A stretch of 64,000 nt of DNA from Scolanthus callimorphus (taxonomy: Eukaryota; Cnidaria; Anthozoa; Actiniaria; Edwardsiidae), in NCBI GenBank assembly GCA_033964015.1, contig CM066912.1:16589399-16653398 (forward strand). The letters run 5' to 3'. This document shows positions 1-64,000 of the stretch, piece after piece. Position numbers and translations under genes: made by a program. Numbering within the stretch: the first letter of the stretch is position 1; each line of letters opens with the position of its first letter. The notes beneath the pieces are model-generated. The model had not been told where the DNA came from. It did not search any database and saw only the letters and a list, made by a program, of their open reading frames with translations.

Positions 1-24
1 TACATATTTTCCTACGTCAATGAG

Positions 25-430
25 ACAAAAGGTTGCCATTGTACATGACGTGACCAAAAACTTGCACCCCTTGCCAACTTAAAAATAACTTCACCAAGTT
101 TGGTTCACTGAGGTCCATTCCCTTCCCAAGATGTATACCTTTTCTGGTTTGATGACGTCAGCGATGACGTCATACCACATGATCACGTCGTGGCACCCCT
201 TGCCACTTAAACAACTTCGCCCAAGTTTGGTTGTCCGAAGTTCATACCTTCCAAAGATATAAACCTTTTCTCGTTTGATGACATCGTCGATGGCGTCATA
301 CCACGTGACCACGCCGTTGCACCCCCTTGTCACTTAGACAACTTCACCCAAGTTTGGCTGTCAGAGGCTCATTCCTTCCTAAAATATTTAAACCTTTTCT
401 CGTTTGATGACGTTTGGGTTGCCTGTGTGA
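25..430. repeat. Degenerate tandem repeat, about 127-bp unit, three copies
   Basis: The phrase CACCCCTTGCCA (or close variants) recurs near 65, 194 and 320, each followed by a similar stretch containing AAGTTTGG, an AACCTTTTCTCGTTTGATGAC-type block and CGTCATACCAC. The period is 126-129 bp. Copies differ by many substitutions, so the array is old. TGACGTCA palindromes lie inside the first unit. The 80-codon minus-strand frame across it simply follows the repeat and is not called. Confidence 0.8.
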
Positions 431-760
431 CGCCGGACGAACGCACAAACCGGAAGTCCATCACGAAACAGGTCGATGTATATTATACACTTTTGTGTTG
501 TTGCATTTCCTCCTGCATGTAGCTATGGCGCCCGCGGGAGCTCCGCTAAAAATTGACAAATTCAAGGCGTAGTTATTTGGTGATTTATCTAGGAGGCCTT
601 TATTTTGGAAAAAAAATTGTTAAGGCAAGTGCCTATTCTCAGCCTGAAATAGATCATCTTTTGAAGATAACTTTAACATAACTTGGTATTTCTATTTTTG
701 GAGCCTCGGCGCCGGAGCTCAACGCTGGGTCGAAACACGCTTTGTTTTGCCGCCGTCCAC
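431..760. other. No gene seen
   Basis: No credible coding frame, RNA gene or repeat boundary is visible in this stretch. Confidence 0.5.
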
Positions 761-919
761 AACCTTGGACGGTTTGCTGACCGTTTCTTGAGCCCACTAT
801 ATGCGCACATCTACAAACGTTTTCCGCTGGGGGGCTCAAATAGTATCAGCGGAAAACGTCTGTAGATATGCGTGCACATACAGTGGGCTCAAGAAACGGT
901 CAGCAAACCGTCGAAGGTT
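761..919. repeat. Near-perfect inverted repeat (foldback), about 68-bp arms
   Basis: The arm at 761-828 reads as the reverse complement of 849-919, with a spacer of about 20 bp. Shared blocks include GGTTTGCTGACCGTTTCTTG and AGCCCACT. Only a few mismatches are visible. It could be a small foldback transposon or a recent inverted duplication. No target duplication was recognised. Confidence 0.85.
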
Positions 920-966
920 CACATATGATATCTGAAGTGTATCGGAACAAATGATATCTGAAGTGT

Positions 967-1925
967 ACCGAAACATTGCATGTCGCCTGGTATCCTGTAT
1001 CACCCTGCATCGCCCTGTATCCTCCAGTATCGCCATTTATCACCCTGCATCGCCCTGTATTCTGCTGTATCGACCTGTATCCTACTGTATCACCCTGTAT
1101 CGCCCAGTATTCTGCTGTATCGCCCTGTATCCTACTGTATCACCCTGTATCGCCCAGTATCACCCTGCATCGCTCTGTATCCTCCTGTATCGCCCTGTAT
1201 CCTCCTGTTTCGTCCTCTATCCTCCTGTATCACCCTGTATCCTCCTGTATCGCTCTGTATCCTCCTGTATCACCCTGCATCGCCATGTATCCTCCTGTAT
1301 AACCCAGTATTCTGCTGTATCGCCCTGTATCCTACTGTATCACCCTGTATCGCCCAGTATCACCCTGCATCGCTCTGTATCCTCCTGTATCGCCCTGTAT
1401 CCTCCTGTTTCGTCCTCTATCCTCCTGTATCACCCTGTATCCTCCTGTATCGCTCTGTATCCTCCTGTATCACCCTGCATCGCCCTGTATCCTCCTGTAC
1501 CGCCTTGTATCACCCTGTACCGCTCTTTATCCTTCTGTATCACCCTGTATCCTCATGTATCGCCATGTATCCTCCTGTTTCGACCTGTATCCTCCTGTAT
1601 CGCTCTGTATCCTCCTGTATCACCCTGCATCGCCCTGTGTTCTTCTGTATCGCCATGCATCCTCCTGTTTCGTCCTCTATCCTCCTGTATCACCCTGTAT
1701 CCTCCTGTATCGCTCTGTATCCTCCTGTATCACCCTGCATCGCCATGTATCCTCCTGTATAACCCTGTATCGCCCTGTATCGCCATGTATCCTCCTGTAT
1801 CACCCTGTATCGCCCTGTATCCTCCTGTATCACCCTGTATCCTCCTGTATCAATCTGTATCGCCCTGTATCCTCATGTATCGCCATGTATCCTCCTGTAT
1901 CGCCATGTATCTTGCTGTATCGCCA
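967..1925. repeat. Decanucleotide minisatellite, about 95 units
   Basis: Units of 10 bp (ATCCTCCTGT, ATCGCCCTGT, ATCACCCTGT and variants) repeat for about 960 bp with almost no length change. Because 10 is not a multiple of 3, each frame cycles through the same decapeptide pattern. With no stop trinucleotide in the unit, all plus-strand frames stay open and give spurious proteins of up to 329 codons. It begins and ends abruptly inside unrelated sequence. Confidence 0.95.
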
Positions 1926-2269
1926 GAAGCTGATCATTAATTCTGTTATTCGTGCATTCTTGTATCACGCTGCCACAAGTCCATTGGATCTACTTTTTAA
2001 ATCTTGTATTTCTTCATCCTTTTCTTGAAAGAGATATTCATAATATTTTTTCATTTAATCAAATCTACTTTCTTGGCGTATGTTCGTATCTTCTTTAACT
2101 AGATTAACTTCATCTCTTTCTGTTTCTTTGCTTTGAACACGGGGTGAGTACCCGCTATACATTTTCCAAATCTGTTGTGGAGCTGGACGAGATGTCCATG
2201 ATTCTTTTCCATCACAGGGTGATAAGCTGCGTAATCGTACCCTATTAAAACGTGAACGGTGCCCAGGTA
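1926..2269. other. No gene seen
   Basis: Unassigned AT-rich sequence between the minisatellite and the next tandem repeat. Confidence 0.5.
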
Positions 2270-2960
2270 AATTACAAAATTGTCCCTACCCTCCCCCCCC
2301 CCCTCCCCCCCCCCCCCCCCCCCTTGGGCCGAATTTGTGGCACCCCTTCCGAAAACTGTTAGATGTTGCCTAAGGAACATTCATCGGATTTGATGACTGT
2401 ACAATCAAATTGCATTTAAAAAGCGCATAACATGTAAATTTCACCCATTACTCACCCCTCCCCCTGTCAGATATGAAGGGGACCATTCATGAAGAATTAC
2501 CGTGGATTTGTTTATTGATAACTCTTTAATATCGCTGAAATATAGGGTAAATCAGGTGATGGACAAAATTGTCCCTACCTTCCCCCCATTGGACCGGAAT
2601 TGTGGCACCCCTTCCGAAAACTGTTAAATGTTACCTAAGGAACACTTATGTCGAATTTTGTTATTGTATGATGAAATCATGATGTCTGAGGGTAGCACGA
2701 AATGTGACCCGAAACTCCCCCTTCCCCCCCCCCCCCCCCCCCTTGCCGGACATTTGTTGCCAATGTCCAATGTGAAAGGGCACCATACAGGAAGAATTGT
2801 CATGGTCTTGTTAACTATAACCCTTTAATACCAAAGAAATATTGGAAAATTAGGAAATAGACAAAATTGCCCCTACTCTCCCCCCTTTTGGTCAAAATGA
2901 TGGCATTCCTCCTGAAAACTGATTTATTTCACCTAAGGAACATTTGGTCCAAATTTGGCG
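2270..2960. repeat. Degenerate tandem repeat, about 295-bp unit, with poly-C tracts
   Basis: Three related units start near 2270, 2561 and 2860 with ACAAAATTGTCCCTACC-like sequence, a C-rich run, then GGCACCCCTTCCGAAAACTG and CCTAAGGAACA. The C runs at about 2285-2324 and 2718-2742 are long homopolymers whose lengths are likely to be unreliable in an assembly. Confidence 0.75.
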
Positions 2961-3009
2961 CCTTTACGCACAAGTGCACGATTGTACCTATTTTTTCCCT
3001 CAACAGACT

Positions 3010-3405
3010 CTACTATACCAAGAGTGGATCGATTACCAAGAGTTTCCATATTTACTATGTACGCCCGAATCACAGTCAGAAAAGTGTCTATTTTTAGAAC
3101 TAGGTTTCCCGCTAAAATTCGTCATCCACAGGGTTCCCACTTTCTCGCCACGCGAAGAGTTGTGAGATCCAGCCTAAAATTAAATCACAGATCATTCGAA
3201 AAACCTTTAAAGTCGCAAAGATATTGTAGGATATTCTCTATTTTTTTGTGTGTTTGGTATACGATGAATTCAGAGGAATCAAGAGGGGATTCGAATACTT
3301 TCGCGCGCGAAATTCAAATCTAAAAATAGACACTTTGCTGACTGTGATGTGGACAAATACAGTACGAAAGATTCTAACTCTTGTTAATCTACTCTTGACT
3401 ATACT
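3010..3405. mobile_element. MITE-like element with long inverted ends
   Basis: The inner arms 3069-3098 and 3319-3348 are inverted copies with one mismatch (ATCACAGTCAG...TCTATTTTTAGA). Weaker inverted similarity extends outwards to about 3010 and 3405 (CAAGAGT blocks). It has no coding content. It is probably a non-autonomous DNA transposon; the target duplication is not clear. Confidence 0.65.
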
Positions 3406-3469
3406 CATTTTTCTCAGCCAATCAAATTCTGTAGTAAATAAAATTGTGTAATTACCTTAGTAATTGGTT

Positions 3470-3805
3470 TGGCTTGCAATTCATAGTTCCGATGAAACAA
3501 TGGAGCCATTTCACGCTATCTGGAGATACCAATCAGAGCTGGAAAGATTCTCCCTCGGGAACTGATCTTGTCCCACAAACAGTATTTCAGGACTTCCGAA
3601 ATCAGTCCGATGTGCAGCACTTTTTTGCCTTTTATGACAGTATTAACTGAGATCATATGAACATAAGGATATCTGGTAATCCTAAGCGGGATCGGAATAT
3701 TTTTGGACTTTTTTTAAGGAAAACCCTGGTTTGTTTGTGGGACATAACAACAGTAACTATGGCTTTGAATGACAGGTCGGAACTATGAATTGGCTGAGGA
3801 AAAAG
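3470..3805. repeat. Palindromic (foldback) element
   Basis: AATTCATAGTTCCGA near 3478 is matched in inverse orientation near 3780-3795, with TCCCACAAACA (about 3569) pairing with TGTTTGTGGGA (about 3732) further in. Copies of ATTGGCTGAG occur around it. No protein was recognised. Confidence 0.55.
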
Positions 3806-4098
3806 CCATTTAGAAGCAAGTCGTGATTTCTCTCGATTCTGATTGGCTAGTGATTGCTCAACACGATGGCCTAAACGGGATCATTTTCCTCCATCTCGCT
3901 ATGCAGAGAGCTGGCAATTTATCCGATTTATGTCAAATTTGGCAAGGTATTAGTATCTGGAAAGATGTTTCGATTGATGGAATTCTGAAGATGATGACTG
4001 ACAACGTGACGTCACTACAGGCCGGTGAAAATGGCGCCAAAGTTAGGAATTTGTATATCAACCATTTTAAACATTGGTAAATGTTCTAACCACTAAGC

Positions 4099-4605
4099 GG
4101 ACTCCAAAACCGAAAACTTGATTAAAATCGAACATATAGATCAAAAGTTATTAAGAAATCGCGATTTCGAAGCTCCCGCCGGAATCTCTGGAATTTAATT
4201 GTTCCTTGACCATATAAGGTAAAATTTCGGCGATTTTAAACGTCAACGCGTTAACTCCTATGGTGTTTTTTCAAGCAGTTATAGCAATATTTTAAAATTT
4301 GTAGTTACTTTGACTTTGACATGAAACTCGATACCTTGTTTACGTCACTTTGACGTAAAAATTGAATGTTAGAAGACGTCATACTGACGTAATATGACGT
4401 CTAAAGTATCAGATGACTAAGTCAAAGTAACTACAAATTTTGAGACATTCCTATATCTGAAACGTATGTCTCCAACAGATTTAAGCAGCGCCCTCTCTAA
4501 ATCGCCGAATTTTTACCATATATGGTCAAATTGACCATCAAAGCGGGAAATTTGAACTTTTTTAATTAGTCATAACTTCTCTCGGTTTTATCAGAATTCA
4601 GTCCG
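4099..4605. mobile_element. MITE-like element with nested inverted repeats
   Basis: Outer ends GGACT...AAAACCGA (4099) and its inverse (ending near 4605), an arm of about 32 bp (4203-4236 against 4499-4530, containing TTCGGCGATTT) and an inner arm GTAGTTACTTTGACTTTGAC (4301) against 4421-4437 fold together. TGACG-type motifs crowd the loop. No coding content. Confidence 0.65.
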
Positions 4606-5540
4606 GTTTTCGATACAGTCGTTCACTTACTGCGACGATTAAATAGAAACTGATTGCATAGCCGATTTCCTAACTAAAAATTTTTGGGCTATGTTCCCAC
4701 GGTGATTATGACGTCACATTGTCAATCAATCAAACCGTGTCATCATATTTTTGATTGGCATTCCCTGGGCTGCTCACCTGCCAAGTTATAGCTCATTCGC
4801 GCTACGTGTTAAAACGTTATGAGCGTAATTCGTATGAAAGCTGTCCAACTGGAGGAAAATAGCTACGCTATAACCATCCTGAATTGCAATTGTTTTACGA
4901 CAGTCATGTGAAAACCGCTCTATTCTCTACACAATCTATGCACAATAAGACTTTAAGCTTCAAGACATTCAGCACATCGATGTTTCATGTGACAATAACG
5001 ATGCAGGGCCCGACATCAACTTTTTTCAAGAGGTACCATTGGCGCCTAAATAAAAAATTGTGTTGCCAAATAGTGAAGTTTGGTCGCCATAATAGAAATC
5101 TGGTCGCCATCGTTTTCTCTTCTGTTTGTTATAAGAAAGAGTTTTTTCGTTAACTCTAAGAGTATTTGAGCTATTGTAGCAGGTTTCAGGACTTTTCTTT
5201 GCCTCAGAATACAGTGATTTGGCTGCCTAGCTTCTTGTCTTTCGTTTTTCATACTTTAGTAGTTACAGGACAAGCCTCCCGAAACCGTTTTTAAGGAACG
5301 TTTTAACTCTTTTGCGCGCGAAGCGCTGCGGAAAATTTAGAGTCCAGCATGTGAAATTACCGCATGTTAAGATAACTTTGATATGCAGGGTGCAAATCGC
5401 ATTGCCAAAATTCCACTTTCAATCTTTTTTTAAGAAATGGTTCACGTTTTTGTGCAAAATATCCAAAATATAGGGCATTTCAAGACAACATAGGGAAATA
5501 TAAGAGAATCTCAAAAATATAGGAAATATAGGGCCGGTTG
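4606..5540. other. No gene seen
   Basis: Only short frames below 90 codons without recognisable motifs. A TGACGTCA palindrome lies near 4709. Confidence 0.5.
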
Positions 5541-5548
5541 AAGGCCTG

Positions 5549-5604
5549 TGTTAGTCTATGTTAGACTATGTTACTAGTATATGTTAGACTATGTTAGTCC
5601 ATAC
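5549..5604. repeat. Short tandem repeat (TATGTTAGAC-type)
   Basis: Several imperfect copies of a TATGTTAG(A/T)C-like word follow one another over about 55 bp. Confidence 0.7.
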
Positions 5605-5668
5605 TAGCTAGTCAGCACCTTATAATTGGTATAACGGTTTATCTTCTTTATTGTCCATTATATTAAGA

Positions 5669-6033
5669 GATTATTAACCAAGCGCGAGGTCTGTACGGGG
5701 AATATCAGACCGAGGTCTTGTAGTACGGACCGAGCGATAGCGAGGCTGCCTCGTACCCAGGCGCGTTCTAGTGATTTTCGAGGCGAGATCGACTGGGAGC
5801 GAGCTAGCGCGAAAGGCATCATGGGAAGGGCGAAGAAAATCCATGATGCATTGCGTAAACGAACCGTTCCCAAGATGCATTGCGCGCTCGCTACCAGAAC
5901 ACTCGCAAGAGGCTTTTCTCTCTGTTTCTACAAAAGACGCCTAAGGGACGAGGCAGATAGCGAGGTCTGTAGAAAAAGACCGAGGTCTGATATTACCCGT
6001 ACAGACCGAGCAAGCGAGGTTAATAATTCGTTT
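5669..6033. mobile_element. Foldback element, AAGCGCGAGGTC family (copy 1)
   Basis: The left arm, from ATTATTAACCAAGCGCGAGG through GTCTGTACGGGGAATATCAG, is matched in inverse orientation by 5950-6033 (TATTACCCGTACAGACCGAG ... GAGGTTAATAAT). A second, shorter copy of the family lies at 57046-57207. No protein coding is evident. Confidence 0.75.
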
Positions 6034-6728
6034 ATTATTTTCACTGGCCTAATTAATGCATATACAAGGCATTAACTCATGAATATAATTATCACTTCGT
6101 CGCTACTTCCGTGGAAGTCGGAGCTCCACGGTCCAGCTATTGCAGCAAACTTCCAAGACAGAAATTAAAACTACTTTCTTCTCTTCGGTTCTACTCCTTC
6201 ATCTCCCCGGCGCTTTTACGGCTGCAGCACCGAGTGGCGTGTTTTCGTCAGCTCCAATTTGTCGTGGTGATTGAGTGGCTTAAATCTCACTAGCACTTTC
6301 AAACGGTAATTATCCTTCCTGATATTCAATCATCTACCCTTCCAATAATTCTAGTTTGTCTTATGTCAGTTCTATCTCTGTGTTTATGGACTGGTATGGT
6401 TCCCAATTGTTTTTTCCGTTCTGTCCATTAGGTGCTGTGCTGTAACACTAGCCGTCCCATTGTCAACATGTACTAGAACATTTAATAATTAGCCAGACGT
6501 TTTAGAACGACTCCGGACTGCCTTCATTGGCCCAATTATTTGCTTTATCGTTATGTCATTAGATTAGTATTTCACCTATTGTACAAGACACATGAATTTT
6601 GATATTTGATTAGACTAGCTTTGTACACGCTCATAAGATCATCTTTTTTACCTTTTACGAAATAAGTTTTATAATAAATTGCTAAGAGTACCAGCCGTTT
6701 CTGGAACACTTATCTAGTGTTCAAATTA
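6034..6728. other. No gene seen
   Basis: No supported feature before the tRNA-like array. Confidence 0.5.
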
Positions 6729-6759
6729 CATCTAATTTACCCCGACCTGCTCCCAGTCT

Positions 6760-6835
6760 GACCTGGATAGCTCAGCTGGTAGAGCATCGGATATACAATT
6801 CTGAAGGTCGTTGGTTCGAATCCCTCTCGGGGTCA
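6760..6835 (+). other. tRNA-like sequence, unit 1
   Basis: A-box TAGCTCAGCTGG and B-box GGTTCGAATCC are present at tRNA spacing. The acceptor arm pairs imperfectly (GACCTGG with CGGGGTC). The anticodon arm TCGGA/TCTGA encloses an 8-base loop instead of 7, so a working tRNA is unlikely. It looks related to lysine-type tRNA, but I cannot assign an anticodon safely. Confidence 0.7.
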
Positions 6836-7051
6836 GAGATTTTTTTCTCTTTCTCCGCTTACTAGGGCTAACGCTCAGAAGCACACATGGGAACATTTCA
6901 TTAGCACGTTAGCTTTCACACAAGGTTAATTCCTTATCTCCACTCTGTTGAACTTAGTGCTACGCGGCCACAGGCTTGCCTGAACATCTACATATATTCA
7001 CTTCATTACCGCGAACATAACATCTAATTTACCCCGACCTGCTCCCAGTCT

Positions 7052-7127
7052 GACCTGGATAGCTCAGCTGGTAGAGCATCGGATGTACAATTCTGAAGGT
7101 CGTTGGTTCGAATCCCTCTCGGGGTCA
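7052..7127 (+). other. tRNA-like sequence, unit 2
   Basis: Same structure as unit 1, differing in the loop (GATGTAC instead of GATATAC). A and B boxes are intact and a T-run follows immediately. Confidence 0.7.
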
Positions 7128-7343
7128 GATATTTTTTTCTCTTTCTCCGCTTACTAGGGCTAACGCTCAGAAGCACACATGGGAACATTTCATTAGCACG
7201 TTAGCTTTCACACAAGGTTAATTCCTTATCTCCACTCTGTTGAACTTAGTGCTACGCGGCCACAGGCTTGCCTGAACATCTACATATATTCACTTCATTA
7301 CCGCGAACATAACATCTAATTTACCCCGACCTGCTCCCAGTCT

Positions 7344-7419
7344 GACCTGGATAGCTCAGCTGGTAGAGCATCGGATGTACAATTCTGAAGGTCGTGGGTT
7401 CGAATCCCTCTCGGGGTCA
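7344..7419 (+). other. tRNA-like sequence, unit 3
   Basis: Differs from unit 2 by GTGGGTTCGAA instead of GTTGGTTCGAA, which makes the T-arm pair better. The 8-base anticodon loop is kept. Confidence 0.7.
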
Positions 7420-7635
7420 GATATTTTTTTCTCTTTCTCCGCTTACTAGGGCTAACGCTCAGAAGCACACATGGGAACATTTCATTAGCACGTTAGCTTT
7501 CACACAAGGTTAATTCCTTATCTCCACTCTGTTGAACTTAGTGCTACGCGGCCACAGGCTTGCCTGAACATCTACATATATTCACTTCATTACCGCGAAC
7601 ATAACATCTAATTTACCCCGACCTGCTCCCAGTCT

Positions 7636-7711
7636 GACCTGGATAGCTCAGCTGGTAGAGCATCGGATGTACAATTCTGAAGGTCGTGGGTTCGAATCCC
7701 TCTCGGGGTCA
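7636..7711 (+). other. tRNA-like sequence, unit 4
   Basis: Matches unit 3 across the tRNA-like head. Its tail has a few private substitutions (CTCTACTC, GAACTGAG) and the unit is cut off at about 7868. Confidence 0.7.
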
Positions 7712-7974
7712 GAGATTTTTTTCTCTTTCTCCGCTTACTAGGGCTAACGCTCAGAAGCACACATGGGAACATTTCATTAGCACGTTAGCTTTCACACAAG
7801 GTTAATTCCTTATCTCTACTCTGTTGAACTGAGTGCTACGCGGCCACAGGCTTGCCTGAACATCTACATATTATCTAGTGAAGGTTCGCTGCCGTCTACG
7901 CAGGATGCAGGTAACCCCTGAGTAGCGGAACAGTAAAAAAGGGATCGCTTCGAGCAAACTACGCGTGGTCGAAC

Positions 7975-9395
7975 ATGAGTGAAATTGGACTAGCAGGATT
8001 GGAGCAGTTGTAAAGCAGCCCAGCGGAGGAAGAAGTAGTGGCAAAGGAAACAGAAAACGCCGCCCATCTCTCCGAGGATGAACGCCCCAAAAGGTCGGGT
8101 AAGCCGACCATCAAGGTATTAGAAAATACTTTATTAGAAGCAGAGAGCAAACTCGAACATCTCTGGGAGAAATGCTTCCTAGACGCATGCAGGTTACGAG
8201 TTGATGACATTGATTGCCCGGCGGAAATAAAGAATAACATCTCCAGGGCAAAAGGGTCGTTCGGGGATTACCAATTAGAACTTCTGAAAATTAATGAACT
8301 CTGTGCTGGCGTACGCTACAGTGAAATCACCGAACAATTAGCTGTTTGTGAAGAGACATCACTGAAGCGTAAAGCCTACTTAGATGATTTAATAAGCGAC
8401 GCGAACGAGAGGCTGAAAACGTTGTTTTATGAGTCACGTTCTATGCGCAGTGGCTCTGGGAGATCGTCAGCTAGTAGTTCTGTGGCTTCAGCTCGCGCCA
8501 AGGAGAAAAGTGACGCGATCGCCGCCATAAAAAGAGCAGAACTACAAAAGCGCCGGCTAGAATAGAAGCGCAGTCGGCCTCCATGCTAGACGAGAAAGAG
8601 CTCGCGCTAGCCCGTGAAAAACGAAACGAGCAACTAAAATTGGAAGCCCTTAGGCTAGACGAGGAAGCTGAAGTCGCGCTCGCAAAAGCGAAGGTTATAG
8701 AGGAAGAATTTGGGGGTACGAATCTCGATGCCGAATTCGCTCCCACTAGCGACCCCACGCAGCGCACAGAAGATTGCATTGAGGCTCAAATAACGCCCGC
8801 GGCGCCTGTCAACAACGCAATTAAAAGTAGAGGTCAAACCGGAACTTCCGGTGCGCGTCGTGAAACCGGAACCTAGTACAAACATGCCTTTCTACTACGA
8901 TCCCTTGGCGCCTAACTTTTCTATGCCTACTCAAATGCAGCCCGAATATACCGTACCAGCAGAACCGTTATTAATTAACCCGGTACAGTTTATGGCCCGT
9001 AGAGAGCTTATTACAAAGAAAGTGGAGAAATTTGACGATCGTCCGGAGAATTTTAGTTCCTGGAGGGGATCCCTAGAAAACATGATGCGGGGGCTCCAAT
9101 TAAGCCCGAGTGAACAGCTATCTCTAATAATAGAATACTCGACAAACGAATCAAAGAAGCTGGCACAGAGGTTAAGGAATGCTTACATCCACAACCCCGG
9201 GAAGGGCCTAAAGGAGGTGTGGAAAAAGATGGGGGAAAGATTCGGCTCCGATGCCGTGCTCACCGAGTCGCACCTCGACAAGCTAACGAAGTTTTCTCCA
9301 ATCGGCGATAGAGATAACAAACGCCTACAGGAGTTTGGCGATTTGCTTTTAGAATTGCAATGCGCGAAAGCTAATGGGAGGTTAAAGGGGCCCCA
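7975..9395 (+). pseudogene. BEL-1 gag, frameshifted
   Basis: The likely start is ATG at 7975, but an in-frame TAA follows at 8011-8013. The frame then reads to 8565 with a coiled-coil-rich, charged protein, shifts to the frame 8583-8876 (alanine/glutamate-rich helix), and shifts again to 8851-9395. That last part contains the DUF1759-type capsid signature: KKVEKFDDRPENFSSWRG, then a helix-rich block with ESKKLAQRLRNAY and LTKFSPIGDRDN. DUF1759 is the usual gag domain of BEL/Pao elements. The zinc-knuckle region has been lost to the internal deletion. It is inactive as written. Confidence 0.8.
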
Positions 9396-10084
9396 AGTCA
9401 CGCAACATCCATGCCTCGATCAGAACTCTGCGCAGCAGTGCTGGCAGTGGAGATGACTGACGTCATCATCGAGGAACTCGAGGTGAAACCTCCCGAAGTC
9501 TTGTACCATTCTGATAGCAAGGTTGCACTAGGTTATATTCGGAATGAAAAGCGGCGCTTCTACATCTACGTCGCCAACCGAGTGGAACGGATACGCTTAT
9601 CGTCCGAACCTCACCAATGGCGATACGTCCCAACTCACCTTAACCCGGCAGATTTGGCCACGCGGTCCGTCGAGGCCGACAAGTTGCAAAGCAGCACATG
9701 GCTTATAGGCCCCCACTTTCTGTATAACGGCGAGCAGACTCAAGACTTCGGGGACGCCAGCGTAGAAGTAATCCCGGATGACCCGGAAGAACGTCGCGTG
9801 ATTGGCGTATTGGCTACAGTTGTCGAGAACCAACCCGCGAGCATCGGACCACATCGATTTGAGAGGTTCTCTGGGTGGTCACCACTGCAGCGTGCAATCG
9901 GGAACCTTATCACTTTAGCCAAGGCACGCAGCAAACCCCCCGAGGCGTCCCAGGCTACGCCTGTGTCGATCCAGGAGCAAGCGAAGGCAATCATAATCCG
10001 CTCCGTGCAACAAGAAGCCTTCCCAGAAGACCTTGCAACGATTGGAAGTAATCAGAAGCTTCCAAGAGATAGCCCTTTGTCAAA
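9396..10084 (+). pseudogene. BEL-1 pol, RNase H-like and linker region
   Basis: The frame opens with PRSELCAAVLAVEM and carries VLYHSDSKVALGYIRNEKRR and HLNPADLATR, blocks typical of the Pao-type RNase H/peptidase A17 tail. The N-terminal half of RNase H and the whole polymerase domain are absent, replaced by gag sequence through the deletion near 9400. The open frame covers 225 codons (9411-10088) and overlaps the start of the integrase part by a few bases in another frame. Confidence 0.8.
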
Positions 10085-11326
10085 ATGAACCCGTTTATCG
10101 ACAATGAGGGTCTAATTCGAGTAAGCGGGCGGCTAGGCACGGCGGATATTAGCAACATCGAACGTCACCCTATCATGCTGCCAAACAAGTACCACATTTC
10201 CACTCTCATAATCGAGCATTATCACGCAAGAGTCCAACACCAAGGCAGAGTGTTTACCTGCGGAGCGGTGCGTGGCGGCGGTTATTGGATCTTGGGACAG
10301 AAGAGAATGACCAACAGCATTAAACTGCAGGAAGACAAGAGGCAAGCGGCAAGTCCAACAGATGGCAGAGCTCCCCCCTGATAGGGTGACGCCAGCTCCC
10401 CCCTTCAGCTTCAATGGGCTCGACGTGTTCGGTCCGTGGGAAGTCTGCGCTAGACGTACCCGAGGAGGCCTCGCACATGCTAAGCGTTGGGCTGTGCTAT
10501 TCACATGCATGGGGACTCGGGCTATCCACATAAAAGTAGTAGAAGCGATGGATGCCTCAAGCTTCATGAACGCGCTTCGGAGATTTCTCGCCATCCGTGG
10601 CCCTGCCGCTCAGATCGGGGATCCAACTTCATTGGCGCTGTGCACGATCTCCAGGGCGTTCTCACCTCGAACGACATCAGTGCCGTACAGAAATACCTGC
10701 TAAGCGAAGGCTACGAGTGGGTGTTCAATCCGGCCCATGCCTCCCATATGGGAGGGGCATGGGAGCGTATGATCGGAGTCGCAAGAAGAGTACTAGAGAA
10801 GATGCTGGATGACGTTTCCAAGAAGCAGCTCACACATGAGGTGTTGGCTACGCTCATGGCCAAAGTCAGCGCGATCGTCAACGGGAGACCCCTTGTACCA
10901 GTATCTAGCGACCCCGACGCGCCAGAGATCCTGACACCCGTCACACTGTTGACGCAGAAGACCCAGCCGCTCAAGTCGACAGCCGGTGAATTCGACGCCA
11001 ACAGTTTATATGGCAAGCAGTGGGAACAAGTTCAACAACTGGCCAACGTGTTTTGGTCCAGGTGGCGTAAGGAATATCTTCCACTCTTGCAACCGCGGAG
11101 GACCTGGAAGGAGCTCAAGCCCAACCTGGAAGAAGGAGATATAGTGTTGCTACGAGATAAGGACGCGCCACGGAACGTCTTGCCCCTAGCTAGAGTTGAG
11201 CACGCCTAACCAGACAGCGACGGGAGGGTGAGAAAGGTCACCGTCGTCACAGCGAGAGAGGGCGCTAGGAACAGGTACTCAAGACCTGTAACTGAGCTGG
11301 TCCTCCTCAGCAAGGAAGACCTGTAA
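10085..11326 (+). pseudogene. BEL-1 integrase, broken
   Basis: Three overlapping frames together give a Pao-type integrase. 10085-10381 has the H2C2-like zinc region (EHYHARVQHQGR). 10362-10620 has the first catalytic aspartate (NGLDVFGPWEV). 10600-11209 has the second aspartate, lying at a frame change near 10612 (DRGSNFIG), and the glutamate in MGGAWERMIG. The frame meets TAA at 11207-11209 and stays open beyond it to 11324-11326, so the C-terminus is split by an in-frame stop. It is inactive unless the shifts are sequencing errors. Confidence 0.85.
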
Positions 11327-11384
11327 CTGCAAAGGAACACTGATAATGACACTTATATATTTAGTCAAGATGGCGCCACGCACG

Positions 11385-11503
11385 GAATTCTGGGTAGATC
11401 GACATGTCTGGGCTCAAGGTCAAGACAAAAAAGATGGCTGAAGGTCACACGTACCGTGTGAAACTACTACAGAAAAATTCACTTTGTTCGTTATTCGGGA
11501 ATC
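11385..11503. repeat. Dispersed repeat, inverted partner at 19228-19345
   Basis: About 118 bp beginning GAATTCTGGGTAGATCGACA is almost identical to the reverse complement of 19228-19345. The two copies flank the Gypsy-1 and mini-Polinton region in opposite orientations. Confidence 0.85.
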
Positions 11504-12400
11504 AGGATGAAAAAAACTATAAGTAGTTACTGCCACTTTAAAGCAAAAGACAAGTCTATGGACAAATTTAGTGAAAAAAGCGTAGATATTGAGAAACAAT
11601 CTGCTTCTTTGAGGAACGCTAATTTTATCACGGTACCTTTTCGAGAAAATAAAACGCCTTGTAAATATTGAAACCAGCTTAACAGTAGCACATCACTTCA
11701 ACCAAGCTCCTTCAGAATCAATCATAATAACGATAAATAAACATACCCCATGTTTAATGCTTAACATTCATGACATTTGTAGATTAAGTATAAAAACAAA
11801 TGGACAGTACTTTGTTTTTCAATGCGCAAACTGCGGTGAATTTGAGAAGCAATGCAAACGTATCAACTGTTCAAGTAGTCCCTAAAGTTATTGTTATGAA
11901 AATACGAGAAAGTCATGTCAGAAAACGGGAATGCCATGTCATATACTAAAGGAACAAGAACATGTTTTTTAATCAACAAGAGCGGTGAAAAAGATGTGGT
12001 CACTGAATTTCGGTTAAAATTTTCCAATTTAGAATCGAATGTGCTCTCAAAAGCCGAAAAGCTGCTGAAATTATCTGAAGGCATATAGCGAAAATACCTC
12101 TTATTTCTGGAGGAAAAAGCAGCATATATTTTTAGAACACCCTAGAAATACTTTCCGACATTTTTCGATACAAATTCTTTGATAGATTTCTAATTTCACT
12201 TAATGAAAAACCAGCTGTGATAACTCACATGTTTTTCAAACTGTTTTCTTTTACTGCATTTTGAAAATATTATTAGTCAAAAACTACGGCTAACAAGTTA
12301 AAAAAAATATATGAATACAAATTAAGCAGAAAAAGTGCAGACAAATTGTGTTTTGGTAAATTCTGGGATGCTCTCTTTGAATCTCAAACGCACACGTGCA
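11504..12400. other. AT-rich, no gene seen
   Basis: Only short frames, the longest 73 codons, without recognisable motifs. Confidence 0.5.
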
Positions 12401-12716
12401 CCACTGTTTTTAATGAATTCGAATTTTGATTTTCAATAACAATTTGATCGGATTAGTACTTGCTAAACCGGCAAACAATTATTATCAAAGATCTACACAA
12501 CCCTAAATACCTTGCAACAAGTTTCACCCCTTGTCTTACTTGGCCACTTTTGTCTTTAGAGGGTCTCAGATTTATTAAATAGTTTAATAATGCAAGCTGA
12601 ACTACACAGCAATGGCCGCCATATTGGCTCTCTCCAAGACTAAGTGTCCTGGCCTGCAGATGACCCATGGGCCCATCGGGTCACTGGGCCCTAGTCCCTA
12701 CCGTGACTATACTACA
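12401..12716 (-). mobile_element. Gypsy-1 3' LTR (far end uncertain)
   Basis: On the minus strand a purine tract (GGGGGAA, 12717-12724) is followed at once by TGTAGTATAGTCACGG, the usual polypurine-tract/LTR-start arrangement, just downstream of the Gypsy-1 pol C-terminus. An AATAAA-like signal lies in it (near 12570). I cannot place the other LTR boundary; 12401 is a guess. Confidence 0.55.
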
Positions 12717-12859
12717 TTCCCCCATGCTTTACTATGAATATGGGGTGTCTTGAACAGTAACAAGCTTGAAATAAAAAAACGAAAACTTAACGAATACAAA
12801 TTCAATAACTGTAAGAACTGTCCAGTTATGATAGTTCATGTTATGAACGTGAATACTCT

Positions 12860-13249
12860 CTATACTAGCTTGTGCTCTGGATACTTCTCTCGTAAGTAAG
12901 TAGCAGGATCCTTGCGTTGTCGGCTGCTTCTTTGGATTTCGCCTTCCTTTGCTGTGCCTTCGGTCTCTTTGTTACACCCCTCCTCGCTTGTCGGATTCAC
13001 TATGTCGTCTTCTACATGGTGTTTCTTCGATGTGATCTCCTGCGTTCCGGGATGATCGTCTCCCACCTTCCGCATTCCCTCTTCTGGCGTATGTCTGGGT
13101 CCTTCTGGCACCTGTGCTCGTGCCGACATCCACTTATTGGCCTCCTGTTCTGAGCTGTATGGTACTTTTTTGAAATGCGCTGTAGTGCGTGTGATAGCAC
13201 TGCCATCTGTTCTCCTTGCCACCACTTGTGATCCTTTGCGGAACTGCAC
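12860..13249 (-). pseudogene. Gypsy-1 pol C-terminal tail
   Basis: A minus-strand frame of 129 codons starts VQFRKGSQVVARRTDG (about residue 1) and ends in a hydrophilic tail rich in E, T and R with RSSRQRKDPATYLREKY. This is the normal end of a Gypsy integrase/pol. Its upstream part lies at 17823-18525, on the far side of the 4.56-kb element that split it. It has no start codon of its own function. Confidence 0.75.
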
Positions 13250-13254
13250 CTCAG

Positions 13255-13859
13255 AGTAGTATAGTAGGGACCGAATTAGCCTTTTTTTTTAGGAGCCCGG
13301 TGAGGAGCTGAGGAGCCCGGTGAGGAGCCATGACGTCACAAATGAGGAGCCCGGTGCGGAGCCTCGGAGCTTTTTTGCGGAGCCCGGTGCGGAGCGTCAC
13401 AAATGAGGAGCCCGGTGCGGAGCAGCGGAGCGGGTGAGCCGGATGACGTCACAGACTATTTTTTTGAGGGTGAGCATGAGGGTGAGCCTAGTGGTGAGGA
13501 GCCCTATTGTAATTGGAGACAATACTAGGATTAACACTGGAATGCTTTTGTTCAGTAGGGATTAAGAAAAACAAAGGGAGACAATACCAGGATTAACTAA
13601 CGGAAGTCTTTTGTGTAAGGGATTAGTGTTTGTTGACTGCAACTCGAATATTAATTATAGTGTAAGGTTTTGTTTATGCGGAGATAACATGATGCAGAGA
13701 TATGGTTTATTCTCTTTATTATAAAATGAATGAGTATCGATTACATAAAATACTATTACATAAAATACTACCACTAACGGTTAGGTAAATAAACGCTTTA
13801 TTAAGAAATTGATTACAAGTCTAAAGTCTGTTCACTAGTATTCTTGACTTGAGGTAGAG
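13255..13859 (+). repeat. Left terminal inverted repeat of the compact Polinton
   Basis: It pairs with 17228-17816. The outer 200 bp holds five or so GAGCCCGGTG(A/C)GGAGC subrepeats and two TGACGTCA palindromes (13330, 13443). The inner part contains CGATTACATAAAATACTA repeated twice. Confidence 0.9.
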
Positions 13860-13882
13860 GTTTCCCTATTAGCTACAATTTT

Positions 13883-15190
13883 TTATTTAATTTTATACGG
13901 AGAAGAACGGTAAGAACGCAACCGATAGCGTCTCAACGTCGATTTTAGATACGGTCCGTCTTTATCGGCATCATCATCCAAATAATTCTTTAATATATTT
14001 TTTAATTTTGGCTTCTTTGGGGTAATACTCGCTGATGGTGGCGGTGTCAAGGTCAGTTCTGGAAGTGTTGGGGTCGGCGGAACAAAGGATGTCTTGGGAG
14101 ATTCTGCCACCTTTCCCGAATAGGGTATCGTGGCTGGCTCGGGCGATGATAACGGGATACTTTGGGGAGTAGTGTAGGTAGGTGTTGTTACTGGTGGTTC
14201 TACACTCGCTGGAGGGTTGTGACCTGCTTGGTGCTTCATTCGCAGCAAATCGTTTTGAAGCTGCGTGTATCGTATCACCTTGTCACCTTCACTCATATTT
14301 TGACTGTGAAGGATGTCATTCATTTTGTCGTGTAGTTCTCTCATGCGCCGCTTCTCTGGAGAAACATCCATATTTTGATAACGAAGAAATTTTAGGAGCT
14401 CTTTCCCGAAGGCCTCTTCCGTTTTCTCATTGGCTGTCACTTCCCCAGGAAGGACATTGGTTCGTAATCTGCAGTTGTCGTTGGTTGCTGGTTTTAAGTC
14501 AAGAAACAGGTAGCCAAAAGGTTTCCTGACGGCCTCTTCATACTTGTCAAGAAAGTAATGCGTGTTGCGTGGATACATTTGTTTGGCCAACGTCATCACT
14601 TGCAATTGGTCTCTAGGGTTCTTGAATAGGACCAAGTAGTGGCTGTTTAAGGATATGTTTCTATTGACTTTTCCTTGGTGAAATAGGTTTTGAAGGATAT
14701 AAATCACTGACAGATTTCTGTGATGGGATCCCTTGGTGAATAAGTTTGCAATCCTGTTGTCATTCCCAGTTTCAATCATCTGATCGTCGATGACAATGAG
14801 GTTCCGCACATTGACGTCAAAGTATGAGTCTTGCTCAATGTTGGTTGGGATTCCTTTAACGAATTCTATTTGTGGGGTAGACATGGCTAAGGCGGTGTAG
14901 GCTGGCTGCCACTGAGCAAAGCACCAGACTATGCGTTGTGGTGGAGGCGAGATTGTCTTTTGCCAATGCTCAAGGAGTTTCTGGACCCACACAGTTTTTC
15001 CACTTCCGGTCATTCCCCCCACCATACAGGTAAAAGGATGTTGGAGTTGAAAGGGACCGCAATCAGAGGAGTTGCTTAATACATGACCCACTGGAAGAAA
15101 GTTGGTCATTTTGTGCTGGGAAAGCCTGTGGCGTTTAAGGTTATCACTTCTGGAAAATTCCTTTCCACACTGAGGACAGTTATGTACCAT
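13883..15190 (-). CDS. C2H2 zinc finger fused to FtsK/HerA-type packaging ATPase
   Basis: I start the 435-residue protein at the ATG at 15190; upstream frame extension runs into a CTC satellite and lies before a TATA box. Residues 5-26 form a classical C2H2 finger (C5, C8, H21, H26). A P-loop ATPase follows: Walker A GGMTGSGKT at 58-66 and Walker B LIVIDD at 131-136. Downstream TKGSHHRNLSVIYILQNLF fits the A32/FtsK-HerA genome-packaging family of Polinton-like viruses. The last third is proline-rich and then strongly basic, suggesting DNA binding. The frame is intact. A32-like ATPases load viral DNA into capsids. The finger fusion is unusual in my knowledge of the family. Confidence 0.8.
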   Translation of the reverse strand: MVHNCPQCGKEFSRSDNLKRHRLSQHKMTNFLPVGHVLSNSSDCGPFQLQHPFTCMVGGMTGSGKTVWVQKLLEHWQKTISPPPQRIVWCFAQWQPAYTALAMSTPQIEFVKGIPTNIEQDSYFDVNVRNLIVIDDQMIETGNDNRIANLFTKGSHHRNLSVIYILQNLFHQGKVNRNISLNSHYLVLFKNPRDQLQVMTLAKQMYPRNTHYFLDKYEEAVRKPFGYLFLDLKPATNDNCRLRTNVLPGEVTANEKTEEAFGKELLKFLRYQNMDVSPEKRRMRELHDKMNDILHSQNMSEGDKVIRYTQLQNDLLRMKHQAGHNPPASVEPPVTTPTYTTPQSIPLSSPEPATIPYSGKVAESPKTSFVPPTPTLPELTLTPPPSASITPKKPKLKNILKNYLDDDADKDGPYLKSTLRRYRLRSYRSSPYKIK

Positions 15191-15243
15191 GTCTTCTCTA
15201 TGAAGATCAACATTATATGACCAGAATATCTTGCTATTACTGC

Positions 15244-15251
15244 TTATATAC
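15244..15251 (-). promoter_or_regulatory. TATA box for the ATPase gene
   Basis: TATATAAG on the minus strand, about 54 bp upstream of the ATG at 15190. A transcription start about 30 bp downstream would fall near 15220 and give a short leader, which supports the chosen start codon. Confidence 0.55.
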
Positions 15252-15261
15252 CTTTCGTTTA

Positions 15262-16015
15262 CCCTCCTCCTCAGTCCCTTCTCTTCCTCCTCCTCCTCCT
15301 CCTCACTACCTCCTCCTCCTCCTCCTGACCACCTCCTCCTCACTACCTCCTCCTCACTACCTCCTCCTCACTTCCTCCTTCTCCTCACTACCTCCTCCTC
15401 CTCACTACCTCCTCCTCACTTCCTCCTCCTCCTCACTACATCCTCCTCACTACCTCCTCCTCCTCACCACCACCACCTCCTCCTCACCACCTCCTCCTCA
15501 CCACCTCCTCCTCACTACCTCCTCCTCCTCACTACCTCCTCTTCCTCACTACCTCCTCCTCACTTCCTCCTCCTCCTCACTACCTCCTCCTCCTCACTAC
15601 CTCCTCCTCACCACCTCCTCCTCACTACCTCCACCTCCTCACTTCCTCCTCCTCCTCACTACCTCCTCCTCCTCCTCCTCACCACCTCCTCCTCACTACG
15701 TCCTCCTCACTACCTCCTCCTCCTCCTCACCACCTCCTCCTCACTACCTCCTCCTCCTCCTCACTACCTCCTCCTCCTCACTACCTCCTCCTCCTCACTA
15801 TCTCCTCCTCCTCCTCGCCACCACCTCCTCCTCACTACCTCCTCCTCACTACCTCCTCCTCACTACCTCCTCCTCCTCACTACCTCCTCCTCCTCACTAC
15901 CTCCTCCTCCTTACTACCTCCTCCTCCTCCTCACTAACCTCCTCCTCCTCACTACCTCCTCCTCCTCAGTCACTACCCCTCACTACATCCTCCTCCTCCT
16001 CACTACCTCTTCTTC
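15262..16015. repeat. Polypyrimidine satellite (CTCCTC / CACTAC units)
   Basis: About 750 bp of CCTCCTCCTCACTAC-type units with variable numbers of CTC triplets. The plus strand is almost pure pyrimidine plus A, with no stops in several frames, which produces spurious frames of over 270 codons. It separates the two divergent promoters of the compact Polinton. Confidence 0.95.
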
Positions 16016-16045
16016 ATCTATGGTTTCTATGAACTTCACAAATGC

Positions 16046-16054
16046 TATAAATAG
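16046..16054 (+). promoter_or_regulatory. TATA box for the small gene
   Basis: TATAAATAG, about 40 bp before the ATG at 16086. Confidence 0.55.
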
Positions 16055-16085
16055 GAGCTCCATTGACACTGTTTCATTTGTAACC

Positions 16086-16358
16086 ATGTCTCGAGTTGTG
16101 AAGAACAACGTAGGCTTCCTACAAGCATTATGTAGTTGCCCGCCACATCAGCGTCAATACCTTCTCGACACAGCCACCCCAGAACAAGTTCATGCTCTAA
16201 CTCAGATTGCCCATAATGTTGGAAATTGATATATTCCATTGGGTGACGAGAAGTTTAGTAACATAAGACGACACGGGGAGGACCTAGGCGCCTTGGCTAG
16301 TGGTTCCACCACTTTCAAAGAAAAAAAGCAAATCCCTGTTTTAACATTACTGCTCTGA
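16086..16358 (+). pseudogene. Small Polinton-type protein gene with in-frame TGA
   Basis: ATG at 16086 in a good context (AACCATGTC) opens 47 codons ending at TGA 16227-16229. The same frame then continues without a stop to TGA at 16356-16358 (90 codons in all), and the second half is basic. The part before the stop, with LLDTATPEQVHALTQIAHNV, matches my recollection of a small helical protein seen beside packaging ATPases in Polinton-like elements of aquatic animals; its role is unknown to me. Either a nonsense mutation, readthrough, or a sequencing error explains the internal stop. Confidence 0.6.
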
Positions 16359-16361
16359 GGG

Positions 16362-16369
16362 TATAAATA
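16362..16369 (+). promoter_or_regulatory. TATA box for the zinc-ribbon gene
   Basis: TATAAATA lies 34 bp before the ATG at 16396 and 49 bp before the next in-frame ATG at 16411. A start of transcription near 16390 would leave almost no leader for the first ATG, so 16411 may be the true start. Confidence 0.5.
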
Positions 16370-16395
16370 CACGTCACGTTTGAGGATCAAATCAT

Positions 16396-17274
16396 TTGCC
16401 AATGGTATTCGCTATGAAACGTTCACTGGACTCAGATAGCGATATGTCTAGCGATGACGAGGATGAGCAAGAGGAGGAAAATGATGGACCTCGAATCACA
16501 GACGTGTTGAGTCAGATTTCAAATGCTGTTCCCTATCAAGATGCCCGAGACCTTATGCACAGTATAGCCACCTCTAAGAATATTTTGTTTTGGTCGCCTA
16601 ACGGGGAAATGATTCGTCGTAAACGCAGAATACCAAACACAGTTATTGCTGATCTTGTAGAGTTTGTATTACTACCTTTCAGCGAAGATATTTCACCTCC
16701 AAGAGGTTTAAAGTCTTTTCTCGAGGGACTGGCAGAATTAGGAATTGATAAGAGACTGATCCGTAACAAAGCAGCTTTGAACGATGTAGTTACCTATGAA
16801 AGTAGGGAGACACAAAGCGACCAATCTAGCGATGATGAAACGGATGATAATAATGAAAGTGATGAAGAAACTGACCAATTTAGTGACGACGAGGAAGCGG
16901 AGCAATCCGATGATGAGGAAACTGAGCAATCCAGTGACGAAGACATGAGACAAGAGGGAGATGGAGTCTCGGGTGACATTGAAAAGAAAGTCGATGGATT
17001 ATGCAGTCATTGTGAAGGGAACAATTCTTATCGCATCGATATTGCTGGGTGTGGAAAATGCTTGTGGCAAGATAAAATGTCCGGACGTTACGAAAAAGAC
17101 AAACTCTACGAATGCCCAGTTTGTCAAAAGCAATCCCCAATGGGAAAAGCTTGGAAAGGGTCTTTTCTGCGGTGTTATGATTGCATGGCGGGCTCGTATT
17201 ACAACAAGAAAAAAGATGAGTGGAAAACTCTACCTCAAGTCAAGAATACTAGTGAACAGACTTTAGACTTGTAA
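16396..17274 (+). CDS. Acidic protein with two C-terminal zinc ribbons, function unknown
   Basis: 292 codons, intact. Residues about 9-30 and 140-190 are runs of D, E and S, with repeated (E)TDQ/EQS-SDDEE units. The C-terminal third carries four CxxC pairs (C203/C206, C219/C222, C240/C243, C260/C263), enough for two zinc ribbons. The middle is a helical domain with a basic RRKRR patch (about 74). I do not recognise the family. Acidic plus zinc-ribbon design could suit a transcription or DNA-packaging factor, but that is inference. The last 15 or so codons lie inside the right TIR, so the matching sequence is duplicated near the left end. Confidence 0.75.
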   Translation: MPMVFAMKRSLDSDSDMSSDDEDEQEEENDGPRITDVLSQISNAVPYQDARDLMHSIATSKNILFWSPNGEMIRRKRRIPNTVIADLVEFVLLPFSEDISPPRGLKSFLEGLAELGIDKRLIRNKAALNDVVTYESRETQSDQSSDDETDDNNESDEETDQFSDDEEAEQSDDEETEQSSDEDMRQEGDGVSGDIEKKVDGLCSHCEGNNSYRIDIAGCGKCLWQDKMSGRYEKDKLYECPVCQKQSPMGKAWKGSFLRCYDCMAGSYYNKKKDEWKTLPQVKNTSEQTLDL

Positions 17275-17816
17275 TCAATTTCTTAATAAAGCGTTTATTT
17301 ACCTAACCGTTAGTGGTAGTATTTTATGTAATAGTATTTTATGTAATCGATACTCATTCATTTTATAATAAAGAGAATAAACCATATCTTTGCATCATGT
17401 TATCTCCGCATAAACAAAACCTTACACTATAATTAATATTCGAGTTGCAGTCAACAAACACTAATCCCTTACACAAAAGACTTCCGTTAGTTAATCCTGG
17501 TAGTGTCTCCCTTTGTTTTTCTTAATCCCTCCTGAACAAAAGCATTCCAGTGTTAATCCTAGTATTGTCTCCAATTACAATAGGGCTCCTCACCACTAGG
17601 CTCACCCCCATGCTCACCCTCAAAAAAATAGACTGTGACGTCATCCGGCTCCGCGGCTCCGAAAACAGCTACGCGGCTCCGCACCGGGCTCCGCAAAAAC
17701 GCTCCGAGGCTCCGCACCGGGCTCCTCATTTGTGACGTCATGGCTCCTCACCGGGCTCCTCAGCTCCTCACCGGGCTCCTCAAAAAAACGGCTAATTCGG
17801 TGCCCCCTATACTACT
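17228..17816 (-). repeat. Right terminal inverted repeat of the compact Polinton
   Basis: Inverse of 13255-13859, including the GAGCCCGGTG subrepeats, TGACGTCA sites (about 17634 and 17733) and the AG/CT terminus. Confidence 0.9.
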
Positions 17817-17822
17817 CCTCAA

Positions 17823-18525
17823 GGGGTTCTCTTTCGTAAGTAAGCTGGCGTTCCCTTGTTAGTCTCCTTGCGCCTTACCAGGACTGAATCTCCCACTTGT
17901 ATGTCTGAGGTTTTCACTTGTCGTTTTCTGTCCACATAGCTTTTCATCTTCATTTTCTCCTCCAGATCTCTTTGGTACAACTCCTCGAAATCCAGTTCAC
18001 GCGGTGTTCTCCCCACCGGCAGTCTGGTACGGAACTTGCGGTTGGGAAACATGATGTTAGCCGGTGCTACCTTTGTAGTGCAGTGGGGTGTTGCCCGGTA
18101 TGCCCGAAGGAAACGGTAGGCCTCCTGTTTGAAGTTGGCACCTGTCAGCCTCGATACTAGGTATAGCTTCTTGACGATTCTCATGAACTGCTCCGCCTCG
18201 CCGTTTGCTTGGGGATTTAATGGCGTCTTGGGTTTGGGGTTGAACCCGAGGTACTTGCTAAAGTCTTCAAACTCCTCTCCGTTAAACGGTGGACCAGCGG
18301 CTTGTGGTCTGTGTCTACTCCGAAGGGGTCTCTCAGGCCATACAGGTAAATCTGGTTTGTCAGAATGCCCCATTCTACCGCCTTAGCTTCTTTTTCCAGC
18401 TGAGAGTACCGCTGTTCCGTGTCTGTGAGTGCCCTGGAACGATAGGACACCGGCCTCCACCGTCTAACAACCGGGTTATAGTGCTTCAAGGTGACGGCTA
18501 TTCCGTTGGGCCCTGCATCTTTCTA
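17823..18525 (-). pseudogene. Gypsy-1 RNase H joined to integrase C-half (deleted)
   Basis: Minus-strand frame 18489-18280 gives an RNase H segment (YRSRALTDTEQRYSQLEKEA, DTDHKPLV). It then changes frame straight into the integrase core after its second catalytic region (GPPFNGEEFEDFSKYLGF, NPQANGEAEQFMRIVKK with the catalytic E, FLRAYRATPHCTTKVAPANI). The missing middle (end of RNase H, H2C2 finger, first aspartate) has been deleted. The frame ends at the mini-Polinton insertion; the tail resumes at 13249. Confidence 0.8.
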
Positions 18526-18544
18526 TGGAGGGAGCACGAACATT

Positions 18545-18920
18545 AGGATTTCGGTCACCCTGTGTTGCTCAAATCCCTGTTTGTTTGAGTTGTTTTTTGC
18601 CTGCGCAGGTTTCCATGGAGGACAAAATAGTGAATTTTTGATCGCGAAAGAAACAGGAATCTCCTGGAAAGTACTATACTAGAAAGTCCTTTCTCTGAAT
18701 ATCCAAAAATTTGTCCTAGACTTCTTAAAAAAACTCCTTGAAAAATAACTTTTCTGGAGGCATACGAACCCTGCCTATCTCGCAGTCTATAATGTTCTTT
18801 AAGAACGAAAGACTTGGTAAATAAATAAATAAATAGATAAATAAACATTTCTTGCGCGATCAAAAATTCGCTCAAACAAACAGGAATTTGAGCAACACAG
18901 GGTGACCGAAATCCTAGGAG
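18545..18920. mobile_element. MITE, TA-flanked (Tc1/mariner-like guess)
   Basis: Ends GGATTTCGGTCACCCTGTGT (18547 onward) and the exact inverse (ending near 18919) are each bordered by TA. Inverted similarity continues through TGCTCAAAT and TTTGTTTGAG. The interior has no coding frame and includes a TAAATAAATAAATAGATAAA tract. The TA borders suggest mariner-type mobilisation; this is inferred. Confidence 0.7.
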
Positions 18921-19227
18921 TTGCTTCTGGCGGCGTTGTGAACAAGTAGATTGGCGTTGATAAATGCTCACACTGTGATCATCGGGGATCGTCATCGTTG
19001 GTAAGTTGTTGTTTTCACTTTTTAGAACATTTTTCAATGGACCAATGGTCCAATGGACTGGGTCCATGGACTAGGGGTCCAGGGTTTTGTACTCTCCCCT
19101 CGAAAGCACACGGTGATACAACTTACATGGTTTTGGTAATATTTCCATTACAAATCCAGTTCAAAATTCCCTCCTTTGAGTATAGACTCCCTTAAAAGCG
19201 TGTTTCCCTTGATATTTTGCCAACCCT
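18921..19227. other. No gene seen
   Basis: Includes a GGTCCA/TGGACC-rich stretch (19035-19082) of local palindromes. No coding evidence. Confidence 0.4.
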
Positions 19228-19345
19228 AATCCCGAGTAACGAACAAAGTGCATTTTTCTGGAGTAGTTTCGCACGGCACGTGTGACCTTCAGCCATCTTT
19301 TTTGTCTTGACCTTGAGCCCAGACATGTCGATCTACCCAGAATTC
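19228..19345. repeat. Dispersed repeat, inverse of 11385-11503
   Basis: About 95 percent match to the reverse complement of 11385-11503, ending at GAATTC in both copies. Confidence 0.85.
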
Positions 19346-19590
19346 CATGCACAGCGCAATCTTTGTTTGTATCGTGGATTCCTACCGCCTATAACTCGTC
19401 GTCCCACCACGTGGGCTGCTTCTGTAATTTTCCTTACAATTCTGCTGCAGCTTCCATTCCCTACTTGCCTTTATATGTTGTTCAGGGGTTTTCTGTTTCT
19501 CTATTATTGTCTATCTATCTCTTTTGGTGCATAAACTAATTTGTAAGTTCACGCACCCCTGGTCTTCATGCGGCACAATGCCCCATTTAA

Positions 19591-20264
19591 GGACGGTGCC
19601 CACAAAAACAATTTTTTTCGCACTTAATGACTATGTGGTAATGAAAGGTAATGTGAGAGGCTATCTATTTCCGATAAAAAAAGATAGGGTACCCAGGCAA
19701 GTTTTTGAGATAACCCATCCCCAACACCCAAAAAATGCAGAATTATCGTTTTTTTAGAAATTACGAAAAAAAATACTTTTACTCGATAGTTTTATTTAAA
19801 TTCTACTTTCGCTCGTAAAAGCAGCAGCTGTTATTACATTTGTTGGATTCCATAACAAATGTTTGTAAATTTCGGCTTTTAAAGGTATTTTAGGGGGTAA
19901 AATTTCTACAAAAGGTCCAAAATCTACCCTGACACCCGCTACTTTATGCGTTAAAAAAACAGCCTCAGCATATTTTTCGCACGTTAAAAATTTGCAAATA
20001 CGATGCGGAGGTTTTATATTTTCAAATGATGTAAAAAAATATAGGGGTAGCAACGCAATTTTCAGAAATAATCGTGCCTTTTAACAGCAGGTAGAATGGT
20101 AATGTGACAAATCTGCGCACCCCTCCCCTGTGAGTAGAAATTGACATTCAAAATGGCGACTCTTTAAGCAAGAGGGGAAAAGTGGAAAAATAAAGGTAAC
20201 TACGAGGTACATTGACTAAAAATCACTTTTATATTGATTTTAGATAAAGGTGTAGTATATTTGA
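19591..20264. mobile_element. piggyBac-like MITE, truncated copy
   Basis: It starts right after TTAA (19587-19590) with GGACGGTGCCCACAAAAAC. It is about 98 percent identical to the first 670 bp of the full copy at 48851-50116, with small indels. It ends abruptly at 20264, where an 88-bp Gypsy fragment begins. The right end and its TTAA are missing. Confidence 0.85.
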
Positions 20265-20352
20265 TATAATGGCGGATTCAGGAGCGAGCATCAACGTCCT
20301 AGACGAGAAGGATTACCATAGGCTACCCAACCGTACCAAGCTAGAGCAGACT
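20265..20352 (+). repeat. 88-bp filler copied from Gypsy-2 protease region
   Basis: Identical over 88 bp to 22719-22806, the start of the Gypsy-2 protease (MADSGAS...). It joins the truncated MITE on the left to the virus gene on the right. There is no retrotransposon end at either junction, so a templated repair patch or an assembly join are the likely sources. Confidence 0.9.
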
Positions 20353-21306
20353 TTGTTAAACCAAGTCCAGCCAAAGGGGTGAACCATAAATATTGTGTTC
20401 CACCATGATCATCATTTCGTATGAATGACACTAGCTTGCCATTATTTTTAGTTCCACCCTCGTCAGAAAATAGATTTAAAAAAAAAATAGATTTATCAGG
20501 CCATGTGTCAGCCTCTTTGTCGTATCCTCTAATAACGTGTACATTACGATAACCTTCCCCAGGATAGTCTAAGAAGATTTCACCAAGGCCTTGGTTCCGC
20601 CCACCTTTCCATCTAAAATCAGGAGTAGTTAGACCAAATTCATGACATAGTCTTTGAAAAACCACTTTGTTGTATGTGTTATTTGTTTGATCAAATACTG
20701 TATCATCAGGTAATGGGCATCCTATCTTATATAGTATTCTTCTAACGGTGAAGTATACATGAAATTTTATAAAACCATAAACCACAGGAGGGTAAGACTT
20801 AGCTTCATGTAAGCTTATACCACAACCACTCGTCTCGCACCAAACAGCAAAATTGAGCTGTTGTGGCCAGTAATTGTAATCAGGGCCTTGTAGCCATTTT
20901 CTCTATTGTTTAGCAGAAGTGAATTTTATAGTTGTTTCCTTGAATATATCACGTATATCAGCAGTAAACGTTTGTGCTGAGCTGACATATATATCCAGTT
21001 CTGTTAACAGGCTAGTAATATCTGACGCTGTTGATTCAAAGTCTGTGACCGTCGGTATCGGATATGGTTTATTTGTTAATTTCAAGCTATCAGGAAAAGA
21101 CTTTTTGATTCCAAATCAGCATTTTGTTTTACCTTCCATTCAGTAGGTATATCAGACATCCATGTTTGCCCTGTTAGATCATCATAACTCATAACTGTGA
21201 GTCTGTTGTACTTCCAGTAGATATATCCACCATAATCATCCGAAACAAACTGAAACTTTGAAAGATCGGCTCTAGGATATCTCTTTTTGAATTCGTCTAG
21301 TAACAT
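20353..21306 (-). pseudogene. Polinton-like virus structural-type gene, frameshifted and truncated
   Basis: Minus-strand frame opening at ATG 21306 (DEFKKRYPRADL, YGGYIYWKYNRLTVM) shifts near 21085 into a second frame (PYPIPTVTDFESTAS) and again near 20900 into a third. The third contains YWPQQLNFAVWCETSGCGIS and FHVYFTVRRILYKIGCPLP and then runs to 20353. I recall this cysteine-containing block from an uncharacterised gene common in Polinton-like elements of cnidarians; a capsid-associated role is only a guess. The C-terminus is cut off by the 88-bp filler. At least two frameshifts. Confidence 0.6.
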
Positions 21307-21321
21307 TTATATATAATATAC

Positions 21322-21539
21322 ATGTCAGTTTATATCTTTTTCCTTCGTATATCGAAATTCATATATCCAACCATCATATGGTGTTCTATCAAATGATATT
21401 TTCATCGTACGTTCTTTGTGATCTCTTCTAGCATCTCTTTTCGAATCTGTTCTCGGAGTTCTGTTATATTGGGTTCTTTTTTCCCTCACTCATTTGTTTC
21501 TCTCTAATATCACGTAATGTAATGTAATGTGTAATGCAA
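21322..21539 (-). pseudogene. End of a membrane-protein gene plus a tiny basic ORF
   Basis: Just left of the Gypsy-2 LTR the minus strand continues the gene of 27771-28215 for a few codons (LRDIREKQMSEGKK), showing that Gypsy-2 split it. Overlapping short frames follow: one helical (REQIRKEMLEEITKN) and one of about 25 codons (FDRTPYDGWIYEFRY) ending near 21322. Confidence 0.45.
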
Positions 21540-21694
21540 TGTAATGTTGTCGCCATGGCAATTTCATGTGTACACCATATTTGGTGTGCGGAGATTTTGG
21601 GTACATCAGTCGTGAGCAAGTAAACAGATTGAGTGGACGCAACTTGAGTCTCTGTGTAATTGTGTTCCCACTCACCTTCCACAAAAACACCACA
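21540..21694 (+). repeat. Gypsy-2 5' LTR
   Basis: 155 bp, TG...CA, direct repeat of 27616-27770. Confidence 0.95.
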
Positions 21695-21739
21695 TTGGCG
21701 ACGAGGATCAACGGATGATAAGACGGTAAACTCACCGCA

Positions 21740-22655
21740 ATTGCCACAGCGCTACCCCAGTTCCCCGAATTCGACATCTCCGAACCAAGCACTCAAGCAG
21801 CAAGATGGAAGAAGTGACTGTCAAGATTTAGAAACTTGTTAGTCGCCATGAACATAACAGACAAGGCCAGGCAAAGAGCCCTGCTCCTCCACTATGCGGG
21901 TGAAGCAACAAATGACATCTTCGACACGCTCCCAAACACAACCGCCGGCGACGGTGAAGACACATTTGAGAAAGCCGTGCGAGCGCTCACGAATTACTTC
22001 ACTCCCAGACAAAACCGTGAGTACGAAATCTATGTTTTTCGCCAAGCAAAGCAGGAATCTGACGAAAGCATCGCTGCATTTCATACACGGCTCAGACAAC
22101 TAGCAGTTACCTGTGAATTCGCTGATGTAGATCGCGAAATTAAGACCCAGATTGTGCAGAGTTGCCTCTCACACAAACTGCGTACAAAAGCCCTCGAAAA
22201 TCCCACATTCTCATTGACACAGCTCTTAGATGCCGGGAAGGCCATGGAACTGTCTAAGAGCCAGGCGGCTAGTATTGAGGATAAGAAATCTGTTTAATAA
22301 GTTGTCCTCACAAGGTAGCAATCCCAATAGGCACCACAGAAACAGAAATCGCAATGATTCAAAACAAGATGGCGGACGTCATGCGAAGCCCCGTTCAGTT
22401 GAGCATGGGTCACGTGACCGGAAGTTGTCACGCAATCGTCACGAAGAGCGGAAATCAAGCGAAAAATGCCGAAATTGTGGCAAGAACTACCCCCACCAAG
22501 GCGGAAAAACAGCCTGTCCAGCATATCAACAAGTCTGTCATGGGTGCGGAAAGTTGAATCACTTTCAATCAGTCTGCAGGTCTAAAAGCAAGGGAGAGAA
22601 TCAAAGCACGCGCCGTTTAGAAGTGACGAAGATGAAGGTTATACGTTCTCCCTGA
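21740..22655 (+). pseudogene. Gypsy-2 gag and zinc knuckles, broken
   Basis: The gag frame (LPQFPEFDISEPSTQAARW) meets TGA at 21815-21817 and continues as NITDKARQRALLLHYAG ... NYFTPRQNREYEIYVFRQA to 22297. This is the capsid-like core of Gypsy gag. The next frame, to 22655, holds two cysteine clusters (CRNCGKNYPHQ and CHGCGKLNHFQSVC) that bind nucleic acid. No start codon survives in the gag frame upstream, so at least one more shift is needed. Confidence 0.8.
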
Positions 22656-22722
22656 GCACTAGCAGATATCGAAGGGTCAACCCTTCTTTAAGATCAAGGT
22701 ACAAGGAACGCCTGTCACTATA

Positions 22723-23043
22723 ATGGCGGATTCAGGAGCGAGCATCAACGTCCTAGACGAGAAGGATTACCATAGGCTACCCAACCGTACCAAGCTAGAG
22801 CAGACTGGCGTGAAGATTTTCGCCTACCAATCGAAGAATCCCCTGCACGTACTCGGAAAATTCAGCGTGACCTTGGAGTCAGAAACCAAGAAGATCAACG
22901 CCAAGCTTTACGTTGTCAAAGGGTCGGGCGGTTCCCTGCTGAGCTGGAAGACCTCGCAAGAGTTAAATCTCCTCCAGACCGTGCAGCAAGTGACCACGAA
23001 GCCGTCGCAAAGAGTCGAGACTTATGGACTGAAAATCTGTTAG
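22723..23043 (+). pseudogene. Gypsy-2 aspartic protease
   Basis: The frame begins ADSGASINVLDEKDY, the D-S-G-A active-site motif of retropepsins, followed by the flap-like region and SLLSWKTSQELNLL. Retropepsin cuts the gag-pol polyprotein. The linker to RT is interrupted by a stop at 23041-23043 (the frame ends ...YGLKIC*). Confidence 0.8.
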
Positions 23044-23045
23044 AA

Positions 23046-24273
23046 GAGTACGATGACTTGTTTCACGGCCTTGGCAAGCTGAAGAACTACCAAGTGAAGT
23101 TACACATCCACGAGAATGTACCGCCCGTCGCGCAGCCACACAAAAGAGTCCCGTTCCATGTGCGCAAGCAGCTAGAGGAGCAGTTACGACGCGACGAAGA
23201 GCTTGGGGTCATAGAGCGCATTGAAGGCCCCACACCCTGGGTGTCCCCTATTGTCGTTGCCCCGAAGCCGAAATCACCAGACAAGATAAGAGTGTGCGTC
23301 GACATGCGCCAAGCCAATCAAGCGGTCAAGCGCGAACGCCATGTGACCCCAACAATCAAGAAGATGATTGGCGACCTGAATGGCGCAAAAGTGTTTAGCA
23401 AACTGGACCTCAACCAAGGGTACAACCAGCTAGTCCTAGCGCCCGAGTCCAGATACATTACAACCTTCAGCAGCCACCTAGGCCTTATGCGATATTTATG
23501 CGATATAAGCGCCTGAACTTTGGGATTTCGAGCGCCGCTGAGATCTTCCAAAACGTAATCCGCGAGACACTGGAAGACATCGAGGGTGCGATTAACATCA
23601 GCGACGACATTCTAGTCTTCGGCAAGACACACAAGAACACGATCGCAACCTGCAAGCTGTGTTCAAGCGACTGCGAGACAGGGGTCTCACACTCAACAAG
23701 AGCAAGTGCGAATACAGTAAGAACAAGCTGGAGTTCTTCGGGTACGTCTTCTCCGAAGAGGGCATATCTCCTGACCCCAAGAAGATCGAAGACGTGGTCA
23801 ATCTTCAGACACCAACCACAGCATCAGAGGTACGAAGCCTGCTTGGAATGACGAATTACTGCTCGAGATTCATTCCTGATTACGCTACCAAGACGGAGCC
23901 TCTACGCAAGCTCACCCACAAGTACCAGCCTTGGGTCTGGACAGCCGAACAAGATCACGCTGTCAGCCAGTTGAAGGAAGCCCTAGCCAACGCCCCCGTC
24001 ACAGCATACTTCGATCCGGAGAAAGACACGGAAATCTCCGTCGACGCGAGCCCAGTTGGTCTGGCCGCCATCCTTACACAGACGGATAGGAGAGACGTAC
24101 GGCACGTAGTCACCTACGCGAGCCGCTCCCTCACCGACACTGAACAGCGATACAGCCAAACGGAGCGCGAAGCTCTCGCCGTCGTCTGGACCTGCGAATA
24201 CTTACATCTCTACATCTATGGAAAACCTGTCACTGTTTACACAGATCACAAACCCTTTCGTGTCGATCTATGA
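23046..24273 (+). pseudogene. Gypsy-2 reverse transcriptase and RNase H, three frames
   Basis: RT starts in 23058-23516 (PWVSPIVVAPKPKSPDKIRVCVDMR, FSKLDLNQGYNQLVL). An 11-bp tandem duplication, ATGCGATATTT/ATGCGATATAA, at about 23487-23508 then shifts the frame. RT resumes with LNFGISSAAEIFQNV and the active-site block NISDDILVFG, where ISDD replaces the usual YxDD. A second shift near 23650 leads to the connection and RNase H (SVDASPVGLAAILTQ, TDTEQRYSQTEREALAV, YTDHKPF). It cannot be translated as one piece. Confidence 0.9.
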
Positions 24274-25466
24274 TAACCCTGGTTCCAAACTCCCAGCAAG
24301 GATCGAGCGTTGGGCCTTAAGACTTCAACCGTACCAGGTCACCGTCAAGTACCAGAGAGGTGAGGGCAACCCCGCAGACTACCGCTCGAGGCATCCTAAC
24401 AAGACAACGATGCAAGCAAGCCATCAGCAGAAAGTAGCAGAAGAATACGTTAACTACCTCACTAGTACCTCAACCCCTAAGGCCCTGGAGACCGAGGACA
24501 TCGAGTCGGCAACTCAGGAGGACGCCACACTACAAGCGGTAGTGGAGGCGATTCGAAATGGCAGCAACTGGCATCGTGCAAGCCAAAACCCGTCCATCGA
24601 TGTTGACGATTTTCGCCTGCTGGAGAAGGTGAAAGGCGAGCTCACACTTAGTGCATCGGGTAACCTCATACTTCGCGGAACTCGCTTAGTTATCCCGAAG
24701 AGCCTGCGAGAGCACGTAGTCAACCTTGCACATGAGGGCCACCAAGGCCTCGTGAAAACCAAATCGCTCCTTAGAGAGAAGGTCTGGTTTCCCAACATCG
24801 ACAAACTGGTAGAAAGCAAGGTGAAATCGTGTGACGCCTGTCTAATTGCGACACCAGAAAGCAAGAGAGAGCCTCTCAAAATGTCGCCGCTCCCTGAAGC
24901 CCCCTGGGAACAAGTCAGCGTGGACTTTGGCGACCTACCGGATAACAAGTACCTCCTACTCCTGACGGACGACTACTCGAGATACCCCATAATCGAGACA
25001 GTAAGTTCCACGTCAGCAAGGGCAGTCCTGCCAAAGCTCGACAGCGTCTTCTCCGAGTTTGGAATCCCAAGCAAGGTCAGATCAGACAATGGTCCCCCGT
25101 TCAACAGCAAAGACTTCAAGTCGTTTTCGAAAGACCTTGGGTTCAAGCATCGTAAGATAACCCCGAGATGGCCAAGAGCTAACGGAGAAGTGGAGAGGTT
25201 CGTAAGAACAGCCAAGAAGTGCGTCAAGGCTGCAATCATGAAGCGCAAAAGCTACAAGCAGGAGCTGAACAAATTCTTGCGCAACTATCGAGCGACCCCA
25301 CACAGCACCACGCGAGTACCACCTGCAACCACGCTATTCGGACGGCCAATGAAGACGAAGCTGCCTCAAACAACCACACGGACACAAGACGTGGAAATGC
25401 GCAAGCGCGATCAGTCGGCGAAAGCACAAATGAAGAAGTATGCCGATAGTAAGCCCTACGCCATAG
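24266..25466 (+). pseudogene. Gypsy-2 integrase, N-terminal and core
   Basis: A long frame (24218-25471) carries the end of RNase H (ARIERWALRLQPYQVTVKY), an H2C2 finger (HEGHQGLVKTK ... CDACLIA) and the DDE core: D in WEQVSVDFGDL, D in VRSDNGPPFN, E in RANGEVERFVR. The downstream FLRNYRATPHSTTRVPPAT block is conserved. A frameshift near 24262 separates it from RNase H. The frame is broken at 25466 by the nested LTR element and resumes at about 27135. Confidence 0.9.
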
Positions 25467-27128
25467 TGTAGTTATGACTAGATAAATGGTTGTACCTCGT
25501 GGTCAGCGGTCACATGGCCAAAGACGTTCGTTCACGGTTTGGGCGCCATGGCCGCCACTCGAGTAAAGTACTGTGGTTAATGAAACCTGACTTGTTTGTC
25601 CTTATTAACTCATGGCGTGGTGTCCAGCGGTGGGTTAATGAACGTATTTAACCCCTGGCCTTCTAAAGGCGAAGGTAATCCTCGGATTCATGGATCTACA
25701 TGACAGCAAGAACGGTTTTTGTGCAATCAAATGTGCACCATTCACGACCGAAAAGAGATTCGGATGGAAGCAGCTTTTCTCCGATGGCTGGGCAAACAAA
25801 TGGGCCTTTATCGTGTTCCACGACTGACTTCTCACAAGAACATATAAGACTACTACACTAATTCATGCCGATCATTTTACACTGATATTTATTTTCGAGC
25901 GAGAGACATGCGGGAAACAGGGAAACATGTGTAACATGGCTACCTGCCAGGTCTCCACGTGCTCTTACAAGATCTGCGAGCTGCACGTCAAAAAAGCCGC
26001 AATGTTAGCATTTTTGCATCCACATCCACGGGCCACATATCTTCAGGAAACATTGACTCTTTTATTTTATCACTCTCGAAGCCATCTATTCATCTACATC
26101 AACAGCAGGATCCATTATTTATTTATCCACACGGACTTTGACTATGCAAGCAGGCAACTTAACTGTACCATCCAGTTCAAGCCAAGTTCAACAACAGCCG
26201 CTGCACATCCATCACAGCCTCTTCCGACCTCAGCCTTGCTATTAGACTGCTCCAAAGATTATGGACGCTACCCTGAACTGTATTTTATCTGCATGTTTGT
26301 TTGTTTCTCTATTTATTTAAATATGTCAGCAGTGCTATTTTGTTTCTCCGAGATAGGTCTAGATTTACTTATTTACTCACCCCATAGCACATCGCAGTTA
26401 CTCATTTGTCTTGTGTCCATGTACATATTTGTATATCTTTTGTATCCCCTCCCCTGACCCCACTCTCACAACTCAAGAACTACAAGAACATTAGAAGGGA
26501 TGTACGGAGAGAAGAAAAAGTGGTCACCCCTCCCCCCATACATGGTACCACTGGTAGCCATGTATGCTGTTATGTTATATGTGTGTAAGCATACCCGTCC
26601 CGTAGTTGTATTCCCGGTAACCTACGTCTGTGTACCCCACAGTAGTGTGTGTGTACCCCACAGTAGTGTGTGTGTATCTCACAGTAGTGTGTGTGTGTAC
26701 CCCACAGTAGTGTGTGTGTATCCCATAGTAGTGTTTTCATGTACCATCGTTCAGTCCCATCTGGCCTTCCCTATATTGTAACCGTTTGTTAACCAGTACT
26801 TAGCATTGTTTTCTTTCCATGTAATCTCAAGTTATTTTCTCACAGTTTAGCCAGTCTCCACCCCCTTTATCCTGTAACAGCTCCAGTATAGTTTATCACC
26901 TGCATGCATGTCCCTGTAATTTCTTTGTTCTCCCTTTTAGCGGTATCTTGTAAGTAAGGAAGAAAAACAGGTTGCGTCATAGTGTAGTTATGACTAGATA
27001 AATGGTTGTACCTCGTGGTCAGCGGTCACATGGCCAAAGACGTTCGTTCACGGTTTGGGCGCCATGGCCGCCACTCGAGTAAAGTACTGTGGTGAAAGAA
27101 ACCTGACTTGTTTGTCCTTATTAAGTTA
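25467..27128 (+). mobile_element. Small non-autonomous LTR element (TRIM-like) nested in Gypsy-2
   Basis: Direct repeats 25467-25612 and 26983-27128 are both 146 bp, start TGTAGTTATGACTAG and differ at about four positions. A PBS-like TGGCGTGGTGTCCAGC follows the first. The 1.37-kb interior encodes no gag or pol. Gypsy-2 integrase reading ends at the left repeat and resumes beyond the right one, proving insertion. No clean target duplication was found. Confidence 0.8.
26621..26735 (+). repeat. Short tandem repeat (GTGTACCCCACAGTAGTGT)
   Basis: Five to six imperfect copies of a unit of about 20 bp inside the TRIM-like element. Confidence 0.85.
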
Positions 27129-27615
27129 TGGCGCTATATTAAGCCGTCAACGATCACAGAAGGAGATACTGTGCTAGTGAAGCGCGACGACTCGAAGAGG
27201 AAGAGTGACACGCCGTACCGTCCTACGCCCCATGTCGTGGTGGACAAGAGGGGTCCATGGTGACGGCGGAAGCGGACGATGGAGCCCGAATCACTAGGAA
27301 TTCTTCTTCAAGGCCATCCCCAAGGCAGCAGTTATGACTGAGAAGCACGACGATGACATGGCAGAGAACATGTTAGAGGACGCAGCATATGCCTCCAGTG
27401 TCGCGTTCGCCGCCGGATGTTCCCAGGCGATACCCGCAGCGTGAACGCGCACCTCCTGCTAAGCTTAAGGACTATGTTTGTAGTTAGAGTTTTGTGACGA
27501 GGATATTTATGAACCTTGGATTGTTCTAGCCACGTGAACTGTACGTTAAGATTAGAGACATTGAACTTTTTCAGTATATTCTGTTTTGTTAGGTTCTCTC
27601 CAAAGAGGGGTGGAA
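27129..27615 (+). pseudogene. Gypsy-2 integrase C-terminal tail
   Basis: Right of the nested element the frame TEGDTVLVKRDDSKRK resumes the integrase C-terminal SH3-like region, then degrades. The polypurine tract and 3' LTR follow. Confidence 0.7.
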
Positions 27616-27770
27616 TGTAATGTTGTCGCCATGGCAATTTCATGTGTACTCCATATTTGGTGTGCGGAGATTTTGGGTACATCAGTCGTGAGCAAGTAAA
27701 CAGAGCGAGTGGACGCAACTTGAGTCATTGTGTAATTGTTTTCCCACTCACCTTCCACAAAAACACCACA
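27616..27770 (+). repeat. Gypsy-2 3' LTR
   Basis: 155 bp, preceded by AGAGGGGTGGAA; about six differences from the 5' LTR. Confidence 0.95.
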
Positions 27771-28215
27771 ATGGTGTTATATTTTGTTGATTCTGTTATA
27801 ATCAAAGAGAACTCCTCATCAGATATCTTATTATCACAGAGAGCTTTTGAAATGATATCTTCCAGTGTGTTAACTTTCGACCTGGCCAATTGGGTTGTCT
27901 TTTCATTCTTGGTGATCTTTCTTGATAATTTTACTCCAGCTGTTGTACTTATATTTCCGAACAAGGCTCCGATACCGCCAATGGGAGCTCCAATAGCGAA
28001 TCCAAAGCCTGTGAGTGATAAAGCTATAGCAGTTCCTGATAGCACAACAGATGCTCCGCCTGTTGACCATACATGTGTTTCCTCAATTTATCGTACTTCT
28101 TACGTACACATTCATAATGCTTGATTTCATTTTTCAATATTTCACAAGATTTTTGAAGTCTGAAATTGTCTCCATTCTCTGTGGATAACTTTGGGTAGAT
28201 TTCGTCGTAGTTCAT
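27771..28215 (-). pseudogene. Polinton-like virus small membrane protein gene
   Basis: The minus-strand start at 28215 (MNYDEIYPKLSTENGDNF, then a charged helix with CEILKNEIKHYECVRKKYDK) shifts frame near 28085. It enters a glycine-rich hydrophobic segment (TAIALSLTGFGFAIGAP) followed by a basic helix (LARSKVNTLEDIISKAL). One membrane hairpin is likely. The end of the gene lies beyond the Gypsy-2 insertion (21475-21539). It resembles an uncharacterised gene I associate with Polinton-like elements. One frameshift plus an insertion. Confidence 0.6.
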
Positions 28216-28222
28216 ATAATTA

Positions 28223-28721
28223 TTATATGTGATTTAGTTTTAAACTGATTATAATCATCTCGTTTTTGAAGTCAGGTTTTCGACCTTTGATATCAAGTAG
28301 TTTTAGTGTGAAATAGTTCAACACATGATCAATTGAAACACTTATAGTAGGGAAGTCTTTTGATGGTACAACAGCTAATAATGAGCTTGTTGATAGCGTT
28401 AATTCCGTCCCAGTTGTTTTTGTATTTGTATATGATTTAAGTTTGTCAATGATATCGCAGAATAGTAGCAGAGGCTTATCAGGTATCCACCTTATTGGGT
28501 ATAACTTGCCTGATAATATTTTCTCTGGTATACCTAGCTTTTTTGCTAGTTGCTCAGACAACCAGATATTAATCGTCTTATTTGAACTAAAATTCCTTTC
28601 ATGGCTATCTATTATAATCCCAAACTTATTATTACCAGTTTGCCTAATAAACGCCTGCTGTAATGTTAACAGGGTGTAATCACCTGATTGGATAGTTTGT
28701 AGTACCTCCTTCTCATTGAAG
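28223..28721 (-). pseudogene. Polinton-like virus gene, C-terminal part (split by SINE)
   Basis: The open frame from the SINE junction to 28223 encodes LLTLQQAFIRQTGNNKFGII, WLSEQLAKKLGI and later VSIDHVLNYFTLKLLDIKG. The first 40 or so codons of the longer open frame come from the SINE and are not part of the gene. Its N-terminal part appears at 29166-29275. Function unknown; the context suggests a virion gene. Confidence 0.55.
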
Positions 28722-28873
28722 CATGGTTGGCCCAGTGTTAAGGCGCTGGGACTCCCACCGCTGTGGTCCAGGATCGATTCCCGGCTGGGACAGAGGAAAT
28801 TTTCTTTCTGTTCGAGTCGTGATTGAGACAAGATCATATTGTGAGTTGAACTTAGTTCTACTGTGTTTCCTTA

Positions 28874-28904
<31 letters not shown>

Positions 28905-29165
28905 CGTCTGCCTTCCCTTCTACCCCTGTTTAAGTGGACGCTAAAGAACCCATTGCACTCTTCGTAAGAGTAGGGGTTGTCTCCCGGTGCAATGGCCTAA
29001 CTCTCGGAGGCATATATACTGTTCAACAGTCCTCATGATTGTAAGCTGCGCGGCTGCAATTTGCGCCATCTAATGCAGCCCGTTAAGTCCTCCAACCTCT
29101 CCTTGTCTAGCGGTTGTGTGCTTTCAGCCGCTTTGAGTTCCCTCACGATGAGGAGAAGATCCTTT
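28722..29165 (+). mobile_element. tRNA-derived SINE, about 440 bp (Meta-SINE-like)
   Basis: The head has A-box-like TTGGCCCAGTGTTAAGGCGC and B-box-like GGATCGATTCC. The body contains CGGATGAGACAATAAACCGA and TAAAGAACCCATTGCAC, a conserved block I associate with a broad animal SINE superfamily; this is from memory and should be verified. The tail is CT-rich. It interrupts a virus-like gene whose reading flanks it on both sides. Confidence 0.75.
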
Positions 29166-29275
29166 CTTTCTTTTTTCTTTCGTTATTTTCTAATCTCTTG
29201 TAGACTTGTTGATCTTCACTAAACCGTACCCAAGCTGTGGGTCCATAATAGCTCGAAAGTTGGATACTCTTCGTA
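29166..29275 (-). pseudogene. N-terminal part of the SINE-split virus gene
   Basis: The minus-strand frame with LSSYYGPTAWVRFSEDQQ and KRLENNE leads straight up to the SINE; the sense resumes with KEVLQTIQSGDY on its other side. Confidence 0.5.
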
Positions 29276-29279
29276 TTTG

Positions 29280-29869
29280 ATAGAGGTGGATCTAGATATA
29301 TAGAAAACCAACCACTTCACCAGCTGACTTGAATATAAATGATGCAACAGCACCTATCATTCCTGGGAGCAATTCACCTAGTTTCTTACCGATAGCTTTC
29401 AAACCGTTACCAACACCCTTGGCTACAGTTGATAGTCCCTTGCTTAGGTTTGAGATGATAACACAAATAGTAGTTCCAACAGCTAAAACAACAGCAGTCA
29501 CCGTGAATCCATACTTTTTGAATATACGCTTAACGCGCTCTCGTAGCGACATCCCTTCTTATAGGGCCTCATGACTTCTTCCTCTAGTTCGGATATTTGT
29601 CTTTCTTTTTCAACTATTTTGTCTTGAGTCTTTTCAATCTCATGATCTATTTCTCTTGTATCCTCTATACGTGTGTATTTTGATTTTCTAGTTACTAAAT
29701 CTTTTAGACGTTGTGTTAGTCCTCTTTTATCTTTTTCTTCTTCTTGTTGCGTTTGTTCATTTTCATCGAGCAACACAGTTCGTCGTTTTCCAAGTGGATC
29801 GACAATTTCTTTTGATAGTTTACTATTTAAATTTCCTTTTGTAATATATAGATTTAGGCACTGCCTAAA
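29280..29869 (-). pseudogene. Virus-like coiled-coil and membrane protein, C-terminal part
   Basis: The frame enters from 29869 (LYITKGNLNSKLSKEIVDPL), forms a charged coiled coil (IEKTQDKIVEKERQISELEEE), then shifts near 29545. It ends with a basic patch, a transmembrane segment (VTAVVLAVGTTICVIIS) and a second hydrophobic stretch. It appears to be the end of the gene whose earlier parts lie at 35154-35322 and 36117-36511. One frameshift. Confidence 0.55.
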
Positions 29870-30509
29870 AGCGGAACTCCAATGTTTATACCTCTTACAG
29901 AACGACTAATTCTTATACAATGCAATAATATCATAGCAAATTTCTGACAATAATTGCCCTATTTCACTATGACGTCATAACAAAACACTCTATTGTTTTT
30001 GCGCTATGAGTCATGGTCGCCAGAGGGGGCAGCAGCATTTAGAAATGATCAAAACTAGACTATAATGGACTATAATTGACAAGCCAGTTGGCTAAGGCAA
30101 GTAACGTTTCTGTGCTACTTGTCCTGATGGGACTAGTGATCAAAAAAGTCAAGGTCGAGCACTCACTCATATCAGTTGGGTGGGGGTGCTTGTTGGACAA
30201 ATAGAATTTGAAGAGCTGTGTATTGTGGACATATTTTAACCCCAGAGAAACATAACTTCCCATTACAGAATCCTAGAAATCTGGCAAAACCTAAACATCT
30301 GAAGATTTTTTTTTCCTTGGAAAGAGTTGCTTAATAATACTGAGTTTCTTAACTACCCCTAACAGAATCCTAGTCAGAAAAGTCAGAAAAAAAACCCTTA
30401 ATAATCTGTACTGTCAGTAGTATAAAAATCATAATCATAATCGTGTTTCCAAAAAATATCCTTACCCCCTCTATGCAATTTTCAAAGAAAAAAACAGTAT
30501 TTGTATGGA

Positions 30510-30720
30510 AAAGATCAGGTAAATTGACTGCATTTCCAATCCCTTCGTAGGAGGGTATGGATAATATGGAACCAGACATTTCCAGAAAATATCCCCCCAC
30601 AAAGAAGGGTGTTGAGAGGAGACCCCCTCCCCTCATCCCTCCAAAGAAAGTAAATTGACTCCCCACCCTCACCCCTCTGGGATTTCCAATGTCCTTCCAT
30701 GACCTACGGATGGAAAACGG
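30510..30720. repeat. Dispersed repeat related to 62810-62995
   Basis: Shares TTTCCAGAAAATA(T/C)CCCCCC and ACCCCTCTGG(G/A)ATTTCC blocks with the later copy. No coding. Confidence 0.55.
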
Positions 30721-31200
30721 GAGAAAAAGCAGGTCATTCAAGGTGTTAGAAAAAAAATAAAGAACTGAAATGGAAGAGCAATTTTATCCTACCCAACTAT
30801 ATAATTTTATCCTACCCAACTATATGAACTCTTCCATACCACAGAAATCAAAACCAAAATCAATTTATGTCAAATGGCCCCCCTTGGATGCATCACAAGA
30901 ATAATTTTACTAAAATTAATAGAAAATAATCCGAAAACATAGCAAAATTCTGTATGGGTGACCAAAACAGAACAAGAAGAACTACTTTGCAAAATCACTC
31001 CATCATGACAAGCCTTCGAACCCCCTCTTTGAACAAATAAGTGAAATTAAACAATCAAAATTGGCAAAAATAATGTACTTTTTTATATTTATTGGAGTTT
31101 TGCCAATGTAAATCATTATTATTTCTTACTTTGCAAAATCACTCCATCATGACAAGGCAGTGAGCAATGGTTTAATTCCAGTTTTAAGCCTTGTTCTGGT

Positions 31201-31641
31201 AGGGAGCAATCATTATTTATGCCAGGGGGTGGGCTGGCAAGATTTTTCATTCAGCCCCCAAAAAACTTGACCCCCCTCAAAGTATCAATAAAAAACTCAA
31301 AACCCCTTTAGGCAATATTTATAATAATCATGATAGCCCCCTCCCCCCTTTAGATGAGGAAGAAGAAATGTTGCGACATCTAGATACCAAGTAGACAACA
31401 ACCAGTATTTTTAAGACATTTTCCTGATGCGTGCATAAACAGTTTGTTGTAATTTTACAGGTGTGTAACCTCTTGTATCCATATATTAAATTAACGTCGT
31501 TGCTGCCATAAAACGTAGATGAATCCTCACACTTGTTTTTATATTTTCTGGTGACCCTCTACTTGAACGTGCCAAATTTAACATGGTCCCCCTTAATAAT
31601 TGCCAGCCCACCCCCTGGCATAAATAATGAATGCTCCCTTA
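31201..31641. mobile_element. MITE with 40-bp inverted ends
   Basis: AGGGAGCAATCATTATTTAT plus GCCAGGGGGTGGGCTGGCAA at the left is matched in inverse at 31602-31640 with one or two differences. The end word resembles that of the Harbinger-like element at 35323 (GGCTGCATTCATTATGTAT). Interior non-coding. Confidence 0.8.
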
Positions 31642-34600
31642 AAGTAAAAGTAAACGAAAAACTACCAACAGAAAAATGAGCATAGCCCCCTTACCCACTA
31701 TAGGTGAGATCCTGCTTTGGAATAACATATCAAAATAGTTCCCTTGAAAAAGTGTCGACTTTTTCCAACTTCCTTATAAGGAAATATCTGCATACCATAT
31801 TTGGAATTCCAGTAAGTTTTTCAATATTTCTATTGACCTAGAAAACTTAAAACTCAACCAGAACTCAGATACACTCGAGAAAGGATGATATGCACATTTT
31901 CCCGAGGGAGGGAGAGGGGGGGGGGGGGGGGACTTTCAATATTTTAAACGGGGATGCTCGTCGGGAAAATTGATTTTGACCCTAAGGGATGGCAAAATGG
32001 GTGTGGTAAACAGCAAATTTACCCCTAAAAGAAAGCAAATTTGGCGTGGCGACCGCCGAATTTACCCCTAAAAGATAGCAAATTTGGCAGGTCAAAATAA
32101 ATAAAAGCGAAATTTTATTTTAGGGTTTTCAACCAAGTTTCCTTTGTAAATATCGGTTCTGGTGTCAGTACCAATATATTTCTGGGCAAGGATTGGTCTG
32201 AGACTCCCCGTAGGGATAGGTCTGATTTTAAACACCCCTCGGATAGCATGTCTGTCAATTTTATACCCTAAGGGATAGGACGAGCACCCCTGTCTGAAAA
32301 TATGGGGAGTCCCCCCCGGGCACATCTTCCACTGTGTTTTTCATGGTAAAGAACCTGGAAACAAGGCAGACAACACACCAGAGGAAGCTTGGTTCGATGT
32401 CTAAAAAGGAGGCATGTTTGAATCACAATACTGATAAAGTACAAATTCATGGTCTAGTTAAAAGTATGTACGTACAAATAATCACAAATTGTTTTGAAAT
32501 TGTGCTTTTTTGCACTTGGGATTTCATAATTATGCGAACACCAAAAAGGAAAGAGTTTGAGTAGGCTATACTTTTAAGTTGATGTGTTGCATTCATTTTT
32601 TTTGTTACAAGATTGAAAAAATACTTATGGAAAGGTGGTATGTTTATATGAACCAAGCCACATTCCAGGGTTTTTTCACAGTGCTTACTGCAAATGGAGT
32701 CTAGAGTTACAGGATGGGTTAGCTGATGCCCTGGAAAAAGTCTTGGCTACCTTCTTGCACCTTGTGTTGCAATTCATGTGTGAACCAGCCCTAGGATCAG
32801 CACCTGAGAACTGAAAAAAAATCAAAGTCAAACGGGACACCTACAGCTAAGTAGCCTAGTCAGTAAAAGAAATTTACAGGCTTGGAGGGTTGGATCATCA
32901 AATACCATAACTGATACCTTAAAGTACCTTTAAAGTCCTTGAAACAGCATTTAAAATTCCACAGAAAATTTAGAATGTGGTGACAAATCTTAACCTAAGT
33001 CTGAATTCTAAGATTCCAGACCTCTAGCAAGAAAATCAGAAAATCATTCATTTCATGGAATCTCTAAGACAAGGGACGTCAACCCAGGGACATAAAAAAT
33101 CTGGAGATTGTCTTGAAATGGCTAAATTTCCTGAAATATTCCCGGGAGAAATACAGTAAATGTATGGCAGTCATCTTGAAGTTGTGCTGGGAAACGAAGG
33201 GAAAACTCTTGAGACGCCTGGCAAAACCGGGAGAGTTGACATTCCTGTAAGACCCATGCAAGAAAAAAGAAAGATGATAGTATCTTCTGCATAATAGCAA
33301 ATTCCAGGTAGAAGTAAATAAGAAAATGTGCACAAGCGTTCCTCCCTGCCCCTTTGGAGTCAGATTGGTTGTTTGGTTTTACCCTGGGGTAATGTGCAAA
33401 ATGTCCATCAGGGGTAATCTGCTTGCAGGGAAAAAAGTCCTGACCCAAATGATTTTTTTTATTGTCCGTAGGCAGGGTTTGTTTCTTTAGAATTAGCTGT
33501 TTCTTTAGAATTAGCTTGTAGAAATGAGATTTACAAACTAAATCGGCATAAAAAATAAACAGTGAATAAAAGCGTCTTGGCCAACTGAAAGACAAACGTG
33601 TTTCCACTGTTTTAAAGTATTTACTGTTGTAATAACATTTTTTCTCAACAGAGATGACAGGCCGAGACATTTTCTTTATTTGAAGGCAGCTTGTTAGGAA
33701 AATGTGAGTGATTTTTCTCCCACGCTCTATAGATGCAAAGTTAGCTTGTAGGCATTTCGAACTGTGGAAAATCAGCAACTGAGGAAAACCAGCAAATGTC
33801 CAGGGGTTGGGGGGATTTTTTTATTGCCAAAGCCTGTTGTGCCTGGGAACTTTGTTATGCATGTCATCAGATAAAATCAAGAAAATCCCTTGCATTTTCT
33901 AGCAAACTGCCTAATAAAAAAAATATCTTAGCCTGATCTCTGTTGACAAAAAATGACATTACCAGAGGATTAAAAGAGTGTAAAATTCTTTTGTCTTTCA
34001 GCTGGCTGTGATGCTGGCCACCAACTTTAAGCTTTATTATCATGATACAATGTTACAGTCAATCATTATTTATTTCTGTTTATGATTTCAAGCCAAATGC
34101 ACACCCCTTTTCAGCAAAAAAGTTTTCACCAACACACAGTCTCATCCACAAAGCTAAGCTTCAAATTCAATGAGTTAATTGAATCTAATTTCCAGTAGTC
34201 AAATTAAAGAGAGTTGCTGAATGAATCACAGGGGACTGAAACACGATTCCAATGTGTATTTACAATTATCTTATGCAAGCACAAGGGATATCAAGTATAT
34301 TAGATAGAGTAGTTTAAATAGGATATCCTAGCGATTCATGTGTTGCATTTTCAATGGAGAACAAGCAAAGAGATCAGTAAAGCACTCAACTTTGGAACTA
34401 ACTTACTTTAAAACTCACCTGAATATCGTATCTTTTCTTCTTGAAGAAATCTTGATGCCAAAGCATTTCTGTCGTTAGAAACTTAGTTATTCAGCTCCAA
34501 TTGGCTCCAAGGATGTCCTTGAGAAGCGAGTCGTACATTGTTCTTTCCATGTACAAATGTTGAGACTGCAAAGGCTGGCTAAATTCCGTGAGCATTCCGT

Positions 34601-35153
34601 GTCTATGCCAATTAAATTTATTCCGTGCTTGAGCTGTAACAAAGCTACAAATTATTTTCCTTGTTTTTGTATTATCTAGAATGATTCATAGCTTGATTTT
34701 ATAAACCTCTTAACTTAATTTCTTTCTGTTATGATCCGGCTGAATAAACCACTTTATCGATTACTCATCCTTCCCTGATCCCAGTCCATTCTGCCAGCAA
34801 CCAAAGACAGGTAACCCAAAGGCTTCATGTATCTTTTCCGAACATCCCCGAAAGTTCTTTCAAAGTTTTGTGGCCAATAACAATGATACAAGCTACAAGA
34901 AACTGCAGATGGCGGACGAAATCTTGACTTGCACAAGGGCCGCCGGCCAAAAAGTGAATATCGTAACCCATGGCAACAGACCGTGTACGCACTCAGAAAT
35001 AAGCCGACGGTACACCAGCGGCTGTCCAACGGAAAATACAACCACTCGAATACAACTCGATGGGTTACTTTATTTTTTATTTATTTTTTTTATTTTTTTT
35101 TATTTTATTTTATTTTCACACATTAGCCTATGGGGCTCCACAGGAGTTCCGCT

Positions 35154-35322
35154 ATTAAATAAATAATAAAATTTGTTACCTGGAATAGCAACAGTTACAC
35201 GTCCATTAACAGCATCTTTGCTACTTAAAATTTTATTATGATCGGCATCTGGAAACATTTCTGTAATTATTTCCCAAGACTCTTGCCGAACCTCAGCTAG
35301 CGTTTGCCGTTCTTGGGAATTA
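35154..35322 (-). pseudogene. Virus-like gene, middle part
   Basis: The frame reads NSQERQTLAEVRQESWEI ... VNGRVTVAIPGNKFYYLFN between the Harbinger-like MITE on the right and the candidate 5.3-kb insertion on the left. Confidence 0.5.
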
Positions 35323-36116
35323 GGCTGCATTCATTATGTATACTATGGGGGGGGGGGGGGGGGGCAGAGGATTTTGAGGGGGGATCTCAAAATTTTGGAA
35401 CTGGAAAAGGGGGGATGTCAAGTTTGTTTCATAACATGAAGGGGGGATGCATATTTTTGTTGAGGTATTATATATATTTAAGACAAGGAAGGTTGTGCAG
35501 TTTGATAATGAAGGAAGGCTCAATTGTTGAACACCGAGTTTGGACCACCTGAAGAAATATCACTTGCACTACTATTCTTGTGTATTTACCCTCTTTCAAC
35601 TGATATGTTGATATTGTAAAAAGGCCTTCTTGTTTTACCACTGCTCGACGTCCTCTTCAGTGACTTTTGTCTGCCAGACAAAAACGCCTCTGGACTTTTG
35701 ATTAATAGTCTTGTAGCTTCATTGTCAAAATTGCGGCGCGCTTCGCGCGCACAACTAAAAACAAACAAACCAAACAAGCAAATAAAAATAAATGATACTC
35801 AGTCTATGTAGTAAGGTTCCAATCGAGGAGCGCACCAGATCACTCGGTAGAAAGTCATTACACACAGCCAAGGGTACACAGCCACCTAGGATTTTTATTT
35901 GCATCTTTACGCGTTGCATTTTTTTATCATTGAGCCTTGTTCTGCATCTTTTGAAAAAATGTTATTGACGCGACCGGGCGGGGGGGGGGGGGGGGGGGGG
36001 GGGATTGTTTTTTCCTTTTGACCAAGAGGGGGGATTCATAAAAAATATGTTGTGCCTTGGGGGGATCTAAAAAAAATCCTCTGCCCCTCCCTGTATTATA
36101 CATAATGAATGCAGCC
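35323..36116. mobile_element. Harbinger-like MITE with poly-G, TTA target duplication
   Basis: TIR GGCTGCATTCATTATGTATA at 35323 and its inverse ending at 36116. TTA occurs on both outer sides (35320-35322, 36117-36119), as in PIF/Harbinger elements. Subterminal inverted blocks (GGCAGAGGATTTT) and G runs of 18 and more bases lie inside. It splits a virus-like gene. The hairpin word GCGCGCTTCGCGCGC occurs near 35737. Confidence 0.8.
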
Positions 36117-36511
36117 TTATATCCTAGAATTTCTTTTAATGTTGGTGGTATGTCATTGTTAGGTGTTCCATCACCGTTGAAAACGAGATAATTTTTTGAA
36201 CCGCGAATATTTAACCTAAAAGTAGGTCTATCAAATTCATCCAACCCACCTGTAATTTTACCTTTTTTTACATTGGGGTATTCATCTGTTATTAGTAACC
36301 AAGCAGTATTTGTCATGTCTTCTTTTGTTATTTGGGAGCCTTACCGTGTTCACATCTATAAACGATGTTTTACCTGTTTTATGACCTACTGTAGGTCTAA
36401 TGCAGGGTATTTAGTTGTTGTTATACTAGGAAACTCACGCATTGGTATTTCCTCGCCACCAGTAGCACCAGCATCACCATCATCAATCAACGGGATTTTC
36501 TCATAATCCAT
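36117..36511 (-). pseudogene. Virus-like gene, N-terminal part
   Basis: ATG at 36511 opens MDYEKIPLIDDGDAGATG, rich in acidic residues, meets a stop near 36388, and a second frame resumes (TAWLLITDEYPNVKKGK, FRLNIRGSKNYLVFNGDG) up to the MITE. Together with 35154-35322 and 29280-29869 it forms one gene of roughly 380 codons with a coiled coil and a C-terminal membrane anchor. Function unknown; one or more frameshifts and two insertions. Confidence 0.5.
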
Positions 36512-36540
36512 GTTATATGATTTTTAATATGGGTAAATGT

Positions 36541-37045
36541 TTATATAATTCTGTGAAAATATTTCTTATGATTCCGTAGTGTTACCCTTGTTATGAATTT
36601 CCGTTTACAGAACTTGCATTTAATACGAACATCACGCATGTAGTCGTTTATCTCCTTGATAAGTAAATCATAATCGTTGGAAACAATACACTTATAACCA
36701 TTCTCCTCATATTGTTCTAAGAGGTCTGTCTGCTCATCAGATATAAGACCATTACCCTGCGGAGTCTTAAATTCGATACAACACATATCATTGTTTGTGA
36801 CAATTTTGGATGATTAAATCAGGCTGACCTTTCATATATCCCTTTCGATAGGATGCTATGCGTTTGGCTGACGTATCTTGGTTCTCTCCTTTTCCTGCTG
36901 TTATCATAGCGTTTGGATAAAACTGTTTGATAAACTCTACAACTTTGGTATGCAGATCATATTCATCCTCAATTTTGAATGTTAGCGTCTTAGGGTTGTT
37001 AAACATCCTATAATATCCATATTTTCTAATAGAAGGGAGTACCAC
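36541..37045 (-). pseudogene. BRO-N/VRR-NUC nuclease gene, nuclease part
   Basis: Right at the BEL-2 boundary the frame reads VLPSIRKYGYYR, the end of a BRO-N domain. VRR-NUC-type nuclease motifs follow: KVVEFIKQFYPNAMI, KGQPDLII, then after a 1-base frameshift near 36785 EFKTPQGNG and ISDEQTDLLEQ. The C-terminus is a C2H2 finger (CKFCKRKFITRVTLRNHKKYFH). VRR-NUC proteins cut branched or free-ended DNA. The N-terminal half lies 9 kb away at 46225-46548. Confidence 0.75.
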
Positions 37046-37426
37046 TGTTAGACCCATAGTGCATATTTTGTTAAGCCGCCAAGTGTTTATTTTATCTATT
37101 GGAAAAAGACCAAAAATATTTTAATTTATGCAAAGTTGAAAGTATTGAAGAAAATTTGAATTGCTTGAGAGAAGAAAGAGGGCAGAAGATAACGGTTGAA
37201 TGTTGGGCTTTGCCGAGAGTGAAGTTCATAAGTGAAGTCGAAGTCGCCAATGTCTTGTAAGTATAGTGTCAGTTTGAGTTTGTACAAAGGAATTTTATTG
37301 TAAAGTATTTTTATGTTTATGTCCTAGTGAATCGTTACGTTACGTTACGTTTATAGAGAGAAAATAAAACGACGAATACATTACATGGCGGCGGTTTAAG
37401 TATCTTATAAGTAGTTGGACGCTACA
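37046..37426 (+). repeat. BEL-2 5' LTR
   Basis: 381 bp direct repeat of 45844-46224. It contains three CGTTA repeats and an AATAAAA signal near 37365. Confidence 0.97.
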
Positions 37427-37439
37427 TCATTCAAAGACT

Positions 37440-39328
37440 CCCCTGCGAAATGGATTCCAAGCTTTTTGGAAAACAGTTAAATTGAATGGAATTCCATCGA
37501 ATTCAACTGTTTTCTAAAGGATTCCAAAATGCGTTTTTAAACGCCTATTTCTGTCAGGGAAAGACTTCTGGAATTCCCTTGAATTCAATGCAATTCCAGA
37601 AGGATGCTTAAGGGAAGGTGTCAAATGTTTGGAAAATAATGGAATATAGTTGAACTCTCGGCTTAATTAACAGACTAATCACAGTTCCAGCAAATTCCAA
37701 ACAATTCCAAACTAATTTTGACAGCTCGAAACATAATGCAGACTCAACAACCAAAGAATGCAATGTTTGGCGGTTGAAAACACGCAACACAAAGGCGGGC
37801 TCAAAAGAGGTATGGAGAGTTTAGGAAGTTCACATTCGTTCATTAGACCTTATCATGGGATTGTTCAACGTGGGAATATATCCTGTATATTACAGGTAAG
37901 TAAAGAGAGCACGTACCTTATCAATGGATTGAACATGTTGAGTGTAAACGGATTTCTAAGGCTGCTCAGACTAGCTGACGGGCGCAGCCGTTTAATATGT
38001 ATTATACCTCGAGTTTTGAACAGCTTTAAGCCTGGTTTGAACGATTTCTAATCTTACAGAACTCTTAAAATGCTAGCATATCATATTTTACACGCTTTTG
38101 GTATTGATATTTAGTTTGGAGAGTATATTTGGGGCTCCGAGTTGATGTATTTTGGCTGTGCTAATTCTACAGAGGTGCACCACATGACTTAACGGGCGCT
38201 AGTCGTTATAATCTTGTGTTACGGCGGCGTAAACATTTTAAGCGACGAACTATATGAACTGGTGCTTTCCCTACAGCAATGTTTGCATTCTAATCTAAAC
38301 CTCGGGTCTCGGTGGCTCGACATTCTCGGATTATTTACCATTCGTTAAGTTGGCATCTGGCCCCTCACTTTCGTGTCATCCCGTGCGAGGGTCGATCTGG
38401 TCGTTCAATCGTTCAACGCGAATAGTACAAATAGCAAGTAATAGTATTTCTTCGTCTAAATGCTACTTTATACCATAATATTTCAATGCTTTTCGGATAG
38501 GTGTGTTGGATATTCCAGCGGAGTTAAATATCTTTTCATTCGAACGTGTAGGTTTTTTGCGTGAGTAGAATATTAACAGCTAATATGGATTAAGTTACTG
38601 CGGTGTTAATATTAACTCAAACATAAACACTTATATTATGTTATAGCTAAAGAGAAAGTCGGCTTAGAGTAGGCAGGCTGTAGCAACAGTTAGGATAATT
38701 TAACACCAGACAATTTAGGAACAAATGTATTTTTGTCAACATGGCCTTTCTTTCATACAATTGTGTTTTTTTCTTAAATGTGTAGCGGGAAAAGGCGTTG
38801 TGATGTGCACACGGCATATTTCTCATCCAAAACGGACTAATTGGCCTTGCGGAGGAATTGCTAGGGCAAGTTCTATTAAAATTATACAAAATGAAATGTA
38901 AATTTACGTATATAATATAGGTTTTATACCATAAGTAAATGCATCGGAATTAGAAGGCATGTTTTCCGAAAGATTCTATTAATTTCAAATATATTCCATT
39001 AATTTCCAATAGATTCCAATGAAGTTCAAATAAATTCCAAAAGATTCTATTAAATTGCAAGAGAAATGAGACAGTTAACGCCAGACAATTTCGTGTATTT
39101 CAATTCCATTGAATTCAATGGAATTCTACGGATATTTCCAAGCTCTAAAACGATGCTTGGAATTCCAAGGAATTCCATGGAATTCTATGTTCGAATTTAC
39201 CATGAAAATTAACACCTTCATTCCATGGAATTCCATGGAATTTCCATGGAATTTCATGGAACTATTCCATGGAATTCCTTTCAATTTCCATGGAAATCCA
39301 TGAAATTCTAATGGATGTTTCGCAGGGG
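37440..39328. mobile_element. 1.9-kb insertion with CCCCTGCGAAA ends and GGAATTCC palindromes
   Basis: CCCCTGCGAAA (37440-37450) and its inverse (39318-39328) bound an AT-rich non-coding segment in the BEL-2 leader. Its right part (about 39100-39310) is made of GGAATTCCATGGAATTCC-type palindromes and its left part of GATTCCA/GAATTCC words. No target duplication was seen and no protein. Confidence 0.55.
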
Positions 39329-39332
39329 CGTT

Positions 39333-41510
39333 ATGTCTACCGGGGAAGCCGGGACAGATACTGAAGCTCCTGGAAATGTTGAAGAAGAAGAGCCTATCCC
39401 GGAGTGGATGCAATTGATGAGGAGAATTTAAAGAGACTTAGAAGAAGTCGTGCTGGACATTTGGGAGATTTGTCGAAGAAATTTAAAGCATTGCAAGAGG
39501 TGTTCTCGGCAACTTCAGATGGGACAGCCATAGAAGAACTGGTCGATAAGTACAATGAAGCGTTTCATAAGTTCGTGGTTGCACACGAGAAGTGCATGGA
39601 TCTTGAAAAGGACGATGAGAGGCGGGAGCTGTTGGACTCAGTCTATGAGAGTCAGAGGGATTTAAAATGGACAATGGAGCAGCGCTTGGAGCGTCGTAAG
39701 GCGGAAAAATCAAGTGCCGGAACAGCGGAAAGGGCTACTAAGAGTTCAACAAAGCAGAGTTCTTCGAAGAGTTCTTCCAGAAGTAGCAGTTCTCGTAAGG
39801 CACGGAAGCAGCTGGAAAGGGCCAGAATTGATTTGCGGGAACTAGAGGAGAAACATAGGATGCAACGCATTTTCGAACTAGAAGAAACGGAAGAAGAGGG
39901 GCGACGAAGGGATAGACAAGCTGAATTTGGACGGAACCTTGAACGGTTAGAACCTGAATCTACCCTACGTAAGGCACAAGTTGATTTGATGTTTGAGGAA
40001 AATGCGTCGCAAGGAAGTATAAGGTCAGACCATTACATTTATTTAGATGATAAGCCCGTTTCTCGTACAAGTCGAACTCCGATGGTAGGCCGACAGGATA
40101 CCTCTAAATCAGTTGATAGACGGCCGATTGTTTCGGGCGTAGAGAAATCGGAGGTTCGTAATCAAAATGAGTTTTCTGAGGAAGCCGATGTTATGAAGTT
40201 TAGACCGGATGTTATGAAGTCCGATCAACCGGATGTTATGAAGTTTAAATCGGATGTTATGAAGTCCGATGAACCGGATGTTATGGAGTTTAAACCGGAT
40301 GTTATGAAGTATAAACCGGATGTTATGAAGTTTGAACCGGATGTTATGAAATCTGATGAACCGGATGCAATTAAATTTAAACCTGACGTTATGAAGTCTG
40401 AGGAACCGGATATGATAAAGTTTAAACCGGATATTATGACGTTTCAGAACCCGGAAATGCCTAGATTTAAACCCAAGGTGCATATTTCTGAGAAGTCAGT
40501 TATTTGTAAAGAGAACGTGCTTTCTAAAACGGAAGTTGAACATTCGTCCGCGGAGGTCGAAAATCAAGGAAAGGTTTTGGGTTCGAAATAGCTGATGCAA
40601 TTCGCCAAGGACCGTCTTTGCCTAGAATAGAGCCTATGAAATTCAGCGGAGACTCCCTAGACTTTGCATCTTTTGAGACAAATTTCCGCGAAACTGTAGA
40701 GAAACAAGTCAAGGATGATTCCCAGCGATTTACTTATTTAATGGCGCAATGTACAGGAAAAGCTAGGGAAGCAATTCGAGGTTGTGCAACTTTGCCATCT
40801 GGCTCAAAATACGCTGAAGCATGGTTAATTCTAAGGCGAAATGTTGGACAGAATTTTATGGTAACTGATGCTTGTATTAAACGATTACAAGATATGCTTC
40901 TCAGAAAGGCTGACGGAAACTCGCTTCTAGAGTTCGCAAGGAAACTTGAAGATACGGGTAGAATTTTAAAAAACATGGGAGAGGGTTATTACCGACGTTT
41001 GTACAATGAAGAAACAATCATATTACTGATGAAGAAATTGCCCGAAGAATCACAAAAGCGAAAGTGGGCGGATAAAGCGGGGGATATCATTTTGAGTAAA
41101 GGTTATGTTGAGTACTCAGACTTTGTTTCGTTTATACGCAAGATACGACAGCGTACAAACAATCGTTTTGGCAAAGAATTGAAACTGACAGCATCGTTTT
41201 CAGGCAGCGGTCAGCAACAAAAAGCGGGAGCTCAGCAGCAGTCAAAAGCGGTCGGTAAGGTGACTACTTTGGCAACTCAGAAGGAGTCACAGGATTCCAA
41301 AAGAAGTGACAACCGAGACAAGCGAAAGTGTCAAAAGTGTACAGAATTGCATCCGATTTGGCGTTGCAGAAAATTCAGAAATTCACCTTTGAAAGAGCGA
41401 TTAAGGGTCGTCAGAGATAATAAACTGTGTATACGTTGTTTGGGTGACGATCATTTTAGAGATTCTTGCAGGAGGAGTTCTTTTGCAAACAAGATGGTTG
41501 CGGAATGCCG
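39333..41510 (+). pseudogene. BEL-2 gag, frameshifted
   Basis: ATG at 39333 starts an acidic leader, shifts near 39410 to the frame 39404-40591 (coiled coil, then a peptide repeat at 40180-40445), and shifts again near 40585 into 40618-41510. The last part has the DUF1759 capsid region (PMKFSGDSLDFASFETNF, AREAIRGCA) and a knuckle-like cysteine cluster (CQKCTELHPIWRC, CIRCLGDDHFRDSC). At least two frameshifts. Confidence 0.85.
40180..40445 (+). repeat. In-frame peptide repeat (PDVMKF/S...) in BEL-2 gag
   Basis: About ten units of CCGGATGTTATGAAGT-type sequence encode PDVMK followed by FKS, SDE or similar 3-4 residue spacers, alternating units of 7 and 9 residues. All in one frame. Confidence 0.9.
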
Positions 41511-43070
41511 CACCATGCGCTTCTTCACCGGTCACAGGAAGATGATTGGAGAAGAGGCGGCCAGGCCGAACATGTTACAGAGGAAGAGACTGCAGGGAGT
41601 AGTCAAGCGCCGTCAAGGTCTGGAAGTAGTCAGGAATCAAGTAGACCACCCATAACAAATTCGAATACAGGTGAAACCTCTTCTGTTGGAGCAATAGAGG
41701 TGGCGAGGTCGAGAGTCTGTTTCAAGATAGTACCTGTAATAGTATGCAACGCGTTGAATGGTAAGGTAGCAAATACGTATGCTTTTCTGGACAATGGTTC
41801 GGATACAAGTTTGTGTGTGAACAGTCTGGCTGAAGAGCTAGATTTGGAATGCACTCCGGCGAAGTATACAATGAGTACTGTTAATGGAAAAGAACAAATT
41901 TTGGGTTCAGAAGTTTCACTACGGATAGAGAATGTCGATGGAAGTTGTGCGTTTAATCTAGATCGTGTTTTGACAACAAAGAACATTCCAGTTTCAGAGA
42001 AACATCTTGCAACAAAGTGTGACATTGAAAAATGGTGTCATCTAGAGGGTATTTGTTTACCTGACGTTTGTAAAGCGCTAGAGGTAAAAATTCTGATTGG
42101 AAATGACAGACCCGATATAATTGAAGACGACTTAGAGAAAAGGGTGGGTCAAATCGGTCAACCATATGCAGCTAAAACTCCTCTTGGGTGGACGGTGTTC
42201 GGTCCAATGAACGAGTATTCTCAGAATATTTCTAATACCCATTTTACAAGATGTCAGTATGATGAGGAGTGCAGTAGATCGTTGAATAATTCTAATAACA
42301 TTCAATTGAATTCAAGGTCACATGACTACGAGATTGGTTGGTCGATCGAAGATATTCGAGCGGAGAAGATTATGAAGAATTCAGCAGTTCTCGTTGATGG
42401 TCACTATCAAATCAAGTTACCTTTTCGTCACGATCCGCCGAGTTTACCAGACAGTCTAAGTGTGGCTGAGAGGAGACTTCTTTCATTGAAGAAAAAAATC
42501 GAGAGGGATCCTGATTTCGAAAAGAAGTATAACGATGTGCTGGCCAAGTACCAAGAGGAAGGTTCTTCGAGGCTAGTACCAGACCACGAACTCGCTGAAC
42601 TAAAACGCAAGGAACGCCTGTGGTTTTTGCCCCATCATGCTGTATGGCAAGCTAAGAAGCCAGATCCGCGTGTGGTATTCGACTGTGCAGCCAAGAGTTA
42701 CGGCGTATCCCTGAACGACCAGCTACTGAGCGGACCAGACAACACAAGCAAACTTCTCGGAGTCATCATGAGGTTTCGAGTCAGTAATGTTGCTGTTGCG
42801 GCAGATGTAAAACGTATGTTTCATCAAGTGTATGTCGCGCCCGAAGATTGTGGAGCTTTGTGTTATCTTTGGTGGCCAGATGGAAATATATCGCGAAATC
42901 CTAAAGTTCACCAGATGATTGTGCACATTTTTGGTGCTACCTCATCCCCTAGTATTGCGAGTTTCGCTCTGCGCAAGACTGCACAAGATAACAGCAATGA
43001 TTTTCCCGCTGAGGTTGTTGATGAAGTATATAAAGATTTTTTACGTAGACGATTTGTTGAAGTCTTTTGA
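41466..43070 (+). pseudogene. BEL-2 protease and reverse transcriptase N-half
   Basis: A 534-codon frame carries the Pao-type aspartic protease (TYAFLDNGSDTSLC, LGSEVSLRIEN, ILIGNDRPD) and the RT fingers and palm (WFLPHHAVWQAKKPDPRVVF, NVAVAADVKRMFHQVYV, IFGATSSPSIASFALRK). It is ended by a frameshift at a run of six T (43034-43039), just before the YVDD box. Confidence 0.9.
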
Positions 43071-43899
43071 AAGTCCTGAAGAAGCGGTACAGGTATCAAA
43101 GCAACTCCGCCAACTTCTGCTCAAGGGAGGTTTCACTCTAACGAAATGGCTTTCCAACAGCAGAGACGTGATGGAAGCCTTCCCATTACCAGAACTCGCG
43201 CCGAGTGTCAAGGAGTTGAGTATTCATTCCGAGGGCCTACCAAGCGACAAGGCGCTGGGAATACAATGGAATATCGAGGAAGACACATTTGAGTTGGTAG
43301 TAAATAAGAAGAATTTCCCAGAGACAAGGAAGGGTGTTCTGGCTTCTGTAGCTCGCGTCTATGATCCTATTGGATTTGCTAGTCCTCTCGTTCTTCCTGG
43401 TCGACAACTGAACTAAGAGTTGTGCAAGATGAAGTACGACTGGAACGATGTGCTTCCGCCAGAGATACTTGCAGATGGAATATGTGGAGAGAAGGGTTGC
43501 AGAATTTGAGCTTCTCTATTCCTCGCTGTTATTGTCCACCCCACTTTAGTGACGTCGTTACAACAGAGTTGCACCATTTTGCTGACGCCTCTCAGAATGA
43601 TGGATATGGTGTCGTATCTTACTTGCGATTTGTTAAGCAAGATGGAGAAATCCACTGCGCATTTGTGAAAGGGAAGTCAAGAGTCAAGCCCCTTGGAAGC
43701 GCAATGACAGTGCAGTTTGACTGCCGCGACGCTAGCGACAGTTATGAACGACATGATCGAGAAGGAACTCAATGGCCGCTTGCAGATTGACAGGATCATC
43801 TATTGGACAGACAGTACCATTGTTCTAGGCTACATAAGAAATGAGTCTAAGAGATTTCTCACTTTCGTGGCAAACCGAGTAGCAACTATTCGAGAATGA
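43036..43899 (+). pseudogene. BEL-2 RT active site, connection and RNase H, broken
   Basis: The shifted frame continues with IFYVDDLLKSF, the catalytic Y-V-D-D, and SVARVYDPIGFASPLVLPG, then meets TAA at 43414-43416. Two further frames hold ELHHFADASQNDGYGVV (RNase H aspartate region) and YWTDSTIVLGYIRNESKRF; another stop is at 43897-43899. Three to four breaks in under 900 bp. Confidence 0.85.
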
Positions 43900-43923
43900 T
43901 CAGAACCGTCACAATGGCGTCAT

Positions 43924-45681
43924 GTGAAGTCTGACAACAACCCAGCTGACTTTGCTTCTAGAGGATTAGCAACATCGGAGTCAGAAAAGATTAATGTATG
44001 GAAGACAGGACCGGCATTTTTGTGGAGTGATGAGAGAAGTTGGCCAGAACAGCCTGACAATATGGTAACAGAATTAAGTGATGACGACGAGGGAGTGAAG
44101 AAGGAGAAAGTGACGATATGCACTGTGGCAACTGAAGATGATCACTTTTGGGATAACCTTTTCCGCCGTTATTCTTCATGGAGCTCGTTAGTGAAGACAG
44201 TAGCTTGGTTGATCAGAATCGCGAATGTATGGAAGAGATTCAAAAGAGGAAGCACAAGCAAGGAAATGACGTTTTTGTCAGTTGAAGACCTAGAGAAGGC
44301 CGAGAAGCAGATCGTGAAACAAGTTCAATGTTCTTCTTTTCCGGACGAAGTAGAACGAGCATCCAACAAGTCTAGAAAACATGGGCGGTTTTCTTCACTC
44401 AAGCCTTATGACGAAGAAGGGATTCTCAAGGTGGGAGGACGCCTACAAAGGTCCGAGCTTTGTCACGACATGAAACATCCATCTATCCTCCCAGGAAGAC
44501 ATTTAGTGACGGAGATGTTAGTTCGCCATTACCACGAATCTAATGGGCATGTTGGTACACATCAAGTATTGGCCCTGACCAGAGAGAAGTATTGGATCGT
44601 GAAGGGAGTGTCGTCTGTTAGAAGAGTTCTCAGAAAGTGCCATGTGTGTCAACCAGAAAATGCGCGTGTAGGAGAGCAAGTTACTGCACCGTTACCAGCC
44701 GTCAGATGTTCTTCAGATGAAGAAAGATTGATATATCCTTTTGCAGCAGTTGGAATAGATTATTTTGGTCCAATGATCGTAAAAACGGGACGAAGTACAA
44801 GAGCGCATAGTTCTACAAAGAAGACCTACGGTTGCATTTTCACGTGTTTGCGATATAGAGCGGTACATATCGAGCTAGCGGAAGATTTGTCAACAGACAG
44901 TTTCCTGAATGCTCTGATCAGATTTATTGGGAGACGTGGACCACCATCTTTTCTCTATAGCGATAATGGCACCAATCTACGAGGAGCAGAACGAGAAGTT
45001 CTACAAGCTTTGAGAGCTTTAGACCAAGAGCGAATACGCGCAGATCTTTTGCAGAGAAGAATCACTTGGGTTTTTAATCTCCCCGATGCAAGTCACCAAG
45101 GTGGTGTCTGGGAGCGTCTCATTAGGTCACTGAAGAGGATTCTACGATCTATGCTTGGTGAGCGTCTAGTTAGCGCCGAGATGCTTACAACTTCACTAGT
45201 CGAGGTGGAACGCATTTTGAACGATCGACCAATCACCCGAGTATCAAGTGATATCAATGACCTGGAGGCACTCACACCTAATCACATTCTTTTGTTGAGA
45301 GGAAATCCGAGACTTCCACTTGGAGATGATCATGATCACGATTACAGATTAAGGTGGAAGCAGGTCATGTGTCTTGGAGAGGAATTCTGGAAGCGTTGGA
45401 CACGGGAATATCTCCCGACTCTACAGCAAACGCAGAAGTGGTTTCATGAAAAACCTAGTCTGAAGGTTGGCGACTTAGCGCTTGTCGTGGACAAAGGTAT
45501 CCCGAAAGGCCAGTGGCTGAAGGCGATCGTGAAAAGGACTTTCCCGGACAGTGATGGAATTGTTCGCCAAGTCGATGTCAAGACAGCTACAGGAGAGCTA
45601 CGGCGAGACATCAGAAAGCTGTGCATGCTAGAAGGAGATATATTTCATGCCATCGAGAAATCGACGAATGCTGAGCAGTGA
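43924..45681 (+). CDS. BEL-2 integrase region (intact 585-codon frame)
   Basis: A single open frame covers the pol linker (NPADFASRG) and the integrase. It has an H2C2-like finger (HYHESNGHVGTH ... CHVC) and the full DDE triad: D in AVGIDYFGPMI, D in YSDNGTNLRG, E in GGVWERLIRSLKR. The C-terminal GDLALVVDKGIPKGQW SH3-like tail follows. In the parent element it would be released from a gag-pol polyprotein, so its first ATG is not a true start. It is the only undamaged domain of BEL-2. Confidence 0.85.
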   Translation: MKSDNNPADFASRGLATSESEKINVWKTGPAFLWSDERSWPEQPDNMVTELSDDDEGVKKEKVTICTVATEDDHFWDNLFRRYSSWSSLVKTVAWLIRIANVWKRFKRGSTSKEMTFLSVEDLEKAEKQIVKQVQCSSFPDEVERASNKSRKHGRFSSLKPYDEEGILKVGGRLQRSELCHDMKHPSILPGRHLVTEMLVRHYHESNGHVGTHQVLALTREKYWIVKGVSSVRRVLRKCHVCQPENARVGEQVTAPLPAVRCSSDEERLIYPFAAVGIDYFGPMIVKTGRSTRAHSSTKKTYGCIFTCLRYRAVHIELAEDLSTDSFLNALIRFIGRRGPPSFLYSDNGTNLRGAEREVLQALRALDQERIRADLLQRRITWVFNLPDASHQGGVWERLIRSLKRILRSMLGERLVSAEMLTTSLVEVERILNDRPITRVSSDINDLEALTPNHILLLRGNPRLPLGDDHDHDYRLRWKQVMCLGEEFWKRWTREYLPTLQQTQKWFHEKPSLKVGDLALVVDKGIPKGQWLKAIVKRTFPDSDGIVRQVDVKTATGELRRDIRKLCMLEGDIFHAIEKSTNAEQ

Positions 45682-45843
45682 AATATCACTCCTCGTTCTT
45701 TGGCGGATCCAGAAGGATATAAGGCAGCGATGAGCCCTGTTGCGGTGGTACAGTACACACAGGAATCTAGAAGAACTGTGGTGTTTCCACTCAGAACTGT
45801 ATATAGAGATATAAGACTGCAAAGCAGTCTTGGGGGGGAGGAA

Positions 45844-46224
45844 TGTTAGACCCATAGTGCATATTTTGTTAAGCCGCCAAGTGTTTATTTTATCTATTGT
45901 AAAAAGACCAAAAATATTTTAATTTATGCAAAGTTGAAAGTATGGAAGAAAATTGGAATTGCTTGAGAGAAGAAAGAGGGCAGAAGATAACCGTTGAATG
46001 TTGGGCTTTGCCGAGAGTGAAGTTCATAAGTGAAGTCGAAGTCGCCAATGTCTTGTAAGTATAGTGTCAGTTTGAGTTTGTACAAAGGAATTTTATTGTA
46101 AAGTATTTTTATGTTTATGTCCTAGTGAATCGTTACGTTACGTTACGTTTATAGAGAGAAAATAAAACGACGAATACATTACATGGCGGCGGTTTAAGTA
46201 TCTTATAAGTAGTTGGACGCTACA
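45844..46224 (+). repeat. BEL-2 3' LTR
   Basis: 381 bp, preceded by the purine tract GGGGGGGAGGAA (45831-45842). Confidence 0.97.
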
Positions 46225-46548
46225 ACCACAGAGAATACCCAATCTTGGAAAACTTTAGCAGACTCTAGTTTTGAACCAAATATCAGAGAGTATAGACCTG
46301 GTTCCTTGATAAATACTGTTTGTGGATGCAATTCTTTAGAAGGGGGTGATTTACCCCCTTGGGTAAAGAACTATACTCTATCTTGTATTTTACATTTACA
46401 TGATCTTCAATAGCTTTTTTGTATCCTTATAGCCAAGAGCTGATGCAATATCTTTCCCTTTGAAATAGATATTCTGCTTGCTATCAATATATGAAGCAAT
46501 AGATATATTTAGACTTTTGTTTTCAAACTTCTTTTCAACAAGTTTCAT
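46225..46548 (-). pseudogene. BRO-N/VRR-NUC gene, BRO-N part
   Basis: ATG at 46548 (minus) starts MKLVEKKFENKSLNISIA. IYFKGKDIASALGYKDTKK follows, then one frameshift at an A run near 46420. EPGLYSLIFGSKLESAKVFQ and DWVFSVV continue up to the BEL-2 target duplication. This is a BRO-N domain, known from DNA viruses (baculoviruses, large DNA viruses, phages) as a DNA-binding module. Reading through the ACCAC duplication into 37040 is in frame. Confidence 0.75.
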
Positions 46549-46619
46549 TATTATATATTGAATATATAGTAATAAATCCCTTAAACATCTTCAATTACAA
46601 AAATTTAGAAGCCACATAT

Positions 46620-46967
46620 CAAACAGCAAGCATACCACCACCAACATAAGCCATTTCATAATTTTTTTGTGTAGTAGAAGGTTTGAAATAATCACCAAAA
46701 TGTGGTTCTCTACCAATGTTTATTTTTTCTTGATGAGCATCATTATACAGTTTCAGTGCTTCATCTGTTGATCTCATATTATTGCTAGCAATCTGTTTAT
46801 TCTTGTATCTCTCAGTCTGCCAGTCGACTAGTTTCTGTTTATTCTCCTGATATACTTGATAATCGTGTTGGTATTTCTCAAGAGTTTGTCATGTCGGACC
46901 CTTTCTTCATCTGTATTTCCGGAGAGGTATTTTGCTAAATAGCTACCGCCGATGAACGAGCTCGCGT
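46620..46967 (-). pseudogene. Virus-like gene, C-terminal part (split by LINE)
   Basis: The minus-strand frame ASSFIGGSYLAKYLSGNTDE shifts, then reads LVDWQTERYKNKQIASNNMR and HFGDYFKPSTTQKNYEMAYV with a glycine-rich end. Its first codons (VCGGDCN) appear at 48060-48080 beyond the LINE. Function unknown. Similar small genes occur in Polinton-like elements as far as I recall. Confidence 0.5.
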
Positions 46968-48059
46968 TAATAATAATAATAATAATACAAAATTTCTATA
47001 GCGCCATTTCCTGAAGCTCAATGGCGCTTTACAATTATCTAAGTAACTAAAACGAAGAGGTTAACGAAACAAATTTACAGTTCAAATATTTAAACGATCT
47101 AAAACATCATAAAAAAAGATATAATAATGACAGAAATAACTTTAAAATGACTAAAATGAAATAAAATATCTAATAAAAATGATTAATAAAAACTAAAAAC
47201 TAAAACTAATCATATACCTGTTTAAAAAGGTGTGTTTTTAGGTTATTCTTAAAAACAGGCAATGTGCTGCTCTGGCGAATACTGTCTGGAAGATCGTTCC
47301 AGAGTTTAGGTGCAGCACATGAGAACGCCCTGTGTCCATAAGTGATAAGTTTTGATCGAGGTTGCTTCAACAAATTTTTGGAAGCAGACCTCAAGCTCCT
47401 GGTGGGTATATATGGCTGTAGCATATTGGTGATATAACTGGGTGCTAAGCCATTCAGCGCCTTGTAAGTTAATAGGAGGAGTTTGAAATTAATGCGCTGG
47501 GACACAGGAAGCCAGTGAAGCTGCTTCAACACAGGTGTAATGTGCTCGTACTTTTTAGTACGAATGAGTAGACGCGCCGCAGCATTTTGGACATTTTGAA
47601 GTCGATCAATTTGGAATTTTGGTAGTCCATATAGCAATGAGTTGCAGTTGGTAGTCCATATAGCAGTGAGTTGCAGTTGTTATGAATGCATGTATTAAAG
47701 TTTCTGTGTCAGATAGAGATAGACAGTCACGAATTCTGCTTATGTTCCTGAGATGGAAAAAAACATGCCTTGCAGATATTGGTTACTTGTGTTTCCAAGG
47801 ACATGTGCTTGTCAAAAATCACTCCAATGTTCCTTGCAAATGGAGTCGGCCGGATCTTTTCACCAGAAACATCAACATGTTCAACAGGCGGAGGCAGACG
47901 GTGGCGACCACTTAAAATAAGTAGTTCCGTCTTTTCTCTGTTAAGTTTAAGCTTATTTTGAATCATCCAAGTGTCTATATCACGAACACATGCCTCAATT
48001 TTTGCTATAGAACAGGATTGATCAATGGGTGTTTGTTTGAGCACCGCGCCACCTATCAT
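46968..48059 (-). mobile_element. LINE fragment, 5'-truncated (L2/CR1-like)
   Basis: The minus-strand RT C-terminal region is in two frames: 48059-47727 (DTWMIQNKLKLNREKTELLI) and 47637-47206 (LQNVQNAAARLLIRTKKYEH, LKQLHWLPVSQRI, RSKLITYGHRAFSCAAPKLW). The 3' end is an (ATT)n run at 46968-46985, typical of L2/CR1-type elements. Both flanks belong to one virus-like gene. Confidence 0.85.
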
Positions 48060-48101
48060 CATTGCAATCGCCGCCACATACTAATACATCTATTTTATAC
48101 T

Positions 48102-48305
48102 TTACACCGATTTGGGGACAATCTTCTGGTCCTCTAGATAGTCCTTGAGATACATACTAGTACCAAGCACAAGGACCCATTTACCATAATTTCTGATACT
48201 ACTTGATGGATCTCCAATAAATTGCTCTTTCAAAGCCTTTTTACCAATCCATCCAACGCCTGCTGTAAGACCTACAATAACAGCAGCATCCATAAATCTC
48301 TTCAC
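48102..48305 (-). CDS. Small membrane protein, Polinton-like virus context
   Basis: An intact 67-codon frame starting MKRFMDAAVIVGLTAGVGWI. A hydrophobic segment spans residues 5-19, a central YGKWVLVLGTSMYLKDYL could be a second membrane helix, and the tail is basic. The following gene in the same orientation (48363-48722) lies 57 bp upstream. Role unknown. I recognise it only as a recurrent small ORF near packaging ATPases. Confidence 0.6.
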   Translation of the reverse strand: MKRFMDAAVIVGLTAGVGWIGKKALKEQFIGDPSSSIRNYGKWVLVLGTSMYLKDYLEDQKIVPKSV

Positions 48306-48362
48306 TACTTTGTTCTCAGTTGTTGACAGTTATGTTATATACACATCATTTTTTATATGATT

Positions 48363-48722
48363 TTATTCCATACCTATATTTCTACGTGGTGCTTCTTCCA
48401 TGTGCACAGCAGGTTGTTTGTTGTTTTCTGCATGTGTTGTCTTTTGTGGTGGACTTTGTCGTTTCCATCTATAGTATAGATCCAAAGCTGTTAGAGATAC
48501 TCCCACAACAGATAAAACAGTTGTTAGTGAAAGTTCAGGCATCCAAGATTTTCTTTCATCTGTTGGTGTATCAATTTGATTTTTTATAGCTTCTTTTGCC
48601 TTATGATAAGCCGCCAGTCGTTTACCAGCTTCAACCTTCTTAGGATCCTTCTTCTTTTTCCCTTGGATAGCTTCTGGTTCCTTAGTAATCTGTTCAACAG
48701 GTTGTTCAATGTTTTCTGTCAT
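48363..48722 (-). CDS. Membrane-anchored basic protein, Polinton-like virus context
   Basis: An intact 119-codon frame. Residues 1-55 are highly charged (KGKKKDPKKVEAGKR-like lysine run near 20-33). A single transmembrane helix at about 67-84 (LSLTTVLSVVGVSLTALD) follows, then a short basic tail. It may be a virion or packaging accessory protein; no family recognised. Confidence 0.6.
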   Translation of the reverse strand: MTENIEQPVEQITKEPEAIQGKKKKDPKKVEAGKRLAAYHKAKEAIKNQIDTPTDERKSWMPELSLTTVLSVVGVSLTALDLYYRWKRQSPPQKTTHAENNKQPAVHMEEAPRRNIGME

Positions 48723-48846
48723 ATTATCTATATAATCTTAATTCATTTTTAAATCAATTAGGATATTTCAAAGAGTCTGCTCAACGGATGCTTAACAGCT
48801 GCTCAAGAGATGCTTAACAGTTGCTTAAGAGATGCTCAACAGATGC
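48723..48846 (-). repeat. Short degenerate repeat (ACAGNTGCTTAAGAGATGCT)
   Basis: Five or so imperfect 17-20 bp units with TTAA or CTCAA words between the small virus genes and the TTAA of the piggyBac-like MITE. Confidence 0.6.
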
Positions 48847-48850
48847 TTAA

Positions 48851-50116
48851 GGACGGTGCCCACAAAAACGAAGATTTTTTCGCACTTAATGACTATGTGG
48901 TAATGAAAGGTAATGTGAGAGGCTATCTATTTCCGATAAAAAAAGATAGGGTACCCACGCAAGTTTTTGAGATAACCCATCCCCAACACCCAAAAAATGC
49001 AGAATTATCGTTTTTTAGAAATTACGAAAAAAAAATACTTTTACTCGATAGTTTTATTTAAATTCTACTTTCGCTCGTAAAAGCAGCAGCTGTTATTACA
49101 TTTGTTGGATTCCATAACAAATGTTTGTAAATTTCGGCTTTTAAAGGTTTTTAGGGGGTAAAATTTCTACAAAAGGTCCAAAATCTACCCTGACACCCGC
49201 TTTATGCGTTAAAAAAACAGCCTCAGCATATTTTTCGCACGTTAAAAATTTGCAAATACGATGCGGAGGTTTTATATTTTCAAATGATGTAAAAAAAATA
49301 TAGGGGTAGCCACGCAATTTTCAGAAATAATCGTGCCTTTTAACAGCAGGTAGAATGGTAATGTGACAAATCTGCGCACCCCTCCCCTGTGAGTAGAAAT
49401 TGACATTCAAAATGGCGACTCTTTAAGCAAGAGGGGAAAAGTGGAAAAATAAAGGTAACTACGAGGTACATTGACTAAAAATCACTTTTATATTGATTTT
49501 AGATAAAGGTGTAGTATATTTGATTCCACAATTAATGACAAGCAGGTCGAGTTTATTGAAAATAGCAAGGCCAACTTACGAAGTCGGGGTTCTCTTTCAA
49601 ACGATAACGACTTTTTTTTGTCATTTACAAAGCGATTCTTGGTCAAGCCCCGGGTCAAGCATTATTGAAATGAAACTGCACTTACGGCATATAACTTGAA
49701 GTGTAAATAAACATTAAGTTTTCTGATTCATTTGTTGTTATTTTGCGTAAAGTCCGTAAAGATATCTAGACTTTTAGGTATCAAACCTACGGCTAATTTT
49801 ACTCAGAGAACAATTACGATAGTTTTATAAATGTAAACTTTTGTAGGTTATTTCCCCAATAAATTTCCAACTGAAGGTAATTTCATAGAAAAACAAAGAA
49901 AAAAAGAAGAAAAAGGAGAAAAAAGAAAAAAATTCTACGGCCGCGGGTGAGTTCCGAACCCGGGTACTTGCAGTGTCACTTGCAGTCCGTCTAGCGCCTT
50001 AGCCAACTGCGCCATCGACACTTATCTGTAAACATTACTGATTAAAATGCTAGATATACAGAAATCCGTATAGAATGCGCGAGCAGGATGCGCAGTAACA
50101 TTAGTAGGCACCGTCC
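48851..50116. mobile_element. piggyBac-like MITE, complete copy
   Basis: TTAA flanks both ends (48847-48850, 50117-50120). Termini GGACGGTGCC and GGCACCGTCC are inverse. It is non-coding, 1266 bp, with a tRNA-like sequence near its right end. TTAA target duplication is characteristic of piggyBac. The insertion falls exactly at the stop codon region of the flanking virus gene. Confidence 0.85.
49939..50021 (-). other. tRNA-like sequence inside the MITE
   Basis: On the minus strand GTGTCGATGGCGCAGTTGGC carries an A-box-like word and GGGTTCGGAACTC a B-box-like word with an extra base. The arms GTGTC and the far end do not pair well. I read it as a degenerate tRNA or captured SINE head, not a functional tRNA. 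Confidence 0.55.
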
Positions 50117-50117
50117 T

Positions 50118-50650
50118 TAAGACTGCTCAACAGGCTGCTCAAGAGATTCAACAGGTTGTACAAGAGTCTTGGTGTTAAAGTTTATATGTTTGCCAATTTG
50201 TACCATTGCGCTTGCAAGAGCTACCATACGTCCTCCTTTTAAAACAGCATACCCCGCATATTCAGTTAATTTCTTTTTAACTAAATCATCATTTTGAAGA
50301 TCCTTACACAAGGCTTCTTTGTCATCTATTGGGCACACATAAGATGTCACTGTGAGACTCCTTGCAATGCTGTATCAACAAGACCATTAGTAACTTTATT
50401 TCCCATCACAACCTGATAACGATTATAGTATTTTTCAACATCCTTGGTTGATAATCGTTTTACATCACCAAGAGACAAATCCATACCAGTGTATTCATAT
50501 GTTGTTCCCAATACAGCAAGAATGCATAATGACTCTCTTTTCTCTTCAATTTCTTTTGTATCAGCAACCTTTTTACAGCTTTTGTCTTCTTCTGTGGTTT
50601 TTCTACTGCTACATTTTCAATATAATCTTCGACGATTGACATATGATATA
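50118..50650 (-). pseudogene. Virus-like gene upstream of the MITE, frameshifted
   Basis: It starts near 50642 (MSIVEDYIENVAVEKPQKK) with a basic segment. It shifts near 50500 to YTGMDLSLGDVKRLSTKD, then near 50350 to SYVCPIDDKEALCKDLQND and KLTEYAGYAVLKGGRMVALA, ending QPVESLEQPVEQS and TAA in the TTAA site. About 175 codons in total; two frameshifts. Function unknown. Confidence 0.5.
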
Positions 50651-50656
50651 CTATAA

Positions 50657-51298
50657 TCACATGTTATTTAAATCGTTTACATTTGGAAGCTCAATGTCAT
50701 ATGTGTATGGATGCCTCAGGAACAAACATAATCGTGAATATGGATGTGATTTTAGCAATTGCATATACTTCTTTCTGTCTTCAAAATTCAAGTCACCACC
50801 ATATTCATCAAATAGTGCCCTCATACATACATTGCTTGGATTAAAGAATGAAACCACACATGCTACATTCTCTCTGAAGTCTTTTGCTATAGATGTTAAT
50901 TGTTGTGTTAACACCCATACGGAGAGCCCTTCATGCCTCCCACTGAATGCTAAATTTATCAAATGATTTGACCTTTGTTTGAGATCCTTGCTAAATGCAC
51001 AATCATCAAGTATTATCAAAGTATCTGACCCTGAAAATAGCTCTTTCCAGTCTAATAACATATCATTTATTTCATCTATTGAATCTGCATCAGGTGAAAC
51101 GACTATAACTCGTGGATCATTGTTTGCAAACCCTTGATAGGTTTTATTTCTTACATAAGTAGGACATATCAACACGATGTATTCAAACTTCTTCTTGTAA
51201 GGTCCTCTAAGCTGTTCGATTAGATAATGGGTTTTACCTGAATTTGTACCTCCTGAGATGATACAATGAAACGGTAATTTATCTGTCAATTCTTCCAT
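50657..51298 (-). CDS. A32-like packaging ATPase of Polinton-like virus
   Basis: 213 codons, intact. Walker A SGGTNSGKT at residues 15-23, Walker B LIILDD at 94-99, followed by RSNHLINLAFSGRHEGLSVW and TQQLTSI, the arginine-finger and sensor-like blocks of the FtsK/HerA A32 family. This enzyme drives viral DNA into the capsid. It follows the capsid-like gene directly (10 bp gap), the usual neighbourhood in this virus lineage. It is only distantly similar to the ATPase at 13883-15190 and has no zinc finger. Confidence 0.85.
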   Translation of the reverse strand: MEELTDKLPFHCIISGGTNSGKTHYLIEQLRGPYKKKFEYIVLICPTYVRNKTYQGFANNDPRVIVVSPDADSIDEINDMLLDWKELFSGSDTLIILDDCAFSKDLKQRSNHLINLAFSGRHEGLSVWVLTQQLTSIAKDFRENVACVVSFFNPSNVCMRALFDEYGGDLNFEDRKKYMQLLKSHPYSRLCLFLRHPYTYDIELPNVNDLNNM

Positions 51299-51307
51299 AT
51301 ATATTAC

Positions 51308-52433
51308 TAATACATTATGCTTTTACAATTGTTCCCCTGTATTTCCATCAGAGCGTCGGCAGTCATATACATGACACAAGTAATAGTACCACTACCCGAA
51401 GCCGTTCTTTTCATTTCTAGTTGCACACCATCTCTAGTGTTACTAATGTGTAGACCGTTGCCGTGAATAGCATCATCATGATCAATCCGAACCGCTTGAC
51501 AGCTGCATCATAAAAATCAGATGACTCCATACCTTTGCTATATAGCCGATTTGGGACACCATCTACATTGATTTTAATAGATAACATAGCTGGGTTAACA
51601 AATTCACTATCACGAGAACCGTCTGCATGTGGTGTTGTAAATAGCAGTAGGATGCCAGTCATACTTCTACGAGGGATATTCACATTTTCGTTTAAAATAG
51701 AATCCGTCCCTTTGTTAATCGTGAACGTCTTATGAAGATGGATATTTTCATAATAGAATCCCTTCCCAATTTGATATGCCCCTTTGACTTCTTTTGCAAG
51801 ATAATCACTTGATATACTCTGGTATTCTAGCTCAAGATTGGAAATAGCATATGTAAATGGTTTTGTTTTGTCACTTGTGATTGTAAGATCTTTGGATAAA
51901 ACACCCCGTGGTTGTCTAGAATTGGATGCTCTAGAGGTAGTCTATATTTAGTGTTATAGACAGCTGCTTTATGCGACCTCAGCTGTATCCGTCGACACTT
52001 TATCACCCGCACCAGCTCTCAGTTTACGCACGTTGAGACTGGAAATACCTTCCTTCAGTCTATTTTCTCGTTCCTGTTTAGTTAGATGAACATCACTGTA
52101 TAATTTATATAAATCGTATCTATTCGTATCCTGTACCGTCTCTCCACCAAAATGTACCTTGTATCTAGTCTTCAAACATGCTGCTAAATTGTTAACAAAC
52201 CTATTATTTGCATGCTTATCCGTTCCAGTTAGAGCGATGTTAAACACCAATGCAAGGCTATTAGGTACCATAACCACATTGTCTGCTAGCTTAGGAACAT
52301 GGACATATAGAGTTTCACCAGGCTGTGCTTTATTTGGATTCATAGTAACACGGTTCAAACATGTTTCAGCCTTCAGCCCAAATGGTTGTTTGGGTTCTCT
52401 GTTTGGATTTAACTTATCCGCTATCGATGTCAT
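51308..52433 (-). pseudogene. Probable major capsid protein of Polinton-like virus, frameshifted
   Basis: An N-terminal frame of 154 codons (52433-51969: KLNPNREPKQPFGLKAET, RFVNNLAACLKTRYKVHFGG, LYKLYSDVHLTKQERENRL) shifts near 51965. It continues with KYRLPLEHPILDNHGVFYP and shifts to INKGTDSILNENVNIPRRSM and LLFTTPHADGSRDSEFVNP. After a final shift near 51450 it ends at 51308. About 375 codons with three or more breaks. Placement beside the packaging ATPase and the beta-rich pattern suggest a jelly-roll capsid protein. That identity is inferred and should be tested by structure prediction. Confidence 0.6.
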
Positions 52434-52479
52434 ATAAATAATAGAGACGTAATACTTTTATATGATAATGGAGAAAATA

Positions 52480-52727
52480 TATTACTCAACCGAGGGATAT
52501 TGGAAAGGTAATTCAGCTATTCAGACAGAGCAAAAGTAAGTGAATCTGTCGCAAAATGATGGATACAGAAGCAGACAATATAGCAGATATATTTACCTGA
52601 TTACATTCCTAGACCCTATTGAGTCTAGCGGACAGGACTAGCGAATAAGACAACGGATTCTTTATTGCTCAATCCAACATGGCGGCCCGAATGCTACAAA
52701 GCCTGCTGTCCCTACCGCTGACCAACA
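52480..52727 (-). mobile_element. Gypsy-3 3' LTR, partial
   Basis: On the minus strand a purine tract (GGGGGAGA, 52728-52735) precedes TGTTGGTCAGCGGTAGGGAC, with AATAAAG near 52660. The end is uncertain, placed only by the return of the virus region. Confidence 0.5.
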
Positions 52728-54745
52728 TCTCCCCCTTTTTAACGAAAAAAAAAATCTAACAGTATACTATAATCATGTTCTATAATAATATCATGTTCTA
52801 CAGTGTTCCTGTGATACTCTTGATGCTGGTTCTAGACATCTACTTCAGGAGACTTCCCTGCCAGATCTTGTCTGTCTTGCCAAGTTGGGTTGCTCTGGTT
52901 GTTCTTGGATGTCTTGAGTCAAGGTTTTCTTTTCCGCAAGCCCATCAACGGGGTTTGTTTTATTGGCCTTTTTGGCCTGTTGGGGCGGGTGCTGATTGTC
53001 TTGTATTCGTGGTGTGGGGCCAATTTCTGAGTTGTGGGTGATTTCCTTGGGCGGACTAAGCTGGGCTGGTTGGGTAGTACATGGTACCGTTGTTGGGTAT
53101 TCTCTCATCTGACCCGTGACGGGTGTATCGCCCGACCGTGGTTGGCCGTCAGTTGGTGGTGGCGCTGCGGGTCTCAGCTGGATTCTGTTCCTCCTGATGT
53201 TGATTCCACGTGGGGTACGAATTGTGTAAGAGCTTGCTGTCTCATCTGTCTCGATGACTTCCCCATAGTACCATGGTTTTCCGCGTTGAGTTGGCCGTGG
53301 TTTGGCATACGCATAGTTGCCAATGTCGAGTGGTCTTTGTTGTGCTCCTGTTGTCTTGTCATAGTAGGCTTTGCTATCACTCCATTTCTTCATTATTTCT
53401 TGCTGTACAACTCGATAATTGACCATGGAAGGTGCCAGGAGTTGTTCTGCGGTGGGCAGTGTGGTTCTGGTCCTTCTTGAAAACATGCGCTGTGCTGGTG
53501 AATAGGTGTGGCCTTGAGGTGGGGTGTTTCTGTACATCAGCACCGGGTGCATCGCGTTTTGAAAATCGTTTGCCTTTTCCAACATTGATTTTGTGACCTT
53601 GACAGCAGCTTCCGCTCTTCCATTGCCTTTTGGGTGGTACGGCGAAGACGTGGTGCGCTTGAAACCAAAAATCAGTTGAGAACTGATCATATTCTTTGCT
53701 TATAAACTGTGAACCGTTGTCAGTGTGACATATCACGGGAACGCCATACCTTGCAAAATGGGCCTTGTCTTTCTCGATGATTGTGGAGGACAGGGTGTCT
53801 TCTAGCTTGTCAACTTCGATCCAGTCTGAGAAGTGATCGACGGTAACTAGATAGCTCTGGGTTTCGTGTTCACATATGTCTTGGCTGACTAATTCCCATG
53901 GCCTTGTAGGTATCGGTAGAGACTTCATTGGCTCTTTCGGGGCTGACTTACCGTATTGAGCGCAGATGGCGCAGGAATCACAGGCGTCTTGAATCGTTTT
54001 TCTCATTCCGGGCCAGAATAGAACTTCACGTGCCATACGTATGTTAGATTCCACGCCAAAGTGATTTGCGTGTATCTTCGATAGCATGGGTTTGTACATC
54101 GATTGGGGTACCATTACTTGTGTGCCTTTGTAAATTACGCCGTTCTGTATTGACAGTTCGTCCCTGTAGTTCCAGTAGGGACGGAGTGATTCTTGTACAT
54201 TTGTTTTGTCTTCTGGCCATCCATGTATGATGGTGTCTCGTAGGGCTGTCAATGTAGCGTCTTTGCTTGTCTCTTTCTGTATTTGGCTCTCGGTGTTCTC
54301 TCTTAACCTCGGGTTCTTGTCTGTGTGTGTAGCCGCCATCTCTATGCGGAATACTTCGAAAGATGTTGCTTTCGCCGATATGGGGTGGTGAAGGGCTGCC
54401 CGAGAGAGAGTGTCAGCCAGATAGAGGGGGTCGGGCCTCTCTTGTAAGTAAGCTTAAATCGATAGCGTTGTAATATCATGATCATCCTCTGTAAGCGTGC
54501 CGGGGCCTTGTTGAGAGGTTTCTTCATGATAGTTTCCAGTGGTTGGTGGTCGGTGTGGACTTCTATATCAGATTTGCCATATAGCCACTGGTCAAATTTC
54601 TGAAAGCAGTTGCAGATGGCCAGGCACTCTTTCTCAATTTGCAAGTATCGCTGTTCCGTTTGGCTCATACTTGAGGATGTGAAAGCCACTGGTTGGAGTT
54701 TACCGTCGTCATTTGGTTGGAGAAGAGCTCCAAAAGCTTTCACAG
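52728..54745 (-). pseudogene. Gypsy-3 pol (RNase H and integrase), 5'-truncated
   Basis: Frames from right to left: 54745-54342 RNase H (AFTSSSMSQTEQRYLQIEKE, HTDHQPLETIMKK). 54339-53640 integrase (H2C2 CDSCAICAQYGK, VTVDHFSDWIEVDKL, CHTDNGSQFISKEY). 53690-52845 the rest (YHPKGNGRAEAAVKVTKSM with the catalytic E, MYRNTPPQGHTYSP, C-terminal GNYAYAKPRPTQRG). Frameshifts near 54345 and 53665. gag, protease and polymerase are missing. It separates the virus integrase from the capsid-like gene. Confidence 0.85.
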
Positions 54746-55366
54746 ATATATTCAAGAAAGTTAAAATATCCTGAAGCAATAATTGTTGATCCTGGAACAG
54801 AGTTTAAGGGTGATGTTACTAAGCTTATGAAAAAACATAATGTAACCATTCAACGGTCAGAAGCTAGTAACCATAGAGCTCAAGCCTATGTAGAAAGAGC
54901 AAATAGAACATTATCAGAAAAACTATTTAGCCATCAGTATGCACACGAAATAATTACTGATGATCGATCGAGAGAATGGGTAAAACGTTTGCCGGCTGTT
55001 TTAAAATCAATAAATAATGAAAAGATACGAATAACTGGAAAAGAGCCTCTTAATGCAATAAAAATGAAAGATGTAAATATAAGAAATGTCGAATATAAGC
55101 GTCCTGTAGGATTGGACGAGAAATGATTACCGCCAGGTGTAAAAGTTAGATGCTTATATGCAGATGGTGAACAGGAAGGTGGTGATAAACGTCGTGCAAC
55201 TGATCCCATATGGTCAATAGAGATCTATGATATATCACGTACTGTGGTATCGTCTGGTCAACCTGTGTTATATTACCTTTCTAATGGCGCGCCGAAAAGA
55301 TCTTTCGTTAGAGAGGAATTACAAGTCGTTCCGGAAGATCTCAGTTACCTCCTGATAGTGTTTTAA
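54735..55366 (+). pseudogene. Polinton-type integrase, N-truncated, in-frame TGA
   Basis: The frame 54713-55126 contains LKYPEAIIVDPGTEFKGDV (second catalytic aspartate region) and SNHRAQAYVERANRTLSEKL (catalytic glutamate), then FSHQYAHEI. TGA at 55124-55126 interrupts it, but the same frame stays open to TAA at 55364-55366, giving a chromodomain-like tail (WSIEIYDISRTVV). The first catalytic aspartate is missing because Gypsy-3 adjoins. It integrates the virus genome; inactive here. Confidence 0.8.
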
Positions 55367-55410
55367 AATTTTGAATACCCCATATGACCAATAGAGGTAT
55401 AAAACATTCT

Positions 55411-56085
55411 TTATTCAATATTTTTGTATCCGTGAGCCTTTGTATGGATATTGTTTGGTTCTATATTTCGTTTGTCATCATCTCTTGATCTCTTGAAGTT
55501 GTAATTCGTCTTCGTCTTGCCGAAGACGCTGTTGTTCATCAACTTGAAGAAGTCCTTCTCAAAATCATTTTTTGCTGCTGTTCCAAGGTTAGTGTTCAGA
55601 CTAATATACTCATCCAACCAGGTGTTCTCTTCAAATGTGACACCTCTGTGGACTCTCGTCACTTTCAACCCAAAGCTCTCATATAGCTTTAGAGTCTCGT
55701 GATGTACAACATACTTGGTCTTATCGTCTAGATTTGGAATGAGTTTCTCCACTTTGTTAACCATTAGTCTCTGGGGTGCTAGAGGATACTCATTATGCAA
55801 GTCATGAAGCTCAGTAGGATATCCAAGATCCACCTCTAGTATGCATGGTCGCTGTTTCCATTTCTTAATCTCTTTCTCTTTCATCCATCTGAAACCGTGA
55901 GTAGGCAGCTTCTGTGACATAGCCCAGCCATAGAGATTGTTAGCGTCGAGATACTTGATGAGTGTTGACTTTTGTTTCGTGTTGAATGATTTCATATATT
56001 TGTTGTTAGCTTTTGCATACCGTTTGCGGATCATACTGATTCCTCCTCGAATACCGGACTCATCATAGCGGAGCTCCTTTGCGGC
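55411..56085 (-). pseudogene. Protein-primed family B DNA polymerase fragment
   Basis: The minus-strand frame from about 56085 (DESGIRGGISMI) reads RKRYAKANNKYMKSF and DANNLYGWAMSQKLP, the motif A region with the metal-binding aspartate. It ends with FFKLMNNSVFGKT, the motif B Kx3NSxxG-type block. Exonuclease, terminal-protein and motif C (DTD) parts are absent; the frame ends at 55411, 45 bp from the convergent integrase stop. It matches the protein-primed PolB of Polintons and adintovirus-like viruses. It is a truncated remnant. Confidence 0.85.
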
Positions 56086-57045
56086 TGAAGGCCGCAGAGC
56101 GGAGCACCATAACTAAGAAAAAAGCGTCCAAACGATCACAAATATAGCGCATGTATGATATTCCCACAGGGTACCCAAAGCATCACAGGTCGCAAAGGGA
56201 TGCGAGTGAATTTTCGACGTCGAGATTTCCCGCCATTTCCCGTGCGTGCCGTGAGGCCTGACGTCACAGATTGGCATGACGTCACAACATGGCGCCGCCA
56301 AGTGAGTAACACCCGAATGACTTGGGAGGGGTGGGTGGTCGATGCTTTGGTGATGGTCGCGCGTTCGCGATCACTCGCCGGTGACGTCACAACATGGAGC
56401 CGAGCGACGCGACAGGGGGAGGGGTAGGTAGTCAGGGGGGCGCTGCTCGCTCGATACTGACGTCACACTACAGGAAACCAAGAAAGAAACCGAGAAGATT
56501 TATAATATTGAGTTACTTCGATTCGTGGCTAATGCACAAGACGAAACTACACTTGGGAGCAGCTGTGAGAACCAACTAGAATCGTACTACGCAAATTTCG
56601 GAGCAACAAGTGTAAGATGTAGAAGTCAAAAGAGTTCTTCTCGTTGACAACAAGAAGCCGAGAGGCGAGATTCGGCGAGCAGCCAACTATGACAAACATG
56701 AAACACTACAGTCGTGGTCTAGCGGACATGAGGCGTTAATATAACAGAACAGTGGCTTTTGGGGGGACTAAAATTACATGGAGGATCCGTAAAAGGTGGG
56801 TTTCTATTCACTTTGTAATATTGTTGTCGACTGTCGCCGTCTTTGTTGTTTTAGAGCGAAGCTAGCCTGGACCACATGAAAGTCATGAACTACCCAAATA
56901 CTGCTTTGCTAGATTCTTAATTGGTTAATTGAATAAAACTTTTTTTGATTTCCACATAACGGTAGTTAAGTGTTAGTCCCCTCTCTCAAAACAGGGGGTA
57001 ATTTTTTCAGAGACATTGTGGTTCAAACTAAATAATAACTACTTA
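56086..57045. other. No gene; CRE-palindrome cluster
   Basis: TGACGTCAC occurs at about 56258, 56277, 56382 and 56458 in a GC-richer stretch with two AACATGG(C/A)GCCG words. No coding frame above 120 codons is convincing. It could be a promoter-like or TE-derived segment. Confidence 0.5.
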
Positions 57046-57207
57046 TTAACCAAGCGCGAGGTCCGTACATGAAAATATCAGCCCGAGATCGTTTTGTTTT
57101 TGTACAAACCGAGCCGTCTTCGGCGAGGTTTGTACAAAAACAAAACGATCGAGGGCTGATATTTTACTGTACGGACCGAGCAAGTGAGGTTAATAAGAGT
57201 TTTATTA
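57046..57207. mobile_element. Foldback element, AAGCGCGAGGTC family (copy 2)
   Basis: Two arms of about 80 bp meet almost without a spacer near 57127: ATTAACCAAGCGCGAGGTCC ... AAACAAAACGATC on both strands. Same end word as 5669-6033. Confidence 0.85.
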
Positions 57208-57555
57208 TATGGCTTTTTGCGTTATTATCTTTGTACCGGAAATATACGGAAACTTCCGGTGTGCGCGGGATCACGTGTCAAAAGGTCAAAATGCTAATGA
57301 GCAAATGGAAAACTTTCTTTAGCTTAGTAAAGCAGAACGAAAGCAGAACACATTTGTTTCGCCAAGAGAATGTTTTTAATTTGTTTTTCATTTTAGAACA
57401 AAAAGGAAATTGCTTATACAAGGCATAAATCGTAAGCAAATGTCTTAAAGGATTTGAATAAATCTGCAGAAAGCAGTAAGAAAATGTTTCATTCATGCGA
57501 GTGCTTCAAGCAAAATCCAAGTTCAAAAATGGCGAGCAACTAATCCTCTTCATCG

Positions 57556-59037
57556 CTAATCCTCTTCATCGCTCTCGATGATTACACGGCGCCGTTTCTT
57601 GGAGCTCTCGAAGGTGACAGGACCGTTGAACACTTGGAACTGGCAATTGGAAATGTTTGCTCCCGCAAAAATCCCCGGATTGCTCGAATCAGATGTGCTG
57701 GCAGATGATAATAAGGCGCTCGATGAGAGATTCGACTTCACTTGTATTTGGCCTTGGCTTGTATGGAGGATCTTGCTGCAACTGTAAGAGGCAGTGGACG
57801 AGCCAGAAATCAGCGCATTATTGCTTGAACTATTGGCCGACCTGCTAAGGATACAGGACATCTGGCGTTGGTGACTTGTACTGGCTGTTTTGTACGACTG
57901 GAGACTGTCGATGCTTTTGTGGCCACTGAGTTGGGCAATGAATATTTCTGGTGCGTTTGCATCCAATAACCGTGAGATTTGAGTTTTCCTCACAGAATGG
58001 TTACTGATCTTGCCATCTGAGCTTATAATTCCGGCATTGGATGCTGCTGTTGACAGAAATTTGCCGATTTGGGATATACCGAGTGGTGCTTTCTTGTACC
58101 AAACTTCGGTTCGCGAGTTCCTGTTGTGGTTTATAGCCAAGAAGAATGGTGACTCGGGTTTATTCATTTCAACAGGTCTGTGGCTTCTGAACAGCTTGTA
58201 CGTCTCCACAGGGCATCTGTCGTTGCCAGTTGCATAGGCCTTTGGTTTGAACGCTCTTTGGTGGCCGTTCTCCTGTCCTTTTCGGGTTTTTGTACCTCTC
58301 TCTGCCTGCCAAACGAGGAACTCGCGTTCGTCAACAGGGTCTCGGTGAAGCTCAATATCTCCCCAACAGAGCTTACGACTCTCGTCTCTTGCACGAAAGC
58401 CGAAATGGAGAGCCAAAAACCACCATACTGTTCTCTGGAGGATATCTGGGGTGGAGTGGCCAAGCTGACCGGACTGAAATAATCGGTCTTCGTCTTCTTC
58501 GGTGAGGGCTTTTGTCGCATTTGGCCGGTTCCCCTTTCCGGCGACATTCACCAGCTGTTTACGTTTTGCTGCCAGCACCTTGCGTGAGTCTTCAAATTCC
58601 TGGTCCTTCAGAATGTTCATTGAGGATTTTTGCTCTGTCAGCCAACGCTGGATACTCCTCTGGATGCTAGATAGGGAGTCTGGCTCATACTCTTCACCGT
58701 TTCGCTTACGCGCCTTGATGAAAAACTTGGACAGCAATTGGTCAAGTTGTTTCACAGGTAAAGTCTCTATTCTCAGATCTTCCTCCAAACCTTCCCCTTC
58801 CAAGAAACGACGAAAACTTTTCATGTCAGCAGTTGTTTTCCTGACTGTGTTTTCGCTTTTTTGTTCGTTAACAAAGTCTCTTATTTCCTGGCTATCTGAT
58901 TTATTTTGAGGCTGTGTTTCCTCGATGTCTGTTTCCTCGGTTTCGACATTTGCAACTTTTTCAATCGTGCTTTCATCTTCCGCCGGCTCTGGGAAATAAA
59001 ATTCACTTTCTGAGTGTTCCTCCTCACTTCCACTCAT
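57556..59037 (-). CDS. Tyrosine recombinase of Crypton/KIAA1958 (DUF3504) type
   Basis: I start at ATG 59037 (MSGSEEEHSESEFYF); upstream in-frame codons are hydrophobic and AT-rich. 493 codons, intact, one exon. Residues 1-60 are acidic. 61-140 resemble a SAM-like core-binding domain (ENTVRKTTADMKSFRRFL). The catalytic domain shows R215 (FGFRARDE), H347/R350 (NHSVRKT), H373 (SGHKS) and Y382. The last 100 residues are serine-rich with a basic KKRRR signal near the end. Enzymes of this family cut and rejoin DNA through the tyrosine. Cryptons and the domesticated animal KIAA1958-like genes carry it. No TIRs are expected. Either a live Crypton or a domesticated gene. Confidence 0.8.
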   Translation of the reverse strand: MSGSEEEHSESEFYFPEPAEDESTIEKVANVETEETDIEETQPQNKSDSQEIRDFVNEQKSENTVRKTTADMKSFRRFLEGEGLEEDLRIETLPVKQLDQLLSKFFIKARKRNGEEYEPDSLSSIQRSIQRWLTEQKSSMNILKDQEFEDSRKVLAAKRKQLVNVAGKGNRPNATKALTEEDEDRLFQSGQLGHSTPDILQRTVWWFLALHFGFRARDESRKLCWGDIELHRDPVDEREFLVWQAERGTKTRKGQENGHQRAFKPKAYATGNDRCPVETYKLFRSHRPVEMNKPESPFFLAINHNRNSRTEVWYKKAPLGISQIGKFLSTAASNAGIISSDGKISNHSVRKTQISRLLDANAPEIFIAQLSGHKSIDSLQSYKTASTSHQRQMSCILSRSANSSSNNALISGSSTASYSCSKILHTSQGQIQVKSNLSSSALLSSASTSDSSNPGIFAGANISNCQFQVFNGPVTFESSKKRRRVIIESDEED

Positions 59038-59244
59038 TATTTTTCTTCTCCAGTTAAAGACGTTATGATTATGTAGAAAATAAATCCTTTCTTCTTTCAG
59101 GAAATTTAGTTTTAAAAGTTTAGGTTGTTTTTCTTTTACGAGAATCGCCTGGATTTTGCTTAAAAATGTAAACAAGCACACCGGCGGGAAAAATCCGTAT
59201 CGGACACGGCTTGTACGGGGAAATACAAGCCTGTCAACAGCCAA

Positions 59245-60590
59245 TCAGAGCGCGCGTAGTATCTTAGCCATATAATAATGATATGTACAACCTATTGCGT
59301 CGTGGCATACAGCGCTACGCCATATAGTGAGTATGCCAGAATGTACAATATAGTTTTTGAGAACGTGCGCAGTAGAATGGCTACGAATGTCATTACAAGA
59401 AAATGTATCTTAGCCAGGAGAAAAAACTAACTCTCCCCTCTCCTCAAAAAGACGCTCTGCAGTAATAAGCAGACGGAGCTGTCTCAGTTCAAAAAAAGAA
59501 GGCCTTATTATTAGGCAAGCGTGAGTTCGAAGTTACGAGGATAGAGAATCGTCATTTGGACCCTGCTTCACGCACGTCATTTGCGATGTTTGTTTACTAC
59601 ACACAGCAAATGGAATGTTCATCTACCTTTTCTTTGAGGTTTGGTGAAGGCGTTCATGCATAAAAATTAGGGCGCGCTTCGCGCGCAACAAAAGAGAAAT
59701 TTCTGTAAATTGTCTTCCATAAGTTCAAACAGGGGGATCTGGTTACAGGGTGGGGGTAAGCTTTTTAGAACATCGATGTTATGTGGGGTTTATTTTTGTA
59801 TCACCTTTTTAATGAGGGGGGTGCGAATTTTTAACATTCAATAAATTTAGACGTAATAAACGATCGGTCCCATAATGCCATTGCGAGTTTTAAACTCACT
59901 TTGTAATTTCTTTATAGGGAGATGGGAGTTTAGGCAGGATACACTAAAGTTCAGGCAGGATACACTAAAGTATCAAAGGTTTCCCTATTTGAATTTTATT
60001 ATTGAACACTTATTTTTTGTGCATCATAATAACACTGGTACAGTACATCTGTAACATAAAACTAGTACCCAGGTAATATAAACACTAAACTGTAATCCTA
60101 AATAGCTGTGGACCCGGGGGCAGTGGGTGCTGACTTTTTTAACTGGGGGTGGGGGCTGAGCTTTTGGAAAGTATATATTTTTTGTATTTACACATAAAAA
60201 AGAAAAGGAACAGAAGAACCTTTTTGTTTGTTGTTTTTGTTTCTGTTGTGACATTAGGCTCAGTAGGGGTTAAGAATACATTGTGACATATTTCATCAAA
60301 ATATATGTGAGGTGAAAACATGGAAAATAGAAATTACATGCACACTTCATTTTTCCTGTTCGGCACCCCCACTTTTTAGGGTGCTCTTCCGCCCCTGTGT
60401 TATCCCAACTGTTTGGGAAGTAGTATGACCCTGAAGGGAAGATAATACCAGACTGGACTATTTAAGATACCCAAGGTGTTTATATCTGACTTAAATGAAA
60501 ACTCAGGTTGGATCGAAGCTTAAAATCTGAGATCCAAGTGGGAATGTGTGAATTTCCCAACTGGGATAACAAAAAATCATTTTGGCATAG
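59245..60590. other. No gene seen
   Basis: AT-rich sequence with a GCGCGCTTCGCGCGC palindrome at about 59672, a short duplication (TTCAGGCAGGATACACTAAAG, about 59930-59968) and no convincing frame. Confidence 0.5.
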
Positions 60591-60599
60591 GTAGCATGT

Positions 60600-60950
60600 T
60601 AATTTAGTGAATGCAGAAACAACAGCATTGTATTGGCATCCATTCAGGGCTGTAACTCCCTCATACAGCCATATTTTCATTGCTGTAGTGCTGTATGGGG
60701 GACATGTGGCAAAGGGATGGCAAACACCCTCCAGATACTCCAAAACAGGGCAGCCAGGGTTTTGACCTTCTCAAATTATGATAAACGGTCAAGGGATTTA
60801 CTGGATGAGCTAGAGTGGGACAATCTTGAGACCAGGAGGGACAAACAGCTAGCATTGATGATGTACAAAACCCAAAATGGAGGAATCCCAGATTACCTCT
60901 CAAATATTTTCTTGTATTCCTATCAAACTCATAAGTATAATTTAAAGTAG
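60600..60950 (+). pseudogene. LINE reverse-transcriptase C-terminal remnant
   Basis: The frame 60633-60950 reads SLIQPYFHCCSAVWGTCGKG and LQILQNRAARVLTFSNYDKR, then LETRRDKQLALMMYKTQNG. This is the usual end of a CR1/L2/jockey-type RT. No further domains; 5' and 3' parts missing. Confidence 0.75.
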
Positions 60951-61106
60951 AGTTTTTCAGCTCCTGCTTAAAAATTAAGCCCTAGAACATCTTAAAGAAA
61001 ACAATTTTGAGCTATCAGAACTGTCAATATATTAAATATAACTTTTTAATAATTTATGTACTTTATATTATTCATTATCATTGTATCTACCATTATCCCT
61101 ATATTT

Positions 61107-61202
61107 AACAATTAGACCTCAAGGCCGAATGTGCTATGATGAATAGACCATGAGGCCGAAGGCCGAATGGTCTATTGATATCATACGAGAGGTCTAATTG
61201 TT
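61107..61202. repeat. Small palindrome (ACAATTAGACCTC)
   Basis: AACAATTAGACCTC at 61107 and GAGGTCTAATTGTT ending at 61202 are inverse; internal AGGCCGAA words also repeat. Confidence 0.75.
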
Positions 61203-61388
61203 TTAGTATAAACCAACTAGTTGGTCGGTTTTGGCAATGAATGCCATTATTTTATGTTTAAAAAATCAAGTTTTCTTGCAAAGAAAGGTGGTGGTTTTGC
61301 CAGGCACGGTCTATCACTAATAGACCATTAGTAGCTCAGCCAATCAGAATGCAGGATTTGTAATAGACCATTAGTTGGTTTATACTAA
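61203..61388. mobile_element. MITE-like element with TTAGTATAAACCAACT ends
   Basis: The 23-25 bp left end and the inverse at 61366-61388 match closely. It directly adjoins the previous palindrome and both hold a TAGACCAT word, so they may be one compound element. Confidence 0.65.
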
Positions 61389-61443
61389 TTTATTGTATAT
61401 ATATTTTAAATTGTACATAATATGTAAGTTAGATTATATTTAC

Positions 61444-61628
61444 TAAATAAACCCCTTCTGGCGGCTGTAATATCGGCGGATAATGTCCAAGGAAGAAAAA
61501 TGGTACGAAAAATGAACAGCTGGCCGAGAAGCGAAGCTTCGAGGGCAACTGTGAAATTTTGAGGACCATTTTTCATCCGCGGACATTATCCGCCGATATT
61601 GCAGCAAGCCAAGAAGGGGTTTATTTAT
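61444..61628. mobile_element. Foldback element with TAAATAAACCCCTTCT ends
   Basis: The left arm 61444-61486 (to CGGCGGATAATGTCC) is inverse of 61581-61628 with two or three mismatches. 185 bp in all; the loop has CGAAGCTTCG. Confidence 0.8.
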
Positions 61629-62400
61629 TTTAGATCCCGAGAGAGAAAAAAACATTGTGAACGTGAGAAAGCCACTAAACAGTATGGCGCGTAAGTAAGG
61701 CAAATCGTAAGCGGTGATTGGCTTAGATATTTTTATTCGAGCTGTGATTGGTTGACACAAAAACTGTCAATCAAACCCTAACGTGGGGCTAGAAGAAATC
61801 AGAGCGAATTCACAAAACAAATTTACAACGCACAAGTTGTAGTGCTTTCCCGGGTGCTTTTCTACAGAAATCTAGCCCAGATTTCGCGTTTTCAGGTCTA
61901 ATTCCTTGCCGTACTGTTAATTAAAGGTTCTGCTTTGAACTGAAGTATAAATTACAGCCGTGAAATGCAGCATAGTTGGACAAATTTAGCGCTGCCGATC
62001 GAACTTGGAAGTCGGCTTGCTGGACTACACTCGAAGTGGTTGAATTTTTGTTGAGCTGATTGCAAGTTGTTTTTCTATTTGCCAAGCTACGAAAAAATGG
62101 TAAGTTTAAAAACAATTCTTTTATCGTCATTTTGCTCTATTTTGTTTAGTTCTTTCATTTTTGTCGCGAATGTCAAACCGAATTAACTTGGATTGAAACA
62201 ACAACAACAAAAAAACAACAACTTTGTAAACCATTCAAAACATTCACGGCCTGTTCAGTTTACTTTTTTGTATTTTCCGGTGTCGCCTCAGCCACCAGTT
62301 TCCGTATTTCATCAACATTCGTAGACAAAAACTTTGGTTGCTTGTTTTTCATTATTTTTTAAACAGAAAATATCCAGTTTTTGCTTAAAACATTTCTCGC

Positions 62401-62454
62401 AGGACGGATATCACTTCCGACGGACGATATCGTCTGATATCTGTCCTTTGAAAA
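62401..62454. repeat. Short inverted repeat
   Basis: AGGACGGATATCA and TGATATCTGTCCT face each other around GGACGATATCGTC. Confidence 0.6.
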
Positions 62455-62809
62455 TGCATAAAAACGTGATACGTTTCGACCAATGAGTGTGCGTTAAAAT
62501 TGATCACTGGGATATAATAATAGTTAGATACCGTGTAATGCACTTTTGATCATTATATGTTAAAAAGCGCGCTATAAATCAATAAATTATTATTTATTAT
62601 TATATAACTCAATATATACTGAGCATACATTACTGCCAAGATTTTTGTGATTGCATCTAGAATTTAGGTTCTGGTCATGTAAATGGAAATATTTTTTGGC
62701 AAAAAGATGTCAAACAAGTAACTTTGGAAAAATGTAAACAACCAAATCATCAAGTACTGTTTTACCCTTGAAATGACAGATTAAAATGCTTCAAATCTTT
62801 TTTCAATGT

Positions 62810-62995
62810 GTGCTTCCAGAAAATACCCCCCCCCCCCCCCCTCCCTCCCCTCCACACACACACAGAGCAGGTGTTGAAAAAGTGACCTCCCTACCCATCT
62901 GATATTTCCAAAGGAAAATACAGTACTTGTATGGAAGAATCAGATAATTGACCCTGCCCCCACCCCTCTGGAATTTCCTGTCCCTTCGGTGGTGA
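62810..62995. repeat. Dispersed repeat related to 30510-30720, with poly-C
   Basis: Shared CCAGAAAATA + C-run and CCCCACCCCTCTGGAATTTCC blocks; a CA microsatellite (ACACACACACA) lies near 62852. Confidence 0.55.
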
Positions 62996-63432
62996 TGCAA
63001 TTTGCATCCTTTACCATGTCAAGCATCCCGGTTCTTCTTCTCCATGGAGACCTCTTGGCCTCCACTCTTTAACATTCCATAATATTAATATCTGATGTGC
63101 CAAATACAGGTTTTGATAAATCCGTGAAATAGCATACTTAGCACTAATGCACTCTAATTTATTTGTTCTCTAATGTGCTGTCTTGACTACTACACTTTGA
63201 ATATTATATGTCTTCACGGGTCTAGGAAAACCACTCTTGAAACTGAACAAGATGGAATTAGTCAATCATAGACAAAACAATTAGAAATCATTTCATTAAT
63301 TCTTGATTTCATGAATTCATCACTAAAATGTACATGTATAGTATCCAATTAGCCATGCATGGTATTATTTAAGACTGGAAAATAGAAGATTTGTCTTTAA
63401 GCTTCATCAGACTTATTGCTTTTCTCTTTCAA

Positions 63433-63551
63433 TTTCAGCGACAAAAAGCAGCCAGAAATGGCTCTTGGACAGGCCAAAAATTATATAAATAGTATTACAT
63501 GGACTGCAGAACAGACTTTGAAGTTCATAAGAGACTATGTATGGCAATGAG
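63433..63551 (+). other. Possible internal exon (speculative)
   Basis: A good acceptor (TTTCTCTTTCAATTTCAG, ending 63439) opens a frame with KKQPEMALGQAKNYINSITW and TAEQTLKFIRDYVWQ, then TGA. The composition looks protein-like, but I recognise no family and found no matching upstream exon. An ATG followed by GTAAGT at 62097-62105 could be a first-exon end, but its phase does not fit this frame. Confidence 0.2.
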
Positions 63552-63599
63552 AGATAAGAGAGAATAACTTTACAGAAAACAGTGGAAGGGCAAGGGCTA

Positions 63600-63630
63600 C
63601 CCCCCCCCCCCCCCCTCCTCCCCCCTGCCA
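63600..63630. repeat. Poly-C tract
   Basis: C run of about 16 followed by CCTCCTCCCCCC; length likely uncertain in assembly. Confidence 0.8.
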
Positions 63631-64000
63631 TCCATGAATTAGAATACAATATGTAATGGCATCGCCTTGTCTCCTCTTTCTTTTCCAAGTTTACATTTAT
63701 TACACTTTTTAATACATTATTGTAATAACGGCACATGCATCCCATGGTGTACTGTCACAATAACGACTATCTATGTCTATGTCTATGTATTATGATTTCT
63801 AAATACTTGTCAAGAATCAGTTTAATTCATTTGCAGTGCTTTTATTATTTAAGAGGATGTAAATGCATCAACCAACTTTGTCTACAATTAGCCTATGCCA
63901 GCTAGTGAGAATGCAATGCTGCTGCAATTCAATTATAGCTGAGGTACTAAGATGATATTATACATAACAATTAGTATAGTCTGCTCATGACTCTGTCTTG

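What the first reader, a model, noticed from the sequence alone, without database searches (positions are those of the whole stretch)
13255..17816. A 4.56-kb Polinton-like element with 600-bp inverted ends and only three genes
Seen: long TIRs beginning AG, near-matching 6-bp flanks CCTCAG/CCTCAA, and a disrupted Gypsy gene whose reading lies on both sides. Known: Polintons have long AG-starting TIRs and 6-bp target duplications but are normally 10-20 kb with PolB, integrase and capsid genes. Inferred: a miniature, helper-dependent Polinton (satellite-like) that keeps a packaging ATPase but lost replication and capsid genes. Keeping the ATPase intact suggests recent mobility or use.
Basis: partly seen in the sequence, partly recalled or inferred. 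Interest (0 to 1): 0.88.

Follow-up and report, generated by a model that had tools for sequence, protein, structure and literature searches.

The report
Satellite Polinton with own packaging motor
A genome that is likely a coral's carries many copies of a 4-kb Polinton-type mobile element that has kept three genes, one of them a predicted DNA-packaging motor, but no polymerase, integrase or capsid gene, so it would have to borrow those, likely from full-length Polintons with matching ends in the same genome.

Summary
In detail: a 4,562-bp insertion with 611/595-bp inverted ends, (AGT)2//(ACT)2 termini and a 6-bp target duplication (5 of 6 bases) splits a Gypsy gene. It is one of many: 565 such ends occur in the genome. 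I read 19 three-gene copies (3.9-4.6 kb); 18 have perfect 6-bp duplications, 17 of them different. All read TIR - ATPase - small protein - ORF2 - TIR. The genes are not passengers: median dN/dS among copies is 0.33 (ATPase), 0.11 (small), 0.57 (ORF2), and 0.16-0.25 against a second subfamily. Four 14.0-15.7-kb elements share the end pattern and hold a hexon capsid gene; the one read also has integrase, protease, PolB pieces and its own finger-less ATPase, 46% identical to the miniature's. Of 85 matches to that ATPase type, 54 lie within 6 kb of a scored capsid gene; of 97 miniature-type matches none lies within 24 kb. So the miniature is likely a separate, long-lived, helper-dependent lineage with its own zinc-finger packaging ATPase, not a fresh deletion of a resident Polinton. 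Use of helper enzymes and capsids, and why the ATPase is kept, are inferred. The window copy is old (small gene broken). Reader partly right.

The parts
13249..13254 (.). left copy of 6-bp target duplication, CCTCAG
13255..13865 (+). left terminal inverted repeat (611 bp), begins AGTAGT
13883..15190 (-). ATPase gene, 435 aa: C2H2 finger (residues 3-26) and A32-type P-loop ATPase (GMTGSGKT; NLIVIDDQM); predicted DNA-packaging motor
15244..15250 (-). TATA-like box (TATATAA) 60 bp before the ATPase start codon
   Evidence: a box on the ATPase side of the spacer in 18 of 19 copies
15263..16009 (.). CCTCCTCCTCACTA minisatellite between the divergent genes; copy-specific
16046..16052 (+). TATA-like box 40 bp before the small gene
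   Evidence: 18 of 19 copies
16086..16229 (+). small gene, 47 aa in this copy, cut by an in-frame stop; 103-104 aa in other copies; homologous to the gene next to the ATPase in the full-length element read
16362..16368 (+). TATA-like box 52 bp before ORF2
   Evidence: 19 of 19 copies
16414..17274 (+). ORF2, 286 aa: conserved N-terminal region predicted helical, acidic middle, CxxC pairs at the C end; its last codons lie inside the right TIR
17222..17816 (-). right terminal inverted repeat (595 bp); AATAAA at 17285 follows ORF2, the inverted copy (13802, - strand) follows the ATPase
17817..17822 (.). right copy of 6-bp target duplication, CCTCAA

Best explanation
The element is one copy of a many-copy family of 4-kb Polinton-type elements that carry three genes with dN/dS below 1, among them a predicted DNA-packaging ATPase, and that likely depend on full-length Polintons of the same genome for DNA polymerase, integrase and capsid. 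Shown: matching (AGT)2 ends in short and long elements, 6-bp duplications, a fixed three-gene layout with TATA-like boxes, dN/dS below 1 for all three genes, and an ATPase type that differs from that of the full-length element read. Inferred: a helper's protein-primed PolB copies the miniature from its shared ends, the helper's integrase inserts it, and the miniature's own ATPase (with the small protein and ORF2) steers its DNA into helper hexon capsids. That would explain why exactly these genes stay under selection while the rest is missing, making it a satellite that brings its own packaging motor.
For: 565 exact end matches, control 0. 18 of 19 three-gene copies with both exact ends have perfect 6-bp duplications (17 different sequences), lengths 3,912-4,572. 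Neutrality rejected on disjoint pairs for ATPase (p 1e-17), small (1e-13), ORF2 (0.001); dN/dS 0.16-0.25 against the second subfamily L045. Of seven long pairs (9.3-15.7 kb) compared, the four of 14.0-15.7 kb hold both a hexon and a full-length-type ATPase match; the one read has RVE integrase, penton-like, core-like, hexon, protease and PolB pieces. Scored miniature-type ATPases within 24 kb of a scored hexon: 0 of 97; full-length-type within 6 kb: 54 of 85. (AGT)2//(ACT)2 ends plus 6-bp duplications are Maverick marks (PMC8097293, passages).
Against: No experiment or expression data. The bases shared with the full-length element read are only about 41 (85-88%); the rest of the repeat differs. 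PolB is in pieces in that copy. Three of seven long pairs (9.3, 9.5, 11.4 kb) hold neither a scored hexon nor a scored full-length-type ATPase. Genome searches score only part of the candidates (97 of 1,729; 96 of 436; 150 of 1,062), so a zinc-finger ATPase beside a capsid gene could have been missed. Packaging is inferred from homology; the ATPase model is poor (pLDDT 58) and its fold search gave SRP GTPases and unrelated receptors, 1 of 1,066 matches at E<=0.001. Within the family ORF2 selection is weak (dN/dS up to 2.47 between pairs). Five copies listed have a further minus-strand ORF of 121-219 aa over spacer and small gene, not followed up.
Confidence: 0.6

Rival explanations
1. The miniatures are recurrent deletion derivatives of an unseen full-length Polinton or free virus that carries the zinc-finger ATPase. 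Selection acts in that parent; the miniatures are passive by-products moved by it.
For: Selection on a parent would also give low dN/dS between derivatives. Relatives of the ATPase are very numerous in other genomes (745 proteins), contexts unknown. Genome searches were partial.
Against: The 19 copies read share one layout, ATPase turned round against small-ORF2, whereas the full-length element L043/L044 and the adintovirus-like contig L001 have ATPase-small-ORF2-like in tandem. Two subfamilies with different repeats keep the same three genes. None of 97 scored ATPases of this type lies within 24 kb of a scored capsid gene.
Confidence: 0.25
2. An ordinary non-autonomous Polinton: only the ends matter; the three genes are hitch-hikers on their way out.
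For: Many copies have broken frames; a 1.2-kb copy with part of the ATPase only exists (L021), and TIR pairs of 1.8-3.7 kb hold no scored ATPase or hexon. Named non-autonomous Polintons seem to exist (Polinton-1N1_DR, PMC9341505, one passage; N as 'non-autonomous' is recalled).
Against: Median dN/dS of 0.1-0.6 within and 0.16-0.25 between subfamilies; 28 of 97 scored ATPase places run without a stop from residue 7 or earlier to the last residue (counted); TATA-like boxes in 18-19 of 19 copies.
Confidence: 0.1
3. The genes are kept because they act in transposition or gene control inside the nucleus (for example the finger binds the ends, or the products hinder the helper), not in packaging.
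For: The ATPase has a DNA-binding-type finger that differs between subgroups and ORF2 has zinc-ribbon-like cysteine pairs.
Against: The ATPase and small protein match neighbours of hexon genes in L001 and L043/L044.
Confidence: 0.3

Closest known systems
Polintons/Mavericks (Polintoviricetes)
   Same: (AGT)2//(ACT)2 termini, TIRs of several hundred bp, 6-bp duplications, A32-type ATPase; end pattern shared with 14-15.7-kb hexon-bearing elements of the same genome
   Different: 4 kb instead of 15-20 (range as in PMC5718144, passage); no PolB, integrase, capsid or protease found; zinc-finger ATPase of another type
Adintoviruses (definition: PMC11071296, passages)
   Same: L001 and L043/L044 have BLAST-recognisable hexon, adenovirus/Ulp1-like protease, RVE integrase and an A32-type ATPase next to homologues of the miniature's small gene and, more weakly, ORF2 (chromodomain seen in L001 only)
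   Different: none of the defining genes was found in the miniature itself
Non-autonomous Polintons of Repbase (e.g. Polinton-1N1_DR)
   Same: presumably moved in trans (recalled meaning of the name)
   Different: only the name was seen; I found no description of one with kept, selected genes
Virophages and phage satellites (P4, PICI) (recalled)
   Same: small element that would live off a larger virus's capsid while supplying a packaging or assembly function
   Different: different gene families; here the presumed helper is a relative with the same ends; parasitism untested
MITEs (features as in PMC2872659, passages)
   Same: uniform short size, many copies, presumed dependence in trans
   Different: MITEs do not code for proteins; this family does, with dN/dS below 1

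Membership tests
Polinton/Maverick (by cis features) | (AG)3 or (AGT)2 end motif | tested here: met
   AGTAGT...ACTACT in the window and in 19 further paired loci; motif from PMC8097293. These loci were found by their ends, so the motif is partly built in.
Polinton/Maverick (by cis features) | 6-bp target-site duplication | tested here: met
   18 of 19 three-gene copies perfect, window 5 of 6; L045 perfect; 1.2-kb L021 5 of 6
Polinton/Maverick (by cis features) | TIRs of several hundred bp | tested here: met
   611/595 bp in the window
Polinton/Maverick (autonomous) | protein-primed PolB | tested here: not met
   no room for it among the ORFs of the window copy; no tblastn hit with the window's 207-aa PolB piece in L002-L042, a weak probe (E 0.005 to the PolB of L044)
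Polinton/Maverick (autonomous) | retrovirus-like integrase | tested here: not met
   no tblastn hit of L001 integrase in L002-L042; the same probe finds it in L043 at 47%
Polinton/Maverick (autonomous) | DJR major capsid, minor capsid, protease | tested here: not met
   no tblastn hits in L002-L042, found in L043; 0 of 97 scored miniature-type ATPases within 24 kb of a scored MCP
Polinton/Maverick (autonomous) | A32/FtsK-type packaging ATPase | tested here: met
   Pox_A32 in 18 of 21 family members at E<=0.001 (window protein below Pfam's cut-off); 46% to the full-length ATPase
Adintovirus | hexon, OTU-PolB, chromodomain integrase | tested here: not met
   hexon and integrase not found in the miniature; OTU domain not looked for
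Virus satellite | needs a helper to multiply and uses its particles | not testable with these tools
   only gene absence and shared ends are seen
MITE | non-coding | tested here: not met
   three genes with dN/dS below 1

The most novel reading that the evidence does not exclude
A eukaryotic capsid pirate: a long-lived satellite of animal adintovirus-type Polintons that shares only its helper's ends, borrows polymerase, integrase and hexon capsid, and brings its own zinc-finger packaging motor to load itself in preference to the helper, a Polinton counterpart of P4 and PICI satellites.
Probability: 0.35. Interest if true: 0.9.

Novelty: new variant of a known kind. Interest (0 to 1): 0.74.

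Why it matters
Mavericks/Polintons look like viruses, yet their particles have not been observed (abstract of PMC8097293 as listed). A non-autonomous Polinton that needs only its ends to move should have no reason to keep a packaging ATPase. That ATPase, a small core-like protein and ORF2 have dN/dS below 1 in a spreading 4-kb family, which is hard to explain unless packaging (or another virus-type function) matters in life. It gives a testable genomic sign of virions, a possible satellite-helper pair inside an animal genome, and a marker (zinc-finger ATPase without capsid) to look for elsewhere: the ATPase has 745 relatives in the protein database, and of the 120 listed those with a name are all from the coral Oculina patagonica.

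Tried and rejected
Full-length partner from the best TIR hits: the 14.8-kb pair C2:14275977-14290763 looked like the autonomous element but reads as the same three-gene element with two nested insertions. L024 likewise holds a non-LTR retrotransposon, and the C10:18134105-18154493 region reads as another interrupted copy.

Split (two-segment) genome, in which long elements lack the ATPase block: rejected for the one read, which has its own ATPase, small gene and ORF2-like gene, and, for the ATPase alone, for the other three long hexon-bearing pairs.

ATPase intactness as proof of recent use: rejected as weak. Viral contig scans with ATPase, ORF2, hexon and an end pattern found nothing; phage records nothing. 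Fold searches were uninformative. BLASTP of the window's small ORF and ORF2 against L001 found no usable match; intact small proteins of six other copies did match (E 4e-12 to 1e-14), while ORF2's link to L001 stays weak (hhalign E 4e-4 at 35% probability; hmmsearch E 0.09; tblastn to L043 E 0.002) and leans on gene order.

Literature: searches for non-autonomous, miniature or defective Polintons gave no description of one with kept genes; only openly licensed papers are held, and of the papers named here I saw passages or listings only. The coral MITE paper PMC2872659 concerns piggyBac elements (passages).
Full report
1. The observation. The element lies at 13255-17816. Its inverted ends align over 611/595 bp with 574 matches and 21 mismatches; nine of the mismatches fall in one 24-bp block of the GC-rich repeats, leaving 12 of 571 (about 2%), counted by eye. 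It begins AGTAGTATAG and ends CTATACTACT. PMC8097293 (passages) gives (AG)3 and (AGT)2//(ACT)2 as the end motifs of vertebrate Mavericks, with 6-bp duplications. The flanks are CCTCAG and CCTCAA. Joined with a single 6-bp copy they give one Gypsy frame across the site; that Gypsy changes frame once more just upstream.

2. Genes. The ATPase (435 aa) has a C2H2 finger and a P-loop; Pox_A32 matches the window protein at E 0.00097 (below Pfam's cut-off) and 18 of 21 aligned relatives at E<=0.001. It keeps 79 of 83 columns that are invariant in the other 20 (the others deviate at 0-8). ORF2 (286 aa) has a conserved N-terminal region, an acidic middle and CxxC pairs; 11 homologues. The small ORF (47 aa) is broken: the stretch after its stop matches the small protein of contig L001 (score 46, 0 of 2,000 shuffles reach it), the stretch before it less well alone (98 of 2,000) but on the same diagonal. 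TATA-like boxes stand 60, 40 and 52 bp before the three start codons; 3.9% of random 80-bp stretches of the window have one.

3. A family. The pattern AGTAGTATAGNNGGNNNNGAATTANCC occurs 273 + 292 times in the 597-Mb genome, the reversed control 0 times. I read 19 three-gene copies with both exact ends (window included): 3,912-4,572 bp, median 4,261 (the longest, L018, has a doubled end); 18 have perfect 6-bp duplications with 17 different sequences (L020 and L022 share one and lie 3.5 kb apart, so probably one insertion duplicated), the window has one mismatch. A 1.2-kb copy (L021) has one mismatch. Not in these counts: fetched loci without two exact ends (L023, L025/L042, L028, L030-L032, L036, L039-L041; L032 was cut by the tool's length limit) and the interrupted copies L010/L011 and L024; L036 and L040 show small gene and ORF2 but no ATPase in the 8 kb before them, L028 a lone end. 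By DNA match all 19 keep the layout TIR - ATPase (outward) - spacer - small - ORF2 - TIR, though many frames are broken. ORF2 of the window copy ends inside the TIR, whose AATAAA follows both outer genes. TATA-like boxes: within 90 bp before the small gene in 18 and before ORF2 in 19 of 19; on the ATPase side somewhere in the spacer in 18, at the same place (221-223 nt from the end of homology) in 17.

4. Selection. Among copies with long frames (chosen from L010-L029 and the window; broken ones dropped) median dN/dS is 0.33 for the ATPase (9 copies; 0.17-0.55), 0.57 for ORF2 (10; 0.28-2.47) and 0.11 for the small gene (11, window not included; 0-0.77). On disjoint pairs neutrality is rejected: p 1.2e-17, 0.0013 and 1.1e-13 in that order. 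A 5,963-bp element with a perfect AACGAA duplication (L045) has different TIR interiors, two extra ORFs without Pfam match, and the same three genes; against it dN/dS is 0.20-0.25 (ATPase), 0.19-0.23 (ORF2) and 0.16-0.23 (small). In the window copy alone intactness proves little.

5. Full-length relatives. The L001 hexon finds 99 places, 96 of 436 candidates scored. Of 27 TIR pairs that I formed by eye from the first 100 of 565 ends, four (14,034, 14,105, 14,275 and 15,655 bp) hold a hexon match and a full-length-type ATPase match; nine hold a miniature-type ATPase (3.9-6.4 kb, and the interrupted 14.8-kb copy); 14 hold neither a scored hexon nor a scored miniature-type ATPase, three of them 9.3-11.4 kb long. 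In the 15,655-bp one I read 12.5 kb: RVE integrase, penton-like, core-like, hexon (488 aa, 35% to L001), protease (Pfam C48 below cut-off, 40% to the L001 protease), then on the other strand ORF2-like, small (34% to the miniature's), a finger-less ATPase of 212 aa (46%), and PolB in pieces, one of which matches Pfam DNA_pol_B_2. It shares only about 41 terminal bp with the miniature (85-88%).

6. Two ATPase types. With the full-length ATPase as query, 150 matches (of 1,062 candidates) split into 85 at 55% identity or more and 65 at 48% or less. Within 6 kb of a scored hexon: 54 of the 85 (at least one row is a second piece of a gene already listed); 0 of 5 in a 44%-identity group. I checked for the missing finger only in the one read. 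For 97 miniature-type matches (97 of 1,729 candidates scored) the nearest scored hexon is 24.1 kb away in one case, and over 25 kb away or on no common contig in all others; 0.8 neighbours within 25 kb were expected by chance.

7. Relatives elsewhere. L001, a 7.9-kb contig filed under a bacterial MAG, has ATPase - small - 229-aa protein - chromodomain integrase - penton-like - core-like - hexon - C5-like protease (below cut-off) (penton and core labels are recalled resemblances). The small protein is a clear homologue; the 229-aa protein matches ORF2 weakly in the expected place. A database hit names a hexon relative F54H12.2-like. ORF2 relative P0125 and ATPase relative P0073 sit on contigs of the same length (491,830) with 34 and 31 cluster members, as if they spread together in another genome too.

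8. Reading. Shown: a Polinton-ended, three-gene, many-copy family with selected genes, and resident long elements with the same end pattern. Inferred: movement by helper PolB and integrase, and packaging by its own ATPase into helper capsids. The tandem AGT at the termini fits protein-primed jumping-back (recalled). The host is likely a stony coral or relative, judged only from named hits to Oculina patagonica.

Noticed in passing
window 50657-56034 (-): Remnant of a different Polinton kind: A32 ATPase 50657-51298, likely capsid N-terminus 51969-52433 (no Pfam match, recognised from memory), PolB 55411-56034, with retrotransposon integrase ORFs between them. Its ATPase is only 25% identical to the element's.
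   Followed up: partly
L001:1-7899: Adintovirus-like animal-virus contig (hexon, penton-like, chromodomain integrase, protease, ATPase) filed under a Candidatus Nomurabacteria MAG, JAHFNN010000039.1.
   Followed up: partly
L045:756-1295 and 4911-5537: Two extra ORFs (179 and 208 aa) without Pfam match in the 6-kb subfamily of the same three-gene element.
   Followed up: partly
L012, L016, L023, L034, L035, spacer region: Minus-strand ORFs of 121-219 aa over the spacer and the small gene in the five copies listed; possibly chance, not followed up.
   Followed up: no
G000 C1:20136134, C1:21119740, C1:33494535, C19:60750: A further ATPase group, about 44% to the full-length one with frames of about 500 aa, 0 of 5 near a scored hexon; two lie about 5.7 kb from a matching TIR end.
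   Followed up: no
window, 15 places, e.g. 13331, 13444, 17636, 17733, 56259-56458: TGACGTCA (CREB/ATF-type site, recalled) occurs 15 times in 64 kb where about one is expected from its length alone; found near the ends of the element and of most copies.
   Followed up: partly
L020 and L022 (C12:4.386-4.398 Mb): Two copies with the same CCCGCA duplication 3.5 kb apart: probably one insertion duplicated with its surroundings.
   Followed up: no
L018:4291-4772: Copy with a doubled right end: an extra 481-bp end unit, each followed by GACATA.
   Followed up: no
window 57556-59244 (-): Crypton-like (recalled label) tyrosine recombinase ORF, 562 aa (DUF3504, Phage_integrase).
   Followed up: no
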